NCBI RefSeq assembly: GCF_013426735.1
Contig: NZ_AP023272.1
Location: 1,222,501-1,286,500, forward strand
DNA from: Agrobacterium vitis
GTDB lineage: Bacteria; Pseudomonadota; Alphaproteobacteria; Rhizobiales; Rhizobiaceae
Direction of reading: 5' to 3'
DNA length: 64,000 nucleotides
Position 1 is the stretch's first letter. Every line of letters starts with the position of its first letter. Below are positions 1 through 64,000 of this stretch, piece after piece. The notes beneath the pieces were generated by a model. The model ran no database searches. It worked only from the letters and a program-made list of their open reading frames with translations, and was not told the DNA's origin. A program made the position numbers and the translations under genes.

Positions 1-683
1 TGCTTCAGGGCTGGACCATCAAGCCGATGGCCAAACGGCTCGGCCTGATCATTCCGCCGCGCATCGGCGCCATCGACAAGGTGGAGCTGGATCTGCCGGG
101 TGCCGCCCATCACGAACTGCTGTCCTACCGCGTCGTGGCGGGCAGTCCAGTGCTCAGCGGCGCGCGCATTCCGCGCTGGGCCATGCCATCGCTGGTGATC
201 CGCGATGGCAAATCCATGCGGTTTCAATATGCAGGCCGCCTCAGGGAAAACGACCAGGTTTATCTGTTTATCGCGCCGGGTTACTCGCGGCTGCTCGACC
301 GGTTGTTTGCCAGCAAGGCGCCTGTCGATGAGGACGATAGCGAGTTTTTCGGCACCTTCACCATTTCACCGTCGCGTCCCGCCGCCGAACTGGATGCCGC
401 CTACGGGCCGGGTCTGCTGAATGAAGCGGATCGGCAAAAAACCGTGGGCGAACTGATGGAAGCGCGCCTCGGCGGCAAGGCCGAATATGCCGACCGGGTC
501 CGCCTTGGCCACCTGATTTTGATCGTCCGCGATCTCGGCGAGACCGGCCATATTTCCTCCGTCGGCGTCTCCATGGAAGCGGTCGCGCCAACCGATAACG
601 CGCCCGCCTTCCTTAGCCTGACCGGCATGGCCCATTGGCTGGCGGGTCTGCGCCACAAGGTGCGCGCGTCCGTGGTGAAATGA
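1..683 (+). CDS. K+/H+ antiporter NhaP2-type, C-terminal part (5' truncated)
   Basis: The frame is open from base 3, reading LQGWTIKPMAKRLG before the first ATG at 27, so the gene starts left of the window. This junction is typical of the last membrane helix of CPA1-family potassium/proton antiporters (NhaP2/CvrA). The rest is the cytoplasmic tail: a TrkA-C-like segment (about residues 25-90 from the ATG) and a CorC/HlyC-like transporter-associated domain. The family exports K+ in exchange for H+ at the inner membrane. The membrane part is not visible, so the exact subfamily is inferred. Confidence 0.75.
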   Translation, partial: LQGWTIKPMAKRLGLIIPPRIGAIDKVELDLPGAAHHELLSYRVVAGSPVLSGARIPRWAMPSLVIRDGKSMRFQYAGRLRENDQVYLFIAPGYSRLLDRLFASKAPVDEDDSEFFGTFTISPSRPAAELDAAYGPGLLNEADRQKTVGELMEARLGGKAEYADRVRLGHLILIVRDLGETGHISSVGVSMEAVAPTDNAPAFLSLTGMAHWLAGLRHKVRASVVK

Positions 684-788
684 CGGCCTCGTAAATCTTC
701 TCGGAAATGCCATCCAGTGCTTTGATGCGGCGCATTCTTCGGTTACCTTTGCAGGCATGATGCAACGCTGGCAGGAGCTGAGGCGGGC

Positions 789-1661
789 ATGATGACGCGA
801 ATGCTGGTGATTTTCGGTATTCTCAGCCTTCTTCCGGGCTTTGCCCTGGCGCAGGACAAAAGCTCTGCCGCCCGGCCTCCCGTCAGCCGTCCTCCTGTGA
901 GCCAATGCCAATTGGTGGCCAACCAACTTCCTGGGGCTCGGTTTTCTCCCGTTGAATATGCTAGCGCTCGTCCAGACAAGGGGCCTCTTCGCCTTGCGGC
1001 CCTGGCGGAAAACGTCACCATCACTTTTCTCGGCCATTCCACCTTCGAAATCGAAACGCCGCAGGGACTGACGATCGATACGGACTATAGCGGATACCTG
1101 CGCTCGGCGCGGACACCGGACGTGGTGACGATGAACAAGGCCCATTCCAGCCATTATACGCTGTCGCCCGACCCCGGTATCGCCCATGTCCTGCAAGGCT
1201 GGAACGATGCGCAGCCGGGGGAGCCGGTTCACCACAATCTTGTGGTGGGCGATGCCTATATCCGCAACGTTCCCACCGATATCCGCAATTGGGGCGGTGA
1301 TTTCGAGCCGAATGGCAATTCGATCTTCATTTTCGAGATCGCCGGGCTGTGCATTGGCCATCTCGGCCATCTGCATCATGAATTGACGGACAAGCAATTT
1401 GCCGCCATTGGCCGGCTGGATGTGGTGATGGTGCCTGTCGATGGGGGTTTGACGCTCGGCAGCGACAGTATGAGCCGAATGGTAAAACGGCTGCGCTCGG
1501 CGCTGATCCTGCCCATGCATCGGCGCGGGCCTGTCGTCAATGATTTTGTTGGGCTATTCGGTCCAGGTTTTGATGTCAGGATTGTGGAAACCAATGCCGT
1601 GACAGTGTCCATGCGCAGCCTGCCAAAAAAGCCGCTGATCCTGGTGCTCAGCGGCTTCTAA
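789..1661 (+). CDS. Secreted metallo-beta-lactamase-fold protein (UlaG-like), altered metal site
   Basis: A 290-aa protein with an N-terminal signal peptide (hydrophobic residues 5-21, ALAQ cleavage region). FLGHSTFEIE (80-89) followed by IDTDY is the first strand pair of COG2220-type MBL-fold hydrolases. The usual HxHxDH metal motif is replaced by AHSSHYT (118-124), so Asp and the third His are absent; further His residues occur in GHLGHLHHE. It probably folds as an MBL protein in the periplasm, but catalysis is uncertain. GAGG sits upstream of a double ATG at 789/792. No operon partner is evident. Confidence 0.7.
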   Translation: MMTRMLVIFGILSLLPGFALAQDKSSAARPPVSRPPVSQCQLVANQLPGARFSPVEYASARPDKGPLRLAALAENVTITFLGHSTFEIETPQGLTIDTDYSGYLRSARTPDVVTMNKAHSSHYTLSPDPGIAHVLQGWNDAQPGEPVHHNLVVGDAYIRNVPTDIRNWGGDFEPNGNSIFIFEIAGLCIGHLGHLHHELTDKQFAAIGRLDVVMVPVDGGLTLGSDSMSRMVKRLRSALILPMHRRGPVVNDFVGLFGPGFDVRIVETNAVTVSMRSLPKKPLILVLSGF

Positions 1662-1678
1662 ACGGCACATAAAATCCG

Positions 1679-2182
1679 TTAGGCAAACGTCAGATGGTGG
1701 TGCTGCCCCACATCCGGTAGTTTTTCGCCGTCAATATTGGCCTTGGCGATTTCCCAGCCGAATTTGAGCGGATTGCCGGTAGAGGCCCAGACTTCGGCAT
1801 CGTCGATATGCAGGGCGAGCATGGTGAGGTCGGGGTCTTTCTTGCCATTGTGATACCAGGCCTCGACCACCGAGCTCCAATATTCATCGATCTTGCTCGG
1901 ATCGCGGCGCACATCGATAACGCCGGACAGGCTGGCGTGGTAATCGTGGTTTTTGCCGACCACGCAGAAATGCGCCCGGCTACCGGGGCGGATATTCTGG
2001 ACAAAATCTGAATCGGTCCGGGTGAAAAACCAGACCGTATTGGTTTTCGGATCTCCGTAAGGCGCCATCGGCTGCATATGCATGGTGGAGCCTTCCAGGC
2101 CGAGCATGCCGGCGTGAATGGCTTCGATTTCCTCCCAAAGCTGGCGGGCGGGCTCTTCGCGGGCTTCCGTGAGATTGACCAT
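1679..2182 (-). CDS. Pyridoxamine 5'-phosphate oxidase-like general stress protein
   Basis: A 167-aa protein of the FMN-binding split-barrel (PNPOx-like) class. Features include the N-terminal helix with [13 protein letters not shown], the [13 protein letters not shown] strand and [17 protein letters not shown] core, and a later [19 protein letters not shown] segment typical of the Rhizobiales general-stress branch. Family members bind flavin or related cofactors in the cytoplasm; the substrate is unknown. It is divergent from yebC, with a 264-base shared upstream region. Confidence 0.75.
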
Positions 2183-2446
2183 TGGCTTTCCTCTCTTCTT
2201 GCTGGTGTTCTTCAGCAGGGCAACGGAAGGAAAGCCTTATTGTTCCAGGGCAGAAGGGCTCTTCGCACCTTCGCCCCCCTTGAATGGCAAGCCACAGGGC
2301 CTTATAAGGGCGCCAATTCGCGGCTGCATGAGCAAGCGAGCTCAATCTGGTTCGAAATCATGCAGCAAAGAGAGAGCGTTAAAGCGCGCCTGACGGATCA
2401 CGACCGATGCCGCAGGATGCCACAAATCAGATGTCGCAGGGGTGCC

Positions 2447-3193
2447 ATGGCCGGCCATTCACAGTTTAAAAACATCATGCATCGCAAGGGCAAGCAGGAT
2501 TCCGTGCGATCGAAAATGTTCTCCAAGCTCGCCCGGGAAATTACGGTGGCGGCCAAGGCCGGCTTGCCTGATCCGACCATGAATGCCCGCCTGCGTCTGG
2601 CCATCCAGAATGCCAAGGCGCAATCGATGCCGAAAGACAATATCGAGCGCGCCGTCAAAAAGGCATCGGGTGTTGATGGTGAAAACTATGAGGAAGTGCG
2701 CTACGAGGGCTACGGTCCCGGCGGCGTTGCCGTTATCGTCGAAGCCCTGACCGACAACCGCAACCGCACAGCCTCCAATGTCCGCTCGACCTTTTCCAAG
2801 GCCGGCGGGGCACTGGGCGAAACCGGATCAGTTTCCTTCTCCTTCGATAAGGTTGGCGAAATCACCTACAAGGCCAGCGTTGGCGATGCCGATGCAGTGA
2901 TGGAAGCTGCCATCGAAGCTGGTGCGGAAGACGTGACCAGCGATGAAGATGGCCACACGATCATCTGCGGTTTTGAAGACATGAACGACGTCTCCAAGGC
3001 GTTGGAAGCGACGCTTGGCGAAGCCGAATCCGTCAAGGCCATCTGGAAGCCGCAAAACACCGTGCCTGTTGATGAGGACAAGGCACAGTCGCTGATGAAG
3101 CTGATCGAGACGCTGGATGACGATGATGACGTGCAGAACGTCTATTCGAATTTCGAGGTCTCGGAAGAGGTGATGGCAAGGCTTTCCGCTTGA
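2447..3193 (+). CDS. yebC: YebC/PmpR-family DNA-binding transcriptional regulator
   Basis: Translation from the ATG at 2447 begins [18 protein letters not shown], the invariant start of YebC/TACO1 proteins, and gives the usual 248 aa. The frame is open for 123 further codons upstream, but those residues do not look like YebC. The core motifs [23 protein letters not shown] and [14 protein letters not shown] are present. Family members act as regulators and, in recent work, as ribosome-associated factors that help translate proline-rich stretches. Transcription ends at the hairpin at 3241-3273. Confidence 0.95.
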
Positions 3194-3240
3194 TGCGATC
3201 CATACCTTGCTGCTGAAAGCGTAGCAAAGAACGCAATGCA

Positions 3241-3273
3241 AAAAGCCCGGCTATGGATTTAGCCGGGCTTTTT
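3241..3273. terminator. Bidirectional rho-independent terminator (yebC / glmM)
   Basis: The arms AAAAGCCCGGCT and AGCCGGGCTTTTT flank an 8-base loop. The stem is followed by T-runs on both strands, so it can end yebC (plus) and glmM (minus), which converge here. Confidence 0.85.
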
Positions 3274-3292
3274 CAGGTGTAAAGATGAGATT

Positions 3293-4645
3293 TTACGCCG
3301 CTTCGCGGCTGTTGGCGATCACGCCGATCAGGTCGTTGACGATGCGCTCGATCTGGTTGCGGTCATCGCCTTCGGCCATAACGCGGATCAGCGGTTCGGT
3401 GCCGGACGGGCGGATCACCAGACGGCCATTGCGGGCCAATTCGCTTTCGGCATCGGCAATGGCCTGACGCACGAAACTGTCTTCCAGCGGCTTGCCGCCG
3501 GAAATGCGGACATTGCGCAGCAATTGCGGCACGGGATCGAAGCGGTGGCAGATCTGGCTGACCGTTTTGCCGGTGCGCTTCACCGCCGCCAGGATTTGCA
3601 GGGCGGCAACCAGACCGTCGCCGGTCGTGCCGAAATCCGACAACACGATATGGCCCGACTGCTCGCCACCAATATTGTAATGGTTTTGGCGCATATGCTC
3701 GACGACATGACGGTCGCCAACCTTGGTGCGGGCCAGTGTCAGGCCCTTGCCGCCCAGAAAGCGCTCCAGACCGAGATTGGACATCACGGTGGCGACAATA
3801 CCGCCGCCTTTCAGGGTCTGGTCATTGGCCCAGCTTTCGGCAATCACCGCCATCAACTGGTCGCCATCGACAATCGCCCCGGTCTCATCGACGATGATCA
3901 CCCGGTCCGCGTCGCCGTCAAGCGCGATGCCGATATCGGCGCGCACCTCGTGGACTTTCTTTTGCAAGGCGGCGGGATGGGTGGAGCCGCATTCGAGATT
4001 GATATTGAGACCATTCGGCTCGTTGCCGATGGTCACCACTTCGGCGCCTAATTCCCAAAGTGCCAGAGGCGCAACCTTGTAGGCGGCGCCATTGGCGCAA
4101 TCGATGGCGATTCGAAGCCCGCTCAGCGTGACATCGCGCGGCAGAGTGCGTTTGACGAATTCGATATAGCGGTAGATATCACCATCAACGCGCTTGGCCC
4201 GACCGATATCCTCGGCTCTGGCCAAGGGGAGGGGTGCTTCCTGGTTCAGCAATGCTTCGATTTCAGCTTCTAGTTCATCTGATAGTTTGTACCCATCAGG
4301 GCCGAACAGCTTTATGCCATTATCGGCAAAAGGATTATGCGAGGCCGAGACCATGACGCCGATATCGGCGCGCAGCGAACGGGTCAGCATGGCCACAGCC
4401 GGTGTCGGGATCGGGCCGAGCAGAAACACATCCAGACCCGCGGCGGTAAAACCGGCCACCAGCGCCGTTTCCAGCATATAGCCGGAGAGGCGGGTATCCT
4501 TGCCGATCACCACACGGTGACGATGATGGCCACGGCGAAGGATGGTGCCGACGGCAATGCCAACTTTCATGGCGAGATCCGGCGTCATGGGAAAGACATT
4601 CGACTGTCCGCGAATACCATCGGTTCCGAAATAACGTCGTGTCAT
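3293..4645 (-). CDS. glmM: Phosphoglucosamine mutase
   Basis: A 450-aa protein that converts glucosamine-6-phosphate to glucosamine-1-phosphate for UDP-GlcNAc synthesis. Seen: [13 protein letters not shown] at the start, the phosphoserine loop SASHNP (Ser102), the Mg-binding loop DGDADR, the sugar-binding GGEQSGH, and the C-terminal phosphate-binding RPSGTEP. I chose the ATG at 4645, preceded by AGGAG; the open frame runs 26 codons further upstream without family resemblance. It lies downstream of ftsH, as in many proteobacteria, but a terminator separates the two. Confidence 0.97.
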
Positions 4646-4840
4646 GATGTCTCCTGAGGTCCAAAGCTTTTTCGCCGTCTTTAGCGCGCGAAATGCTCTT
4701 TTCTTTGTTTTTACGCATCGCATTTACCGGCAATGCCTATGGGCGCAGGCCGTCCGCCGTTTATTCATCGCTCATCGCATGTTTTAACGGCGCATTCACT
4801 TAAATTACCGTCAACATTGATTATAACCCGTTACCACATA

Positions 4841-4866
4841 AAAAAACCGCCCGTTTAAAGGGCGGC
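4841..4866 (-). terminator. Rho-independent terminator after ftsH
   Basis: On the minus strand, CCGCCC, a 7-base loop and GGGCGG are followed by six T. It lies about 50 bases past the ftsH stop codon and before glmM. Confidence 0.85.
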
Positions 4867-4914
4867 TTTTCGTTCTGTGACCAATATCAAGGTCTTTTTA
4901 CGGGACTTGGTGGA

Positions 4915-6843
4915 TCAATGCGCCTGGGGTTCCAGTCCGGCTTCCGGTTCGCCGCCCTTAGGCGCGTCCTTCTTACCGGTGGAGGGAACCGCAGAGCTGC
5001 GGGTTGGGCCATCTTCGCCGCTGTCGCGGGTTGGCTTTTCGCCACGGATCAGCGCCTTGATTTCCTCACCCGAGAGGGTTTCGTATTCCAGCAGGCCTTC
5101 GGCCAGAATAACGAAGGCATCGTGTTTCTCGGTGATGATACGACGGGCCTCGGTATAGGCTTCGTCAATCAGTCGGCGCACTTCGGTGTCGATCTTCTGC
5201 GCGGTTGATTCGGAGACATTCTTGCTCTGCGAGACAGAATGGCCAAGGAACACTTCCTGCTGGTTTTCACCATAGGCAACCTGACCGAGGATATCGGAAA
5301 AGCCCCATTGGGTCACCATGGCGCGGGCAAGCTTGGTGGCCTGCTCGATGTCAGAAGACGCGCCGGAGGTGATGTTTTCCTTGCCGAAGGTGATTTCTTC
5401 GGCAACACGGCCACCCATCATGATCACCAGACGCGACACCATCCACTTGTAGCTCATGGAGTAGCGGTCGCCTTCCGGCAATTGCATGACCATGCCAAGG
5501 GCGCGGCCACGCGGGATGATGGTCGCCTTATGCAGCGGGTCGGCGACCGGCACGTTCAGAGCGGTGATCGCATGACCAGCCTCGTGATAGGCGGTCAGCT
5601 TCTTTTCGGCTTCGGTCATGGCGGAGGAACGGCGTTCCGCACCCATCATGATCTTGTCCTTGGCGTCTTCGAATTCGGCCATGGTGACGACGCGCTTGTT
5701 GCGGCGTGCAGCCATCAGGGCGGCTTCGTTGACAAGGTTCATCAGGTCAGCACCGGAAAAACCGGGCGTGCCACGGGCGAGAACCTTGAGATCGACATTG
5801 GGAGCCAGCGGCACGTTGCGGGCATGCACCTTCAGAATGCGCTCGCGGCCAATGATGTCGGGGTTTGGCACCACGACTTGACGGTCGAAACGGCCTGGAC
5901 GCAACAGGGCAGGATCGAGAACGTCGGGACGGTTGGTGGCGGCAATCAGGATGATCCCCTCATTGGCCTCGAAGCCGTCCATTTCGACCAGAAGCTGGTT
6001 CAGCGTCTGTTCGCGCTCGTCATTACCGCCGCCGAGACCAGCACCACGATGGCGACCGACGGCGTCGATTTCGTCGATGAAGATAATGCAGGGTGCATTC
6101 TTCTTGGCCTGTTCAAACATGTCACGCACGCGGCTTGCGCCAACGCCGACGAACATTTCAACGAAATCAGAACCTGAAATCGTGAAGAACGGCACATTGG
6201 CCTCGCCTGCGACCGACCGGGCCAGCAGGGTTTTACCGGTGCCGGGAGGGCCGACCAGCAGCACGCCGCGCGGAATTTTGCCGCCGAGACGCTGGAATTT
6301 CTGCGGATCGCGCAGGAATTCAACGATTTCCTCAAGATCCTGCTTGGCTTCGTCGACGCCAGCCACGTCTTCAAAGGTGACGCGGCCATGCGCTTCGGTC
6401 AAAAGCTTGGCCTTGGACTTGCCAAAGCCCATCGCGCCGCGCGAACCGCCCTGCATCTGACGCATGAAAAACAGCCAGACGCCGAGAATGAGCAGCATGG
6501 GCAACAGAGTGCCGAGATAGCTGAGGAAGCCGGAAGACCCGTCGGACTCGGGACGAGCAACGATCATCACATTCTTGGTTTGCAGTTTTTCAAGCAGATT
6601 GTCATCCACGACCGGGGCATAGGTCTGGAAGGCGGCGCCGTTTTCGCCATAGCTGCCGATGATTCGGTTACCGGTGACGGTAACGTCGCGAACGCGGCCC
6701 GAATCAACTTCACGCAAGAATTGCGAATAGGGAATCTCGCGGGAACTTGTTTGCGACGGAGACGTCTGGAACATGCTGAACAGCGCGACCAATAGCAAAG
6801 CTATGATCGCCCACAGCGCGAGATTTCTAAAATTTGGGTTCAT
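4915..6843 (-). CDS. ftsH: ATP-dependent zinc metalloprotease FtsH
   Basis: A 642-aa inner-membrane AAA+ protease that degrades misfolded membrane proteins and regulators such as LpxC. Two membrane helices (about 7-24 and 109-126) flank a small periplasmic domain. The AAA module shows Walker A GPPGTGKT (198-205), Walker [10 protein letters not shown] and the SRH with RPGRFDRQ; the zinc site is HEAGH (420-424). The frame is open for 39 codons upstream, but [11 protein letters not shown] at 6843 is the conserved start. It follows tilS on the same strand. Confidence 0.98.
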
Positions 6844-6966
6844 CGAACTCCCCAGAAAAAATGTTCGGCGCATGAAAACGCCGTATCGTCGGACAGTAAC
6901 ATAGGTTTCCTGAAGCGCCTTGCCAAGGCAAAGCGCGGCCCCGACTTCGTTTTCCGTCAATAAGAT

Positions 6967-8331
6967 TTAAAAACAGGGTGATAAAAAGCCTGGTGCGTCG
7001 AAAAGACCCGCCAAAGCCACGGCGAGCGGCCAGTCGAACCCCGGGAGAAACCCCTGGTAGGGGGCAATCACAGGCGTGGCGTGCAGGTTTGGACCGATCC
7101 CGGGGAGAGATTGGCGTGCCAGCGCTGCCAGTGAAACGGGCAAGGGCGAGGCGGGGAGGGACGAGGTCGGCAGGGTGGGGGACGTCTGATCTGTTTCGGT
7201 TCCACCCGGCTGCACCGGGCTTTCCGCCCGGCCGATATTGCTGATGTGCCAGCGGCCGTCCCACAGCACGGTCTCACCTGGTTTCACACGACCATGCGGC
7301 AGATTGCGCCCTTCACGTACCAGATAGATGCCGTGGCGATGACGATGTGCAAGGCAGCGGCCCAGTGTCAGTCTGGCACCAGGCGGCTGTTCGCAAAGGG
7401 CGATGAGGCGCACAAGCGCATCCTGCCCAGGCCCATGCGGCTGGCCTCCCACAGTTGCAATCAGTGCCTGCAAGGCATGGCTAAGGATCGCACGGGGTGC
7501 CTCGAACAGGGCATTATCGAGATCGACAAGTCCTGGCAGAGGCATGGTGGCATGGGTGGAGACTAAAGCGGCGGCTCGTTGCGACAGAGACAGGCGCTCA
7601 TTCTGCGGCAGGCCGGGCTGCTGGTCCGTTGAGAGGTTGGCTCGGATACGGGCGCGCTCATAGGCGGGATTGTCATTGCTGGGATCATCGACCCAGCCAT
7701 GCCCACGGTCCTGCAAGAATGCGCGGATGGCTTGGCGACGCGAGCGCAGAAGCGGTCGGGTGATCCAGATGGAATTTTCAAACAGGACGGATTCTGCCAT
7801 ACCCGCAAGGCCGGTCGCCCTAGGGTTTCGACTGCGTTTCTCGCGCATGGCGATGGTCTCGATCTGATCGTCGGCGGTATGGCCGGTCAGGATGGCAGCA
7901 GCGCCGATCTCTTTGGCGATCCCGGCCAGCAGCCGGTAGCGGGCGGCCCGGGCGGCGGCGGAAATTCCGGTTTTCGGCTTGTCGCCTGTCCAGCGGCGAA
8001 TCACATGGGGAATGCCGAGCGTTGCGCAGAGCGCCGCGACAGTTTCGGCTTCTGCGGCGGAGCCATCGCGAAGACCGTGATCGATGGTGGCGGCGTGAAG
8101 GGTGACGGGTTTTGCTAGCATGGCGTGCAGTTGTTCATGCAGCGCAAGCAGCAGGCCGGTCGAATCGCTGCCGCCGGAAATCGCCACCAGAAGGCGCAGC
8201 GGATCATTTATTCTGTCGAGGAAAGCGGCAATGGCGGCTTCAGGAGAGATGGCGGATAGAGTGTCCGTCATCAATTCGCCCAGACGATCGTGGCCCGGAA
8301 GCTGTGGTTCCAAACCGCTGTCGGGCAGCAT
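6967..8331 (-). CDS. tilS: tRNA(Ile)-lysidine synthetase
   Basis: An N-type PP-loop ATPase with SGGSDS (about residues 52-57), followed by TIDHGLRDGSAAEAETV and ILTGHTADDQIET. TilS makes lysidine at position 34 of the tRNA that reads AUA codons. The chosen ATG at 8331 shares one base with the cpoB stop (TGATG), implying translational coupling; an internal ATG at 8271 (MTDTLSA) is the alternative. At 454 aa it is longer than minimal forms because of a C-terminal extension. It lies between cpoB and ftsH, the usual alphaproteobacterial order. Confidence 0.93.
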   Translation of the reverse strand: MLPDSGLEPQLPGHDRLGELMTDTLSAISPEAAIAAFLDRINDPLRLLVAISGGSDSTGLLLALHEQLHAMLAKPVTLHAATIDHGLRDGSAAEAETVAALCATLGIPHVIRRWTGDKPKTGISAAARAARYRLLAGIAKEIGAAAILTGHTADDQIETIAMREKRSRNPRATGLAGMAESVLFENSIWITRPLLRSRRQAIRAFLQDRGHGWVDDPSNDNPAYERARIRANLSTDQQPGLPQNERLSLSQRAAALVSTHATMPLPGLVDLDNALFEAPRAILSHALQALIATVGGQPHGPGQDALVRLIALCEQPPGARLTLGRCLAHRHRHGIYLVREGRNLPHGRVKPGETVLWDGRWHISNIGRAESPVQPGGTETDQTSPTLPTSSLPASPLPVSLAALARQSLPGIGPNLHATPVIAPYQGFLPGFDWPLAVALAGLFDAPGFLSPCF

Positions 8332-9332
8332 CAGCAAGCCAGACGCTTCTGCTCGCTGGCGGCCTTGTTCTGGACGGCCTTGGAGGCGTCGGGATAGCGC
8401 TTGTTCACCTCGCGCAAGGTGGCGCAGGCGGTGTCCTTGTTGTCGAGGGCCGCAAGCGACATGCCGAGTTTCAGCAGCATTTCCGGTGCCTTGGGGGTCT
8501 TCCCATAGCTCTGGTAGGCCTTGAGGAAGGTCTCAGCCGAATCCTTGTAGCGAGCCTGCGAATATTGCGCTTCGCCCAGCCAGAAATTGGCATCCGCGGC
8601 CTTGCCGCTTTTCGGATAGCGGCTGATGAAATCGCGGAATTCGCCTTCCGCTGCCTTGTAGTCGCCCGATAGCACATGGCTATAGGCGATCTGATAGAGA
8701 TCCTGCTCGCCGCCGAGCGACGCGGTTTTGGTTCCGCTCTGACCGACAGGTGCCGTACCCGGCAGAGCGCTGGCGTTGGAACCTGCCGCACCATTGACGC
8801 TGGCACCGACCGGATTGCCGCTGTTGTCCATTTCGATTGAGCCCAGCGTCATTTCACCGGGGGCTGCGGAGCGTCCGCCGCCAGCCGGGCTTGTTGCCTG
8901 GCTGCCAGCGGTTTCTCCGATGATCTGGCCAACACCGTCACTGCCACCAGCCGGCTGGCGCGCCGCTACCGACGGGCTGGCCTGGCCGGGGGAGCCTGCG
9001 TCACTTCTTTTTTTTTCCAGCTCCTGGAATCGGAATTCGTTATCTTCCTGCGCCTTGCGGATGGTTTCCTGCATTTGCAGCAGCTGGTAGCTCATGTCCT
9101 CGATCCGGCCGTTCAACTGGCGGATCTGGTCCTGCAATTGCTGGACTTGGACGATGTCACTGCCCTGCTGCTGGACCTGCTGCACTGGCATGTCGCTGAC
9201 TGGCGCTGGCGGCGTGTGCTGGCGTTCGAAAAGCGAAAAGGCCAAGGCACTGCTGCCCGCTTGGACTCCGAGGATTGGGGGGGCGAGAATTGCAGTCATT
9301 CCCACCATCCCGGCCACGACAAGTCTCTTCAT
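8331..9332 (-). CDS. cpoB: Cell division coordinator CpoB (YbgF)
   Basis: A 333-aa periplasmic protein with a signal peptide (1-31), a Gln-rich coiled coil with QVQQLQDQIRQLNGRIEDM (about 63-110), a low-complexity linker, and C-terminal TPR repeats (YQIAYSHVLSGDYKAAEGEF onward). CpoB links the Tol-Pal machine to septal peptidoglycan synthesis. It is the last gene of the tol-pal cluster. A terminator-like hairpin lies between pal and cpoB, so cpoB may be expressed partly on its own. Confidence 0.93.
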   Translation of the reverse strand: MKRLVVAGMVGMTAILAPPILGVQAGSSALAFSLFERQHTPPAPVSDMPVQQVQQQGSDIVQVQQLQDQIRQLNGRIEDMSYQLLQMQETIRKAQEDNEFRFQELEKKRSDAGSPGQASPSVAARQPAGGSDGVGQIIGETAGSQATSPAGGGRSAAPGEMTLGSIEMDNSGNPVGASVNGAAGSNASALPGTAPVGQSGTKTASLGGEQDLYQIAYSHVLSGDYKAAEGEFRDFISRYPKSGKAADANFWLGEAQYSQARYKDSAETFLKAYQSYGKTPKAPEMLLKLGMSLAALDNKDTACATLREVNKRYPDASKAVQNKAASEQKRLAC

Positions 9333-9484
9333 CGATGTGGTTCCTGTTTTCCGTGTTATCGCTCGATTGATGTGCGCCCGTCAGGCTTTGCCGTCGAATA
9401 TCGACCGTCAAGCCTGCGATGTCTGCCAATAAAGCTTTTCTCTGTTCTTTGCAAAAAGCAACCGAGTTCGGCCAAAGTGTGAAG

Positions 9485-9514
9485 AAAACAAAAGGGCGGC
9501 CCGAAGACCGCCCT
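9485..9514 (-). terminator. Terminator or attenuator between pal and cpoB
   Basis: Minus-strand AGGGCGG, loop TCTTCGGG, CCGCCCT, then TTTGTTTTC. It lies 35 bases beyond the pal stop. Confidence 0.8.
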
Positions 9515-9548
9515 GTTTCTGTCATGAATGCAGGCACGATTTCGTGAA

Positions 9549-10082
9549 TTACATTCCAGCGCCGCCGAGAACCGTTACGGCGCGGCGGTTCTGCGACCAG
9601 CAGGAAATATCGTCGCAGGTGGCGACCGGACGTTCCTTGCCGTAGGAAATCGTCTTGATGCGGTTGGCAGGAATGCCGCGCGACACGAGATAGGCCTTGG
9701 TGGATGCGGCACGGCGGGCGCCGAGCGCCAGGTTGTATTCGCGGGTGCCGCGTTCGTCGGCATGGCCTTCGACGGTGATCGGATACTGCGAATAACGCTG
9801 CAACCACTGAGCCTGGCGGTCCAGCGTCTGCTGGGCGTCGGCGCGGATCGAGGTTGAGTCGGTGTCGAAGAAGATCCGGTCGCCGACATTGACGGTGAAG
9901 TCCTGGGTCGAGCCGGGTGTTGCAGCACCTGCGCCGCCAAGGCCAAGCTCGGATGCGCTATTGGGCATGTTCTTCTTGGATGCGCAGCCAGCCAGCGCCA
10001 GCGTCATGGCGAGAGCGAGAATGGCGGGGTTGCTGGCAAGCTTTTGCATGCGGCTCATTACCGGGGTTACAGTGCGGCTCAT
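9549..10082 (-). CDS. pal: Peptidoglycan-associated lipoprotein Pal
   Basis: A 177-aa outer-membrane lipoprotein with lipobox LAGC (Cys32). The OmpA-like peptidoglycan-binding domain (about 66-175) contains RIFFDTDSTSI and the diaminopimelate-binding ITVEGHADERGTREYN. It binds TolB and TolA to tether the outer membrane. The ATG at 10082 is preceded by AAGGAG at good spacing; an ATG eight codons later (10058) lacks such a site. A 230-base gap with a strong hairpin separates it from tolB. Confidence 0.95.
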   Translation of the reverse strand: MSRTVTPVMSRMQKLASNPAILALAMTLALAGCASKKNMPNSASELGLGGAGAATPGSTQDFTVNVGDRIFFDTDSTSIRADAQQTLDRQAQWLQRYSQYPITVEGHADERGTREYNLALGARRAASTKAYLVSRGIPANRIKTISYGKERPVATCDDISCWSQNRRAVTVLGGAGM

Positions 10083-10275
10083 GGCCGATCTCCTTGCAAG
10101 TAGTGTGGGGCAGTCTTGTGCAGTGATGGTGGGCAGCCGGTTGGGCGGTCCGTGTGAGCAGTGCCGATTGACACTGGTGTCAATCGTGGTTGCCGAACTC
10201 TAATCAATCCTGGTTAACCAGAAGCAAACGGTCATGGTTAATCTTTACTTAATTCACGACCGGTCATCAAATGCA

Positions 10276-10305
10276 ATCGCCTTCCGGCAGGAGCCGGAAG
10301 GCGAT
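10276..10305 (-). terminator. Perfect 13-bp hairpin just after tolB
   Basis: ATCGCCTTCCGGC and its exact complement flank a 4-base loop, starting 8 bases after the tolB stop. There is no long T-run (TTGCATTTG follows), so it may stabilise mRNA ends as much as terminate. Confidence 0.7.
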
Positions 10306-10312
10306 GACCATG

Positions 10313-11620
10313 CTATTCGAGAAGCGGCGACCAGGCTGGGTCGGACGCAAAGCTCGGAGTTTTGACCAATTGCTCGTTATAGCCGGTCAAGTCGATGGAA
10401 TAGAGCTGCGGTCCGCCGGAGCCCGCGGCCTGGCGGAAGAACATCAGCACGCGGCCGTTCGGTGCCCAGGTCGGGCCTTCATTATGGAAGCCGGTGGTCA
10501 GAAGCCGTTCGCCTGAACCGTCCGGCTTCATCACGCCGATCGAGAATTTTCCGCCCGATTGCTTGGTAAAGGCGATCAAGTCTCCGCGGGGCGACCAGAC
10601 CGGAGTGGAGTAGGAGCCTTCGCCAAAGGAAATGCGGGTCTGGCCGGAGCCGTCGGAATTCATCACGTAAAGCTGCTGGCGTCCGCCACGGTCGCTCTCA
10701 AACACGATCCGGCGTCCATCCGGCGCATAGGACGGGGAGGTATCGATGGCCGCCGTGCTGGTCAACCGGGTGGTGGTGCGCGAGCGCAGGTCCATCGTGT
10801 AGATGTTACTGTTGGCGTCCTGTTGCAGGCTCATGATCACCCGCTGACCATCCGGCGAGAAGCGCGGCGAGAAGGTCATGCCGGGAAAATTGCCGACCAC
10901 TTCGCGCTGTCCGGTTTCCAGTTGCAGCAGGTAGACGCGCGGCTGGTTGCCCTCGAAGGACATATAGGTCACTTCCTGGCGGTTCGGCGAAAAGCGCGGC
11001 GTCAGCACCAGATTGGCGGTGTTGGTCAACATGCGGACGTTTTCGCCGTCCTGGTCCATGATGGCCAACTGGCGCTTGCGGTCGGTCTTGGTTCCGCTTT
11101 CGGCCACGAAGACGATGCGGGTATCGAAATAGCCTTTTTCACCGGTGATGCGCTCATAGATCGCGTCGGCGATGATATGGGCGACGCGACGCCAGTTTTC
11201 AGGCTGGGTATAGAATTGCTGGCCGCTCATCTGCTGGCCCGCATAGGTGTCCCACAGGCGGAATTCGGCGCGCAAGCGGCCATCGCCTTCCTGGGTAATG
11301 CGACCAACCACCAGGGCCTGGGCGTTCAGCACCGTCCAGTTCTGCATGTTCGGAGCCTGATCGGGATTGATCTGCTTGTCGATGAAGGCACCGTGATTGA
11401 CCGGGGCGAACAGACCGGAGCGTTTGAGATCGGCCTCGACCACCGCCGAAATCTTCGCGCCGATGCCATTGGCCGACAGGAAATCGGGAATGGCGATCGG
11501 CATCGGCTCGACATTGCCCTTATTGATGTTGATCTCGACCAGCGCCATGGCCGGCGTGGCAAAGGCGCCCGCCATGCCGACGAGGACGATCAGGATACGC
11601 AGGAGTGAGAATGTCTTCAT
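10313..11620 (-). CDS. tolB: Tol-Pal system protein TolB
   Basis: A 435-aa periplasmic protein with a signal peptide (about 1-26, ending ATPAMA), an N-terminal alpha/beta domain ([20 protein letters not shown]), and a six-bladed propeller built from repeats such as [13 protein letters not shown] and [16 protein letters not shown]. It bridges Pal and TolA. The start at 11620 (MKTFSLLRI) follows a weak AAAGG site. A 16-base tandem repeat lies immediately upstream at the end of tolA. Confidence 0.96.
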
Positions 11621-11638
11621 AAGGGCAAGCCTTTCAGC

Positions 11639-11686
11639 TTCTACATGAATTCGTGTGGGCATGAATTCGCTTTTACATGAATTCGC
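11639..11686 (-). repeat. Three 16-bp tandem repeats across the tolA stop codon
   Basis: On the minus strand the units are GCGAATTCATGTAAAA, GCGAATTCATGCCCAC and ACGAATTCATGTAGAA. All share CGAATTCATG. The first contains the end of tolA (Glu-Phe-Met-stop); the other two lie between tolA and the tolB start, and each contains an ATG. Confidence 0.85.
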
Positions 11687-12842
11687 TTGGATCGAAGTTG
11701 ACGACAACCTCGGACCAGGCATCGTATTTTTCAACGGGCAGGTTCTTGAACGGCACGGATTTCAGAATGGCGCGGCGCGCGCTTGAGATCATCACCTGCT
11801 GGGCGCTGGGCGATCCGCCAGTGGCCGTCACTTCCGGCTCGCCGATCAGATTGCCGCTCTCGTCCAGCTTGAAATGAGCGCGGATCACCATGCCCTGGGC
11901 ATCGCCCATGCCTGACAGCACCGACCAGTTGTTCTGGATCGCGCCGCGCAGGGCGTCCATTTCACTCTGGCTGAGTGTCGAGCCGCCGGTGGTCTTCTTG
12001 CCGCCCAGCGCCGCCTGTTCGGTGGAGCGCTTGGCACCGCCACCGGCAGCATCGGTCTTGTTCAGCAGGGCTGCAATCTCATCGGCGTTGAAGTCGCTTT
12101 CCTTTGAGGATTTCGCCTTGGCCGCCTGTTGGTTTTTGTCAGCCTTCTTGACATCAGGTGCCTTGGCGGCCTCGGTCTTCGGCTTGGCCTCCGTTGGCTT
12201 TGGCTCAGGCGTCTTGGTCTCCGCAGGCTTTGGCGGCTCCGGCTTCGGCTTGGACGCAGGCAGGGGAACGCTGGTCGGCAGCGGAATGTCTTCGGCCTTG
12301 GCGACTTCCTGGGGCTTTGCTTCCGGCTTCGGCTCGGGTTTGGCCTCCGGCTTTGGCGGTTCTGGCTTCGGTGGTTCCGGCTTTGGCTCTGGCGTCGGGG
12401 TTGGCACGTCCTTCGGAACAGGCACGGCATCCTTGGAAGGGGCTACCGCCGTCTCTTCCTTGGCAATTTCCTTGACGTCATTGGTATCGTTGTCCTGCGT
12501 TGGCAGGACCTTGTCCACCTTCTCAGGGGCAGCCGCCGTTTCCTGCTGTGTCGGCTTTTTCGACGGCGTCGGCGGGGTCTTCATATCGACTTCGTTGTCG
12601 CCCATGTTTTCCGCGTTCTGAACGGTGCTCGGCTTCTTGGTCGGGGTGGGTGCCGATTTTTCGCGCTTCGGCGCTTTTTTATCACCCTGCTGGATCTGGG
12701 TCAGTTCCGAGATCGGCACGATATCGACGGGCAATGCCTCGACATCGGCGACTTGCATGGGCGCAGGCGCGCTAATCGTCACCAGCGCCATGGCCAGCAG
12801 CGTTGCGTGCAAAATCGCAGATGTGACGAGACTGCCTTTCAT
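11673..12842 (-). CDS. tolA: Cell envelope integrity protein TolA
   Basis: A 389-aa protein with one N-terminal membrane anchor (about 5-25, [14 protein letters not shown]). A long charged periplasmic arm of Pro-Glu-Lys repeats (about 55-245, repeated PKPEPPKPE) follows. The C-terminal domain (about 285-389) has [19 protein letters not shown] and ends [10 protein letters not shown]. TolA uses the proton gradient via TolQR to reach TolB/Pal at the division site. The arm is a Pro-rich form, unlike the Ala/Lys helix of E. coli, as often seen in Rhizobiales. Confidence 0.92.
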
Positions 12843-12851
12843 TTCGAAAGA

Positions 12852-13310
12852 TCACTTGTCCTGTTCTTGCAGGGTCACAAGGCCGATATTCTTGTAGCCA
12901 GCCGAAGAAATGCGCGCCATGACCTTCATGACCGTGCCATAGGCAGCAGCCGTGTCGCCGCGCACATAAATACGTTCATTGTAACCCGTGGTGGCGATAG
13001 CCTGGAGCTTGGGAACGATTTCCTCAAGCGGGATCGGGCTTTCCTGCAAATAGATTTCGCCAGCCGGATTGACCGAAATGGTGATCGGCTGCGTATCGGA
13101 ATTCATGGCGCTGGCCTGGGTTTCCGGCAGGTCGATCGGCACGCCGACCGTCATCATCGGAGCTGCCACCATGAAGATGATCAACAACACCAGCATCACG
13201 TCAACCAGCGGGGTGACGTTGATTTCGCTGACCGGACCGCGCTTGCCGCCCCGGCGCCTGCTGCCGCGGCGGCCACCGCCGCCTCCGTTTGCTCCTACCG
13301 ACATGCCCAT
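12852..13310 (-). CDS. tolR: Biopolymer transport protein TolR (ExbD family)
   Basis: A 152-aa protein with a Gly/Arg-rich cytoplasmic start, then INVTPLVDVMLVLLIIF with the proton-pathway Asp inside the single membrane helix (about 30-50), and a periplasmic ExbD domain ending GLVTLQEQDK. It forms the TolQR stator-motor. The ATG at 13310 is preceded by AAAGGA; a second ATG lies two codons in. tolA follows after 9 bases. Confidence 0.95.
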   Translation of the reverse strand: MGMSVGANGGGGGRRGSRRRGGKRGPVSEINVTPLVDVMLVLLIIFMVAAPMMTVGVPIDLPETQASAMNSDTQPITISVNPAGEIYLQESPIPLEEIVPKLQAIATTGYNERIYVRGDTAAAYGTVMKVMARISSAGYKNIGLVTLQEQDK

Positions 13311-13359
13311 CTGATCAATTCCTTTCGCCGACCTTGCCCAGTCGTTCTAGACTGGAGCC

Positions 13360-14079
13360 TTATTCCGCCGCCTGGCGAGGCTGGAGCTTCTCATCGATCT
13401 GTCGCGACAGTATGGCGGAAAACTCGTCGGCAAAGCCTTCCATGCGCGAGGACAGTTTGCCCGCTTCGCCGGAAAATTTATTATAGGCGATAACAGCCGG
13501 AATAGCGGCGACCAGACCGATGGCCGTTGCCAGCAGCGCCTCGGCGATACCGGGGGCAACGACCGCCAGATTGGTGGATTTCGAACCGGCAATCGCCTGG
13601 AACGAGGTCATGATACCGATAACCGTGCCGAACAGGCCGATGAAGGGACCAGCCGAACCGATGGTGGCCAGCGAGCCAAGACGGGCTTCGAAATGTTCGG
13701 CCTCGCGCGCCATGGTGACATCCATCGAACGGTCGATACGCATCTGCAAGCCAATGGGCGAACGTGCGCCGCGCTCAAAGCTCTTCTTCCACTCCCGCAT
13801 GGCGGAGACGAATATGGCCGCAAGCCCGGTATTGTTGCGCTCTGCCAGCGTGCGATACAATTCTTCCAGCGACTGGCCGGACCAGAACACCTGTTCGAAC
13901 TGGTCGAACTGGCGGCGCGCCTTGGCGAAGCTGACATATTTGTCGATGACGATGGCCCAGGTCCAGACGGAGGCGCCCAGAAGCCCGATCATCACGATTT
14001 TCACGACCCAGCCTGCCTGCATGAACAGGGCCCAAAGGCTGACGTCGTGGCTTGCGGCTGCCAATCCTACTTGTTCCAT
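13360..14079 (-). CDS. tolQ: Proton channel protein TolQ
   Basis: A 239-aa member of the MotA/TolQ/ExbB family with three membrane helices: about 20-42, and a C-terminal pair around 140-165 and 175-200. It carries GSAGPFIGLFGTVIGIM and the ALLATAIGLVAAIPAVIAYN channel region. With TolR it harvests the proton motive force to energise TolA. tolR follows after 49 bases. Upstream is a 451-base gap with inverted repeats, the likely promoter region for tolQRA. Confidence 0.96.
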   Translation of the reverse strand: MEQVGLAAASHDVSLWALFMQAGWVVKIVMIGLLGASVWTWAIVIDKYVSFAKARRQFDQFEQVFWSGQSLEELYRTLAERNNTGLAAIFVSAMREWKKSFERGARSPIGLQMRIDRSMDVTMAREAEHFEARLGSLATIGSAGPFIGLFGTVIGIMTSFQAIAGSKSTNLAVVAPGIAEALLATAIGLVAAIPAVIAYNKFSGEAGKLSSRMEGFADEFSAILSRQIDEKLQPRQAAE

Positions 14080-14279
14080 CGCTACCGTTCCTAAAATCCA
14101 GACGCCCGGGCGTAAAGAGACCGGGCGGATTTACAGCTTTATTTGCGCATCACGCGGGCTTGCGCAAACAACGCTGTAACAAATTCGTTTTTCTATGCAA
14201 TCATCTCTGCACCATCAGGCAGTGTGATCGATCATGCACTTATAGGAAGGCTCATTGAAGATGACCCTTCGTATTCCCC

Positions 14280-14322
14280 TTGAAAATATCTCAAGCTTTT
14301 GGTGCATTTGAGATATTTTCAA
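14280..14322. repeat. Perfect 15-bp AT-rich inverted repeat upstream of tolQ
   Basis: TTGAAAATATCTCAA (14280-14294) and its exact reverse complement (14308-14322) are separated by 13 bases. It lies about 200 bases before tolQ in the 451-base gap 14080-14530, which has no convincing gene. It may be an operator or a hairpin of a ybgC-tolQ transcript; there is no T-run. Confidence 0.7.
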
Positions 14323-14350
14323 TTCTTCAAGTCGAGGATGCGTCAGCATT

Positions 14351-14367
14351 TTCGAGACTTGGTATTA
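14351..14367 (+). repeat. 17-bp dispersed intergenic repeat, copy 1
   Basis: TTCGAGACTTGGTATTA, identical to the copy at 34028-34044. Both lie in non-coding gaps and follow a TCAGCA/GCTGACA-type context. Confidence 0.7.
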
Positions 14368-14530
14368 TATACTGATGTGCCGATAGGCGCGGTGGCGTTT
14401 CATCAACGCGATCCGCCATCCCCAAAGCACCCAGCTTGCCTTTTTGCCGCTAAATTTGGTCAAAGGAAGGCGTGCGGCGCACAAAGCACCGCAGGGTTAG
14501 TAAGACATCATTATTGTTAACGATAGGTTA

Positions 14531-14980
14531 TCAGCCGGGCCTGAAGCCAAGGAACTTCTCGGCAATCGTTTCCGGCAGGCGGCGCGGACGCCCAAATTTG
14601 TTAACGACGGCAATCACAACTTTTGCGTCGATCAACCGGCGGTCACCGCTATTAATGGTTTGCCGCAGCACCATCTTGGCACCCCCGGCTTTTTCGGTGA
14701 TTGTCTCGATGGTCATGATGTCATCCATCCGCGCCGGGCTTTTGAAATCCAGCTCCATGCGGTGTACGACGAAAACCAGCCCTTCCTCATCGGCATGGAT
14801 CAGCTCGCTCTGTTCGCAGCCGAGACAGCGCAGATAATCAGTGCGCCCGCGCTCAAGGAAATGCAGATAACGGGCGTGATAGACCAGCCCGGAAAAATCC
14901 GTGTCCTCATAATAGACCCTTTGGATGAGACGATGGCCACCTTCGATCAGCTGGCCGGAAATGGAAAATTCATGCGTCAT
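14531..14980 (-). CDS. ybgC: Acyl-CoA thioester hydrolase YbgC
   Basis: A 149-aa hotdog-fold thioesterase. It begins with a typical RVYYEDTDFSGLVYHARYL active-site segment (catalytic Asp in YEDTD) and HFLERGRTDYLR. YbgC is classically the first gene of tol-pal operons, and here it precedes tolQ on the same strand, though with a 451-base gap. It hydrolyses short or branched acyl-CoA or acyl-ACP; its link to Tol is structural genomics lore more than proven mechanism. Confidence 0.92.
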   Translation of the reverse strand: MTHEFSISGQLIEGGHRLIQRVYYEDTDFSGLVYHARYLHFLERGRTDYLRCLGCEQSELIHADEEGLVFVVHRMELDFKSPARMDDIMTIETITEKAGGAKMVLRQTINSGDRRLIDAKVVIAVVNKFGRPRRLPETIAEKFLGFRPG

Positions 14981-14991
14981 AGTTTACCTAT

Positions 14992-15552
14992 TCAATGACC
15001 GAGATCGGCTTCTGTCCAGCCCAGTCGCTGCATGTCATCGGCCCGGTCGCGGAAATCCGTCGCTGTTATGAACTCATCGAGCTGCGGCGGCTTGACGCTG
15101 GTGCCAGTCAGCATCGCATGGACCTGGCCGCGATGGTGGGTTTGGTGGTGGAACAGGTGGAAGAGAAGATCGTCACACCGTTCAATTTGCAGCCTCGTTC
15201 CACGATGCACTGTGACGTCTTTGGCAAGCGCATCGGCGGTGAGGGCATCGCACAGGGTTAGAAGACGCTGATCCACAGCGGATTGGGCCTTGTGCAGGGC
15301 GTCAATCGTTTCAAAAGGTTCTTCATTGTCAAAGGCCACTGGGCCAAGGGTGCCGCCTTCCAAGGCATCAACATAGAACCAATCGACGGTCAGAATATGG
15401 TTGAGCGTTGCCTTGATCGACGGGAAGAAACTTGTGCGCGGCGCCTCGAATTCACCCGGTTTGAGACCGCCACAGGCGGTAAGCAGCCGTGCATTGGCCA
15501 GGGTATTGTTGCGGGCCATCTTGCGAAAGATACGGCAGGGATCAGTTGTCAT
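14992..15552 (-). CDS. DinB-superfamily metal-binding protein
   Basis: A 186-aa four-helix-bundle protein. The conserved metal histidines appear in ATLNHILTVDWFY and in LFHLFHHQTHHRGQVHAML, the classic DinB/YfiT HxxxH pair. Despite the name, this is not DNA polymerase IV; relatives are thiol-dependent transferases or of unknown function. Its start overlaps the end of the upstream Nudix gene by four bases (ATGA), and ybgC follows after 11 bases. Confidence 0.85.
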   Translation of the reverse strand: MTTDPCRIFRKMARNNTLANARLLTACGGLKPGEFEAPRTSFFPSIKATLNHILTVDWFYVDALEGGTLGPVAFDNEEPFETIDALHKAQSAVDQRLLTLCDALTADALAKDVTVHRGTRLQIERCDDLLFHLFHHQTHHRGQVHAMLTGTSVKPPQLDEFITATDFRDRADDMQRLGWTEADLGH

Positions 15553-16058
15553 GATCGAGGCACTCCTTCATCAACAATCAGATGTTCGACACGCTTTGGC
15601 AGTTGACCCATATAATTGCCCAGAAAGGCTGGCCGGATATCAAAAGCATCAAAGGCTGCTGCGGTTGCTGGTACCCAGCGAAACAGCACATCGGTGGGGC
15701 CATCCACCACGCGATGAACAATATCATCAGTGTGGAAGGGCAGGGGCGCATCCATGTTCAGGAGATAGTAAAATCCCAGCTCATGGGCGCGGTAATCATC
15801 AAAAGAAAAGAAAAGTTCAGTCGTGAACAGCAGGCGCTCGATGTTAACGGTGCGGTCGATTTCCTCCTGCATTTCGCGGATAATCGTCTGCTCGCTGCTT
15901 TCGCCAATTTCGGCCCGGCCACCGGGCAAGGCCCAGTAGGCTTCATTGACGCTTCTTTGCACCAGCAGATGGTCGTTTTGCAGGATCACGCCCGCCACCC
16001 GGAAAGTAAACAATTGCGGCTTTTTATCCAGCCGGATCATGTGGCGCTCAACGGTCAT
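15549..16058 (-). CDS. Nudix hydrolase (second of a tandem pair)
   Basis: A 169-aa protein with an intact Nudix box, GGRAEIGESSEQTIIREMQEEI (about 46-67): Gly, the RE dyad and the EE metal ligands are all in place. It resembles its neighbour at 16055-16564 in length and layout (ELGFYYLLNM versus ELGYYYLMHL), pointing to a tandem duplication. Substrate unknown; Nudix enzymes hydrolyse nucleoside diphosphate-X compounds. It overlaps both neighbours by four bases. Confidence 0.88.
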   Translation of the reverse strand: MTVERHMIRLDKKPQLFTFRVAGVILQNDHLLVQRSVNEAYWALPGGRAEIGESSEQTIIREMQEEIDRTVNIERLLFTTELFFSFDDYRAHELGFYYLLNMDAPLPFHTDDIVHRVVDGPTDVLFRWVPATAAAFDAFDIRPAFLGNYMGQLPKRVEHLIVDEGVPRS

Positions 16059-16564
16059 TTATCGTCCATATTTCCATCATTCCACACCAGATGGCGGGCG
16101 GTTTGGGGAAGCGTTTCAATCTCGTCCGCGATGAAATAAGGCGGGATATCCAGTGCGGTCAACGCCTGTTTGGTGGCTTTTGCCCATTTGAATTCCAGCG
16201 CGTTCTTTCCATCCTGGATGCGGTGAATGATGTCCTTCTCGTGGAAGGGCAGGGTGTCTGGCAGGTGCATCAGGTAATAATAGCCCAGTTCGTGCCAATC
16301 CCGGCCCTCGTAGTGGAAGAAGTTTTCGACGCTCCACAAAAGCCGGTCGATCCTGGCCTCGACACCGAGTTCCTCGGCCATTTCCCGCCTCAAGGTTTCC
16401 TGCGAGGTCTCGCCCATTTCGGCGCGGCCACCGGGAAAGGTCCAGAATTTTTCATGCACGGCGCGGTGCACCAGCACATGACCGTTGCGAAAAGCCAAGC
16501 CCGCAATACGCATCTGGAAGATACGGTTCTGCTGCTTGATCCGGATGCGATTGTCCTTGGCCAC
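16055..16564 (-). CDS. Nudix hydrolase (first of a tandem pair)
   Basis: A 169-aa paralogue of the next gene, with Nudix box GGRAEMGETSQETLRREMAEEL. I chose the GTG at 16564 (MAKDNRIRIKQQ), preceded by AAGGA at good spacing. It is 10 bases after the metallophosphoesterase stop and overlaps the second Nudix gene by ATGA. Confidence 0.88.
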   Translation of the reverse strand: MAKDNRIRIKQQNRIFQMRIAGLAFRNGHVLVHRAVHEKFWTFPGGRAEMGETSQETLRREMAEELGVEARIDRLLWSVENFFHYEGRDWHELGYYYLMHLPDTLPFHEKDIIHRIQDGKNALEFKWAKATKQALTALDIPPYFIADEIETLPQTARHLVWNDGNMDDK

Positions 16565-16574
16565 GTGCTCGTCC

Positions 16575-17465
16575 TTAAACCAGATCGATGACTAGTATTT
16601 CTGGCGGTGAGCCGAACCGGATCGGTGCGACGGAACAGCCAAGCCCACCCGAGACGATGATATTGCGACCACCTTCCTCGCGATGGCCATAGACATAGCG
16701 TGAGCCGAACCGCGATGGCACGACCGGTGTCCAGCCGAACAGATTGACCTGTCCGCCATGGGTATGGCCCGAAAGCGTCAGCGAGACCCGATCCGGCACG
16801 GTTGGAAAAATATCCGGTTCATGGGCCAGCAGGATGACCGGGGCATTGTCCGTCACTTTGGCCAGCGTGCCGGGTAGGTCGTCTAATCCCCGCATCCGGT
16901 GATTGCCGGTCAGATAGGCCCACTGGTCTTCCAGCCCAGCCACCCAGAAGGGGTGATCGTCTGACCCCAGCCGCACCGCGCTGTTCGACATGGCATTGAT
17001 GCCGACGCTGCGCAGTGCCCGATGGGCCATGGTCTCCGGCAGGCGTTGCAGCTGCGCCTCGGTATCCTGCCACCAGTCGTGATTGCCGCAGACTGCATGG
17101 ACGCCATAGGGTGCTTTCAGCACAGACAGGGCTTTGGACCATTGCTCTGGTGGCACCACGCCGGTTACCAGTTTCATGCCGGACATATAATCGCCAAGCA
17201 GCAGGATGACATCGCCCCCCAGCGTGTTGGCGTGTTCGCAAATCCGGGCGATCCGCTCGGCCGGCATCCAGGGCTCGCAGGCATGGAAATCGGCAAGCGC
17301 GACAATCCGCAGGCCTTGGCCCTTCGGCCAGCCGGGTGGGGAGAGTTTATAGCGGGTGGTTTCCAGCCGCAGCAGCGGCTCGACCGCCCCGGCATAGCCA
17401 CCAAGCGATAGAATACCGGCGGCGCTGCCTGCCAGTAGCTTGAAAAACGTTCGTCTGGTTATCAA
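16575..17465 (-). CDS. Metallophosphoesterase (YkuE/YaeI-like), Tat or membrane-anchored
   Basis: A 296-aa calcineurin-like phosphoesterase. Metal motifs: ALADFHA (DxH), LLLGDY (GD), CGNHDWW (GNHD), and SGHTHGGQ (GHxH). The N-terminus [11 protein letters not shown] with a hydrophobic run looks like a Tat or signal-anchor sequence. The only possible start is TTG at 17465, because an in-frame stop lies two codons upstream; TTG overlaps the ruvB stop (TTGA) and GAGG precedes it. YkuE-type relatives hydrolyse UDP-diacylglucosamine or phosphodiesters. Confidence 0.88.
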
Positions 17466-18505
17466 TCGTCATCCTCAAGGGTCAGGCGAAACTGCGCAGC
17501 CTCCATGTCTTTTGGCGGCATCAGGCCCAGATGTTTCCAGGCAATCGCGGTCAACACGCGGCCACGCGGCGTGCGCTGGATAAAACCCTGCTGGATCATA
17601 TAGGGCTCGATAATATCCTCAATGGCGTCGCGTGGTTCGGACAGGCCCGCGGCAATGGTTTCGATGCCGACTGGACCCCCGCCAAAATTGACGGCAATCA
17701 TGGTCAAATAACGGGTGTCGAGTTGATCGAGGCCCATATTGTCCACTAACAACCGCGTGAGCGCCTCATCGGCGATCTCGCGGGTGACGGCAGGGGCGCG
17801 GGCGACCTCGGCAAAGTCGCGCACCCGGCGCAGCAGCCGTCCGGCGATGCGTGGCGTGCCACGGGCGCGCCTGGCAATTTCGCGCGCACCGTCATCGGTC
17901 ATGCCAAGCCCCATCAGGCGCGCGCCGCGCCGCACGATCAGCTCCAGCTCCTCGACCGTATAGAAGGACAGCCGTACCGGAATGCCGAACCGATCGCGCA
18001 AGGGCGTGGTCAACAGGCCAAGCCGGGTGGTGGCGGCGACCAGGGTGAATTTGGAAAGGTCGATCTTCACCGAGCGCGCCGCCGGGCCTTCGCCGATGAT
18101 CAGGTCAAGCTGGAAATCCTCCATGGCCGGATAGAGAATTTCCTCTACCGCCGGGCTCAAGCGATGGATTTCATCGATAAACAACACGTCACGCTCTTCC
18201 AGATTGGTGAGGAGTGCGGCGAGATCCCCCGCCTTGGCGATGACAGGACCGGAGGTCGAGCGGAAATTGACCCCCAACTCCTTGGCCATGATCTGCGCCA
18301 GCGTCGTCTTGCCGAGGCCCGGTGGGCCGACGAACAGCACATGGTCCAGCGCCTCGCCTCGGTTCTTGGCGGCTTCGATGAAGATCTTCAGATTGGCGCG
18401 CGCCTCTGCCTGGCCGGTAAAGTCGTCTAGCGTCTGGGGCCTCAGCGCCGAATCGACGTCTTCGCCGCGCTTTTCCGGGGTGAGGACAGGGTTTTGAGCG
18501 CTCAT
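17462..18505 (-). CDS. ruvB: Holliday junction branch migration DNA helicase RuvB
   Basis: A 347-aa AAA+ motor. It starts [18 protein letters not shown] and shows [25 protein letters not shown] sensor region, Walker [10 protein letters not shown], Walker [10 protein letters not shown] and the C-terminal winged helix ([16 protein letters not shown]). The open frame extends 22 codons upstream into vapC without RuvB-like residues. The ATG overlaps the vapC stop (ATGA), so ruvB translation is probably coupled to the toxin gene rather than to ruvA. Confidence 0.97.
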
Positions 18506-18900
18506 GCGAGGAGTTCCATATGGGGGACGGTTCGTGCGGCTTTCCGGTCGAATGTCATGGTTGTCCGACATCCCAGCTCCCTGTTCTTGAGAGCAATGAA
18601 AATATCGGCGAATTCCTCGCTGCTGCGATCCATTTCATCCAATGTCAGTTCTATGACATTTTCGTCTTCAAGCACGAGATTTTCAGAATCGAGAAATCCG
18701 GACAGGATGATCTTCAATTCTTCTTTTGACATTTTGACCTGTCGGCGCGCTGTCCAGATGAATTCCAGCAAAACCGCGCTATTGACGAAGCCAGGCTGGT
18801 CCTGGGTCAGGCTGTCGGCCAGTGCAAGCGCCTGTTTGGTTTGAATGTCATCGTCCTGCATGGTGAGACGCAGCAGAATATTGGTGTCGATGCCGATCAT
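18502..18900 (-). CDS. VapC-type PIN-domain toxin
   Basis: A 132-aa PIN-domain ribonuclease. Expected acidic residues are present: Asp5 in [11 protein letters not shown], Glu in AVLLEFIW (about 46), Asp in [11 protein letters not shown] (about 99) and Asp in MTFDRKAAR (about 117). VapC toxins cleave tRNA or rRNA and are held in check by the cognate antitoxin. It overlaps the antitoxin gene by four bases upstream and ruvB by four bases downstream. Confidence 0.9.
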
Positions 18901-19157
18901 TCTCGGCCCATCACGTGATCTACGATGGCGTCGCCGATCACCTCATCCATCTCTTCGATCGTCAGCGTGGGCATGCCGGGACGATGCAGAATACCGGCCA
19001 GATCGATCAACCGTTTGTTCTTGGCTTTCAGCGTGACTTCGCCGTTTTTCACCACGTAGCGAATCCGGTCACCGGGCTTCAGCTTCAACAGCTCCCTGAT
19101 TTCTGCTGGAACCGTGGTTTGACCTTTGGAGGTCAACGTTGCGTAGAAGACGTTCAT
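18897..19157 (-). CDS. AbrB/SpoVT-type antitoxin (VapB-like)
   Basis: An 86-aa protein starting MNVFYATLTSKGQTTVPAEI, a swapped-hairpin AbrB DNA-binding domain (TSKGQTTVP), with a C-terminal toxin-binding tail (TLTIEEMDEVIGDAIVDHV). The ATG at 19157 follows GGGAGGG; the open frame runs nine codons upstream. A perfect inverted repeat lies 29-60 bases upstream, as expected for an autoregulated antitoxin. Overlaps vapC by ATGA. Confidence 0.9.
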   Translation of the reverse strand: MNVFYATLTSKGQTTVPAEIRELLKLKPGDRIRYVVKNGEVTLKAKNKRLIDLAGILHRPGMPTLTIEEMDEVIGDAIVDHVMGRE

Positions 19158-19185
19158 GCGGACCCTCCCGGTCTGACCGGTCAAA

Positions 19186-19217
19186 AATTCCTTACTTTTT
19201 CACAATAGTAAGGAATT
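19186..19217. promoter_or_regulatory. Probable toxin-antitoxin operator (11-bp perfect inverted repeat)
   Basis: AATTCCTTACT and AGTAAGGAATT are exact complements with a 10-base spacer. They lie between ruvA and the antitoxin gene, in its promoter region. A second short palindrome TGACCGGTCA (19174-19183) is adjacent. Confidence 0.7.
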
Positions 19218-19235
19218 CCGCCAAAGGCAAGGAAA

Positions 19236-19853
19236 TCACCGTGATAGCTCCTTCAAGCCCAGCCGGATTAGTTTGGCGCTGTCTGCGCCTTCACCACCGT
19301 TTTTCAACGCGGCGGCGATGGCGTTGGCGGCCTGGTCGCGGGAATAGCCGAGATTGGTCAAGGCTGACACCGCATCGGAAACCGGGGCGGAGGCAACCCC
19401 TTCGCCAAGCTCCTGCTTGAGACCGATGGCGCTTCCGGCCTCCCCAGTGAAGGCCGGAGCCTTGTTCTTCAATTCGGTGACAAGACGCAGCGCCACTTTC
19501 GGTCCGACGCCCGGCGCTCTGGCAATGGCGGGTTTGTCCTGGAGGGCGATGGCATTGGCGAGTTCCGAGGGGGTGAGGGTGGCCAAAATCGCCAGCGCCA
19601 CCTTGGCGCCAACGCCCTGCACGCTTTGCAGCAGATTAAACCATTCCCGCTCCAGCGCGCTCATGAAGCCGAACAATTTCAGCTGGTCCTCGCGCACATA
19701 GGTCTCGATGAACAGCACGATGGCCTCGCCGGGTGATCCCAGCCGTGCCAGGGTGCGGGACGAACAATGAGCGACGTAACAGACGCCGTGCACATCGACC
19801 AGCACATGGTCGTCGCCGATCTCGTCAATGGTGCCTTTGAGCTTGCCAATCAT
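19236..19853 (-). CDS. ruvA: Holliday junction branch migration protein RuvA
   Basis: A 205-aa protein starting [13 protein letters not shown] at 19853; the open frame continues 37 codons upstream into ruvC's reading space without resemblance. OB-fold, then helix-hairpin-helix motifs ([17 protein letters not shown] and [17 protein letters not shown]), and the C-terminal RuvB-binding domain ([16 protein letters not shown]). It grips four-way junctions for RuvB. Downstream, ruvB is separated from it by the toxin-antitoxin pair. Confidence 0.97.
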
Positions 19854-19878
19854 ATGCCATATCCAATGAAAAGAGTGA

Positions 19879-20388
19879 TTATCCCGCCAGCGCCCGGCGC
19901 ATCCGCTCACCGCCGCGATTATGGGCGTGGCAGATGGCGATGGCCAAGGCATCGGCTGCATCATTGCCTTTGAATTCGGCCTTCGGCATCAGGATCTTCA
20001 GCATCATATGGATCTGTTGCTTATCGCCATGGCCAACGCCGATCACCGATTTCTTCACCGCATTCGGGGCATATTCCGCCACCGGCAAACCGGCACGGGC
20101 TGGCACCAGCATGGCGATGCCACGGGCCTGGCCAAGCTTCAGTGTCGCAACCGCGTCCTTGTTGACGAAGGTCTGTTCCACCGCTGCTTCATTGGGCTGG
20201 TGGAGATGCACCACATCGGCCAGCCCGTCATGCAACTGGCACAGTCTGGACGCCAGATCCATGTCTCCATCGGACATGACTGTACCCGATGCGACAAAGC
20301 GCAACGAATTGCCCAATGTCTCGATAACGCCCCAGCCGGTGCGGCGCAGGCCAGGATCGATACCGATAATGCGAATCGCGCTTGTCAT
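19879..20388 (-). CDS. ruvC: Crossover junction endodeoxyribonuclease RuvC
   Basis: A 169-aa RNase H-like resolvase. Catalytic acids: Asp in [15 protein letters not shown] (Asp11), Glu in [11 protein letters not shown] (about 70), and the Asp pair in [15 protein letters not shown] (about 143-146). It cuts Holliday junctions symmetrically. First gene of the ruv cluster; ruvA follows after 25 bases. It is divergent from the luciferase-like gene. Confidence 0.97.
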
Positions 20389-20593
20389 GGAAAAATCCTA
20401 ATCCTTTTCAAGCGAGATGTGCCAGCAAAAAGTGAACAAAACAAAAACATTCGCTGTGGATTGGGCGTCGATTTGCTCACCTTCTCAAAACCTGTCCCGC
20501 AAAGATGTGATCGGGTCTTTCCTCTCACCGCCTCTGGTATTGACATCAGGAGTACATAGATAAAGTCATATCCTCTCATCTGGAGCGCGCTTT

Positions 20594-21610
20594 ATGACAT
20601 CTGGAAAAACCGTGCCGATTTCCATTCTGGACCTTTCGCCTATTGCAGAAGGGCAGAGCGTGTCGGATGCGCTTTCGGCCTCGCGGCGCATGGCCGTTGC
20701 GGCTGAAGAGCACGGTTACACGCGGTTCTGGCTGGCTGAGCATCACGGCATGCCGGGCATTGCCAGCGCGGCGACCTCAATTGTCATTGCCCATGTCGGG
20801 GCGGCGACCAAGCGGATTCGCATCGGCTCCGGCGGCATCATGCTGCCCAATCATGCGCCGATGGTGATTGCTGAGCAATTCGGCACGCTCGCGGCGCTGT
20901 TTCCGGGCCGGGTCGATCTGGGTCTCGGACGGGCGCCCGGTACCGATATGCGCACGGCCCGCGCCTTGCGCCGCAATATGGAGGCGGGCGTGGATAACTT
21001 CCCCCAGGATATTCAGGAGCTGCAATTGCTGTTGGGGCCACCGGTTGGCGATGGCAGCCTGATGGCGGTTCCAGGTGTGAATAGCGATGTGGCGGTGTGG
21101 CTGCTGGGTTCCAGCCTTTATAGTGCCCATCTGGCGGCGGCGCTGGGTCTTCCCTATGCCTTTGCGTCGCATTTCGCCCCGGATCAATTGTTTGAGGCGA
21201 TCTCGATCTACCGTGATCGCTTCCAGCCATCCGAGGCCCTCGATAAGCCCTATATGATTGTCGGTGTGATGGGCGCTATCGCCGAAACGGATCAGGAGGC
21301 GCGGCGTCTGTTTACCTCCGCCCAGCAGCAATTCATCAACTTGCGGCGCAATGTGCGCAGCCAGTTTCCTTGTCCGGTCGAGACCATGGAGGGCTTGTGG
21401 AGCGAAATGGAGCGCTTCGGTGTTGAGCATACGCTGCAACATGCTGTGGTCGGCGGCCCGGCGACAGCGGCTGAAAAGCTATCTCGCTTCCTGAAAAATA
21501 CCGGCGCTGATGAAGTGATCGTCTCCATGCCGATCCACGATATCGAGGCACGGTTGACATCGGTTCGGCTGTTTGCCGATCTGCAGCGTCAGGCATGCGA
21601 AGCGGCGTGA
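20594..21610 (+). CDS. LLM-class flavin-dependent oxidoreductase
   Basis: A 338-aa luciferase-like monooxygenase. Motifs: [54 protein letters not shown] and [12 protein letters not shown], all hallmarks of the YhbW/LLM branch. It uses reduced FMN, with substrate unknown. It stands alone between ruvC and an outer-membrane protein. Confidence 0.9.
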
Positions 21611-21748
21611 CGGCGTGGTAGAGGCCTAAATGCGATCGCGGCATGGTTAAGCAACAGGCTTAATGAGGTCTTAACCTTTGCCCTTCATTATCCACGGTTG
21701 AAACGTGGGGGCATGGCCCCGTCATCCTTTGATTTTGGGGCCTTTCTC

Positions 21749-22567
21749 ATGAAAAGACATCTATTGGCACTGTTTGCCGCCGGCATTCTGGCCGGTCCGG
21801 TAAGCGCCGCCGACGTCTATCAGCCAGAACCGCCGCCGCAGGACGCTCCCGAAGTGCGGGTTGCCGATACGTCCGGCTGGTATCTGCGTGGCGATATCGG
21901 CTATTCCTTCAACAAGTTGCGCGGAGCGAAGTTCTACCAGGGCTCCAACGCCAATCAGGCTAGTTTCGACCGGCATGATCTGGATAACAGCTACACGCTG
22001 GGAGGCGGTGTCGGATACCAGATCAACAGTCATCTGCGCACCGATGTAACCTTCGACTATCTCGGCAAGTCGGATTTCACCGGCTCGACCCATGGGTCCT
22101 GCGGCGTATCCAGCGCCTGTACCTCGCGTGACCTGTCCTCCTTGCAGGCCTATACGCTGATGGCCAATGCCTATGTGGATCTCGGCACCTACGCCTCGTT
22201 CACGCCCTATGTTGGCGCAGGTATCGGCGGGTCCTATGTCAAATGGGACAAGCTGAAAAACACCTCCTGCGCCGATGACGGCAGTGGTTGTGATGGCAGC
22301 GAAGAGCATGGGGGCCGGGGTAGCTGGCGCTTTGCCTATCAGCTGATGGTTGGCACCTCCATCGATCTCACCTGCGACTGGAAAGCCGATATCGGTTACC
22401 GCTTCCGCCAGACGACGGGTGGTAGCATGTTCGGCTACAAGGCCAATGGCGGTCCCGGCAGTGACAAGGGCTTTTACAGCCACGACCTGCATGTCGGAGC
22501 CCGCTACCAGTTCGGTGGCTGCCCGACGCCGGTCGGCTATGAGCCGCCACCTCTTGTCTATAAGTGA
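21749..22567 (+). CDS. Outer-membrane beta-barrel protein (Omp25/porin-like)
   Basis: A 272-aa protein with a cleavable signal peptide (MKRHLLALFAAGILAGPVSA). Alternating strands follow, such as GWYLRGDIGYSFNKL and YTLGGGVGYQI, typical of the 8-stranded OMP_b-brl family of Rhizobiales. It ends with the aromatic strand VGARYQFGG and a short tail. Cysteines in GSCGVSSAC and TSCADDGSGCDG may form loop disulphides. The ATG at 21749 is chosen because the signal peptide begins there; 17 further upstream codons are open. Confidence 0.85.
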   Translation: MKRHLLALFAAGILAGPVSAADVYQPEPPPQDAPEVRVADTSGWYLRGDIGYSFNKLRGAKFYQGSNANQASFDRHDLDNSYTLGGGVGYQINSHLRTDVTFDYLGKSDFTGSTHGSCGVSSACTSRDLSSLQAYTLMANAYVDLGTYASFTPYVGAGIGGSYVKWDKLKNTSCADDGSGCDGSEEHGGRGSWRFAYQLMVGTSIDLTCDWKADIGYRFRQTTGGSMFGYKANGGPGSDKGFYSHDLHVGARYQFGGCPTPVGYEPPPLVYK

Positions 22568-22629
22568 TCGGGCTTACCGCCTGCGAATGCCTGCTGGTCT
22601 GGAGAGGACCGGCTCGATTTTGAAAAAGC

Positions 22630-22666
22630 GCCGTGGGTTCGAAAGGACGCACGGCATTTTGTTGTT
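22630..22666 (+). terminator. Weak terminator after the outer-membrane protein gene
   Basis: GCCGTG and CACGGC enclose a 14-base loop, followed by ATTTTGTTGTTTTT. Confidence 0.5.
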
Positions 22667-22814
22667 TTTCATAACTGTCTGCCCCCTTGCATTTCCAGCA
22701 CTGTCCCATAAAGCTAACCACACAGGAACGGCTGCTTGGCGAAGGATCTCGTCCGTCAATGGGCTTTTCTGCCCGGATTTACATAACCACTGTCAATCTT
22801 TTTGAACGGTCAAA

Positions 22815-23801
22815 ATGAAAATACTCGCTTCCTTCCTGGTGTGGCCGGGCGTGTTCGTGTTCGGCCTGACAGGCTCCTATTTCGCTTTTTCCAGTTCTCA
22901 TCCACTGCTTGGCTTCGTTGCCGTCTATCTCTGTGCTTTCGGTCTTCTGGCGCTCAGCGAGCGGCTCCTGCCTTATGAGCCGACCTGGCTAGAGGGCGAT
23001 GGCGAGACCGTCAACGATGTCGCCCATACGCTGTTGACCAAGGGACTGGTCGAGTTTCTATCGGGTCTGACGGTGATTTTCCCGATGGCCGCCGCCCGGG
23101 TGTTGCAACCGCTGACGGCGCTGGAATTTCACCTTTGGCCAACCGGCCTGCCCATGGCCTTGCAGGTCGTTCTAGGGCTGGTTGTTGCTGAATTCGGTTT
23201 GTATTGGGCGCACAGGATTGCCCATGAACGGCTGTTCTTCTGGCGGTTCCATGCGCTGCACCACAGCGTTGCCAGGCTCTGGGTGGTCAATACCGGGCGT
23301 TTCCATGTGATGGATTCACTGTTCAAGGTGGCACTTAGCCAGCTGCCGCTCTATCTGCTGGGCGCGCCCGTTGCCGTCTTTCTCTGGGTCGGTGCGGCCA
23401 CCGCCTTCATCGGCATCCTCACTCATTGCAATGTCGCAGTGCGCACTGGCATTCTTGACTTCGTGTTCAGCACACCGCGCCTGCATCGCTGGCACCATTC
23501 GAAGATTTTGCGTGAAGGCAATACCAATTACGGCGAGAACCTGGTGCTTTTCGATCAGATATTCGGGACCTATTACAATCCCGAACACGGACCCAGCACC
23601 AATATCGGCATCAGCGGCACGGTGGCCAAGGGGTTCGTCGCTCAATTGGTCCAGCCCTTCACGGTGAAGGGCCAGAGGCAAATTCTCGGGGCTCGGCCGG
23701 TCGAGGAGGGGACGCTTGCGCCCCCCGATGTCGTTGCTCAGAATTCGCGCTTGACCAGCACCCTGTCCACCGACAGCGCTCCGCCACCGAAGGCCGCGTA
23801 A
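22815..23801 (+). CDS. Sterol desaturase / fatty acid hydroxylase family protein
   Basis: A 328-aa integral membrane di-iron enzyme. The histidine clusters HRIAHE (about 135-140), HALHHS (about 149-154) and HRWHHS (about 222-227) match the FA_hydroxylase pattern, set among about five hydrophobic helices. It may hydroxylate or desaturate a lipid; the substrate cannot be read. The Pro/Ala-rich 3' end overlaps the convergent DoxX gene by 64 bases. Confidence 0.85.
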   Translation: MKILASFLVWPGVFVFGLTGSYFAFSSSHPLLGFVAVYLCAFGLLALSERLLPYEPTWLEGDGETVNDVAHTLLTKGLVEFLSGLTVIFPMAAARVLQPLTALEFHLWPTGLPMALQVVLGLVVAEFGLYWAHRIAHERLFFWRFHALHHSVARLWVVNTGRFHVMDSLFKVALSQLPLYLLGAPVAVFLWVGAATAFIGILTHCNVAVRTGILDFVFSTPRLHRWHHSKILREGNTNYGENLVLFDQIFGTYYNPEHGPSTNIGISGTVAKGFVAQLVQPFTVKGQRQILGARPVEEGTLAPPDVVAQNSRLTSTLSTDSAPPPKAA

Positions 23802-24328
23802 AACAGCGCTCCGCCGGTCCAGAACAGCGAAGCAAGTTCGGCCTTGGTCTGCACCTGTTCCAGGAAGGTGGTGCCGCCATCGGCAAGCCGCTTGACGGCT
23901 TCTGGGGTGAACAACGTGGCGCCGCTTTTAAGGGCGTCAATGCCTTCTTGCGTTAGGAATGCATGCCCGTAGGGGAACTTGACGTGAAACCAAAGGGTGA
24001 TGGCCAGCATGATGCCATTGGCGAGCGCGACTGGCCGCGTAAAAAGTCCGATTACAATCAGGAAACCGCCGAAAAACTGCATGGCGGCCAGCATGGGCGA
24101 CCAGAGCCAGCCCGGGTAGAAGCCAAGATTCTCTACAAAGCCGATCTGGGCCATGGGCGCCATGATTTTTGGATAGCCCTCGATGACAAGCATGGCGCCG
24201 ATGGCCACCCGAAAAGCGGTGAAGGCCAGGGGCTCGGCAAATCCCTGATAGAATTTTTCCATGATCGGAAGGAACAGCCGGGTTTTAGGCGACTTGCTGG
24301 GTGCGGAATACAGTGTTTCCATTGTCAT
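23738..24328 (-). CDS. DoxX family membrane protein
   Basis: A 196-aa protein with four hydrophobic helices. It shows FRVAIGAMLVIEGYPKI and GGFLIVIGLFTRPVALANG, the DoxX core. Relatives act with quinone or thiosulphate redox or are of unknown function. ATG at 24328 (MTMETLYS) is preceded by GAGG; a second ATG is two codons in. Convergent overlap with the sterol desaturase-like gene. Confidence 0.85.
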   Translation of the reverse strand: MTMETLYSAPSKSPKTRLFLPIMEKFYQGFAEPLAFTAFRVAIGAMLVIEGYPKIMAPMAQIGFVENLGFYPGWLWSPMLAAMQFFGGFLIVIGLFTRPVALANGIMLAITLWFHVKFPYGHAFLTQEGIDALKSGATLFTPEAVKRLADGGTTFLEQVQTKAELASLFWTGGALFYAAFGGGALSVDRVLVKREF

Positions 24329-24540
24329 AGCCAACCTCAATAGGGTTTGTTTTGCGTGTAGGCTGATGTTGCATGGGTCTGGCTGGCGGCTATTGATCTC
24401 GGTCAATAAAGTTGCGGAGACGCAACTTGGCGCACGTTTTTCGCGTAGATGTCCCGCTTTGTGGAGGATTTGGCGGCGGCGGATTGTCGCTGTCGGGCCG
24501 ATAAAAGTCGCTTGACGAAAATCGTGAACTCGATTAGCAA

Positions 24541-24597
24541 CGACGGCGGGACACCTCTCCCCAACGAGAGGCCATATACCTGGAAGGGTAGTTTGCT
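24541..24597 (+). ncRNA. Probable serC leader RNA (serC-motif type)
   Basis: The 57 bases before serC contain GGCGGGACA, then hairpin CCTCTC-CCCAAC-GAGAGG (24554-24571), immediately followed by CCA-TATACC-TGG (24572-24583) and the ribosome-binding stretch GGAAGGGTAG. Two short stacked hairpins just before serC are the layout of the serC RNA motif known from alphaproteobacteria. The identification is from memory of that motif, not a covariance-model search. Confidence 0.6.
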
Positions 24598-25776
24598 ATG
24601 GTTGATATTACTGCACCCGCCGTACGTACGGAAAATGCTAATTTTTCGTCTGGCCCTTGCTCGAAGCGCCCCGGTTGGGCACTCGACGCTCTCAGCGATG
24701 CCCCGCTCGGTCGTTCGCACCGCGCCAAGGTCGGCAAAGACAAGCTGAAGCTGGCCATTGACCTCACTCGTGAAATTCTGAACGTTCCTGCCGATTACCG
24801 TATTGGTATCGTTCCGGCGTCTGACACCGGTGCTGTTGAAATGGCGCTCTGGTCCTTGCTGGGTGAACGCGGCGTGGACATGCTGTCCTGGGAAAGCTTT
24901 GGCGCTGGCTGGGTGACCGATGTGGTCAAGCAGCTCAAGCTTGCCGATGTTCGCAAGTTCAATGCAGATTACGGCCTGCTGCCAAACCTTGCCGAGGTTG
25001 ATTTCGACCGCGACGTGGTCTTCACATGGAACGGCACGACTTCGGGTGTTCGCGTTCCCAATGCTGATTTCATCCCCGCTGACCGCAAGGGTCTGACCAT
25101 TTGCGACGCCACCTCTGCCGCATTTGCGCAGGATTTGGATTTCGCGAAGCTCGACGTTGTCACCTTCTCGTGGCAGAAGGTTCTGGGCGGCGAGGGCGGT
25201 CACGGCATGTTGATCCTCAGCCCCCGCGCTGTTGAGCGTCTTCAGACCTACGCACCGGCTTGGCCGCTGCCGAAGATTTTCCGTCTGACCTCTGGCGGCA
25301 AGCTGATTGAAGGCATCTTCAAGGGTGAAACCATCAACACGCCTTCGATGCTCTGCGTTGAAGATTATCTGGATGCGCTGAACTGGGCGAAGTCCATCGG
25401 TGGTCTGGACGCGCTGATTGCCCGTGCTGACGCCAATGCCAAGGTGATCTTCGATTTCGTCGCTGCCAATGACTGGATTGCCAACCTTGCACAGGTTGAC
25501 GAGACCCGTTCCAACACGTCTGTGTGCCTGACCATTGCCGATCCAGAGGTTCTGGCTCTGCCCGCTGAAGAGCAGGCCGCTTTTGCCAAGGGTATTGCAA
25601 CGCTTCTGGAAAAGCAGGGCGTTGCCTATGACATCGGTGCTTACCGCGACGCGCCTGCTGGTCTTCGCATCTGGGCTGGTGCCACCATTGAGACCGCTGA
25701 TATGCAGGCTCTGATGCCGTGGCTGACCTGGGCTTATCAGACCCAGAAGGCAACGCTTGCCAAGGCTGCTGCTTAA
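24598..25776 (+). CDS. serC: Phosphoserine aminotransferase
   Basis: A 392-aa PLP-dependent class V aminotransferase making 3-phosphoserine from 3-phosphohydroxypyruvate. It shows [43 protein letters not shown] and the PLP-lysine region [18 protein letters not shown]. This is the alphaproteobacterial/archaeal branch rather than the E. coli type. serA follows after 83 bases, forming the serine pathway pair. Codon use is strongly biased, consistent with high expression. Confidence 0.96.
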
Positions 25777-25786
25777 AGCTCTATCT

Positions 25787-25808
25787 GGCCTCGCAATGAT
25801 GCGAGGCC
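25787..25808 (+). promoter_or_regulatory. Perfect 9-bp hairpin between serC and serA
   Basis: GGCCTCGCA, ATGA loop, TGCGAGGCC. No T-run follows. Both arms can also pair with the serA ribosome-binding segment GAGGCCTCG (25849-25857). Confidence 0.65.
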
Positions 25809-25859
25809 TACTTCCCCATTCATGCTTGTTATAAACGAACTCTTTTAGGAGGCCTCGTC

Positions 25860-27455
25860 ATGGCACCTCGCGTTCTCGTCTCTGATGAATTGTCAGAAAC
25901 CGCCGTCCAGATCTTCCGCGATCGCGGCGTTGAAGTGGATTTCCAGCCGCAGCTCGGCAAGGATAAGGACAAACTGGCTGAAATCATCGGTAATTACGAT
26001 GGTCTGGCCATCCGTTCGGCCACCAAGGCCACGGAAAAGCTGATTGCTGCCGCCACCAATCTGAAAGTGATTGGCCGCGCTGGTATCGGCGTCGATAACG
26101 TTGATATTCCGGCTGCCTCGCGCCGTGGTATCATTGTGATGAACACGCCGTTCGGCAACTCCATCACCACCGCTGAACACGCCATTGCGCTGATGTTTGC
26201 CGTTGCCCGCCAGCTTCCCGCAGCTGACGCCTCCACACAGGCTGGCAAGTGGGAAAAGTCGAAGTTCATGGGTGTTGAAATCACCGGCAAGGTGCTGGGT
26301 GTGATCGGCGCTGGCAACATCGGCGGTATCGTCTGCAAGAAGGCCATCGGTCTGGGCATGCATGTCATCGCTTACGACCCCTTCCTGTCGGCGGAACGGG
26401 CGCAGGAAATGGGCGTGAAGAAGGTTGAGCTGGACGAGCTGCTGGCCCAGGCCGATTTCATCACCCTGCACGTGCCGATGACCGATAAGACCCGGGGCAT
26501 TCTCGGCAAGGAAAATCTTGCCAAGACCAAGCCCGGCGTTCGCATCATCAACTGCGCCCGTGGTGGTCTGGTGGATGAGGCCGCTTTGGCCGAAGCCATC
26601 AAGTCCGGTCATGTTGCCGGTGCTGGTTTCGACGTGTTCGAAGTTGAGCCTGCCAAGGAAAGCCCGCTGTTTGGCCTGCCAAACGTGGTTTGCACCCCGC
26701 ATCTGGGCGCATCCACCACCGAAGCACAGGAAAATGTTGCTCTTCAGGTGGCCGAGCAGATGTCGGATTACCTCGTCAACGGCGCGGTTTCCAACGCCAT
26801 CAACATGCCATCGATCACTGCGGAAGAAGCACCGCTTTTGAAGCCGTTCATTCGGTTGGCTGATGTTCTCGGCGCTTTTGTCGGTCAGGTCACCGATGGT
26901 GCGATCAAGGAAATCGAAATCCTCTATGATGGCCAGACGGCCACCATGAACACCAAGGCGCTGACGTCTGCCCTACTGGCAGGCTTGATCCGGGCGCAGG
27001 TTTCGGATGTCAACATGGTGTCGGCGCCGATCATGATCAAGGAAAAGGGCATCGTGCTGTCTGAAGTCAAGCGTGACAAGACCGGCGTTTACGACGGTTA
27101 CATCAAGCTGACCGTGACCACCGAAAAGCAGACTCGCTCGATTGCTGGCACCGTGTTCTCGGATGGCAAGCCACGCTTCATCCAGATCAAGGGCATCAAT
27201 CTCGACGCCGATGTCGGTCCGCACATGATCTACATCTCCAACACCGACGTTCCCGGCATGATCGGCTTCATGGGCACCACGCTCGGCAATGCTGGCGTCA
27301 ACATCGCCAACTTCCAGCTGGGCCGCGAAAAGGAATCCGGCGACGCGATTGCGCTGCTCTATGTCGATGGCCCGGTCGAACAGGCTGTTCTCGATCAGCT
27401 GACCGCCAATGCGGCGATCAAGCAGGCTCGGCTTCTGACGTTTGCGGTCGAATAA
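25860..27455 (+). CDS. serA: D-3-phosphoglycerate dehydrogenase
   Basis: A 531-aa enzyme for the first step of serine synthesis. The NAD-binding fold is shown by GKVLGVIGAGNIGGIV. Catalytic Arg appears in NCARGGLVDE, then the Glu/His region FEVEPAKESPLFGLPNVVCTPHLG. The C-terminus adds an intervening domain and an ACT domain (about 455-531; NTDVPGMIGFMGTTLGNAGVN), so serine feedback is possible. This is the long (type I) form. The start is fixed by AGGAGG nearby. Confidence 0.97.
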   Translation: MAPRVLVSDELSETAVQIFRDRGVEVDFQPQLGKDKDKLAEIIGNYDGLAIRSATKATEKLIAAATNLKVIGRAGIGVDNVDIPAASRRGIIVMNTPFGNSITTAEHAIALMFAVARQLPAADASTQAGKWEKSKFMGVEITGKVLGVIGAGNIGGIVCKKAIGLGMHVIAYDPFLSAERAQEMGVKKVELDELLAQADFITLHVPMTDKTRGILGKENLAKTKPGVRIINCARGGLVDEAALAEAIKSGHVAGAGFDVFEVEPAKESPLFGLPNVVCTPHLGASTTEAQENVALQVAEQMSDYLVNGAVSNAINMPSITAEEAPLLKPFIRLADVLGAFVGQVTDGAIKEIEILYDGQTATMNTKALTSALLAGLIRAQVSDVNMVSAPIMIKEKGIVLSEVKRDKTGVYDGYIKLTVTTEKQTRSIAGTVFSDGKPRFIQIKGINLDADVGPHMIYISNTDVPGMIGFMGTTLGNAGVNIANFQLGREKESGDAIALLYVDGPVEQAVLDQLTANAAIKQARLLTFAVE

Positions 27456-27468
27456 GCCACTTGTCTCT

Positions 27469-27503
27469 ATAAGGCCGTGCACCATATGTGTGCATGGCCT
27501 TAT
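27469..27503. terminator. Bidirectional terminator between serA and the chemoreceptor gene
   Basis: ATAAGGCCGTGCAC and GTGCATGGCCTTAT form a 14-bp stem with one G-T position and a 7-base loop. The genes converge here. Confidence 0.75.
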
Positions 27504-27543
27504 ATAAATCGGTTATGATTTGAAGCGTAGTCGTCGTCAGCAT

Positions 27544-29907
27544 TCAACCCGCTGCACGGTATGCAGTGTGTTCTGATAACGCGCGTTGAACTGGTTTGTT
27601 TGCAGCCGCGCTACCCGGCTCTCTGATGGCCTTGCGGCGGTTTAGCTTGAAACCTTGCACAAGGTGAGCCAGGTTCTGGGCTTCATCTGCAAGCGAGTTG
27701 CTCAGGGCCGAAGCCTCTTCTGCCATGGTGGCGTTTTGCTGTGTCATCTGATCGATATTATCAACTGCGATGGTCACTTGTTTGAGGCCAATGGCTTGCT
27801 CACTGGCACCCTTCGCGATCGCATCGACATTGACATCGATCTCAGTGACATATTGCTCGATCTGGGTCAGGGATGAGCCGGTTTCCGCAACCAGCTTGAC
27901 ACCCTCGTTGACCTCCTCAGCAGACTTGTTGATCAGCGTTTTGATCTCCTTGGCCGCCTTCGCCGACCTTTGTGCCAGTTCGCGGACTTCAGAAGCGACA
28001 ACGGCAAATCCGCGTCCGGCCTCTCCGGCGCGCGCGGCTTCAACCCCGGCATTCAAAGCAAGCAGATTGGTCTGGAAAGCGATTTCGTCGATGACGCCGA
28101 TGATTTGCCCAATCTCGTTCGAAGCGTTTTCGATGCGCTGCATTGCACAAATCGCCTTGCCGACAACGGCGGTGGATGTTGTCGTACATTTGCGGGCATC
28201 GCCAACCAACGAACGTGTATCCTGCGCATTTTCTGCTGCCGCCAGAATGGTTGCACTGATCTGCGCCAGGGTTGCCGATGTTTCTTCAAGCGCTGCGGAT
28301 TGCTGTTCGGTGCGCTTGGACATGCTCGACGCTGCGGACTGCATTTCGCCGCTGCTGGTTTGTATCGTCACAGTACAGCTTAGGACATTTTCAAGAACGC
28401 TTTGGAACGATGCCAGAGAGCTGTTGAAATCGGTTCTGATTGTTTCAAAAGTGTCGATGAAAGGCTCGTCAATCGTCATGCGGATGTTGCAATCCGCCAG
28501 CCGGTTCAGGCCAGCTCCCAGTTTTTCCACCACGACCATGAGTTCCGCCGTGCGCTGCTCGTCCTGACGTTTTCTCTCGCGTTGTTCGGCGAGATCCTTG
28601 TCTGCCTTTGCTTGCCTTTCGATTTCTGCCGTGCGCAACAAAATCGCGTTCTTTCTAAAGCCAGCAACAGCAGTGGCAATGCGGCCCAGAGTGTCCTTTC
28701 GATCAACGAACGGCACATCTGCCTGCAGATTGCCGTCGGCGACCTCCATGATGGCTGCGGTCAATTCATGGGCAGGGATAACGAAGCGCCTTGAGGCAAA
28801 CACACTGGCTGCAATGGCAGCGAGTGTGAGCAATGCCACAAAACCGAGAGCCAAATTCTGCTGTGAAGATACCGCAGAAATTTCCGCATGGTTCAACAGT
28901 TTATCGTTGGAGACACCCCGCCATAGATACCATGCACCTTGCGGGTCAGGAAATGTCAGCTGTAGAACTTCAGAATAGGTCAATGTTGGATCAGGCTTAC
29001 CCTGGGCGACCGATGTCCTGGACAATTCCGCTTGCCCGGGTTTTGAAGCATTCACAAAAGAGCCGTAAGCGATGTTGACCAGCGAGGCGTCGCTGCTTGG
29101 TAGATATTTTTCGAGAACCCGCAGACGAACAATGGCTGACACCACACCCTTAAACGCTCCGGATTGGTCGAAATAGGGAACGGAGAACACCATGCCCTGC
29201 CGATCATATTCAACGAGTGTACGGTTAAAATCCGTATTGTCACAAGTCTTGACAATCGGTCCGGCGATAATCGGCACTTCAAGGTCTTTGAACGTGTCTA
29301 CGGTTGGGTACCGTTGACGAAAAAAGGCAATTTGTTTGGTGAGCAACGCATATTCTTCATCTTCGATTTCGGGTTGTTCGTTTGTTGCTTTGCTTGAACT
29401 CTCGTCCTTGGCAGCGTCCTCTGCATTCCCCGTTATCATCTCGTCAAACATCAGGGCGGGGGCTTCCTGCTCTTTGGTGACCGGGTCCAGCTTCTCAGGA
29501 TTAAAGCTTTCTGGGGTGAAATAAATTTCCGAGACCGCAACATTGCTCCAGAGATTGTTGTAGATTTGCTGGATCGTTGCTTTCGCGGATGGTCCCAAAT
29601 TGGTTGCGTGACGATCCATGCTTTTCACGTCGGGCAGAAACGAGAGCGTTCTGATGTTCTGGTAAATCTGGGCGAGAGCGTTGTCCAAATCCTTTTTGTA
29701 GATCAGGGTTTGCTCTTGCTCATCGCGACGCACGTCTTCTAATGCCCTGTTATATTCCTCTCGGGTGAAGTGAACGATTCCTGCACCCGCAAGGATCGCT
29801 ATGGCAATGATGACGCAAACGGATCGCAACAGGAAATTGGTAGGCCTTTTTATTGACAGTTGTTTTTCCGTTGCATCGCGGTTTTTTGCCGAAGTCATGT
29901 GTGTCAC
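27544..29907 (-). CDS. Methyl-accepting chemotaxis protein
   Basis: A 787-aa receptor. Membrane helix about 26-46, a large periplasmic sensor (about 47-345, Cache-like), second helix about 348-368, HAMP ([22 protein letters not shown]), linker, then the signalling domain with the hairpin tip [28 protein letters not shown] sequence and methylation helices. GTG at 29907 has GGGAG 8 bases upstream; an ATG three codons in (29898) is possible. The sensor contains an acidic stretch (about 163-185). The ligand is unknown and no che genes adjoin it. Confidence 0.93.
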
Positions 29908-30242
29908 GGTGATCGCTCCCGAACAGGGCTATTTTGGCTAACAATACAAATACATAAATTAAGCACGTGTTAAATTAGATGATAATTTTGGAGTAAAGCA
30001 TAAGAGGATCAATGGTTTAATTTCAAAAAGGCAGTCACATAGTTTTCTTTGGTAAAATTGCTTTATTTTTATATTCTATCATGGGTTGTGTTGATGGGTT
30101 TTGATTGGATTTGATAACCGTCAATGTGTCGCATGGCGGCTTGTCGCATTGATCTCATGTGCATCTGTTCTATTTTGAATTGAGGTCGTTTCCGTCATGC
30201 CTGTTGCTGCCGGGTCCGGTTCCATTGAAGAGGTGCGCTGCC
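29908..30242. other. AT-rich divergent intergenic region
   Basis: 335 bases between the chemoreceptor gene and cioA, much more AT-rich than its neighbours. It should hold both promoters. I see no gene, strong hairpin or clear operator. Confidence 0.6.
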
Positions 30243-31661
30243 ATGTTCGATCAATTCGATGCCGTTCTTCTCGCGCGGATACAGTTTGCCTTCACGGTTT
30301 CCTTCCACATTATCTTTCCAGCCTTCTCCATCGGGCTGGCCAGCTATCTGGCCGTCCTGAACGGCTTGTACCTCTGGACCAAAAAACAGGTCTATTTCGA
30401 GCTGTTCAATTTCTGGAAGACGATCTTTGCCGTCGCCTTCGGCATGGGCGTGGTATCAGGCATCGTGATGTCCTATCAGTTCGGCACCAATTGGTCGGTG
30501 TTTTCGGACAAGGCCGGGCCGGTGATCGGTCCGCTGATGGGCTATGAGGTGTTGACGGCATTCTTTCTGGAAGCGGGCTTCCTTGGCGTCATGCTGTTCG
30601 GTCTGCAACGGGTCGGGCCAAAGCTGCATTTCTTCGCCACCTGCATGGTGGCTTTCGGCACGCTGATTTCGGCTACCTGGATTCTCGCTGTGAATTCCTG
30701 GATGCAAACGCCTGCCGGGTTCGGCATGAACGATAAAGGTCAGTTCATTCCGCTCGACTGGTGGGCGGTGATCTTCAACCCATCCTTCCCCTATCGCCTC
30801 GTGCATATGGTGCTGGCCGCCTATCTCACCACGGCGCTGGTGGTGGGTGCGGTGGGTGCCTGGCATTTACTGCGCAAGACCGCGCCGCGCCGGGCTGGCA
30901 AGATGTTTTCGATGGCAATGGGCATGGTCGCCGTGGTTGCGCCAATCCAGATCCTCGCCGGTGATGCCCACGGGCTGAATACGCTGGAACACCAGCCGGT
31001 GAAGATCATGGCCATGGAAGGTCATTATGACAGCCATCCCGATGGCGCGCCGCTCATCCTGTTCGGCATTCCCAATCCCGCCGAAAAACGGGTGGATTAT
31101 GCCGTCGAGATTCCAAAACTCTCCAGCCTGATCCTCAAGCACGACCTCAATGCGCCAATGGCCGGGCTGGATACGGTGCCGGATGAGTTGGAGCCGCCGG
31201 TCGCGGTGATTTTCTGGTCGTTCCGCGTCATGGTTGGCCTAGGCTTTGCCATGCTGGGGCTGGGTCTGTGGAGCCTGTGGGCGCGCTATCGCCGCACACT
31301 CTATAGCAGTGACTGGCTGCATCGCGCTGCTTTTGCCATGGGACCCGCGGGCTTCATCGCGGTTTTGAGCGGCTGGATCACCACCGAGGTGGGGCGTCAG
31401 CCCTATACGATCTATGGTCATTTGCTGACGGCGCAGTCCCATTCGCCAATTGCCGCGCCTGCGGTGGCGACATCGCTGATCGCCTTCATCGTCGTCTATT
31501 TCTTCGTGTTCGGGGCAGGGACCTTCTACATTCTTCGGTTGATGGCGCGGCTGCCACGCGATCCGACGCCGGAAATCGGCGATGCACCGCTGCGCAGCGC
31601 CGGGATCACGCCGGGTCCTGCTCACCACACCCAAGGCAAAGGAGGCTCTCATGCCCTTTGA
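30243..31661 (+). CDS. cioA: Cytochrome bd-type quinol oxidase subunit I (CIO type)
   Basis: A 472-aa nine-helix protein with heme-ligand His22 in FAFTVSFHIIFPAFSIG. GYEVLTAFFLEAGFLG supplies the conserved Glu residues, and GRQPYTIYGHLLTAQ lies in the C-terminal half. The short quinol loop and GWITTEVGRQP favour the cyanide-insensitive (CioA) branch. It oxidises ubiquinol and reduces oxygen. MFDQFDAVLLARIQF at 30243 is the family start; 28 further upstream codons are open. Ends inside cioB. Confidence 0.93.
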   Translation: MFDQFDAVLLARIQFAFTVSFHIIFPAFSIGLASYLAVLNGLYLWTKKQVYFELFNFWKTIFAVAFGMGVVSGIVMSYQFGTNWSVFSDKAGPVIGPLMGYEVLTAFFLEAGFLGVMLFGLQRVGPKLHFFATCMVAFGTLISATWILAVNSWMQTPAGFGMNDKGQFIPLDWWAVIFNPSFPYRLVHMVLAAYLTTALVVGAVGAWHLLRKTAPRRAGKMFSMAMGMVAVVAPIQILAGDAHGLNTLEHQPVKIMAMEGHYDSHPDGAPLILFGIPNPAEKRVDYAVEIPKLSSLILKHDLNAPMAGLDTVPDELEPPVAVIFWSFRVMVGLGFAMLGLGLWSLWARYRRTLYSSDWLHRAAFAMGPAGFIAVLSGWITTEVGRQPYTIYGHLLTAQSHSPIAAPAVATSLIAFIVVYFFVFGAGTFYILRLMARLPRDPTPEIGDAPLRSAGITPGPAHHTQGKGGSHAL

Positions 31662-32655
31662 TTATGCGTTCCTCTGGGCCGCGATCATCGCCTTTGCGGT
31701 GCTGGCCTATGTCATCCTCGACGGTTTCGATCTGGGCGTCGGCCTGTTGTTTCCGTTCTTCAAGAGTGAGCATGACCGTGACCAGATGATGAACTCGGTG
31801 GCGCCCGTCTGGGATGGCAACGAGACCTGGCTGGTACTGGGCGGCGGTGGTTTGATGGCGGTGTTCCCGCTGGCCTATGCCACCATCCTGCCAGCGCTTT
31901 ACATGCCGATCATTCTGATGCTGCTTGGCCTGATCTTTCGCGGCGTGGCCTTCGAATACCGCTGGCGCACGCGGCGCTGGAAGGGCGTTTGGGATGTTGG
32001 CTTTACTGGCGGTTCGCTGGTGGCTGGCTTTTCGCAAGGCGTGGCGCTGGGCGCTTTGGTACAGGGCATTCCGGTCGTTGACCGCGCCTATGCCGGTGGC
32101 TGGTGGGACTGGCTGACACCGTTTTCGATTGCGACAGGCGTTGCCCTGGTGTTCGGCTACACGCTACTGGGCGCCACCTGGCTGGTGTTCAAGACGGTCG
32201 GGCCGCTGCGCGCCCAGGCACAACGCTACGCACTTGCCGCCGCCGTGCTGACGGTTGGGGCGATGGGCGTGTTCAGCCTGTGGACGCCGTGGTTGAAGCC
32301 GCATTATCTCGACCGCTGGTTCACCTTTCCGACGGCGGTGTTTTCCGTCATCGTGCCGGTGCTGGTGCTTGGCTGCCTCTATTTGGTGTTCAAGGGCCTG
32401 CGCGACGGTAACGACTGGCTGCCCTTCGTCGCGTCGCTTGCACTGTTCGTGCTTGGCTATGTCGGTATCGGCATCAGTTTCTATCCCTATATCGTGCCCA
32501 CCTCGGTGACGATCTGGGAAGCGGCGGCGCCCGACACCAGCCTGAAATTCCTATTGGTCGGGGCGGCTATCCTTGTGCCGATCATTCTGATCTATACGAC
32601 CTATGCCTACTGGGTTTTCAGAGGCAAGATCGATCCGGAAGAAGGGTATCATTGA
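31651..32655 (+). CDS. cioB: Cytochrome bd-type quinol oxidase subunit II (CIO type)
   Basis: A 334-aa subunit with about eight helices. It shows YVILDGFDLGVGLLFPF and VAPVWDGNETWLVLGGGGL, the CydB/CioB hallmarks. The start overlaps cioA by 11 bases and follows AAAGGAGG. The stop overlaps the next small gene by one base (TGATG). Confidence 0.95.
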   Translation: MPFDYAFLWAAIIAFAVLAYVILDGFDLGVGLLFPFFKSEHDRDQMMNSVAPVWDGNETWLVLGGGGLMAVFPLAYATILPALYMPIILMLLGLIFRGVAFEYRWRTRRWKGVWDVGFTGGSLVAGFSQGVALGALVQGIPVVDRAYAGGWWDWLTPFSIATGVALVFGYTLLGATWLVFKTVGPLRAQAQRYALAAAVLTVGAMGVFSLWTPWLKPHYLDRWFTFPTAVFSVIVPVLVLGCLYLVFKGLRDGNDWLPFVASLALFVLGYVGIGISFYPYIVPTSVTIWEAAAPDTSLKFLLVGAAILVPIILIYTTYAYWVFRGKIDPEEGYH

Positions 32656-32789
32656 TGGCGCAAGACATTGGGACAGAACCGAAATCCTTGAAACAGAAGA
32701 TCCTGTGGTTTGCGATTTTCTGGATTGTCGGTGTGGCAGTGGTTGGCGCAATCGCGGCTTCCATCCGGCTGGTGCTGATGCAGGCATAA
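32655..32789 (+). CDS. DUF2474-like 44-aa single-helix protein of the bd oxidase
   Basis: ATG at 32655 shares its A with the cioB stop. The product, MAQDIGTEPKSLKQKILWFA at its start, continues with FWIVGVAVVGAIAASIRLVL, one membrane helix (about 16-42). Length, position and the KQKILWFAIFW pattern fit the small DUF2474 proteins that follow cioAB, analogous to CydX as an accessory subunit. A weak hairpin (GGGCCG/CGGCCC, 32794-32817) follows. Confidence 0.8.
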   Translation: MAQDIGTEPKSLKQKILWFAIFWIVGVAVVGAIAASIRLVLMQA

Positions 32790-32907
32790 GGGTGGGCCGT
32801 TTTTTGCGGTCCGGCCCTTAACATCGGACAAGTCCATCGCCATATGGGCAAGGAAGGCTCATTTGGGCAGGACAGCCCGAAAGGGCGAAGGTTGGAGAGA
32901 GGACGTC

Positions 32908-33897
32908 ATGGGAAGAGCATGCAGGATCATCGGCATCGTGGCAATCGGAGTGGCAGTAACCCTGTCAGCGGTCGATTTCGCGGAGGCCCGCCGGGCCGGA
33001 AGCTCCAGCAGCTTTGGTAGCCGTGGTGAGCGCACCTTTAGCGCCCCGCCTGCCACCAGCACGGCCCCAACGACCGCAGCGCCCATTCAGCGCAGCATGA
33101 CACCGAATAACGGTGCGACAACGCCTGGCATGCAGCAGCCCGCTTCGCGCGGCCTGTTTGGCGGCATGGCCGGTGGTTTGATGGGCGGCCTTTTGATGGG
33201 TGGTCTGTTCGGAATGTTGCTCGGCGGCGGCTTCGGCGGTGCGGCTGGCATGTTCGGCATGTTGTTCCAGCTCTTGCTGATTGGCGGCTTGATCATGCTG
33301 GCCATGCGGTTCTTCAACCGTAATCGCACGGCCTCGTCCTATGCCGGTCCGGCCGCGCGCAATGACATGTCGCAGCCGGGGAATGCTTCCCAAGGTTCGT
33401 CTGGCGGTTTCGGTGGCTTCTCCATCCCCAAAATGGGATCTGGCGCGGCACTCGGTGCCACTCGCCCGGCCGTTTCCAAGGCTGGTAGCGATGATGTGGG
33501 CATCGGCCCGAAGGATCTGGAGATTTTCGAGAGCCTGCTGAAAGACATGCAGAAGGCCTATGCGGAAGAAGATTATTCGGCGCTGCGCCGGATCACAACG
33601 CCGGAAGCCATGTCCTACCTCGCCGAAGAGCTTGGTGAACACGCGACCAAGGGCGTCAAGAACGAGGTTCGTGATGTCCATCTTCTGCAGGGTGACCTAG
33701 CCGAAGCCTGGCGCGAAGGCACTGTTGATTATGCCACGGTCGCCATGCGCTATGAAGCTATCGATGTGATGCGTGACCGTGCCACCGGCGCTGTGGTGGA
33801 TGGTGATCCCGATCATCCGCAGCAGTCGGTGGAAGTCTGGACCTTCGTGCGCCGCCCCGGTTCGGGCTGGAGCATCTCGGCAATCCAGTCGGCTTGA
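32908..33897 (+). CDS. Tim44-like domain membrane protein
   Basis: A 329-aa protein with an N-terminal hydrophobic signal/anchor, then a Ser/Thr/Pro/Ala linker. A Gly/Met-rich hydrophobic stretch (about 80-135, repeats of GGLMGGLLMGGLFG) follows, and a C-terminal Tim44-like domain (about 195-329; DLEIFESLLKDMQKAYAEED, VEVWTFVRRPGSGW). Relatives are inner-membrane proteins of unclear function in bacteria. ATG at 32908 follows GGAGAGAGGA. Confidence 0.85.
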   Translation: MGRACRIIGIVAIGVAVTLSAVDFAEARRAGSSSSFGSRGERTFSAPPATSTAPTTAAPIQRSMTPNNGATTPGMQQPASRGLFGGMAGGLMGGLLMGGLFGMLLGGGFGGAAGMFGMLFQLLLIGGLIMLAMRFFNRNRTASSYAGPAARNDMSQPGNASQGSSGGFGGFSIPKMGSGAALGATRPAVSKAGSDDVGIGPKDLEIFESLLKDMQKAYAEEDYSALRRITTPEAMSYLAEELGEHATKGVKNEVRDVHLLQGDLAEAWREGTVDYATVAMRYEAIDVMRDRATGAVVDGDPDHPQQSVEVWTFVRRPGSGWSISAIQSA

Positions 33898-33936
33898 TAC
33901 GACCGGACCAACAGCAAAATCCAAGAGTCATGAGAG

Positions 33937-33964
33937 CCTCCGATCGCAAGATCGGGGGTTTTTT
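33937..33964 (+). terminator. Rho-independent terminator after the Tim44-like gene
   Basis: CCTCCGATC, GCAA tetraloop, GATCGGGGG (one T-G pair), then six T. Confidence 0.9.
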
Positions 33965-34027
33965 CATGAGCCGTATTTGTGCGTCCGGCTCTCCATTCAT
34001 ACCAAGGCTATGACATGCTGACACATC

Positions 34028-34044
34028 TTCGAGACTTGGTATTA
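34028..34044 (+). repeat. 17-bp dispersed intergenic repeat, copy 2
   Basis: Identical to 14351-14367 (TTCGAGACTTGGTATTA). It lies in the 532-base gap 33898-34429, which has no convincing gene. Confidence 0.7.
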
Positions 34045-34175
34045 AAGGATCGTGGCGGTTCCGATTGACAGTACACGACGCTCTCGTTTTTACCCGTGGC
34101 TTACCTCTCTGGCTTGCTAGCGTTCGTCATGTAAAACGATTCACTGGATCGTTTCATCGGCTTTGCTAACCACCC

Positions 34176-34333
34176 CTTACCCCCTCATGGGGGAGATCGG
34201 TAAAAAGCACATACGGCATATCTTTTTAGCGACTGAATATGCTGGAAATAACAAGGTTTCTGTAGGGTAAGTGGTTTCCACATATCGATCTCCCCCCTGA
34301 GGGAGAGATGCCCGGCAGGGTAGAGGGGGTAAG
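34176..34333. repeat. Palindromic intergenic element with nested inverted repeats (REP/MITE-like)
   Basis: CTTACCCCCTC (34176-34186) pairs with GAGGGGGTAAG (34323-34333), and GGGGGAGATCG (34189-34199) pairs with CGATCTCCCCC (34286-34296). The roughly 158-base unit resembles the intergenic palindromes scattered in Rhizobiaceae genomes. Its middle is AT-rich and non-coding. Confidence 0.7.
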
Positions 34334-34429
34334 CGGCATATAAAAACGTTTGTGTCGTGTTACTATTTCACCCGCATTGCGGCCCCGAACGTATTTTCTT
34401 CAGAACACTTGCGGATGTAACACCAAGCC

Positions 34430-35005
34430 TCACGGGCAGCGGCGCAGCTGCTGCTCGTAAACGGCGGTGATGGCGGCAAAGCGCTTGGCACCGGCCAAGG
34501 CCTCAGGGCGGGCGCGGTAAGCGCCTCGGCGATAGCCGTCCTGGCCGGAATGGTAGGCCAGATAGATGTTGTAGGGGCTGCTGAAGGGGATGCCGTTGCG
34601 CAGGTGGCTCTGGTAGTGATACCAGCCGATGAAGCGCACGGCGTCGCCGAAATTGGTGCGCCGGGCAAGGTAACGACCGGTTTCACGCTGATAGCGGTCC
34701 CAGGTACCATCAAGAGCCTGCGAATAGCCATAGGCCGTCGAGACGCGCTTCCATGGAATGAAGCCGAGAATGTAGCGTCTGGGTGGCCGGGCGCGGGCGC
34801 GGAAGCTGGATTCGGTATAGATGGTCGCCAACAGGATCGGCACCGGAACACCGTATTCGCGCTCCACCGAACGGGCAGCGCGCTTCCAGTTTTCAAAGGC
34901 ACCATCCTTTTGCTCGAAGATCGCGCAGGCGTTGCGGATCTGGCTGGGCGGCCGGGCGCAGCTTGCCAAAGCCAGCAAGAGGGCGATGATGAGGATTCTA
35001 CGCAT
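34430..35005 (-). CDS. Lytic transglycosylase SLT-domain lipoprotein
   Basis: A 191-aa lipoprotein (MRRILIIALLLALASC, lipobox Cys16). The lysozyme-like SLT domain has catalytic Glu in ATIYTESSFRA, then YGYSQALDGTWDRYQRETG and the YHSGQDGYRRGAY segment. It cleaves peptidoglycan glycan strands. ATG at 35005 has AGAGG at 10 bases; an ATG at 35014 sits too close to that site. Confidence 0.88.
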   Translation of the reverse strand: MRRILIIALLLALASCARPPSQIRNACAIFEQKDGAFENWKRAARSVEREYGVPVPILLATIYTESSFRARARPPRRYILGFIPWKRVSTAYGYSQALDGTWDRYQRETGRYLARRTNFGDAVRFIGWYHYQSHLRNGIPFSSPYNIYLAYHSGQDGYRRGAYRARPEALAGAKRFAAITAVYEQQLRRCP

Positions 35006-35256
35006 TACAATCATACCTCTTCTATCACCCCTCATTGTATTCGCTAAAATTTAACGAAAAGTTTTCATTTTATTTACCGGTGATAGCCATGGGTTTTGGC
35101 CTGCAACCATTGCTGTTGCAGCATGAGACCGTCGGTCTCTTCTCTTTAATATTTCGTTAACACTTCGATCACTAAAGCTTGCGGCAACAACCACGCTGCC
35201 CGTCTTGCAGACGGTGCAAGGACGCTGCACAAAACGACCGGGCCGGATTATTTCGC

Positions 35257-35278
35257 CTTAAATCAATCCTGATTTAAG
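35257..35278. promoter_or_regulatory. Inverted repeat before the BcsN-like gene, possible operator
   Basis: CTTAAATCA-ATCC-TGATTTAAG, a perfect 9-bp repeat 39 bases before the ATG at 35318. The 312-base gap 35006-35317 also has CTGCAAC/GTTGCAG (35101-35121) and GAGACC/GGTCTC (35125-35139) hairpins, and no gene. Confidence 0.55.
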
Positions 35279-35317
35279 AAATGATGCGGTAGGATGGGTT
35301 TGACGAGGTAAACGGCT

Positions 35318-36043
35318 ATGAAAACCACAGATGACCAATGTCCCGGCAAGGGTAGTGTCCGTGCCGCAAACCGAAGCTTGCGACGGATCGGAACGCTCCT
35401 GTCGATGCTTGGCGTCGCCTTGGCGGCGTCTTCCTGCGTGGCTGGTATCGATCCCAACTCAACAGGATCGATTTCCAAGAAGAAGCCGCTGGCGGCAAAC
35501 ACACAGGCTGTGGAAAAGGGGGCGCCCGAAGTGGCGATGCTAAAGCTTTCCGGCCTTTCGGTGCCGGTTACCGGCAATCGTCATCGCATCGAGTCGACCT
35601 CGGCTTTCCAGACCCTGCTTTACCCGACGACCGGCACGCTTGGTGAAAACAGCCTGGCAATCGAGATCGGGCTTGCCGACAGCGACCGTTTTCGCCAGAT
35701 GGCGATGACCAATGAAGCGCCAGCGTCGATCAAGAAACTGTTTCCCGGAGTCAAAATGGTGCCCGACACCGCCATTCATCAGAACGGCTATGGGCAATTC
35801 GGGGTTGCCACTGGCACGCTCGGCAAGAGCGGCGGCGCATGCGTCTATGCCTGGCAGGCGGTGAAGGACCCGCGCGCCTTCAAGACCGCGGTCAGCCTGT
35901 CCGATAAATCCGAACTGGAATTGCCGGTGCGGGTCACGCTTCGCTATTGCGACGCCAAGGCGAGGCCGGAACAGTTGGCCGATCTGATGCGGACGCTGTC
36001 GATCCGCTCGGTTACCAGCCGTAACCTCGATCTTTTGAGATAA
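35318..36043 (+). CDS. Putative lipoprotein, possibly BcsN-like
   Basis: A 241-aa protein with an N-terminal arm, a hydrophobic run and lipobox-like AASSC (about Cys40), then GIDPNSTGSISKKK. The C-terminal half with GGACVYAWQAV and VRVTLRYCDA (two Cys) recalls the cellulose biosynthesis protein BcsN of Rhizobiaceae. No other cellulose genes are nearby, so the name is tentative. The start is the first ATG after a GACGAGG stretch. Confidence 0.5.
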   Translation: MKTTDDQCPGKGSVRAANRSLRRIGTLLSMLGVALAASSCVAGIDPNSTGSISKKKPLAANTQAVEKGAPEVAMLKLSGLSVPVTGNRHRIESTSAFQTLLYPTTGTLGENSLAIEIGLADSDRFRQMAMTNEAPASIKKLFPGVKMVPDTAIHQNGYGQFGVATGTLGKSGGACVYAWQAVKDPRAFKTAVSLSDKSELELPVRVTLRYCDAKARPEQLADLMRTLSIRSVTSRNLDLLR

Positions 36044-36150
36044 GAGGGTCGGCTATGTTTACCCATTGCCGACTCCCCAGCACAAATCTGAATTAAGTGT
36101 TTCGAAATTGCCGCAAGACGCAATGCCGTCTTGCGGCAACCTGATCTTGA

Positions 36151-36471
36151 TCAGTGCAGGTTCTCGGCTTCTTCTGGAGTGTCGGCGCCTTCCACGGCCA
36201 GCGGCTGCTGAGGTCCGGGCAGCTTGTGGGCTACGCCGTCCACACGCACCTCGTTATTCTCGACAGTCACCGTGCTGTCTTTCCAGACCAGATAAGAGCC
36301 TTTTCGTCCGTTGGACTCGATGAATAGGACGAAGCCTCGGTCATCCGAACGTCCCCAGCTATCTTTCCCGCGCGGGGCGATGTCATAAGAGCTTGTCGAT
36401 CCCCCTGTACCCCAATGATTGATCGATGCCTTGATATTGAAATTGGAGGAGTTGAATACGGTAATAGCCAT
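36151..36471 (-). CDS. Small beta-rich protein of unknown function
   Basis: A 106-aa protein starting MAITVFNSSNFNIKASINHW at 36471, with AAGGAG upstream; the frame is open 31 codons further. No signal peptide. It has a Gly/Ser/Asn-rich, strand-prone N-terminal half (WGTGGSTSSYDI, RGKDSWGRSDDRGFVLFI) and an acidic tail. I do not recognise the family. The pattern suggests a compact beta-sandwich, but this is a guess. Confidence 0.65.
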   Translation of the reverse strand: MAITVFNSSNFNIKASINHWGTGGSTSSYDIAPRGKDSWGRSDDRGFVLFIESNGRKGSYLVWKDSTVTVENNEVRVDGVAHKLPGPQQPLAVEGADTPEEAENLH

Positions 36472-36641
36472 TGATAGCTCCTTGAAAAACAACGATTTTT
36501 GTTGCGAGAGCAGTGATAATCCAAATTGCGATTCACAATCAATGAGAGAAATCAATTGACCCAAATTTCGCCGATAAGGCGAGTTTTGTTTGCCTCTAGA
36601 CGAGATAGATATCCTCGCTAAGACCCTCCCATTACCCTCTT

Positions 36642-36677
36642 ATGCCAGTACGCTCGGCAGACTGAACGTACTGGCAT
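36642..36677 (-). terminator. 11-bp hairpin after the ferrichrome-type receptor gene
   Basis: ATGCCAGTACG and CGTACTGGCAT with a 14-base loop, 12 bases past the receptor stop. No T-run, so it could also be an mRNA-end stabiliser. Confidence 0.55.
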
Positions 36678-36688
36678 GATGTCTGACC

Positions 36689-38914
36689 TTACCAGCTCTT
36701 CGAAATCTTCAACGTTAAGGTCCGGCCTTCGCCGTAGCCGCAGGTCAGCGTACCCTGGCAACCGGAGACATATTGCTTGTCGAACAGGTTGGTGACGGTC
36801 AGTGCCGCGCCCCAGTCGTCTTTCTTGTAGCGAATGGCGGCATCGAACAGCACGGCATCAGGCACTTTTTTGGTATTGGCGTAATCGGCCCAGCTTTCGC
36901 CCTGATAGCGAATGCCGCCGCCCAGGCTGAAGCCTTCGAGTTTTCCGGCCAGAACCGTGGTTGGGATCGCGTAATCCAGCCAGGCGGATGCCAGCATTTT
37001 GGGCACGAGATAGGGTGAATTGCCGATCAACGAGCTATCGGCGTGTTCGAGAATCTCCAGATCCTGATAGGTGAAGGAGGCCAGCGCCTTCCAATCGGCA
37101 TTCAGCTCCACCTTGCCTTCCAGTTCGAAGCCGCGCGAGCGCACCTCGCCGATCTGGGTGGAGAGAAAGGTGAGCGGATCGGTCACGGTCCAGTTCTTCT
37201 TGTCAATCTGGAAGACCGAGGCGGTGATCATGCCCGGAAAGAAGCTTGGCTCATATTTGATACCGGCTTCATACTGCTCGCCTTTTTCCGCCTTCAGTGG
37301 ATCGCCCTGGGTCACGCCGATCTGCGGATTGAAGAAGCTGGCGACACTGACATAGGGCGTCAAGCCATTGTCGAATTGATAGGCGAGACCCGCCCGGCCG
37401 CTGGCCGCACTTTCATTGCTGTCATAGTCGGCATTGCTGGCGGTACGGTCGTTGGACGTGGTGTAGACATAGTCGTAACGGCCATTCAGCGTGGCGATAA
37501 AGCCGCCGCCGAAATGGATCTGGTCCTGCACATAGCCGCCGATCTGGTTCTGGCGCAGGATCTGGTTGAGATAGACCGAATTGGCGGGCTGGGTCGTGCC
37601 GTAGACCGGATCGGTGGCACTGATCGGCGTGTCGGTGGTGCTGGCCTGCACCTGATCGAGCTGGTAGAATTTGTAATCGACGCCCAGCGTTACGTCATGC
37701 TTCAGCGCGCCAGTCTCGACCTCGCCGTTCAGATGGTTGTCGATGGCGAAGGAATTGACTTCGGTATGGTGGTTGAAGCCAAGCCGTGTCAGGTAGGCAT
37801 CGCTGCTTGTCGGTTCAGAAAGATAATTGCTGCCGGTGGCCGGGTCGTAATACCCATAGGTATAGGGCGTGTTCTCGGCCTTGTTGAGGTAGGAATAGCG
37901 GGCGGTTTGCGAAAACGTCCAGCCGTTTTCAAGCTCGTGGCTGAAATCCGTACCCACCATGGTCTGGCGTGAATAGCTGTAGTCGCTGCCCGGCTCACCA
38001 TAATAGGCATCCCGGTCGATCCGCCCGAAGGAGGCTTTTTCCACGGTGCCGACATAAGGGAAGAAGCCATTGGTGCCGGAGGTCTGGTCGAGATAGGAAT
38101 AATAGGCATAGACATTCAGCTTGGTGCCATCATCCGGAGCCCAAGTGATTTGCGGCATGATCACGCCACGGAAATCATGGGCGTAATCGGCAGCCTTGTC
38201 GCCACCGGCGATCTTGCCGGTCACTCGGTAGCTGACATCGCTGTCCTTGATCGTATCGCCGGTATCGAAGGTCAGGAAGGCATTGCCATAATTGTTGATG
38301 CCGATTTCGGTGGTGAGAAATTTTTCGCCCGTCGGACGCTTACCGACCATATTGATGAGCCCGCCCGGATTGGAGCCGCCATAGAGAACCGAGGCCGGGC
38401 CTTTCAGCACTTCCACCCGCTCTAGCACGACAGGGTCCACCAGAAACCCACCGAAGCCATAGCTCCACAGGTTCAACCCGTCGAGGAAGCTGCCGGTCTG
38501 GGTGGCCTCGAAGCCACGTATATACATCCAGTTGGTGTCGCCATCGGCCCCGAACGGTTGGGTGTAGACGCCGGACGTATAGCGCAGCGCCTCATCAACC
38601 TTGTTGGTGACGCCGCGATCCGCCATTTCGGCGGTGCCGATCACCGAGACCGATTGCGGCACTTGCGTGATCGGCGTATCGGATTTGGAGCCTGTCGAGG
38701 TACGCTTGGCCACATAGCCATCAACCGGGCCGGTCGCGGTTTCGCTTTTGCCTTCGACGGTGATGGTTGACAATTGCGTGGTGGCGTCCTGCGCATGGAC
38801 GAGGCCCGGCAGGCATAGCGCTTGCAGGGCAATCCCGGCCATCAGGGCGGCGCGATGCCGGTTTGAGCGATCCTGCCCTTTTGTTTTCCGTGCCTGAACC
38901 AATGCCGTCCCCAT
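36689..38914 (-). CDS. TonB-dependent siderophore receptor, ferrichrome type
   Basis: A 741-aa outer-membrane receptor. Signal peptide ends near VHAQDA (about 41), TonB-box-like STITVEG follows, then the plug (TPITQVPQSVSVIG, GVTNKVDEALRYTSGVY, VEVLKGPASVLYGGSNPGG) and a 22-strand barrel ending SGCQGTLTCGYGEGRTLTLK and a terminal Trp. The paired Cys near the C-terminus and the neighbouring fhuCDB point to a FhuA/FoxA-like hydroxamate receptor. The AraC gene lies upstream on the same strand, and an iron box at 38964-38978 precedes it. Confidence 0.9.
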   Translation of the reverse strand: MGTALVQARKTKGQDRSNRHRAALMAGIALQALCLPGLVHAQDATTQLSTITVEGKSETATGPVDGYVAKRTSTGSKSDTPITQVPQSVSVIGTAEMADRGVTNKVDEALRYTSGVYTQPFGADGDTNWMYIRGFEATQTGSFLDGLNLWSYGFGGFLVDPVVLERVEVLKGPASVLYGGSNPGGLINMVGKRPTGEKFLTTEIGINNYGNAFLTFDTGDTIKDSDVSYRVTGKIAGGDKAADYAHDFRGVIMPQITWAPDDGTKLNVYAYYSYLDQTSGTNGFFPYVGTVEKASFGRIDRDAYYGEPGSDYSYSRQTMVGTDFSHELENGWTFSQTARYSYLNKAENTPYTYGYYDPATGSNYLSEPTSSDAYLTRLGFNHHTEVNSFAIDNHLNGEVETGALKHDVTLGVDYKFYQLDQVQASTTDTPISATDPVYGTTQPANSVYLNQILRQNQIGGYVQDQIHFGGGFIATLNGRYDYVYTTSNDRTASNADYDSNESAASGRAGLAYQFDNGLTPYVSVASFFNPQIGVTQGDPLKAEKGEQYEAGIKYEPSFFPGMITASVFQIDKKNWTVTDPLTFLSTQIGEVRSRGFELEGKVELNADWKALASFTYQDLEILEHADSSLIGNSPYLVPKMLASAWLDYAIPTTVLAGKLEGFSLGGGIRYQGESWADYANTKKVPDAVLFDAAIRYKKDDWGAALTVTNLFDKQYVSGCQGTLTCGYGEGRTLTLKISKSW

Positions 38915-38963
38915 ATCATCACCTTATTGCCGATGCCCCAGCCGGGCATGAATTTCAAATGAT

Positions 38964-38978
38964 GACTAATTAATTCAT
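38964..38978. promoter_or_regulatory. Putative RirA iron-responsive operator (TGA-N9-TCA)
   Basis: TGACTAATTAATTCA fits the IRO box TGA-N9-TCA and is almost fully AT inside. It lies 50 bases before the receptor start, in the promoter zone. Confidence 0.55.
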
Positions 38979-39123
38979 GTATTTTTGTCGTGCTTGTCGC
39001 AAGCATGGACGGCTTGAACGGATTTGGGCAAACCGTGTCCCGCCGCACAGAATTTTAAGGGGTATTGCACCGCGATTGCGGAACCGGGCAGGGCGACTTT
39101 CCCAGCCACCTCACCCATCCACC

Positions 39124-40023
39124 TCAATTGAGCCGGACTCGCCGCCATTCGGACGGGGACAGGCCGACGGCGCGGCGAAAGCTGCGGGCAAAATGGGCGG
39201 CATCGGCAAAGCCGGTTTCCGCCGCGATCACCGTCAGCGGCACGGCGGGGTCGCGCAGCCGTTGCTTGACCGTTTCAATCCGCGCCTTCATTTGCCATTG
39301 ATGCGGTGACAGGCCGGTTGATGCCTTGAAGGCGTGGCTGAAATAGGTGGGTGACAGGCCCGCCAGCCCGGCCAGCTCCTCCAGCCGGATGGTGCGCAGG
39401 CAATGGGCCTCGATGAAATCGCAAACCCGGCGGAGCTGCCAGGCGGCCAGCTTGCTGCGTTTGCGGTGGGGCAGTTGGCGCGCAGGTGTGGGGCGAATGT
39501 TCAGCACGTCGATCAGCAGCGCGCTGACCAGGCCATCGCCATAGAGATCGTGCAGGGGATGCGGATTGGCGACATCGGCGGCGATCAGTTCGGCGAGCGC
39601 CAGCAACCGTGGATCATCAAGCAAGTAGCGCGGCTGGTGCAAAGCTGCCAGCCCGGCATCCTCGCCTAACCGGTGCCGCAAGATATCAGCATCGAAATGC
39701 AGATCCAGATGCCGCAGGCTTTTGACGCCGGTGATCGCAGTCGATAGTTCCAACCCGGCGGGAATGAAATGGGCTGCCCTGGCCATCGCGCCTGAAATCC
39801 GCTTGCCACCGCCTTCAGCCATGCTGAGGTCGGCCCCATCCTCGCCTGCGGCGTCCAAAAGAATGAACAAGCGCGGATCGCTGCTGACATAATGCCCACC
39901 CGCGTCTCTTTGGCAATCCACCGACCAGAGATCGGCGACCATGCCGTTCCAATAGCGCCGGTGCAGGCCGGAGGCGACGGACAGTCCGTCGATCTTGCTG
40001 GTCATGCGGGGCAGGTAGGACAT
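39124..40023 (-). CDS. AraC-family transcriptional regulator
   Basis: A 299-aa protein with an N-terminal effector domain and a C-terminal double helix-turn-helix (about 200-299). HTH motifs: IRLEELAGLAGLSPTYFSHAFK and TVIAAETGFADAAHFARSF, ending RRAVGLSPSEWRR. It sits between the ferrichrome-type receptor and the divergent fhuCDB operon, so it probably activates siderophore uptake when the ligand is sensed (as AlcR or PchR do). Confidence 0.92.
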   Translation of the reverse strand: MSYLPRMTSKIDGLSVASGLHRRYWNGMVADLWSVDCQRDAGGHYVSSDPRLFILLDAAGEDGADLSMAEGGGKRISGAMARAAHFIPAGLELSTAITGVKSLRHLDLHFDADILRHRLGEDAGLAALHQPRYLLDDPRLLALAELIAADVANPHPLHDLYGDGLVSALLIDVLNIRPTPARQLPHRKRSKLAAWQLRRVCDFIEAHCLRTIRLEELAGLAGLSPTYFSHAFKASTGLSPHQWQMKARIETVKQRLRDPAVPLTVIAAETGFADAAHFARSFRRAVGLSPSEWRRVRLN

Positions 40024-40131
40024 GGGCCAATCCGGGACAAGTGACGTGCGGGCGCTGGCAGCGCGCCGCGCAAGGTGATGGACAAAACAGAGTTGAAAAC
40101 ACCCTTGCGAAGCGGCAAGACTGTGTATAGT

Positions 40132-40146
40132 TGATTTTTATTATCA
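40132..40146. promoter_or_regulatory. Putative RirA iron-responsive operator before fhuC
   Basis: TGATTTTTATTATCA fits TGA-N9-TCA. It lies 69 bases before the fhuC ATG in the AraC/fhuC divergent promoter region. Confidence 0.6.
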
Positions 40147-40214
40147 TGTTTTATCCGCCCAGTTCAAGCTTGGTGGGGTCAAGCTGAGTGGCACTGTGTA
40201 TTAGAGGATCTTTG

Positions 40215-41030
40215 ATGGCGAGCGAACATCGCAAAATCTTGGCCGCAGGCGAGCCGGAGATGATTTTCGAAACGCAGGCGCTTGGTTTCACCGTCGATGG
40301 CCGGGCGTTGTTGCGGGACGTGTCGATCGGTTTCCGTAAGGGTGAGATTTCCGGTCTTGTCGGCCATAACGGTTCGGGTAAATCCACATTGCTGAAGCTT
40401 CTCGCCCGCCAGCAAAGCCTGACATCCGGGACGATCCAGTTTGCCGGGGCGGATGCCGGCGCGCTTGGCGCGCGCGATTTTGCCCGCAAGGTTGCCTATC
40501 TTCCACAGGACGTCACGGCGGCGCATGGCATGACGGTATGCGAACTGGTCGCCTGCGGGCGCTATCCCTGGCATGGCGCGCTTGGCCGGTTTACCGAGGC
40601 GGACAAGGCCAAGGTGGAGGAGGCGCTGGATCTCACCCATATCCTGCCGATGGCGGACCGCATGGTGGATACGCTGTCGGGCGGCGAGCGCCAGCGGGCC
40701 TGGATCGCCATGCTGGTGGCGCAAGACAGCGAATGCCTGCTGCTGGATGAGCCGACCTCGGCGCTGGACATCGCCCATCAGATGGACGTGCTGGCGCTGG
40801 TGCGCCGCCTGTCGCAGGAAAAGGGCTTGAGCGTCATCATCGTCCTGCATGACATCAACATGGCCAGCCGTTTCTGCGACCGGCTTTATGCGCTGAAGGC
40901 CGGGCAGTTGATTGCCGAAGGCTCCCCCACGGCTTTGATGACCCGTGAGACGCTGAACGCCATCTACGGCGTCGATATGGACGTCACCCGCCATCCAGGT
41001 TTGGAGATCCCGCTCGCCTATGTCTGCTGA
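40215..41030 (+). CDS. fhuC: Iron-hydroxamate ABC transporter ATP-binding protein
   Basis: A 271-aa ATPase with Walker A GHNGSGKST, signature LSGGERQRAWIAML, Walker B CLLLDEPTSALD and H-loop VLHDIN. It powers inner-membrane siderophore import. ATG at 40215 has AGAGGA upstream; a GTG at 40188 is in frame but less likely. The end overlaps fhuD by 11 bases. Confidence 0.93.
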   Translation: MASEHRKILAAGEPEMIFETQALGFTVDGRALLRDVSIGFRKGEISGLVGHNGSGKSTLLKLLARQQSLTSGTIQFAGADAGALGARDFARKVAYLPQDVTAAHGMTVCELVACGRYPWHGALGRFTEADKAKVEEALDLTHILPMADRMVDTLSGGERQRAWIAMLVAQDSECLLLDEPTSALDIAHQMDVLALVRRLSQEKGLSVIIVLHDINMASRFCDRLYALKAGQLIAEGSPTALMTRETLNAIYGVDMDVTRHPGLEIPLAYVC

Positions 41031-41919
41031 TCCTTTCCTACCGCTCAGCCGCCGCCATCTTTTGGCCGGGGGTGTGAGCCTGTTCATGGCGTCTGCTGCT
41101 CGGGCCGAGAGTGGTCCACCTTCCCGTGTTGTCTGCCTGGATTACGGCCTTGCCTCGACCCTGCTGGCCTTTGGGGTCACGCCGCTGGCAGTGGCGTCGC
41201 TGGCCGATTGGGACAAATGGGTGGAAGAGCCACGCATGCCTGACGGCGTGATCGATCTCGGCTCGTCCTGGGAGGTCAATTTCGAATTGCTGATCGCCCT
41301 GAAGCCCGACCTGATCCTGTCTACCGCCTTTAACGACCCGCTGAAGCCGCGGCTGGAGGCCTTGGCACCGCTGTTTCGCGCCAGCGTCTATGCGCCTGAC
41401 ACCACCGATATCCTGGCCGCCTCTTACAGTGCGACGCGGGATCTCGGCAAGGTGATGCGACTGGAGGCAAGGGCCGAGGCTTTTCTGGCCGAAGCCGATG
41501 CGTTTTTTGATGCCTGCCGCGCTCGCCTTGCCCGGCTGAATGCGCCGCCGGTGGCGCTGGTCAATTTCATGGATGCCCGCCATGTGCGGGTCTATACGGC
41601 GCCCGGCCTTTATCACGATGTCCTCCAGCGGCTGGGCCTCACCAATGCCTGGCAAAAGCCCGGCAATTACTGGGGCTTTGAGCTGATCGGCATCGAGACC
41701 CTGGCGACGATCACCGATCCGCGCGCCCGGCTGATCGCTTTCGAGCCTGTTCCCGCCGATGTCATGCCGGTGCTGGCAAAAAGCCCGCTCTGGCAGGCCT
41801 TGCCGATGGCAAAGCCGGAGCGCTTCGCCGTCCTGCCCTCAACCCTGATGTTCGGGATGGTGGTGGAAGCCATGCGCTTCGCGCGCCTGCTGACTGATGA
41901 CCTGGACAGTCAAGCATGA
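41020..41919 (+). CDS. fhuD: Iron-siderophore ABC transporter substrate-binding protein
   Basis: A 299-aa FhuD-like periplasmic binding protein. The Tat-type signal has LSRRHLLAGG before a hydrophobic run and ASAARA cleavage region. The TroA/FecB fold shows VVCLDYGLASTLLAFGV and FELLIALKPDLILS. It delivers the ferric siderophore to FhuB. It overlaps fhuC by 11 and fhuB by 4 bases. Confidence 0.93.
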   Translation: MSADPFLPLSRRHLLAGGVSLFMASAARAESGPPSRVVCLDYGLASTLLAFGVTPLAVASLADWDKWVEEPRMPDGVIDLGSSWEVNFELLIALKPDLILSTAFNDPLKPRLEALAPLFRASVYAPDTTDILAASYSATRDLGKVMRLEARAEAFLAEADAFFDACRARLARLNAPPVALVNFMDARHVRVYTAPGLYHDVLQRLGLTNAWQKPGNYWGFELIGIETLATITDPRARLIAFEPVPADVMPVLAKSPLWQALPMAKPERFAVLPSTLMFGMVVEAMRFARLLTDDLDSQA

Positions 41920-43895
41920 ATATTCCGTTCTCTTCCAGACCATCCTATCGAGGTCCGCTCCTCGTCACCCTGCTGCTTGCCGGTCTTGGGGGCCTGATGG
42001 CATGGCATGGCATCGCACCGGTGCTGGCGCGGCCTGAAAGTGCCGGTTATGACATTGATTATGCCGTGCTTTACAATGCCACCCTGCCGCGTTTGGCGAT
42101 GGCGTTCATCTGCGGGGGCGCGCTGTCCTTGTCGGGCGCGCTGTTCCAGCAGGTGCTGCGCAATCCGCTGGCCTCGCCGACCACGCTTGGGGTTTCTGCC
42201 GGAGCTAATCTCGCCATCGTCCTGGCGCTGCTGCTGTCGCCCGGCCTGCTGGGTTTTGGCCGCGATATGGTGGCACTGGCCGGCAGTGCCATTGCGGCGG
42301 GCCTGGTGCTGCTGATGGGTTTGCGGCGTGGCTTTTCACCGTTTTCGCTGGTTATGGCCGGGTTGGTGGTCAGCCTGTGGTGCGGGGCGCTGTCGAGCGT
42401 GCTGGTGCTGCTCAATGAGCGCTATCTGGTCAGCCTGTTCATCTGGGGGGCCGGGTCGCTCGCCCAGCAAAGCTGGGTTCCGGCGCTCACCCTTCTGCCC
42501 AAGGTCGGGCTGGTGGCCGTCGCCGCTGCCCTGTTGCTGCGGCCGCTTACTCTCGTCGAACTGGGGGAGGCGGGGGCCTCGGCGCTTGGCGTCAAGACCG
42601 GCCATCTGAGGGCGGCGGCTATTGCGCTTGCGGTGCTGCTGGCGGCTTTCGTCACCAGCGCGGTCGGGGTTATCGGCTTTATCGGGCTTGTGGCACCAAC
42701 GCTTGCCCGGCTGACCGGCGCGCGGCGCTCCGGCGCACTTTTGGTGTGGTCCACACTGATCGGCGCGGCCTTGCTATTCTTTGCCGATAGCGCATTGCTG
42801 CTGCTTGCCGACCAATTCAGCGACATGTTGCCGACCGGAGCTGTCACTGCGTTGTTCGGTTCGCCGCTGCTGCTGGTGCTGCTGCCGCTGTTGAAAACCC
42901 GGCATCGGATCATGGTCGAGCGGGTGCCGAAGCCTCGGCACCTTGCCTCGACCCGGACGGTGTTGATCGTGGGGCTGATCGGTGGCGTGATGCTGATCGC
43001 CATGGCGCTGCTGTTCGGGCGCAGTACCGTCGGCGATTGGGCTTTTCTGTCCCCCTCGCTTTACAGCGAAATTCTGCTTGTGCGCTTTCCCCGCGTGTTG
43101 GCCGCATTTGCTTCTGGCGCCATGCTGGCGGTGGCCGGGTTGATCCTGCAACGGCTGACCGGCAATGAAATGGCCAGCCCAGAAGTGCTGGGCATCAGCG
43201 CCGGAGCAACCTTCGGGGTCACGGTAGCGGTATTCTTTCTGGCGGCGCCAAGTCTTGGCACCCAGCTCGGTTTTGCCGCAGTGGGCTCGCTGACCGTGCT
43301 GGCAGTGATTTTCCTGTTTGCCGCCCGGACCGGTTTTGCGCCGGAGCGGGTGCTGCTGGCGGGCATTGCGCTGAGCGCCATGGTCGATGCCGTTGTCGGT
43401 GTGCTGGCGGCCAGCGGCGATCCCCGCGCCACCTTCCTGATGCGCTGGATGAGCGGCTCGACCTATAATGTCACGATGACGAGTGCCATCACGGTGACGG
43501 TCATCGCCGTGGCTCTGGTGGTGATTGTCGCTTTGTTGCGCCGCTGGCTGGATCTGTTGCCGCTGGGTCCCTCTGCTGCGGGCGCACTCGGCGTGCCGCT
43601 CGCAATGGCTCGGCTTTTGCTGCTGCTGTTGGCAGGCGCGCTCAGCGGCGCGGCTACCCTGACGGTCGGCCCCTTGAGCTTCGTCGGCCTGATGGCCCCG
43701 CATCTGGCCCGCGAGGCGGGATTGCTGCGTGCCGGGCCGCAACTGACCGGTGCGGTGCTGATCGGCGGCGTGCTGATGATGATGGCCGATTGGCTTGGCC
43801 GGACCCTGGTCCACCCTTACGAAATCGCCGCAGGCCTGGTCTCCGCGCTGATCGGCGCGCCGGTGCTGATCCTGCTGATGCGCCGGAGGGCGTGA
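41916..43895 (+). CDS. fhuB: Iron-hydroxamate ABC transporter permease, fused double unit
   Basis: A 659-aa protein with two tandem FecCD-type halves (about 1-330 and 331-659). Each has PRLAMAFICGGALSLSGALFQQ- or PRVLAAFASGAMLAVAG-type starts, and the conserved GxxxFVGLxxPHxxR-like loop (FIGLVAPTLARLTG, FVGLMAPHLAREAG) that docks the ATPase. One fused chain thus forms the whole channel, as in E. coli FhuB. Start overlaps fhuD by ATGA. Confidence 0.95.
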   Translation: MNIPFSSRPSYRGPLLVTLLLAGLGGLMAWHGIAPVLARPESAGYDIDYAVLYNATLPRLAMAFICGGALSLSGALFQQVLRNPLASPTTLGVSAGANLAIVLALLLSPGLLGFGRDMVALAGSAIAAGLVLLMGLRRGFSPFSLVMAGLVVSLWCGALSSVLVLLNERYLVSLFIWGAGSLAQQSWVPALTLLPKVGLVAVAAALLLRPLTLVELGEAGASALGVKTGHLRAAAIALAVLLAAFVTSAVGVIGFIGLVAPTLARLTGARRSGALLVWSTLIGAALLFFADSALLLLADQFSDMLPTGAVTALFGSPLLLVLLPLLKTRHRIMVERVPKPRHLASTRTVLIVGLIGGVMLIAMALLFGRSTVGDWAFLSPSLYSEILLVRFPRVLAAFASGAMLAVAGLILQRLTGNEMASPEVLGISAGATFGVTVAVFFLAAPSLGTQLGFAAVGSLTVLAVIFLFAARTGFAPERVLLAGIALSAMVDAVVGVLAASGDPRATFLMRWMSGSTYNVTMTSAITVTVIAVALVVIVALLRRWLDLLPLGPSAAGALGVPLAMARLLLLLLAGALSGAATLTVGPLSFVGLMAPHLAREAGLLRAGPQLTGAVLIGGVLMMMADWLGRTLVHPYEIAAGLVSALIGAPVLILLMRRRA

Positions 43896-43968
43896 AGGGC
43901 TTTGCCTGTCCTCCCGTTTCCAGGCATGATTTGCGCGTTGCGATGATGACGGGGAACGGAGAAAGCCC

Positions 43969-44349
43969 ATGCATAAGGGATCATGTCTTTGCGGCGCTGT
44001 TCGCTTTCAAGTGAACGGTGATTTACCGCCACCGGATGCTTGCCATTGTTCTAAATGCCGCAAGCATTCTGGCCATTATTTTGCTTCGACCGATGTGCCA
44101 AAAGACAAAATAGAGATCGATGGCAGCGAGACTATCAGCTGGTATCAGTCCTCGGAAAAAGTCAGGCGCGGCTTTTGCTCAGTCTGCGGAACGTCGCTGT
44201 TCTTCGATCCGCCAGCAAGAGACTGGATCGCCGTTGCCATGGGCGCTTTCGATGGTCCCACCCAGACGCGGCTCAAAATGCATATCTTCGTTGCCGACAA
44301 GGGTGACTATTACGATATCGCTGACGGTTTGCCGCAGAACGAGCAATAG
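43969..44349 (+). CDS. GFA family (glutathione-dependent formaldehyde-activating-like) protein
   Basis: A 126-aa zinc protein with SCLCGAVRF, the CHCSKCRKHSG knot and CSVCGTSLFF, matching all cysteine positions of the GFA/Mss4-like fold. The family name does not prove formaldehyde activity. It follows fhuB by 73 bases. Confidence 0.9.
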   Translation: MHKGSCLCGAVRFQVNGDLPPPDACHCSKCRKHSGHYFASTDVPKDKIEIDGSETISWYQSSEKVRRGFCSVCGTSLFFDPPARDWIAVAMGAFDGPTQTRLKMHIFVADKGDYYDIADGLPQNEQ

Positions 44350-44468
44350 AGTATCGAGGTGAAAATCCGCATCGTTAAATTCAATTTATCATATTGTTTT
44401 AATTATATTTATTTTCAAATCAAATCTTGATTTTCGGTCCAATGGCTAACCAGCCTTGCGGCAGGTGC

Positions 44469-44500
44469 AAAAACCGGCGACTTCTTTCGAAGCCGCCGGT
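44469..44500 (-). terminator. Rho-independent terminator after the second siderophore receptor gene
   Basis: Minus-strand ACCGGCG and CGCCGGT, with inner GCTTC/GAAGT pairing around a GAAA loop, then TTTTT. It starts 35 bases beyond the stop. Confidence 0.85.
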
Positions 44501-44534
44501 CCAGTTGATTTGCGTTCTGATGACTGCGTACCCG

Positions 44535-46691
44535 TTACCAGGTATATTTCAGCGTCCCCAGCACCGTGCGGCGGTCGCCGTAGTAGGAGCTGCCGTAATA
44601 GGTGGTGGTGACGTATTTCTTGTCGAACAGGTTCTTGGCATTGATCGCGAAGGTGACGTTTTCGGTCACCTTGTAGCTCGCCATGGCATCGACCACGGTA
44701 TAGGCATCGACCTTCACGGTATTGGCCGAATCGCCGTAGCTGGAGCCGACATAACGGACACCGCCGCCCAGCGTCAGGTCGCCGCGCCAGCCATTGCCGG
44801 GAATGGTATAATCGACCCAGGCCGAGGCGGTATTTCTCGGAACGCGCTCGGGGCGGTTGCCGGCATCGCCGCCGGTACCGTCTTCCTTGATCTCTGCATC
44901 CCAATAGGAATAGGCAAGCGTCATGCTCCAGCGGTCGTTGAGCGCCACCTTGCCCTCCACTTCCACGCCGCGCACCCCGACCTTGCCGATCTGGCGCTGT
45001 AGTATGGGGGTGACGTTGGAGGGAACATTGGTTTGGGTTATGTCGAACAGGGCGACTGTGAACATGGCGTCGAAACTGTCGGGCTTGTATTTCAAGCCGA
45101 TTTCATACTGTTCGCCTTCCTGCGGCTTCAAGGAGCCTTCAACGGAATAGCCATTGGCGGTCGGGGTCACCAGCGGCTGGAAGGACGTGGAATAATTGGC
45201 ATAGGCAGCAAGTTCCGGTGTGATCTTGTAGCTCAAGCCGATCCGCTTGGTGAAGGCTTCCGACGTGTTATTGTCGCTCGTGCCGGTATAGAGATAGTCG
45301 GCTTCGGTATTGACGTAATCATAGCGCCCGCCCAGCGTCAGAATCCAGCGGTCATCCAGCGTCAGCTGTTCCTGGGCGTAGACGCCGAGTGCCTTCTGCT
45401 TGACCTTCCAATCGAGATAGGGATCGAGAGACACGCAGGAGCGACCGCAATACACCGGATTGTTGATGTCGATGCCCGGGGCCGAGCCATAGCCAATAAC
45501 TTCATGGGTGCTGTCATAGGCATAGTCAACACCCAGCAAAGTCTTGCTGTCGAGGCGAGCCGTGCTGGTGTCATATTCCAGTTGATTGTCGATGGCGAAG
45601 CGATCCGCCACGCCGTCCACGGCATAGGCTTCCCGATTGACGCTCGAATCTGTGCTGGCGCCATAGACTGTCTCATAATCCAGGTCCACATGCGAGTAGC
45701 GGGCATTCTGCCGGAAGGTCAGACCCTCGGTGATCTCGTGGCGGAACTCGTAGCCGACATCCTTCTGGATCGTGTCGAACTTGTTGAAGTCCGGCTCGCC
45801 GTAGAACCGGGTTGTATCGACGTCGAGACCGGCTGGGAAGCCCAGGGCCGGCGTGGTGTCGCGCTTGTTGTAGTCGGTCAGGAAGGTCAGCGAGGTGCTC
45901 TCGTCCGGGCTGATGGTCAGGGCCGGAGCGATGTAGATCCGGTCGTCGTTGGAATAATCCGAGCCCAGGTCGGCGTTCTGCCATTTGGCGGTAATCCGGT
46001 AGGTGAAGACCCCGTCCTTGTCGATCGGGCCGCCGAAATCCGTGCCGGTTTCGATATGGTTGTCGCCGAAGGTGGTATAGACCTCGGCATGGAACGTGTC
46101 GGTCGGATGCTTGGTGACGGCATTGATCATCCCGCCCGGACCGTTGAGGCCGAACAAGGTGGAGGTCGAGCCTTTCAGCACTTCCACGCGTTCCAGGCCG
46201 TAGGGTTCGGTGCGGGCTGCGGTAAACCAGGCGGGAATGCGCGCACTCAGGCCATCGCGATAGATGCCGAGCGTCGTCGTGTCGAAGCCGCGAATACGGT
46301 AATAGTCGTAGCGATCGTCGGAGCCGAATTCATCGACGACCACACCGGACGTATAGGCGACGGCAGCCTGCATGTCGCTGACGCCGCGCGTTTCCATTTC
46401 CTTCAGGGTGACAACGGAGACGGCCTGGGGAATGTCGATGATCGGTGTATCGGTCTTGCTGCCGACAGTCGTCTCCTTGGCGACGATATTGGCATCCGGG
46501 CCGGTGGCCGAGGATTTGCCCTGAACGGTAATGGTCGAGAGTTCCGTTTCCTTCTCTTGCGACCAGGCTTGCGAGGCGGCGGCAATCAGCGCCAGGCCGG
46601 CAATACTGCCCAGCAGCAATTGTCCATGTCTGGACATCATCCGGTCCGCAGGCTGCGCGCGTCCACCGGCCCCCTTCGTCATTTTCGTCAT
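44535..46691 (-). CDS. TonB-dependent siderophore receptor
   Basis: A 718-aa outer-membrane receptor with a signal peptide ending near SQAWSQE (about 45), TonB-box-like STITVQG, and a plug (TPIIDIPQAVSVVT, VEVLKGSTSTLFGLNGPGG). The barrel ends YYGDRRTVLGTLKYTW. It has the FhuE/catecholate-type layout with YRIRGFDTTTLGIYRDG. It shares the plug pattern but not the C-terminal Cys pair of the receptor at 36.7 kb. An imperfect palindrome overlaps its likely -35 box. ATG at 46691; another ATG three codons in. Confidence 0.9.
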   Translation of the reverse strand: MTKMTKGAGGRAQPADRMMSRHGQLLLGSIAGLALIAAASQAWSQEKETELSTITVQGKSSATGPDANIVAKETTVGSKTDTPIIDIPQAVSVVTLKEMETRGVSDMQAAVAYTSGVVVDEFGSDDRYDYYRIRGFDTTTLGIYRDGLSARIPAWFTAARTEPYGLERVEVLKGSTSTLFGLNGPGGMINAVTKHPTDTFHAEVYTTFGDNHIETGTDFGGPIDKDGVFTYRITAKWQNADLGSDYSNDDRIYIAPALTISPDESTSLTFLTDYNKRDTTPALGFPAGLDVDTTRFYGEPDFNKFDTIQKDVGYEFRHEITEGLTFRQNARYSHVDLDYETVYGASTDSSVNREAYAVDGVADRFAIDNQLEYDTSTARLDSKTLLGVDYAYDSTHEVIGYGSAPGIDINNPVYCGRSCVSLDPYLDWKVKQKALGVYAQEQLTLDDRWILTLGGRYDYVNTEADYLYTGTSDNNTSEAFTKRIGLSYKITPELAAYANYSTSFQPLVTPTANGYSVEGSLKPQEGEQYEIGLKYKPDSFDAMFTVALFDITQTNVPSNVTPILQRQIGKVGVRGVEVEGKVALNDRWSMTLAYSYWDAEIKEDGTGGDAGNRPERVPRNTASAWVDYTIPGNGWRGDLTLGGGVRYVGSSYGDSANTVKVDAYTVVDAMASYKVTENVTFAINAKNLFDKKYVTTTYYGSSYYGDRRTVLGTLKYTW

Positions 46692-46749
46692 ACTCCGCCT
46701 TCCTTCATGCTGTCGGCGTGAGGAGATATCCCGTCTCCGTCACAGGCGG

Positions 46750-46790
46750 ACAATATGAACTATACAAATGGAGTCAACTTTAAAATTGAC
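46750..46790 (-). promoter_or_regulatory. Putative promoter with overlapping palindrome for the second receptor gene
   Basis: On the minus strand TTGACT (46777-46772), 16 bases, TATTGT (46755-46750). The palindrome at 46773-46790 (GTCAACTTTAAAATTGAC, one mismatched pair) covers the -35 box, so a repressor there would block transcription. It is not a TGA-N9-TCA box. Confidence 0.4.
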
Positions 46791-46864
46791 AAATCCACGA
46801 AGGTTTTATTTGTTTAAAAATACCTTTAAAAGATATGGCTTTTAGAGGGTTTCAGGGAAAACCT

Positions 46865-46901
46865 AGAGTCTGTCTGGCTCAATCTGAACCTGACAGACTC
46901 T
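46865..46901. repeat. 10-bp perfect inverted repeat near the prophage edge
   Basis: AGAGTCTGTC and GACAGACTCT with a 17-base spacer, inside the 317-base gap 46692-47008. The gap holds a promoter, this repeat and a terminator; the 62-codon frame across it does not look real. Confidence 0.6.
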
Positions 46902-46924
46902 CAGCGAAGGAGATGCTGGGATGG

Positions 46925-46955
46925 AAAAAGGTCGGTGTGGCGCGGCGCGACCTTT
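46925..46955 (-). terminator. Terminator of the com-like operon
   Basis: Minus-strand AAAGGTCG, 13-base loop, CGACCTTT followed by TT (five T in all). It lies 54 bases past the formyltransferase-like stop. Confidence 0.8.
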
Positions 46956-47008
46956 CGGACAAATCGGTAGCAGCTTCTGGACGCGAAAACTTAAATTTGT
47001 CAGTGCGG

Positions 47009-47572
47009 TTATGCCACCCCTAGGCTAATCTCCTCCTGATCTTCAGCCGGAACGAACCCATAGACCGATAGATGGTCGGCAGCCCTCACCAGCATCTCGA
47101 CACCCATGGGTGCAAGCGCCCTGCGCCAGAGGCTGATTGCCGTCTCGCCTTCATGAATGAAGCACCAGTTTTGGAAAGCCAAAGGCCCGGCGTCCATGGC
47201 GTCAGTGAGGTGATAGACAGTGCCGCCCGTAATGCGGTCTCCGGCATTTATGGCGTCCTCAATTGAATGACGCCCTTTGTGTAGAGGCAGCAGCGACGGA
47301 TGATAGCCGATGGCGTGGGAGGCTATAGCTCTGACTCCCGCTGGAATGAAGACGAACGCGTGGGCGCAAATCAGCAGATCAACAGGGTGGCGGAGAAGCG
47401 GCTGCAAGCCTTCCGCCTTATAGCAGATAATCGGAATGCCCGCCTCTATGGCTGTCGTGTGTAATCGGTCTGTTTCGTTCGGGACCGCCACAAAACCGAT
47501 CTCATACGATTGCCGGAGCTGGTCAAAGACCTGATGCGCCAACCACTTTTGGCCAATGATACCAATCTTCAT
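47009..47572 (-). CDS. Phage formyltransferase-like protein
   Basis: A 187-aa protein with the Formyl_trans_N fold: KIGIIGQKWLAHQVF, then AIGYHPSLLPLHKGRHSIEDAI and GGTVYHLTDAMDAGPL. The catalytic triad of such enzymes is Asn-His-Asp; here His91 and Asp127 are kept but the Asn position is Gly89. So it may use a different donor or mechanism. The C-terminal OB domain of Met-tRNA formyltransferase is absent. It overlaps the ABC-GNAT gene by ATGA, so both probably act in one process. Its role in the phage is unknown. Confidence 0.8.
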   Translation of the reverse strand: MKIGIIGQKWLAHQVFDQLRQSYEIGFVAVPNETDRLHTTAIEAGIPIICYKAEGLQPLLRHPVDLLICAHAFVFIPAGVRAIASHAIGYHPSLLPLHKGRHSIEDAINAGDRITGGTVYHLTDAMDAGPLAFQNWCFIHEGETAISLWRRALAPMGVEMLVRAADHLSVYGFVPAEDQEEISLGVA

Positions 47573-48672
47573 GCGCGGATCTCCGTCCCGTCAATGTAGC
47601 GAAAGCCTTGGACAGCCCGGAAGTGGCCTCCGTAGCCTGTTTTCATGTTGCTGCCCTCGGCGCTTTGCCGTTTGCTCGCGCCATAAAGAACACTGGAAAC
47701 TTGCGTCCATTTAGAGTCGCGGCGCAGTGCTGCCGCGAGACCGGGATGCGATGTGTGGAACAGTGTCGGCATCGGTAGCCCGAAGCGGTTTTGGCCCCGC
47801 CGCCATGCGGCGCAAACGGCATTTAGAAACCGCATGCCGACGCCCGCACCTTGCCATTCCGGCATGACGACCAGACGGCACGCACGCGCCTCGACCATGC
47901 CGGGCCGAGTGGAAAAGGCCACATGCGCAACAGGCTCACCATCGACAAAGGCGACGTAGCAAGTTGCTGCGATCATATGCGGCAGCTTCAGATAATGATG
48001 CGGCTCAAAATAGCGCCACCATTGCCAATTGGTCTGGCGGATTTCCACGGTGATCTTGGGCCGTTGCCGATGACACCTCCCGGTGAACTCACCTGTCGCT
48101 GTGTCATAGACCCAATCGGGGTCGAGCCAATCGATAATATCATAATGACAAGACAGCAGAACGGCCCGCCCTTTGGTGCGCCGCCACGCCTTGCCAAAGG
48201 CTAACGCCCCGACTTTGGCAATCTGCCGGTCAACGACACTGGTAAACTCATCAATGACAATCTCTTTGGGCTGATCACAGACGATCCGGGCAAGGTCTGC
48301 CCGGAACTTTTCGCCGTTAGAAAGCACGGCATAAGGCCGCAGCCAGCTTGGCACAGAGCCAAGCCCGACCGAGGCAAGTGCCGCCGTGGCGTCGTTGAAA
48401 TCACCGTCGCGGGCAATCACATCAATGATCGGCTGATCGTTCGGCCACTCCAGTTTGGCAATGCGGTCCCCATCAAACATGTGTTTGCCGAGCGAAGTTT
48501 TGCCCGAACCGGAAGGGCCGACAATCAGGCCAAGGCTCCAGTCCATGTCTTCAATTGGCAGATCAGCCGTTAGATCAAAGCTGCTGCCATCCTCGACATT
48601 AAACAGGGATTTGACCCTTGCCGCGCGGTAGCTGTCGAAATCCGGGCAGGAATTGGTAATGGTCAGCTTCAT
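47569..48672 (-). CDS. ABC-ATPase fused to a GNAT acyltransferase domain
   Basis: A 367-aa fusion. The N-terminal half is an ABC-type ATPase: Walker A GPSGSGKTS (52-60), signature-like LSNGEKFRADLARI (117-130), Walker B EIVIDE (137-142) and switch His176 in LLSCHYDI. It has no membrane segments. The C-terminal half (about 210-340) is GNAT-like, with RLVVMPEWQGAGVG (266-279) as the acyl-CoA loop. It sits directly after a Com-like gene, where Mu has mom (a GNAT-fold DNA-modifying enzyme). A mom-like role is therefore plausible but inferred. Confidence 0.8.
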   Translation of the reverse strand: MKLTITNSCPDFDSYRAARVKSLFNVEDGSSFDLTADLPIEDMDWSLGLIVGPSGSGKTSLGKHMFDGDRIAKLEWPNDQPIIDVIARDGDFNDATAALASVGLGSVPSWLRPYAVLSNGEKFRADLARIVCDQPKEIVIDEFTSVVDRQIAKVGALAFGKAWRRTKGRAVLLSCHYDIIDWLDPDWVYDTATGEFTGRCHRQRPKITVEIRQTNWQWWRYFEPHHYLKLPHMIAATCYVAFVDGEPVAHVAFSTRPGMVEARACRLVVMPEWQGAGVGMRFLNAVCAAWRRGQNRFGLPMPTLFHTSHPGLAAALRRDSKWTQVSSVLYGASKRQSAEGSNMKTGYGGHFRAVQGFRYIDGTEIRA

Positions 48673-48845
48673 GTCACCACCACCTTGATCTTGCAGGTGC
48701 GGATCGCGGTGAGTGCATCATAGAGCAACTCTTGGGCTTTCTCGTCTTCACAAATCAGAATGACGCCCTGCTGGTGGCGATGACGGTGGCGGTTTCTGCC
48801 CGGTGCTTTGGTAGGCAATGGCGGCAGGTCAGTTTCAGTTGGCAT
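48669..48845 (-). CDS. 58-aa protein between com-like and ABC-GNAT genes
   Basis: ATG at 48845 lies 11 bases inside the com-like gene's end, and the stop overlaps the ABC-GNAT start (ATGA). The N-terminus is Pro/Thr-rich with a His/Arg run (GRNRHRHRHQQG), then GVILICEDEKAQELLYDAL and KIKVVVT. It is not recognised. Tight overlaps on both sides support a real gene; the His/Arg run could bind metal or nucleic acid. Confidence 0.65.
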   Translation of the reverse strand: MPTETDLPPLPTKAPGRNRHRHRHQQGVILICEDEKAQELLYDALTAIRTCKIKVVVT

Positions 48846-49014
48846 TATAAGCCGGTTCTCCGTTTGGCCGCTCCTGGCGATCTGGTACGGGCTCGGCTGG
48901 CCTCAAGTGATTGATGGTGCCGCAGCGGCGGCACTTTATTTCGATGTCCCCGGCGAATGCCCGCCCCGCCTTGAACAAAAGGGCGGTGCATGTGCCGCAA
49001 CGGATATTTTTCAT
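48835..49014 (-). CDS. com: Com-like zinc-finger translational regulator
   Basis: A 59-aa protein, MKNIRCGTCTALLFKAG at the start, then IEIKCRRCGTINHLRP. The CxxC...CxxC pattern and the MKxIRCxxCxxLLFKA opening match the Com protein of phage Mu, which binds mom mRNA and allows its translation. As in Mu, it is the first gene of the operon before a GNAT-containing gene. The ribosome-binding site is weak. A GATTC (CcrM-type GANTC) site lies at 49029-49033, 15 bases before the ATG. Confidence 0.85.
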   Translation of the reverse strand: MKNIRCGTCTALLFKAGRAFAGDIEIKCRRCGTINHLRPAEPVPDRQERPNGEPAYNAN

Positions 49015-49128
49015 TTTCTAACGCTCAAGATTCCGATTATGACCGCGCTCTGCCTTCGGGCAGAACGGGTGGACAGTTGAGCGTGACTTTCTGTCGGACG
49101 GGGTTGGTCGCCAAACTAGACCCGTCTT

Positions 49129-49145
49129 CCGGGGCTTTGCCCCGG
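49129..49145. terminator. Hairpin between tail genes and the com-like operon
   Basis: CCGGGGC-TTT-GCCCCGG, about 20 bases past the stop of the gene at 49166. No T-run. A second hairpin CTGCC-TTCG-GGCAG lies at 49050-49063, upstream of com. Confidence 0.5.
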
Positions 49146-49165
49146 CACCCGGTAGCTATGCGAAT

Positions 49166-49606
49166 TCAGAACTGCGCATAGAGATCGATCACGGCCTGTG
49201 GGCATTCCGGCCAGCTCGCGTCAGCCAGATAGTTCGCTTCCATATCTTCGGCCAACTCCGCGAACCGACCGCGCATGGCCGTCACCCATTCGATGGACTG
49301 GCTGGCGGCGGCAACGATGGCCTTTTCTTCTGCGGTTCGATTGGCTTCCGTTTTGGCGCTGATAGCGGCGGTCATCGACGTGACGTTCATTTGAGCCTCG
49401 GACGAGCCAACCGCATAGATGCGGCGGCGGCATTCGGCTTTGACTGCTTCCCGGTGCGAGAGTGCTTTGGCCTGCTTGATTACGGTATCGGGAACGCCAG
49501 CATCGGCCAGAGCCGACGAAGTGAAATCAACATACTGCTGGCCATTATGCTCAAGGCTGATCAAAGTTTCGGATGGGGTAGCAATTACGGATGTTTCTAC
49601 GGTCAT
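49166..49606 (-). CDS. Phage protein after the tail fibre, possible fibre assembly factor
   Basis: A 146-aa acidic, largely helical protein (MNVTSMTAAISAKTEANRTA, AIVAAASQSIEWVTAMRGR). The C-terminal SWPECPQAVIDLYAQF recalls small proteins that follow tail fibres. No family is certain. It lies 13 bases after the fibre gene on the same strand. Confidence 0.6.
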   Translation of the reverse strand: MTVETSVIATPSETLISLEHNGQQYVDFTSSALADAGVPDTVIKQAKALSHREAVKAECRRRIYAVGSSEAQMNVTSMTAAISAKTEANRTAEEKAIVAAASQSIEWVTAMRGRFAELAEDMEANYLADASWPECPQAVIDLYAQF

Positions 49607-49619
49607 GGGGGCGAGCCTC

Positions 49620-50363
49620 TTAGAGAGCGGTGGCGTTGGAGCGATAGTTCACGACGGAGTTCGGATTGCCTCCTGATGCTACCCCTCCAAGAATATGGCC
49701 TTTGGCGCTGGCATCTATCTGAGCGTTTGAGAACCACAGTTCTACTGGTGAGACCCACCATGTGCCGAGTAGAACAGCGGCGGTCGCTGCGGCGTCAGCC
49801 GACAAGACGCCAGCCTGCATCGTAAACGTCACGCCGAAGTAGATGCTGAAGATATTTTTTCCGGTGGTGGTCGAAGGGACGTCAGGAATAGCGATCGATA
49901 TGCCGTCTGCCCGCAAGGCGAGACGAGCATTAAACTCAATCCCCGCTGGATAAGTATCCCCGTATATGTTGGGCGAATTGTTTGCCAAAGGCGCGAAACT
50001 GATCTTTCGAATGGGGCGATTGCGTTCGCTCACCCCGTCCATTCCGCGAATTGTAAGCGCGACGGAATTCGTCCAAACCCTTTTGCGGAGCGTGACGTCC
50101 CCCAGAAGACTGATCGTCACGCACGGAACCTGTGCCGTCGCCTCGATAGCCCGGTCGAGTGTTAGAAATGCAGTCGTTGCGGTCAAGCCGGTGTTCGCGT
50201 CGTTTCCTTTTGTAGGGTCCACCCAAACCTCACGAGAAAGGGTTCCTGCCCCGTTAATCGCGGCTTGCACGGCGGCATTGATTGCCGCCTCCTTTGCTTC
50301 AAACGTGTTCAGCAATGCATTCGTGCGGGCAACCAATTGCGCAATGTCTTCAGTCAGGCTCAT
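49620..50363 (-). CDS. Tail fibre-like protein with beta-helix region
   Basis: A 247-aa protein with an N-terminal coiled coil (IAQLVARTNALLNTFEAKEA). Then comes VWVDPTKGNDANTGLTATTAF, the usual opening of phage parallel beta-helix fibres, followed by strand repeats. It probably mediates host recognition. Base composition and codon use look less biased than in the structural genes, hinting at exchange of the receptor-binding part. Confidence 0.7.
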   Translation of the reverse strand: MSLTEDIAQLVARTNALLNTFEAKEAAINAAVQAAINGAGTLSREVWVDPTKGNDANTGLTATTAFLTLDRAIEATAQVPCVTISLLGDVTLRKRVWTNSVALTIRGMDGVSERNRPIRKISFAPLANNSPNIYGDTYPAGIEFNARLALRADGISIAIPDVPSTTTGKNIFSIYFGVTFTMQAGVLSADAAATAAVLLGTWWVSPVELWFSNAQIDASAKGHILGGVASGGNPNSVVNYRSNATAL

Positions 50364-50381
50364 GTCGTGTCCTCTTAGGTG

Positions 50382-50930
50382 TTAGCGCATACGGGCGTTG
50401 ATGGAGGCGATTTGCCGCCGCAGCTCGGCAAGCTCTGCCGCCTGCGTCATATGCCGGTTGAAATTGTCGGTGATGGCCGTGGCCATCCGGGCGAATTCGA
50501 CGCCAAAAAACAGCGACAGGTCCACGCTCCCGGCCTGCACAGTGACGGCACCTTTAGGCAGAGCCTCCAGGGTCAGATCGAAAGCGGTGACGATGGGTAC
50601 GCCGTCCGTCTTGTAGGCCAGTGGCGTGGCCGGATCGGACCAGACGGCGAGAAATGTGCCGTCGGACAGGATCATGCCGCATTCTTTAATCCAGAAGCTC
50701 GGCCCGGCATCGAGCAGGCCGGTCATGTGGACGGTGAAGTCACCGACCCAGCTACCGCCTGCAATCGGGATGCGAACCTTTTCGGATTTAAGCGCAGTTT
50801 CATCACCGGTTGGCGAATAGGCGCTATCGCCAAAGGCGAGATGCGAGACCTTGGCCGACAGGCCGTCGCGGCTGGCGTTAAAGACGGCCCGCATACCGGC
50901 GCGGGTCAGAACTGGGACAAGAGCTTTCAT
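50382..50930 (-). CDS. Phage tail-fibre/collar protein (gpH N-terminal type)
   Basis: A 182-aa protein with LTRAGMRAVFNASRDGLSAKV and VSHLAFGDSAYSPTGDETAL, the N-terminal domain (DUF3751-like) that joins fibres to the baseplate in P2-like phages. A C-terminal coiled coil (AAELAELRRQIASINARM) may link to the next fibre. It overlaps gpI by ATGA. Confidence 0.75.
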   Translation of the reverse strand: MKALVPVLTRAGMRAVFNASRDGLSAKVSHLAFGDSAYSPTGDETALKSEKVRIPIAGGSWVGDFTVHMTGLLDAGPSFWIKECGMILSDGTFLAVWSDPATPLAYKTDGVPIVTAFDLTLEALPKGAVTVQAGSVDLSLFFGVEFARMATAITDNFNRHMTQAAELAELRRQIASINARMR

Positions 50931-51670
50931 GTCCGCGCCTCCATTGTGGCGGTGATAAATTGAACGCTGGAACAGCCGACGAAAGCGGCAAGCGCAGCAA
51001 GCGGGTGTTGCGAGGTCGCGTTGGCTGAAGGGCGCAACACATGGGCGGCGGCTGCGGTGCTTACCGCGCCGATCCGCGCCTCAGGCATGGCCGTGACCGC
51101 CTGAGCGGAAGGTTTGAGAATTGTGGCGGTCTGTACCGCACCAGCCAGCCCGACCGACGACGAAAAGCCGACGCCAAGCTTGAAGTCGATCTCCTGCGAC
51201 CAGCGCTGCACGGCGCGGATCACCCTCAGAACCGCATATTGCGTCTCTGATGTCAGCAATGCCTCCTGGCCTTCCAGCAGGTGGTTGTTGATGTAAGCGA
51301 CGACCTCATGGGTGTCGTGGTGGCCGGGTGGCTGTTTTTGCCACCATTGCACCCAATCCACTGTCACGCCCAAGGCCCCAAGCGCCCGGCGAACACCGGC
51401 CACCGTGCCGGTCATGGCGTGAATATCTGGCGCACGAGCCAGCAATTGCCGGACATGGGTTTCTAAAAGCCCCGCCGTCATGAAATCGCTCATGCCAAGT
51501 TCGATGGTCATGATCGGTAGCAGTTTTGCGTCAACCGTCAGCGGGTCTTGAATGAGCAATGAGGAGGTTTGGAACTCGCCAAGGATAGACGAAAGCGTGG
51601 CAGCGAAGGCGCGGGAACGCTCGTCATTAACGCCGGGTGTCACCAGATCGGCGGGGATGAGATCAGACAT
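50927..51670 (-). CDS. Phage tail protein I
   Basis: A 247-aa protein of the P2 gpI family: LLIQDPLTVDAKLLPIMTIE, GTVAGVRRALGALGVTVDWVQWW and a C-terminal Ala-rich extension. It completes the baseplate wedge with J and W. It overlaps J by 8 bases. Confidence 0.85.
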   Translation of the reverse strand: MSDLIPADLVTPGVNDERSRAFAATLSSILGEFQTSSLLIQDPLTVDAKLLPIMTIELGMSDFMTAGLLETHVRQLLARAPDIHAMTGTVAGVRRALGALGVTVDWVQWWQKQPPGHHDTHEVVAYINNHLLEGQEALLTSETQYAVLRVIRAVQRWSQEIDFKLGVGFSSSVGLAGAVQTATILKPSAQAVTAMPEARIGAVSTAAAAHVLRPSANATSQHPLAALAAFVGCSSVQFITATMEART

Positions 51671-52796
51671 CGGTCTTCACCACCATATTGAATGTCAGCG
51701 AGGCCAGTCTTGCAAACTGGTGCGCGGCCAAATCGGTGAAAGCAAAGCTAGTCAGGACCACGTCAGTCACGCCGGAAACCGCTGTGACCGCAGCGATAAT
51801 CGCTGATGGAGCGACCTGTGAACCAAGGCTTTGAGTATAGGGTGTGAAGGCGGCAATCGCGGCGGCATGGCAGGAAGCCTCAAGGCCAGGAATTGCCGAA
51901 GTGCTCCGTATTGTCAGCCTCAGATTAAAATCCACCGGTTCCGGCGACAGAACCGTCACATCGTCGCCCATGGGCCGCAATGTTTCTGGGTCCAGATAGG
52001 CCAGCACCGCCGCCTTCAGCTCGGCACTCGGCAGGCCAGCGCGCATCAGCGGATAGATGTTGATTTTACCCGGCTCCGGGCGCACCACAGCCACATCGAT
52101 AATATCGGGATCAACAGCCAGGGCATGTTCGCGGTAGCCGTTTTTCGGTCCGGTCTTGGCGATAGTGAAAAGAGCATTGACCACTCGCAGCCGGAACCGC
52201 TCGGCGTCCTCGATGTCGGAGCCGCCAGAAACCACCGTGATATTGGCGGCACTGGTGACATAGGCCACAGGATCAAGAATGTCTTTGACCGTGCCGACAG
52301 CCAGACCGTTCCAGACCGCGCCGCTCGTTTCAGCCGTCGCACTCACATCGCCGGTCAAAGCTCCAGCTGGAATGATCAGATCGGCGTCTGTGGCAAAGGT
52401 CACGGCATTGCCGGAGGCGACCCGCGTACCTTTCGCAATAGTGGTTTCGGCGTCCCGGACCGCCGAAAGTGTAAAGCGCAATGTGGTGCTGGCAGGCTGC
52501 GCCAGAAGCCGGAAGGTAGAGACGTCCGCGCCGCGATTTTCCAGATGCACACCCTCGGCAAAGACGGCGGTATTTTGCAGCGTGGCGGTCTGGGCGGCCT
52601 CGGCCAGCAGCGAATGGGCATAGGCCAGCACCTCAATGAGGTACATTTCCGTTTGCGCCGGGTAGAGCGTGCGACCGGTGATTTCCTCGAACTTGGCCTT
52701 GTAAGTCGCCTTCAGCACGGACGGATCGCGCTCAAAAAAGGAGGGCGCACCATTGGCGCGGAGATCCTCAATCGTGCGCTTGACGGGATCAGCCAT
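51663..52796 (-). CDS. Baseplate assembly protein J
   Basis: A 377-aa baseplate wedge protein of the P2 gpJ/Mu gp47 type. It shows TGRTLYPAQTEMYLIEVLAYAH, the rigid VASGNAVTFATDADLIIPAG loop region and a GGSDIEDAERFRLRV core. It overlaps both W and I, as in P2-like operons. Confidence 0.9.
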   Translation of the reverse strand: MADPVKRTIEDLRANGAPSFFERDPSVLKATYKAKFEEITGRTLYPAQTEMYLIEVLAYAHSLLAEAAQTATLQNTAVFAEGVHLENRGADVSTFRLLAQPASTTLRFTLSAVRDAETTIAKGTRVASGNAVTFATDADLIIPAGALTGDVSATAETSGAVWNGLAVGTVKDILDPVAYVTSAANITVVSGGSDIEDAERFRLRVVNALFTIAKTGPKNGYREHALAVDPDIIDVAVVRPEPGKINIYPLMRAGLPSAELKAAVLAYLDPETLRPMGDDVTVLSPEPVDFNLRLTIRSTSAIPGLEASCHAAAIAAFTPYTQSLGSQVAPSAIIAAVTAVSGVTDVVLTSFAFTDLAAHQFARLASLTFNMVVKTDV

Positions 52797-53193
52797 AGGT
52801 GACCTCCGTCATCAGCAACTCGTCCATCACGCTTTCAATCGGACGCCAGGAGACCTGTGTCTTGAAATGCGAATAGGCCGTCATCGTTACCGTGACCTTC
52901 TGAACCACAATACGCGGCTCCCAAATGGTCAGCGCATCGGTGATTTCCCGCGTCAGGATCGGGACGCCCACGTCAGGGTGCTTGTCGATGGCGGAAAGCA
53001 CATCGCAGCCCTTTTCCGGCTCAGTCGGGGCCGACCCCTTGGGGGTCATGATGATATTGGCAATCGACTGATGCAGGTCGTCCAGCGCCAGGACGACCGA
53101 GCCGAAAACATCGGCGCTCACGCCCGTTTCCGGGTTCAAGCGTGCCACTTTCAGGGACCAATGACGGTGGGTGATGGTGTCCTTGTCGATCAT
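52789..53193 (-). CDS. Baseplate assembly protein W (gp25-like)
   Basis: A 134-aa GPW/gp25 lysozyme-fold protein. It has IIMTPKGSAPTEPEKGCD and the wedge motif around VPILTREITDALTIWEPRI. It joins wedges to the tail tube. Normally it follows V directly; here a lipoprotein gene and 128 bases with a hairpin lie between. Confidence 0.85.
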   Translation of the reverse strand: MIDKDTITHRHWSLKVARLNPETGVSADVFGSVVLALDDLHQSIANIIMTPKGSAPTEPEKGCDVLSAIDKHPDVGVPILTREITDALTIWEPRIVVQKVTVTMTAYSHFKTQVSWRPIESVMDELLMTEVTYG

Positions 53194-53226
53194 GCCGACA
53201 AGGTAGTGGTGGATAAAAACGAAAAT

Positions 53227-53247
53227 GACCGGACTTGAGGTCCGGTC
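53227..53247. repeat. Hairpin GACCGGAC-N5-GTCCGGTC, copy 1
   Basis: An 8-bp perfect stem with loop TTGAG, between the W and lipoprotein genes. The same arms with another loop recur at 59310-59330. Confidence 0.75.
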
Positions 53248-53321
53248 AGAATGGAGTGTGGTTAATATGACGGGATCACGTTAAGGAACAGCGAGTGCTA
53301 TATTTTAAATTCCGAAATTAC

Positions 53322-53963
53322 TCACTTTGACTTGGAATCTTCTCCACTGTCTCCCTGAAATTTAAACAGAGACTTATCCTTTAGGTCCAGTTTGAAGTCC
53401 TTGATGTCGCCTCTTAGAGCACAAGCACCTGTTAACTCACAAAGGGTTGCGATATTTATAATCACTTTTTCAGGACGATTTGACGGCTTCTCGGGATTGT
53501 CACTGGTGCGTTTAGTTTCAGTTTTTTCCTTGGGTGTGGTATTGCTCTTGCCGCTCGATTTTGCCGCTAAAACACTATATATGCCCTTTGACATATCTGC
53601 GGTCGTGATATTTTTGAATTTTACAACTATTTGATTGCCGGTGCTGCCTTCGGTGATATTCTGTGAACCAAGTGTTCCACCTATAATGCCTTCAGCAAGT
53701 CGAACATCAGATATTTTTAGTTCAGCATTATTGGTTGTTTTGGAAGACGCGGCAATATTGAATGTCACTGTGGCCTCGTCAGCCATCAAACCAGTTTTTT
53801 TATCAGGTGGAGAAATATCCTTAACATCTCGCAGCGTAGTAGCTACATCAAATATAGCTGCACGAAGTGTAATATTTGACGGATCTGCAATCTGTTTTGG
53901 CGTTGACGTTCCACAACTAGACAAAAAAACAGAATACAGAAGAATTACTGTTATTTTTTTCAT
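53322..53963 (-). CDS. AT-rich phage lipoprotein (moron candidate)
   Basis: A 213-aa lipoprotein: MKKITVILLYSVFLSSC (Cys17). The rest is strand-prone with a Lys/Ser/Thr/Pro-rich linker (NTTPKEKTETKRTSDNPEK). Codon use is AT-rich, unlike the flanking genes, and it interrupts the usual V-W baseplate order. Such genes often encode surface lipoproteins that exclude other phages, but the function is unknown. AGAAGGGGG precedes the ATG at 53963. The 256 bases upstream are also AT-rich and should hold its own promoter. Confidence 0.8.
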   Translation of the reverse strand: MKKITVILLYSVFLSSCGTSTPKQIADPSNITLRAAIFDVATTLRDVKDISPPDKKTGLMADEATVTFNIAASSKTTNNAELKISDVRLAEGIIGGTLGSQNITEGSTGNQIVVKFKNITTADMSKGIYSVLAAKSSGKSNTTPKEKTETKRTSDNPEKPSNRPEKVIINIATLCELTGACALRGDIKDFKLDLKDKSLFKFQGDSGEDSKSK

Positions 53964-54219
53964 TTGCACCCCCTTCTTTATATAATATAACATTTACATA
54001 TTTTTTATTATTGTCGAGTCTTTTTTAAAGACATTTGGGGGAAATTAATAATTATGCGGGTGCGGATGGTTTGTGTGACGCATCAATTTGATACGAGATT
54101 ATGTACTTATACTGAAATTGTCAGTAACAAGATGGCGCCAAAATAATGTCAAGGATGACTGAGTATGCTGTAATTATTGGCGAAAATGTCTAAGGATAAA
54201 AAGCTCTTCCCGTAAGTTC

Positions 54220-54738
54220 TTAAACTGGCCCAGTCGACACCCCACCCCCCGGAATAACCCCAGAATGCACATGATCATGCCCCACATTCTTACCATTGTG
54301 GGTCAAGCTCACGCTCTCCAGCACAATATTCGCGGCTTTAATCGTCACATCGCCCGCCGCCTCGACCGTCACTGAACCGGATGACTTGACGGCCATGTTT
54401 CCGCTGGCCGTGTCAATCACGATGGAGCCGCCCGGAAAGGTAATGGCCGTCACGTCATTGCTGTTTGCGGGTGGCGCATCCTTGGAATTGTAACGGGAGC
54501 CGATCAGGCAGCCAGCCTCACCCTTGGCATCCATCGCGCACCAAGCCTCGTCACCCTGGCCGGGCATTTGGAAGGCGGAAACGCCGGTGGCGGATTTGGC
54601 CACCACGTCGATCCATTGCGTAACCACCGCGTCTTCATCCTGAAACTGGACCTTCACCCGCATGGTCTTCGGGTCGCGGTCCACGACAACGCCGCGCCGC
54701 ACGGTCGGGTTTTGCCGGTATTCGTCACTTGCGCGCAT
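54220..54738 (-). CDS. Baseplate spike protein V
   Basis: A 172-aa P2 gpV/Mu gp45-like spike. An OB-like N-terminal domain (RRGVVVDRDPKTMRVKVQF) leads to a beta-helix and a tip with HDHVHSG, whose His residues bind iron in related spikes. The ATG at 54738 has GGAG 7 bases upstream; an ATG at 54753 lacks a site. It overlaps D by 14 bases. Confidence 0.88.
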   Translation of the reverse strand: MRASDEYRQNPTVRRGVVVDRDPKTMRVKVQFQDEDAVVTQWIDVVAKSATGVSAFQMPGQGDEAWCAMDAKGEAGCLIGSRYNSKDAPPANSNDVTAITFPGGSIVIDTASGNMAVKSSGSVTVEAAGDVTIKAANIVLESVSLTHNGKNVGHDHVHSGVIPGGGVSTGPV

Positions 54739-55723
54739 CGACCAACTCCGCATCTGTCGTGTAGCCGCTGCGCGACATGCTGTGGGTAGATCGGTCGATC
54801 AGGTAGCGGCCCGAATATTTCCCGAAGTCGGCCATATCCACCACCACACCGGCCAAAGCCCGCACATCGCCCACCAACGAGATCGAGCCGGAGCGGCGTT
54901 TGCGGTTTTTGAAATGCATTCGACTGCGGGCCATGGCTTTGGCGTGGGTCGGGCTTTCAACCCGCTCCCCGGTAATATTGAGCGTGTCGCCGGTCTTGAC
55001 GTTGCTGTCTTCCTCTTCCTCGTCGATCAGCTCCTTGTCCCGGTCATGCATGTGCTTCACCTTAGCCTTGGAATAGGTCTCGGCGGTTTGCTCCTTCAGC
55101 CGGTAGCGCGTCAGGGTCGTGCCGATCTGCGTGAGGCTGATCGTCAGCGCTGCCGCACGGCCATCCACGGATTTGATGGAGGTGAAGATCGCCCGCTTTC
55201 CCCGTACGGTGAAATAATGACCGGTGTCTTCCGCCAACCGCGTTAGAAACTCCAGGTCTCGTTCGCGGCGTTGTGTGACCCGCTCAAAATTCATGCTTTC
55301 GATTTCGCCTTCCAAGGTCAGGCCATTTTCTTGAGCAACTTTGGAAACGATGGCGCGCAAGGTCTGCTTTTCAAAGGCGCGGGTTTTGGCGGTGCGCAAT
55401 GGCTTGGAGATCGGCGCGGCCAGCCCGCGAATGGTCATCTTGTCACCGCCACGGTCGCCTTCTGCCTCCGGCTCGTCCATCTCGAAATCACCGCAGGGTA
55501 ACATGCCGCCCAGGCCGTCAAAGATGGTCAAGGTCATCTTGTCGCCGGGCTCCGGCTTCCATGATCCTTTCCAGCGTCCATCCTTGTCTTGGACGGCCAC
55601 GTCGATTTCGTCCACCTTGCCGTGGTGATTGTCGGTATAGGTGATGGACGTGGTTTCCGGGTCCAGTTCGGAAGATATGTCCACGCCCTGATAGATCAGT
55701 GAGAAGTATGGCCGCGACACCAT
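54725..55723 (-). CDS. Late control/baseplate hub protein D
   Basis: A 332-aa P2 gpD-like hub protein. It shows FSLIYQGVDISSELDPE, the DRDLEFLTRLAEDTGHYFTVR-like gp27 core and a C-terminal ITGERVESPTHAKAMARSRM region. It forms the trimeric hub that holds V. Its ATG shares one base with the X stop. Confidence 0.9.
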   Translation of the reverse strand: MVSRPYFSLIYQGVDISSELDPETTSITYTDNHHGKVDEIDVAVQDKDGRWKGSWKPEPGDKMTLTIFDGLGGMLPCGDFEMDEPEAEGDRGGDKMTIRGLAAPISKPLRTAKTRAFEKQTLRAIVSKVAQENGLTLEGEIESMNFERVTQRRERDLEFLTRLAEDTGHYFTVRGKRAIFTSIKSVDGRAAALTISLTQIGTTLTRYRLKEQTAETYSKAKVKHMHDRDKELIDEEEEDSNVKTGDTLNITGERVESPTHAKAMARSRMHFKNRKRRSGSISLVGDVRALAGVVVDMADFGKYSGRYLIDRSTHSMSRSGYTTDAELVDARK

Positions 55724-55992
55724 CAGCTTGCTCCATAGGTTGGGTTAGCCGTTTTCCACGGTGGCAGCACATCGGCATTGGTCGCGGTCTCGGCGATGAC
55801 CGGGATCTTCAGCTTCACGCCTTGGGGCAGGATCGCGGGCGGCACGGTGAGCGTGTCGAGATAAAGGTGGCGATTGGCTTCGATCAGCACGGTTTGCTTA
55901 TACTGGTCGCCATAATAGCTATAGGCCAGCATATCCCACCGGTCGCCCGCGACGGTGGTGTATTCGAAATAATCGCCGGTCAGCTCGGTCAT
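55723..55992 (-). CDS. Phage tail protein X (LysM-like)
   Basis: An 89-aa protein: DRWDMLAYSYYGDQYKQTVLIEANRHLY and ILPQGVKLKIPV form the LysM-like domain of P2 gpX/Mu gp43. It probably caps or completes the tail tip. It overlaps U by four bases. Confidence 0.9.
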   Translation of the reverse strand: MTELTGDYFEYTTVAGDRWDMLAYSYYGDQYKQTVLIEANRHLYLDTLTVPPAILPQGVKLKIPVIAETATNADVLPPWKTANPTYGAS

Positions 55993-56465
55993 TTCTTCAC
56001 CTCAGGGTTTGAGGAAGCCGACCCGGAAAGGGCTGGCGCACGAGACTTGGCGATAGACGTAATCAGGCTGAACAGGCCGCCCGCAATCGAGTCTTCCAAA
56101 AGGCCAATCGTTGCCTCGATCCGCACGGGCGAGCCGCTGCGATTGGTCTTGATGATCCGGCCAGAAAGGCTTTCAACGAGCCAGCGCTTCCCGTCAAATG
56201 ACCCATTGCCCAGCACAAGCGGCATCGGGGTTTTTAACGCGAAGGCTGCTTCAAGCTTCGCCAGTTCGTCGGCTGGCTCGCAGAACTCCTCCGAGAAAAA
56301 GAAGGAAAAGTTGCGCGTGTCCAGTTCCTCGCCGATTTCCTGAAGCACCGGCTTGCCCCGTGTCGGGGCATGTTGCGCAAAGGTGTTGGCAAAGGAAAAT
56401 TCTTGAGCAAGCGGAGCCGTGACGGGATCGATACCGAGCGGGATGGAGCCGAGAAGATAGATCAT
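55989..56465 (-). CDS. Phage tail protein U
   Basis: A 158-aa P2 gpU-like protein. It shows FSFFFSEEFCEPADELAKLE and WLVESLSGRIIKTNRSG. It takes part in tail completion. It overlaps the tape measure gene end by four bases. Confidence 0.85.
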   Translation of the reverse strand: MIYLLGSIPLGIDPVTAPLAQEFSFANTFAQHAPTRGKPVLQEIGEELDTRNFSFFFSEEFCEPADELAKLEAAFALKTPMPLVLGNGSFDGKRWLVESLSGRIIKTNRSGSPVRIEATIGLLEDSIAGGLFSLITSIAKSRAPALSGSASSNPEVKK

Positions 56466-59254
56466 ACATTCCTCCGGGCGCGACGGCGCTGTTCTTCGTC
56501 CAGCAGGTCGGCGAGCTGGCGGGCGCTGTCGCGCATCATCTTGTCAAACTCGGCTTTCATGTCGGTGCCCTGGCCAGCCTGCGCGGGTATGGTCAGCGTT
56601 GGGCTGAATTGCAGGGTGACAGGTGCAGCGGCACTGGCTGACTGTGGTGCGGCTTGCACCGACATGCGGGCAATCTGCGACCGCGCCACCTCGCTCTGGC
56701 TTTGGCTGGATACCGGGCTGGCGGCACTGGCCGGGGCGACCGTCGCGGGCGTGACATTGGGCGCTGCCACGGCAGGCGCGGTTATCGCCGCCGCTCCCAT
56801 TGTGGCCAACGCCGCCGTCCGCATAGCCTTCACCATCGGCTCGGCGCGGATAGAACCGGCAATGGTCTCGCCAAACTTCAACCGGTGGATATCGGACAGC
56901 GGGCCGATCTTGGCGGGGGAAGATGGCAGATGATCGCGCATCGTTTGCGCCACCTTGGCAATCTCAGCCACGGCGACGGCAGATCGGGCGCGAATGCCTG
57001 CGGCCATCGTGTCCATCAGGGATGCGCCCTGGTTGTAGAATGAGACGCCAGACAGGAAAGCTTCCGCCTGTCGGATAGCGGCGGTGACGGCGGGCAGGAT
57101 GGCCTTTGCTGAGGCGTCAACAGCCTGGAGCTTTTCCATGGCGGCGCTGGTGTCGATAGCGGCGACGGCCTGCATATCGGTTTTCAAGGTAGCGGTCGCC
57201 GCTGCCGTGGCCTTGATGGTGGCCGGATCGGTGACGGCGACCTTGGCTTCCTGATCGCCAAAAGAGAAGGCAGACTTGACCTTGCTCCACGCGCCGCCAA
57301 GGCGCGACGAAACCGCCTCTATTGCCACCATGGCCTTATCGCCAAAGGCTCCGATCCATCCCGCAACATCTGGCAGCGACGGCAGTTCTAACATGGGAAT
57401 GTCAGGCCAGTTGAAGCTTGGCAAATCCGGCCACTTGAACGTGGGTAGGTAACGGGTCCAGTCGAGGCCGACGATGTACTGGCCCCAATCAAGCGCACCG
57501 GAAATGATGCCAGCCCAGGAGAAACCGGGGATGAAGTCCAGCCAGCGCAGCGGGAAAATCCAACTCACCCAATCGAGCGCGGCGATAACCTCGTCCCAGG
57601 TCAGGTGCGGCAGTGCATCCCATGCGTTCGAAACCACCGAAGCGACAGACGACCAGGCCGAAGACAAAGCCGCGACAGGATCAAAGCCAAGCCACGCCTT
57701 GATCGCGGTCCAAGCGGCGCTGGCACCTGCTGAAATCGAAGACCAGAGATCCACGAAAAACGCCTTGATCGGCTCCCAATAAACGTAGATTGCCACGGCG
57801 GCGGCCACGATGGCGGCAACAATCAAGACGATGGGATTGGACATCAGCGCTATGCCCATAGCCTTAAGCGCGATAGCGAGTTTCGACACGCCTGCGGCAA
57901 TCCCGAGCAATGTCCCGGTGATGCTCATCCCCGCTAACGCGCTCATTAGCATCGACAGACCGATGGCGATTTGAACAAGGCCAGCAGCAGTCGAGATCAA
58001 GGCCGGGGCAAAGACCAATGCACCGAGAATGGCGGCAAGGTTTTCCCAACCTCCCACATAGTCGGAAGCGGCGGTGAGATGGCCACGCAACTTCTCGAAC
58101 ACCTCATAGGCCCGGTTGGCAAAGGCCCATGCGGTTTCAAGAACCGATACGATATTTTCGGAGATCCTCTTTGCCCAAGCATCAAAGGAGCCGTCTGCCT
58201 TCATCTGGTTGACCGTGTCGAGGAGAAACTTCAGCTTGCCTTTCATCCAGTCGAACAGTCCGGCATTCATGATGGCCAGTTGAAACTGGCTCCACAGATC
58301 GGCCAGATTGGACACCATCCCGGACCATGTGCCGGAAAGCTTTTCCATTGCGCCGCCGAATTTCTCAGCCCAGATTTGCATGAGCTTGGCTTGAATGGCG
58401 AGGCGGTCAGACGCCTTAACGGATGCCTTAACTGTCTTTCCGGCAGCGTTGGTGTATTCGTATGTGATCTTGTTACCGGTCTTGGAGGCGACGATACCGA
58501 ATTCCTTCAGGCGTTCGTTTTCGCCCGTGACCGCATCGGCCACCGCCTCCACCGCTTGTTTGAGCGGCGTTCCCATGGCAGCGGATGTATCGCCCAGGGT
58601 TTTCAACAGACCCTTCGTCGGGTCAAGGCCACGGGTGCGCAGTTGCACAAAGGCCTCGTTGACCTCAGACAGTTCGTAAGGCGTCTTTGCCGCGAATTCC
58701 GCCACCCAAGCCATCGCGGTTTTTGCTTTGGCGCTGGAGCCTTCCGTGGTCTCCAAGATGGTCTGAAACTTCTCGAACTGAGCGGCGACATCGACCATGG
58801 ATGTGGCGGCGACTGTCGCAACACCGAAAGACGTAACAGCAGCAGCCGCACCAATACTGCCAGCGAGAGCGATACCCCGGAATGCTTTTTGCCCACCAGA
58901 TGCAAGTTGGCTGAAGCCGCCTTTTGCTAGCTGGATCGTTTGGCGATGGAGCGCCTGGACGGCACGGCTCGCAGCCTTTGCCCCATTCGATACCGCGCCG
59001 AAAGCCGACTGCGCTCCCGACCTGACAGCGGAAAATGCACCCCGTGCCGTATTCCCCATAGTGCGAAATGCTGACGAGGTCTCGCTAGCAGCCGCCGCCT
59101 GCTTTTCTGTTGCTTTGGTGGCCGATTCGGCAGCAGTCGCGGATTTCTTGGAGTTGGAGACGCTGGCGGCAGCGGTTGCCTTTTCCGCCGCCATGATCTT
59201 TGCCATGACCTTGGTGGCGCGGTCCACGCCCTCGAAAATCATGGCAAAGCGCAT
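56462..59254 (-). CDS. Tail tape measure protein
   Basis: A 930-aa protein with a long Ala/Lys coiled coil at the N-terminus, hydrophobic stretches around 430-520, Trp-rich repeats (WPDLPSFNWPDIPML) and a C-terminal MRDHLPSSPAKIGPLSDIHRLKF motif common in tape measures. Length sets tail length. ATG at 59254 has GGAGG upstream. It follows the frameshifted chaperone. Confidence 0.9.
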   Translation of the reverse strand: MRFAMIFEGVDRATKVMAKIMAAEKATAAASVSNSKKSATAAESATKATEKQAAAASETSSAFRTMGNTARGAFSAVRSGAQSAFGAVSNGAKAASRAVQALHRQTIQLAKGGFSQLASGGQKAFRGIALAGSIGAAAAVTSFGVATVAATSMVDVAAQFEKFQTILETTEGSSAKAKTAMAWVAEFAAKTPYELSEVNEAFVQLRTRGLDPTKGLLKTLGDTSAAMGTPLKQAVEAVADAVTGENERLKEFGIVASKTGNKITYEYTNAAGKTVKASVKASDRLAIQAKLMQIWAEKFGGAMEKLSGTWSGMVSNLADLWSQFQLAIMNAGLFDWMKGKLKFLLDTVNQMKADGSFDAWAKRISENIVSVLETAWAFANRAYEVFEKLRGHLTAASDYVGGWENLAAILGALVFAPALISTAAGLVQIAIGLSMLMSALAGMSITGTLLGIAAGVSKLAIALKAMGIALMSNPIVLIVAAIVAAAVAIYVYWEPIKAFFVDLWSSISAGASAAWTAIKAWLGFDPVAALSSAWSSVASVVSNAWDALPHLTWDEVIAALDWVSWIFPLRWLDFIPGFSWAGIISGALDWGQYIVGLDWTRYLPTFKWPDLPSFNWPDIPMLELPSLPDVAGWIGAFGDKAMVAIEAVSSRLGGAWSKVKSAFSFGDQEAKVAVTDPATIKATAAATATLKTDMQAVAAIDTSAAMEKLQAVDASAKAILPAVTAAIRQAEAFLSGVSFYNQGASLMDTMAAGIRARSAVAVAEIAKVAQTMRDHLPSSPAKIGPLSDIHRLKFGETIAGSIRAEPMVKAMRTAALATMGAAAITAPAVAAPNVTPATVAPASAASPVSSQSQSEVARSQIARMSVQAAPQSASAAAPVTLQFSPTLTIPAQAGQGTDMKAEFDKMMRDSARQLADLLDEEQRRRARRNV

Positions 59255-59309
59255 AAAAAAACCTCCGGTCAGTTGCCTGCCAGAGGTCGCATTTTCTTCG
59301 GGATAAATT

Positions 59310-59330
59310 GACCGGACATATGGTCCGGTC
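59310..59330. repeat. Hairpin GACCGGAC-N5-GTCCGGTC, copy 2
   Basis: Loop ATATG. It sits at the stop codon of the frameshifted chaperone extension, just before the tape measure gene. The arms are identical to those at 53227-53247. Confidence 0.75.
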
Positions 59331-59834
59331 AGCTTTTAGAGGCATCACGAATGGCGCCTGCCTTGGCCTCTTCCAGCTTGATGGCCTCGTCATACCACCA
59401 GCCGAATTCTGATTCCGTCATGCCATTCAGATCGTCATGCGTCCAGCCCTTTTCAATCATGAAGAGGTGCTGGACGGGCAACGACAGTGTCAGGCCGCTT
59501 TCTCCTTTCCCTCATCTTCATCCTCGCCGAAGACTTCATTAATCAACGCCAGCGTGTCACCGGCTGGAACCAGTTCGGCGAGATCCGTGACGGTGAGCTT
59601 CTCGCCGTCAAACAGCACCGCCTCACAGATGAAAGCCGCTTGCGCTTTCGAGGTGTCGCCCTTGGCAATCCGCTGTGCCCGCATCCACAGGCCGTGATTG
59701 ATGAAATTCGGGACGCTTGCGGTCACGCCGCATTCCTTCAAGGGGAAATCGTAAGAGCCGGATTTCGCGGCTTTGTTGGCCAAAAGCTTGGCGCGGACGC
59801 CCTTGAACTCGGTGGCGGTGTCTTTGTCGGTCAT
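59329..59834 (-). CDS. Tail assembly chaperone E/E' with programmed -1 frameshift
   Basis: The unshifted frame (59490-59834) gives a 114-aa gpE-like protein ending DEGKEKAA. At 59511-59505 the minus strand reads G GGA AAG in exactly the X XXY YYZ phase; this heptamer is also the lambda G/GT slip site. A -1 shift there continues for 58 codons (GESGLTLSLPVQHLF onward, then EKGWTHDDLNGMTESEFGWW) to TGA at 59331-59329, giving about 168 aa. The extension resembles P2 gpE'. Confidence 0.85.
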
Positions 59835-59892
59835 GGGATTATTCCTCGGTGTGCGTTAGAAATTTGAGGCTGAAGGTGGAAAAGGCTGGCCG

Positions 59893-60405
59893 CTACTTGG
59901 GCCAGACATCCTCGCCGTTGACGCGGTAGATGTTGTTCCAGGCGTCGAATTCGATGATTGGCGTTTCGCCGCCATAGACCGACTGCTTGAAACTGGTGAT
60001 GGAAATGTCATGCTCCTGGGCAAGGTTTTCGCCCAGCTTGGCGGTGCGCCCACCGGTCTTCATCATCTGAAACCCGATATGGGTGATCAGCGTGTGAGAC
60101 TGATCGGAGTTGAGGCCATCCGCGTCGAAAATATCGACATAGGAATGGATTTGTATCTTGTGCGTCTTGGTCGGGTTCATGATCGACCTCGACACTTCCT
60201 CGTCCAACCATTCGAAGCTGATCTTGCCTTCAATGGCCTCCACCGGGCGGCCCGGCAGTTTGAGGACGCCGATCTGCCCCAGCGTTTTGTGTTCGATCTC
60301 GGTATGGGCGATCTCGCCCATGTCCAGTTCGGCGACTCGACCGCAAACATCGACCTCGTTGATGTAGCAGTCGGCCTGGGTAATTTGTCCGGTTTTACGC
60401 GCCAT
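59893..60405 (-). CDS. Major tail tube protein
   Basis: A 170-aa P2 FII/Mu gpM-like protein. It shows EIAHTEIEHKTLGQIGVLKLPG and ISITSFKQSVYGGETPIIEFD. It polymerises as the inner tube. It follows the sheath gene by 14 bases. Confidence 0.9.
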   Translation of the reverse strand: MARKTGQITQADCYINEVDVCGRVAELDMGEIAHTEIEHKTLGQIGVLKLPGRPVEAIEGKISFEWLDEEVSRSIMNPTKTHKIQIHSYVDIFDADGLNSDQSHTLITHIGFQMMKTGGRTAKLGENLAQEHDISITSFKQSVYGGETPIIEFDAWNNIYRVNGEDVWPK

Positions 60406-60419
60406 GGTGTTTGTCCCTC

Positions 60420-61681
60420 TTATGCGGCCAGCGACAGGGCATCGGCGATGAACTTTGTATCGACGTAACTATCGACGGTGATCCGCTCCATCACGGCAAT
60501 CGGGTGGCACTCGAATTTGTAGAAGAACCGCCCATCGGCAATCTGGGCCGCCGTGTTCTTCGCGGTATCGAAGCGGAAGCTTGCCCCGTAGAAAACGCCA
60601 TCGGCGATCTTGGAGCGCAGATAGGAGTTCACCCCTTCCTCGACCGATTCGATGTTGGCGCGGGTGCCGATCTTGTCCACGTAGTTCATGAGGTAGAAGA
60701 TGACGGACTCATGGGTCATGTCCAGGATGCGGCGCGCATGGATGAAGTTCTCGGCATGCGACGAGGAGGGATAAGCCGCCGAACGGTTGCCAAACGTTCG
60801 GAACCCGGTCGCAAACGAGCGCATGGCGGTGACGATACCCACTTCGTTGAGGAAATTGGTGTCGTTCTGGTAGTCGGACGGATAGAAATTGATCGCCGTT
60901 TCCAGATCGACCACGCCCTTGATCTCCCGGTTCGATGGGCTGTGGTGCCAGCCTTCGTCGAGATCCGTGGCGATGATAACGCCCGCCAGCCGCGACGACA
61001 GCGGGTCCAGTCGGGTTTCCGCCGCCCCGGTCGTGTCTTCAATGACGACATGCGGATAGGTCAGGATCACGCGGGGGCTGGACGTATTCGCCATGCCATT
61101 GGTCCCGCGTGTTTCCGCCGCCTGTTGCTTGGTCAGGCCAAGCGGCAGGTCGGCGATTGCCATCGCGTTGAGGCGAGAGGCCACCACATCCATTTCGGCG
61201 CGCACCACGGCGGAGGGCGAATAACCAGGCGCAATAATGATTTTCGGGAAATAGCCGAGGGTGTTGTAGCATTCGTATGCGCCGGAAAAGCCCCTGGCGA
61301 CACCAGCAGCAGAAATGCCGCCATTGATCTCCTGCACCGTAACCGCCGCAGGATCGGGCGTCGTGCCTGATTTGTGCGTGTCTGGATCGAAGACATTGTT
61401 GACGATGATCGTGCCGCCGTCGCCCTGGTCGAAGATGGCGTCCAGGGCTGCGGGAATGGTGTAGCCCGCGACATGTTCGCCGAAGGCCGCAGCGCTTCTG
61501 TGCGGGTGCGGATGACAACCCGCTTGTTGATGTATTCGGCACGCTTTGCCGCCGTGTCATGGATGAGGTGGATTGGGGCCGTACCGTTGACATAGGTGAC
61601 GGCGGACTTGACGTCGCGGACGACAGATACGCCGTCCTTATGTTCTACGACCTCCGGGCCGTGGTGAAACGTTGCGGCCAT
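60420..61681 (-). pseudogene. Tail sheath protein, frameshifted near residue 64
   Basis: The N-terminal frame (from ATG 61681) reads MAATFHHGPEVVEHKDGVSV and VTYVNGTAPIHLIHDTAAK, then continues as non-sheath residues after VVIRTRTEALR. The correct sequence resumes in another frame as AAFGEHVAGYTIPAALDAIF. One base is missing around 61489-61497 (minus GAAGCGCTGCGGCC); adding one would restore about 420 aa. The rest, including FATGFRTFGNRSAAYPSS, is intact. There is no slippery site, so this is a mutation or sequence error. Confidence 0.85.
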
Positions 61682-61683
61682 GA

Positions 61684-61908
61684 TCAGGCTCCTTCCGAAC
61701 CGGCATCGGCAACGGCAGGCGCGGCTTCGGCCTTAACGGTCTCGGCCACCAGTAGCTTTCGCTCGATGAGATTGGTGACGATGGGGTGATCCTCCGGCAG
61801 GTCGCGGTAGGACGTGCCAGGAAACAGCATCCGGCTCTCGCCCTCGATGTCGAGCGGCGTGACCGGGCCGGAGTAGAGATAGGACTGTCTTGCGGGTGTC
61901 TTTGCCAT
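61684..61908 (-). CDS. Small phage protein at the Mu gp38 position
   Basis: A 74-aa protein, MAKTPARQSYLYSGPVTPLD at its start, with FPGTSYRDLPEDHPIVTNLI. It lies between gp37-like and sheath genes, where Mu has gp38. ATG at 61908 has GAGG upstream; the frame is open 36 codons further. Function unknown. Confidence 0.7.
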   Translation of the reverse strand: MAKTPARQSYLYSGPVTPLDIEGESRMLFPGTSYRDLPEDHPIVTNLIERKLLVAETVKAEAAPAVADAGSEGA

Positions 61909-61922
61909 ATCCTCGGCTTTCT

Positions 61923-62414
61923 TCAGGGGGTGGAAATGCCCGGACGCATGAACGGCGCGGGGGTCTGGTAGTTTCGGGCAACGGCGGGGATCGGCAGGGA
62001 CACGCGGATTTCCCATCGCCAGACGCCGTCTTTTTCTTCGACCAATTGGTCGCGGATGATCATGGCAGGTCCGGCCCCGGCAAAGGCCCGGCCTTGGATG
62101 GCAAGGCGAATATCTTCGAGGTGGGCATAAGCGCCGCCTTCGCCGTGCAAAGATCGGACCAACAGAACCAATGAGAATTCCATGGCGCGGGCTTGGGTCG
62201 TGCTGACCGGCCCTTTGGCAGCGGTGAACCGTGACCCGGCATAATGCACGAGCAAGGCAGCGGGCAGCCCACTGAAATCATAGAGCGCCGGATCGTTCGG
62301 GAATGCCTCGACCTTGCATTGGCCGGAAACGCTGACCTTCAGCTCGGCAAGCAGTGCATCCTCTACCTGCTCAATGACGGTCGCTGGACGGGCCGTAATC
62401 AGCGCATCTGTCAT
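61923..62414 (-). CDS. Mu gp37-like phage protein
   Basis: A 163-aa protein, MTDALITARPATVIEQVEDA, with EFSLVLLVRSLHGEGGAYAHLEDIR-like central strands. It fits the Gp37 family (head-tail joining region). ATG overlaps the gp36-like stop (ATGA). Confidence 0.75.
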   Translation of the reverse strand: MTDALITARPATVIEQVEDALLAELKVSVSGQCKVEAFPNDPALYDFSGLPAALLVHYAGSRFTAAKGPVSTTQARAMEFSLVLLVRSLHGEGGAYAHLEDIRLAIQGRAFAGAGPAMIIRDQLVEEKDGVWRWEIRVSLPIPAVARNYQTPAPFMRPGISTP

Positions 62415-62881
62415 GGCCGCCACCCGTAAAGCATCGAGCGAACCGGCGACGGCGGCACAATGGCCTGCGAACTGACGGACCCGGCCTCGCCATTGGTGGG
62501 CAGGCCCGCAATCGGCAATTCGAATTTGCCGGTCGCCACGGCCTTGATATTGGCCATGGCGGCGTCGTGCCGCTCTCTAACGGTGTCCGCGACTTGGCCT
62601 TGGCCGCCCGATTTATCCCGCAGGCGGTAGCGCGCCACATCGGCAATTAGGCCCTTGATGACGGGGGCCGTTACCTCTGGCGTCAGCGTCTCGATAACGG
62701 GATAGCGGGCGCGGGCATAACCGACAAAAATATCCTCGGCCCAGATGATGGCCGCCTCAATCTTGGTTACGTCCAGGCTGCGGCCAGCTGGGTCGTTAAG
62801 GTTGCCGATGCCCGCGATCTGCGAGACTTCGGCAAGCCCGAAGGCGGCGGTAAAGTCATCAACCGTTAGAAATCGCGTCAT
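62411..62881 (-). CDS. Mu gp36-like protein (DUF1320)
   Basis: A 156-aa protein, MTRFLTVDDFTAAFGLAEVS at the start. It has KIEAAIIWAEDIFVGYARARY and IADVARYRLRDK, the DUF1320 pattern of head-tail connector proteins. The ATG at 62881 is the family start; the frame extends 16 codons upstream. Confidence 0.85.
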   Translation of the reverse strand: MTRFLTVDDFTAAFGLAEVSQIAGIGNLNDPAGRSLDVTKIEAAIIWAEDIFVGYARARYPVIETLTPEVTAPVIKGLIADVARYRLRDKSGGQGQVADTVRERHDAAMANIKAVATGKFELPIAGLPTNGEAGSVSSQAIVPPSPVRSMLYGWRP

Positions 62882-62908
62882 GGTGAGTGAGATCCAGTTT
62901 CGAAAGAA

Positions 62909-62940
62909 GAGCGGGGCGGCTGGGGCCACCCGCCCCGCTC
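62909..62940. terminator. Strong 11-bp hairpin between gp35-like and gp36-like genes
   Basis: GAGCGGGGCGG and CCGCCCCGCTC with a 10-base loop. On the minus strand CTTCTTTCG follows. It may reduce transcription from the capsid genes into the tail genes. Confidence 0.7.
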
Positions 62941-62974
62941 AAAAGGTCCGGCTTGGAAGTTTTAAGGACGGACC

Positions 62975-63436
62975 TTATTTCGTGGCCTTGGCGGGCTTGG
63001 CGGCGGGCTTGTTCTCCGCGCCTTCGGTGGCGGGCGAAGCCTGCGCAGGAGCAAGCAGCTTTTCCAGTTCGGCCACACGGGCGTCTGCCTTGCCCAAACG
63101 GACAATCGCATCCGCCAGATCGGCGGTGAGGTCCTCGGTTTCCTGATCCAATTCGTCAATCCGACGTTGGGCGGTGGCAAGCTCTTCCGCCGTTTTGATT
63201 TCAAGCGTGGTGATCCGCTCTGCCACGGCAGCATCCACTGCCGCCTGGAAATCCGATGCAAGCGGTGTGTCCTGCATCGCCTCGGCCAGCGATTGCGCTA
63301 CTTCGGGATTGATGACACCGGATGCAGCAAGCTGAAGGGCAAGCGTTGTGCTGACGGCGATGGTGGCCCCGGCAAGCTTGCGTTGTCCGCCGATTTTGGC
63401 GGGGCCGGTCAAGGTTACTGTAATGAGGTCGCTCAT
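62975..63436 (-). CDS. Mu gp35-like phage protein with coiled coil
   Basis: A 153-aa protein. The N-terminal ITVTLTGPAKIGGQRKLAGA is the HI1506/gp35-like domain; then a coiled coil (RITTLEIKTAEELATAQRRI) and an Ala/Lys/Pro tail. It follows the capsid gene with a four-base overlap. Its position between capsid and gp36 is the same as in Mu. Confidence 0.75.
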   Translation of the reverse strand: MSDLITVTLTGPAKIGGQRKLAGATIAVSTTLALQLAASGVINPEVAQSLAEAMQDTPLASDFQAAVDAAVAERITTLEIKTAEELATAQRRIDELDQETEDLTADLADAIVRLGKADARVAELEKLLAPAQASPATEGAENKPAAKPAKATK

Positions 63437-64000
63437 TTCGACCCCGCATTCTGGAAGAGAAATCCACCTTCAGCACCGGTCAGAATAGGACGGCGCTCAA
63501 CCGTGGTCGGATAGACCCACGACTTGATAGGCCGCTCATAATAGGGCTGTTCGACCTGCGGATAGCCGGTCAGCTCATACGTATAGGCAAAGGACGGCAC
63601 CTGAAAATTGTCGCCAGCTTCTGGGACATAGGCGAGGATCGCATCATCGCCCCAGACGTCATTGGCGAGAGCCGCATCGTCGGCGGTCTCCGGCAGATAA
63701 ACCGCAGCGCCGATCACCACTTTCTTGACGTCGAAATAGGCAGCCAGCATGTCGGTGGAAATGCTGGCTTTCGAGGTATACTTAAACTGCTCCTTAATCT
63801 TGGGATGGCCCTTGAGGGCATTGCCAGCATTGGGACCAAGCGTAAGCGTGTTGGGATAGCGACCAATCGAGCGGCGGATCATCTCCTTGGCCTCGTCCAG
63901 GTCTGCCTTCGGATCGCTGTCCGGATCGGTCCAGCGATCCGCGCCGGTCAGCACCATCTTGTGGTTGGCGTCATAGTTGGCTGGGTCGCGGGCAATCCGT
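63433..64000 (-). CDS. Phage major capsid protein, C-terminal part (truncated by window)
   Basis: The frame is open to the window edge (reading RIARDPANYDANHKMVLTG before the first internal ATG at 63957), so the gene starts beyond 64000. It shows RYPNTLTLGPNAGNALKGHP, KVVIGAAVYLPETAD, and ends EGGFLFQNAGSK. These match the C-terminal half of HK97-like coat proteins in Mu-like and related prophages. Confidence 0.8.
   Translation of the reverse strand, partial: RIARDPANYDANHKMVLTGADRWTDPDSDPKADLDEAKEMIRRSIGRYPNTLTLGPNAGNALKGHPKIKEQFKYTSKASISTDMLAAYFDVKKVVIGAAVYLPETADDAALANDVWGDDAILAYVPEAGDNFQVPSFAYTYELTGYPQVEQPYYERPIKSWVYPTTVERRPILTGAEGGFLFQNAGSK

Follow-up and report, generated by a model that had tools for sequence, protein, structure and literature searches.

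Com, its RNA hairpin in phage Mu, and the prediction that proteins joining an ABC-type ATPase to a GNAT domain act on DNA are already known. The mom gene of Mu is controlled by Dam methylation of GATC. In the accessible part of PMC6483171, the Com target is defined by selection and footprinting as CC(N)2-3GAG in a hairpin loop, and the Mu Com site is given as GAAUGCCUGCGAGCAUCCCACGGAG. The combination of an ABC-ATPase with a GNAT domain was predicted to acyl-modify a DNA base by Iyer et al. (2013), as cited in the accessible part of PMC7824862, with phage pT24 as the example, and ParB-like proteins are described as accompanying phage DNA-modification enzymes (accessible parts of PMC12704722 and PMC12783734). 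Among enzymes that use 10-formyl-tetrahydrofolate (10-formyl-THF), FDH, itself a hydrolase, transfers formyl to a phosphopantetheine thiol, and HypX has been proposed, by its authors only, to make formyl-CoA (PMC6802093). Where an Asn is described as crucial in the transferases FMT, ArnA and GART, FDH has Ile, and changing this Ile104 to Asn leaves <10% of the hydrolase activity (PMC4388273).

The window, by which we mean the whole stretch of 64,000 nucleotides that was analysed, contains four minus-strand ORFs whose junctions overlap by 11, 4 and 4 bases when read directly from the sequence, as a preliminary description had reported (Table 1; FMT hereafter denotes the fourth cassette gene). 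The virion genes near this cassette encode a capsid E-type protein, Mu Gp36, sheath, tube, tape measure, GpU, GpD and baseplate proteins, and the late region, earlier called Mu-like, holds Mu Gp36 together with P2-type tail genes. A Mu-type transposase (phrog_310; HTH_Tnp_Mu_1), transposition protein, late activator, endolysin, terminase and portal are encoded beyond the window; the transposase, B protein, late activator and Mu virion genes place the element among the Mu-like transposable phages. A related genome (G012) aligns to host sequence only at window position 46916 and lower, and the flank on its far side falls at contig position 1308339, so that ∼38.9 kb of prophage lie between the host flanks. 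Since host homology in this relative stops near 46916, ∼92 bp past the FMT stop, the cassette forms the end of the prophage, consistent with its earlier placement at the distal end of the late region. The same description had the cassette ending at a terminator, which we could not reproduce: a search of the minus strand from FMT to 46700 detected nothing that resembles a terminator. Mostly silent substitutions separate the cassette genes of close relatives, with dN/dS values of ∼0.07 to 0.14 in four comparisons of ABC-GNAT and 0.13 in two of p58; between the window and locus L238, dN and dS were 0.029 and 0.44 for ABC-GNAT and 0.030 and 0.23 for p58. The silent sites of FMT are saturated (pN 0.26 to 0.28, pS 0.79 to 0.82, 3 comparisons).

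Table 1. Features of the cassette and its surroundings, in window positions.
Feature	Position	Strand	Description
com	48835..49014	-	Zinc-ribbon translational activator, 59 aa
p58	48669..48845	-	Free-standing homologue of the C-terminal tail of ParB proteins; presumed ABC-GNAT partner
ABC-GNAT	47569..48672	-	ABC-type ATPase (∼residues 1-201) fused to a GNAT domain (∼207-366)
FMT	47009..47572	-	FDH-hydrolase-like 10-formyl-THF-dependent formyltransferase, 187 aa; His/Ser/Asp retained, Asn replaced by Gly
Com-target RNA hairpin	48868..48880	-	Assigned by location, covariation, presence counts and the SELEX motif (accessible part of PMC6483171)
GANTC (CcrM-type) site	49029..49033		Upstream of the com start
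Mu-like prophage right end	46917..47008		Host homology begins at ∼46916

The com product matches PF10122 (Zn_ribbon_Com, E 7e-15) and phrog_6417 (8e-13), and Cys 6, 9, 28 and 31 are invariant across 27 Com proteins, which bears out the Com-like CxxC/CxxC protein noted earlier and gives the four Cys of a Zn_ribbon_Com domain. Viral contigs were scanned with a Com profile and the best 80 of 510 confirmed loci were taken. The gene in the controlled position was a methyltransferase in 72 of these; six had ABC-GNAT preceded by p58, one had Mom, and one could not be read since its contig ends too early. Many of these loci are close relatives and not independent events. The methyltransferase calls comprise 47 made by tblastn to named phage enzymes and 25 more, with representatives checked by Pfam; one (L122) has a generic methyltransferase domain only, and a few are cut by contig ends. 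Seven of the 34 named phage records that matched Com were examined. The Com slot holds Mom in phages Mu and JD024, a DNA methyltransferase in B3, KS5 and Smp131, the com-p58-ABC-GNAT-FMT cassette in Komp_PAO1_1, and a protein without a Pfam match in DVM-2008. Because the slot is occupied by a methyltransferase, Mom or ABC-GNAT in 79 of the 80 viral loci (best 80 of 510), Com's neighbours in these sets are almost exclusively DNA-modification genes. By this analogy, the cassette very probably encodes a Com-controlled DNA-modification system.

Near the 3′ end of com we found a recurrent short hairpin of four pairs with a 5- to 7-base loop ending in GA. The window copy, UCGC-CAGGA-GCGG, has U-G as its outermost pair, lies 22 nt before the p58 ATG and carries the motif CC(N)2GAG (as CCAGGAG) inside UCGC...GCGG, so that a hairpin of the CC(N)2-3GAG type stands upstream of the controlled gene. 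Four cassette loci whose Com end was not located (L043, L189, L199 and L227) were left out of the hairpin counts, and identical regions were counted once. Hairpins were anchored on GC...GAGC, an anchor that makes the two inner pairs a given, so that the test lies in the outer two. Of the 63 cassette loci that carry the motif, 48 form both outer pairs; shuffles averaged 22.7 and peaked at 33, with 0 of 10000 reaching the observed count. When all loci are taken, the figure is 102 of 121 (shuffled mean 40.4, maximum 58). By the anchored rule, the motif was missing in 35/98 cassette, 8/62 methyltransferase and 1/5 named loci; the named locus is Mu, whose hairpin lies outside the allowed offset range. 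In a set of 33 distinct hairpins with six-base loops, pairing holds in 98.5% of cells and both sides are changed in 14 cells, which was matched by none of 500 shuffles and by no slid control. A weaker result is the number of pairs with a both-side change, which is 2 and was reached in 26/500 shuffles and by the slides +2 and +3.

Where a five-base-loop hairpin encodes a peptide of the form Asp/Glu-Arg-x-Glu-Arg, the Asp and Arg codons pair at their silent third bases in 44/44 (shuffled mean 37.8, 0/10000 as high); with Glu codons included, silent third bases pair in 55/57, compared to a shuffled mean of 32.3, in counts that pool cassette and methyltransferase loci, many of them related. This pairing is not accounted for by protein coding alone. 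When the motif plus at least four pairs was required, the hairpin was present in 75/98 cassette regions (1.7 in shuffles), 48/62 methyltransferase regions (1.4 in shuffles) and 5/5 named phages; by this rule, 23/98 cassette loci were without it. Taken together, these data point to a putative Com operator that covaries across Com phages, partly at silent codon positions. We suggest that phage DNA-modification genes may generally be switched at the RNA level by Com, through an operator that is conserved, and that new modification enzymes could be sought downstream of Com hairpins.

For a possible inhibitor structure of the Mu type across the start of p58, the observations are mixed: aligning 17 close-relative sequences revealed no long stem that is conserved, and the stability of the window region does not exceed that of its shuffles (z 0.27). 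In the fold model the p58 start is partly paired, and the minimum-energy fold of the window forms just part of the Com hairpin. Some individual loci fold with an inhibitor-like structure over the p58 start.

Upstream of com, the first base of a GANTC site lies 19 nt from the start codon in the window. GANTC occurs at -16 to -24 in 16/20 unique upstream regions of alpha-type cassettes, with all four N bases seen, and at the same offsets in 18/34 regions for loci L097-L133, the closest Com relatives, versus 6/114 in the rest; the alpha-type contrast is approximate, because membership was judged from organism names in the GTDB loci and from similarity of sequence in the viral contigs. The site is depleted in the window as a whole (56 observed versus 276 expected). 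The same genome encodes a 388-aa protein with N6_N4_Mtase and RAMA domains, which we take to be the domain make-up of CcrM. This GANTC is a possible methylation-sensitive element of the com promoter region.

The third gene encodes the ABC-ATPase::GNAT fusion that had been recognized before: matches to PF13508 (2.3e-6), PF00583 (3.8e-6) and PF00005 (6.2e-6) fall in one protein, which is the architecture of the predicted DNA-modification family. Among 162 homologues, Walker A was found in 148, Walker B in 160 and QGxGxG in 161, and the ATPase and the CoA motif are active-looking. The Mom domain PF25680 gave no match in the cassette up to an E value of 1; Mu Mom scores 2.1e-75. A whole-model structure search returned mostly ABC chains, with RimI as the GNAT match listed, and in a list so dominated by ABC chains the absence of further GNAT matches is uninformative. 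The genome of Tenacibaculum phage pT24, named in PMC7824862, holds a homologue with 35% identity over 79%, which may be the protein meant there. The family is large, with 7855 of 7999 scored candidates passing E 1e-10.

The p58 product matches phrog_28816 (9.5e-10) and has no Pfam match, including none to ParB_N. Members of its family align with the tails of longer proteins whose genes stand ahead of ABC-GNAT at other loci; in a profile-profile comparison, 23 short p58 proteins matched 23 distant ParB-like proteins at their last columns (38 columns, 98.1% probability). The Pfam scan covered 80 of the 86 long upstream proteins, those of the distant set included, and 46 of these 80 gave ParB_N at E 0.01 or better. 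At 44 loci with a tail and no detected Com, the tail ORF was at least 140 aa in 17 and short in 27, and among 111 loci with Com it was long in none. A ParB-like partner consists of ParB_N and a C-terminal tail, and p58 has the tail alone. Given the profile alignment to those C-terminal columns and the lack of a ParB_N match, p58 is a homologue of the tail of a ParB-like partner without the ParB domain.

We then consider how often these genes travel together. The near-family sample consisted of the best 80 of 489 confirmed viral relatives and the best 80 of 165 confirmed GTDB relatives, with a few phages in both, and neighbourhood counts were restricted to loci with room. A p58-type tail precedes ABC-GNAT in 77/78 viral and 78/80 GTDB loci, FMT follows it in 127/146 (61/67 viral and 66/79 GTDB), and Com lies upstream in 64/78 and 47/80, respectively. 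Because FMT and the p58 family recur beside ABC-GNAT across these best-matching loci, the linkage is not due to chance. From its near-universal adjacency, p58 is presumed to bind ABC-GNAT. FMT was missing in 19/146 near-family loci, at least one of which (L255) has an FMT-like ORF outside the acceptance rule, and it was found within 4 kb in 0/80 distant ABC-GNAT loci (best 80 of 585, mixed alignment). These absences divide the set into a core, the partner tail plus ABC-GNAT, and an accessory gene, FMT, that belongs to one subfamily.

We propose a sequence-based model for the cassette as a whole, a Com-switched acylation of bases in the phage genome with FMT as the maker of the donor, to which we give about an even chance. 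In this model, com would be transcribed late in infection, and Com would bind the hairpin and switch on translation of p58 and of the two genes coupled to it. The p58 protein, as the remnant tail of an ancestral ParB-like partner, would dock to ABC-GNAT, whose ATPase would engage or remodel DNA upon ATP binding and make a base amine reachable. The GNAT domain would then move an acyl group from a CoA thioester onto this amine. FMT would supply the donor by moving formyl from 10-formyl-THF to the thiol of CoA, giving formyl-CoA; the product would be an N-formylated base, and the modified phage DNA would evade host restriction. For the formyl-CoA route itself our support is tentative, well short of even.

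FMT matches PF00551 (2.3e-18) and carries the HxSLLPxxxG motif as HPSLLPLHKG along with the catalytic His, Ser and Asp of the superfamily; G88, H90, S92 and D126 are invariant in 38/38 sequences, and the Asp was located by pattern in 122/124 homologues. The Asn-to-Gly replacement pointed out earlier is real and common to its relatives. In 124 matched homologues, the residue two before the His is Gly in 106, Ala in 7, Ile in 5, Ser in 4 and Val in 2, and the catalytic Asn of the amine N-formyltransferases (Fmt, PurN and ArnA) occurs in 0/124; 5 of 129 homologues were off pattern, namely three wrong-frame ORFs and two variant motifs with Gly and Ile by eye. The top structural match is the FDH hydrolase domain; Fmt scores 24.3, and HypX (19.8) is level with PurN (20.2), a ranking that does not prove the reaction. 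FDH combines hydrolase, carrier and dehydrogenase domains, and the 187-aa FMT has the hydrolase-type domain only. A scan of viral contigs with FMT alone returned nothing.

An FDH-like active site would also suit plain acetylation, in which acetyl-CoA would be the donor for the GNAT domain and FMT would act as a 10-formyl-THF hydrolase, moving the host one-carbon pool toward THF while phage DNA is being made. The distant loci, with FMT within 4 kb in 0/80 (best 80 of 585), agree with this explanation. We nevertheless regard it as unlikely, since FMT overlaps the ABC-GNAT gene by 4 bases and is tied to one ABC-GNAT subfamily (127/146 versus 0/80, in best-matching loci), and this overlap and restriction suggest shared chemistry. 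The preliminary description had envisaged a mom-like modification in which two transfers combine. This is supported in part. A DNA modification switched by Com is very probable; two sequential transfers are an improbable rival, in which GNAT adds an amino-bearing acyl group (e.g., glycyl) to the base and FMT N-formylates the free amine, as Fmt does with Met-tRNA. Membership of FMT in the 10-formyl-THF transferase superfamily and its co-encoding with GNAT speak for such a sequence, but the Asn that is crucial in FMT, ArnA and GART (PMC4388273) is found in 0/124 matched homologues, and the nearest structure, FDH, is not an amine transferase. That ABC-GNAT instead acylates a host protein or tRNA in host takeover, or that the cassette is a moron-type defence against other phages, is quite improbable: many GNATs acetylate proteins, the GNAT match listed is RimI and the ABC part has a weak PADLOC match to mad3 (3.4e-7), but the Com slot otherwise holds methyltransferases and Mom, and the accessible parts of the literature associate ParB-like proteins with phage DNA-modification enzymes (PMC12704722, PMC12783734) and already predict DNA acylation for ABC-ATPase plus GNAT (cited in PMC7824862).

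Returning to DNA-base acylation with FMT as donor maker, we note a second accessory set. In phage Jace and three other viral loci, FMT is replaced by two genes, one for an aspartate decarboxylase (PF02261, E 1.1e-29 or better) and one for a short protein resembling class-III CoA-transferases (PF02515, between 3.6e-10 and 7.8e-5, with the weakest match falling just under the curated cut-off). Beta-alanine is the product of aspartate decarboxylase, and the two enzymes together could yield beta-alanyl-CoA. That two unrelated accessory sets could each make an unusual acyl-CoA supports the notion that accessory genes determine the transferred group. Apart from this pair, the clusters downstream of distant loci were considered as further accessory enzymes and set aside, as they are short phage genes or, by eye, DNA-packaging genes; the Pfam scan of these clusters covered the PanD/CoA-transferase set only. 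A broader and more speculative reading, which we put at roughly one chance in three, is that phage-DNA bases are N-formylated via formyl-CoA and that ABC-GNAT systems are modular acyl-CoA-to-DNA writers, whose group would be set by the neighbouring gene: formyl with FMT, possibly beta-alanyl with aspartate decarboxylase and CoA-transferase, and acetyl with none. Mu-like phages would have put such a writer under Com control and kept the ParB tail alone. If true, this would name the chemistry of the large ABC-GNAT family, whose modification had been an open prediction, and would link folate one-carbon metabolism to DNA camouflage.

Among described systems, the cassette resembles Mu com-mom in being a right-end late operon with a Com zinc ribbon and a Com hairpin a short way ahead of the controlled gene (in Mu, AUGC-CUGCGA-GCAU at 16 nt from mom; here, at 22 nt from p58), in having a site of the methylation type close to the promoter (Mu, GATC; the cassette, GANTC), and in its GNAT-fold effector. 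It differs in that the effector is not of the Mom family (whose fold is taken from the accessible part of PMC7824862) but is an ABC-ATPase with a CoA-motif GNAT, accompanied by two extra genes. With the system of Iyer et al. (2013), as represented in the accessible part of PMC7824862, it shares a homologue in the pT24 genome and the predicted acyl modification of a DNA base, while that part makes no mention of Com control, a p58 with the ParB tail only, or FMT. The FDH hydrolase domain and the HypX N-terminal domain have the fold, the HxSLLPxxxG motif, the His/Ser/Asp and a non-Asn residue at the FDH Ile104 position in common with FMT, which is free-standing, without the carrier/dehydrogenase part of FDH or the C-terminal domain of HypX. 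We found no description of FMT with ABC-GNAT among the openly licensed papers searched; Iyer et al. (2013), outside that scope, may mention a formyltransferase. The ParB - ABC-GNAT loci of Gordonia phages, Jace, and Streptococcus and Lactococcus P335-type phages have a homologous ABC-GNAT and an overlapping upstream partner, and the partners tested share the C-terminal tail. Unlike the cassette, they carry a ParB-like protein in place of Com plus p58; the distant group is without FMT, and the Jace type has PanD and CoA-transferase-like genes, whereas FMT is also present in Gordonia phage Axumite. As far as the searchable literature shows, the Com slot with FMT, the covarying putative operator across Com phages, p58 as an orphan ParB tail, the candidate GANTC site and the proposed donor model are new relative to these systems.

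At four loci with a ParB - ABC-GNAT arrangement, the position of the formyltransferase gene (FMT) is taken by two other genes: one encodes an aspartate decarboxylase, the other a protein resembling class-III CoA-transferases. This pair may supply beta-alanyl-CoA.

ParB - ABC-GNAT loci that carry the decarboxylase/CoA-transferase-like gene pair instead of FMT
Locus	Phage	Coordinates
L087	Jace	5098-6209
L264		1796-2826
L266		1916-2970
L300		3917-4895

Directly beyond the prophage end (window 46856-46900) lies a repeat of ~45 bp, palindromic in appearance, and genome comparison gave >30 matches to it in the same genome and many in genus mates. This genome perhaps carries a second Mu-like element, because a match to DDE_2, the Mu transposase core family, falls outside the cassette-bearing prophage (C1:1731905-1732519).

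In Rhizobiales loci such as L009, the stretch about 40-75 nt upstream of com contains a conserved block centred on CGTCACACCCG, together with the GC-rich palindrome CCCTGCAGGG; this is possibly the late-activator site. Pfam and PHROG searches with the 146-aa ORF directly 5′ of com (window 49166-49606) returned no match.

At several loci, L044 and L094 among them, the com 3′ end has two Com-like hairpins spaced about 22-27 nt apart. This doubling is in line with SELEX work on Com, which reported a bipartite target motif (PMC6483171).
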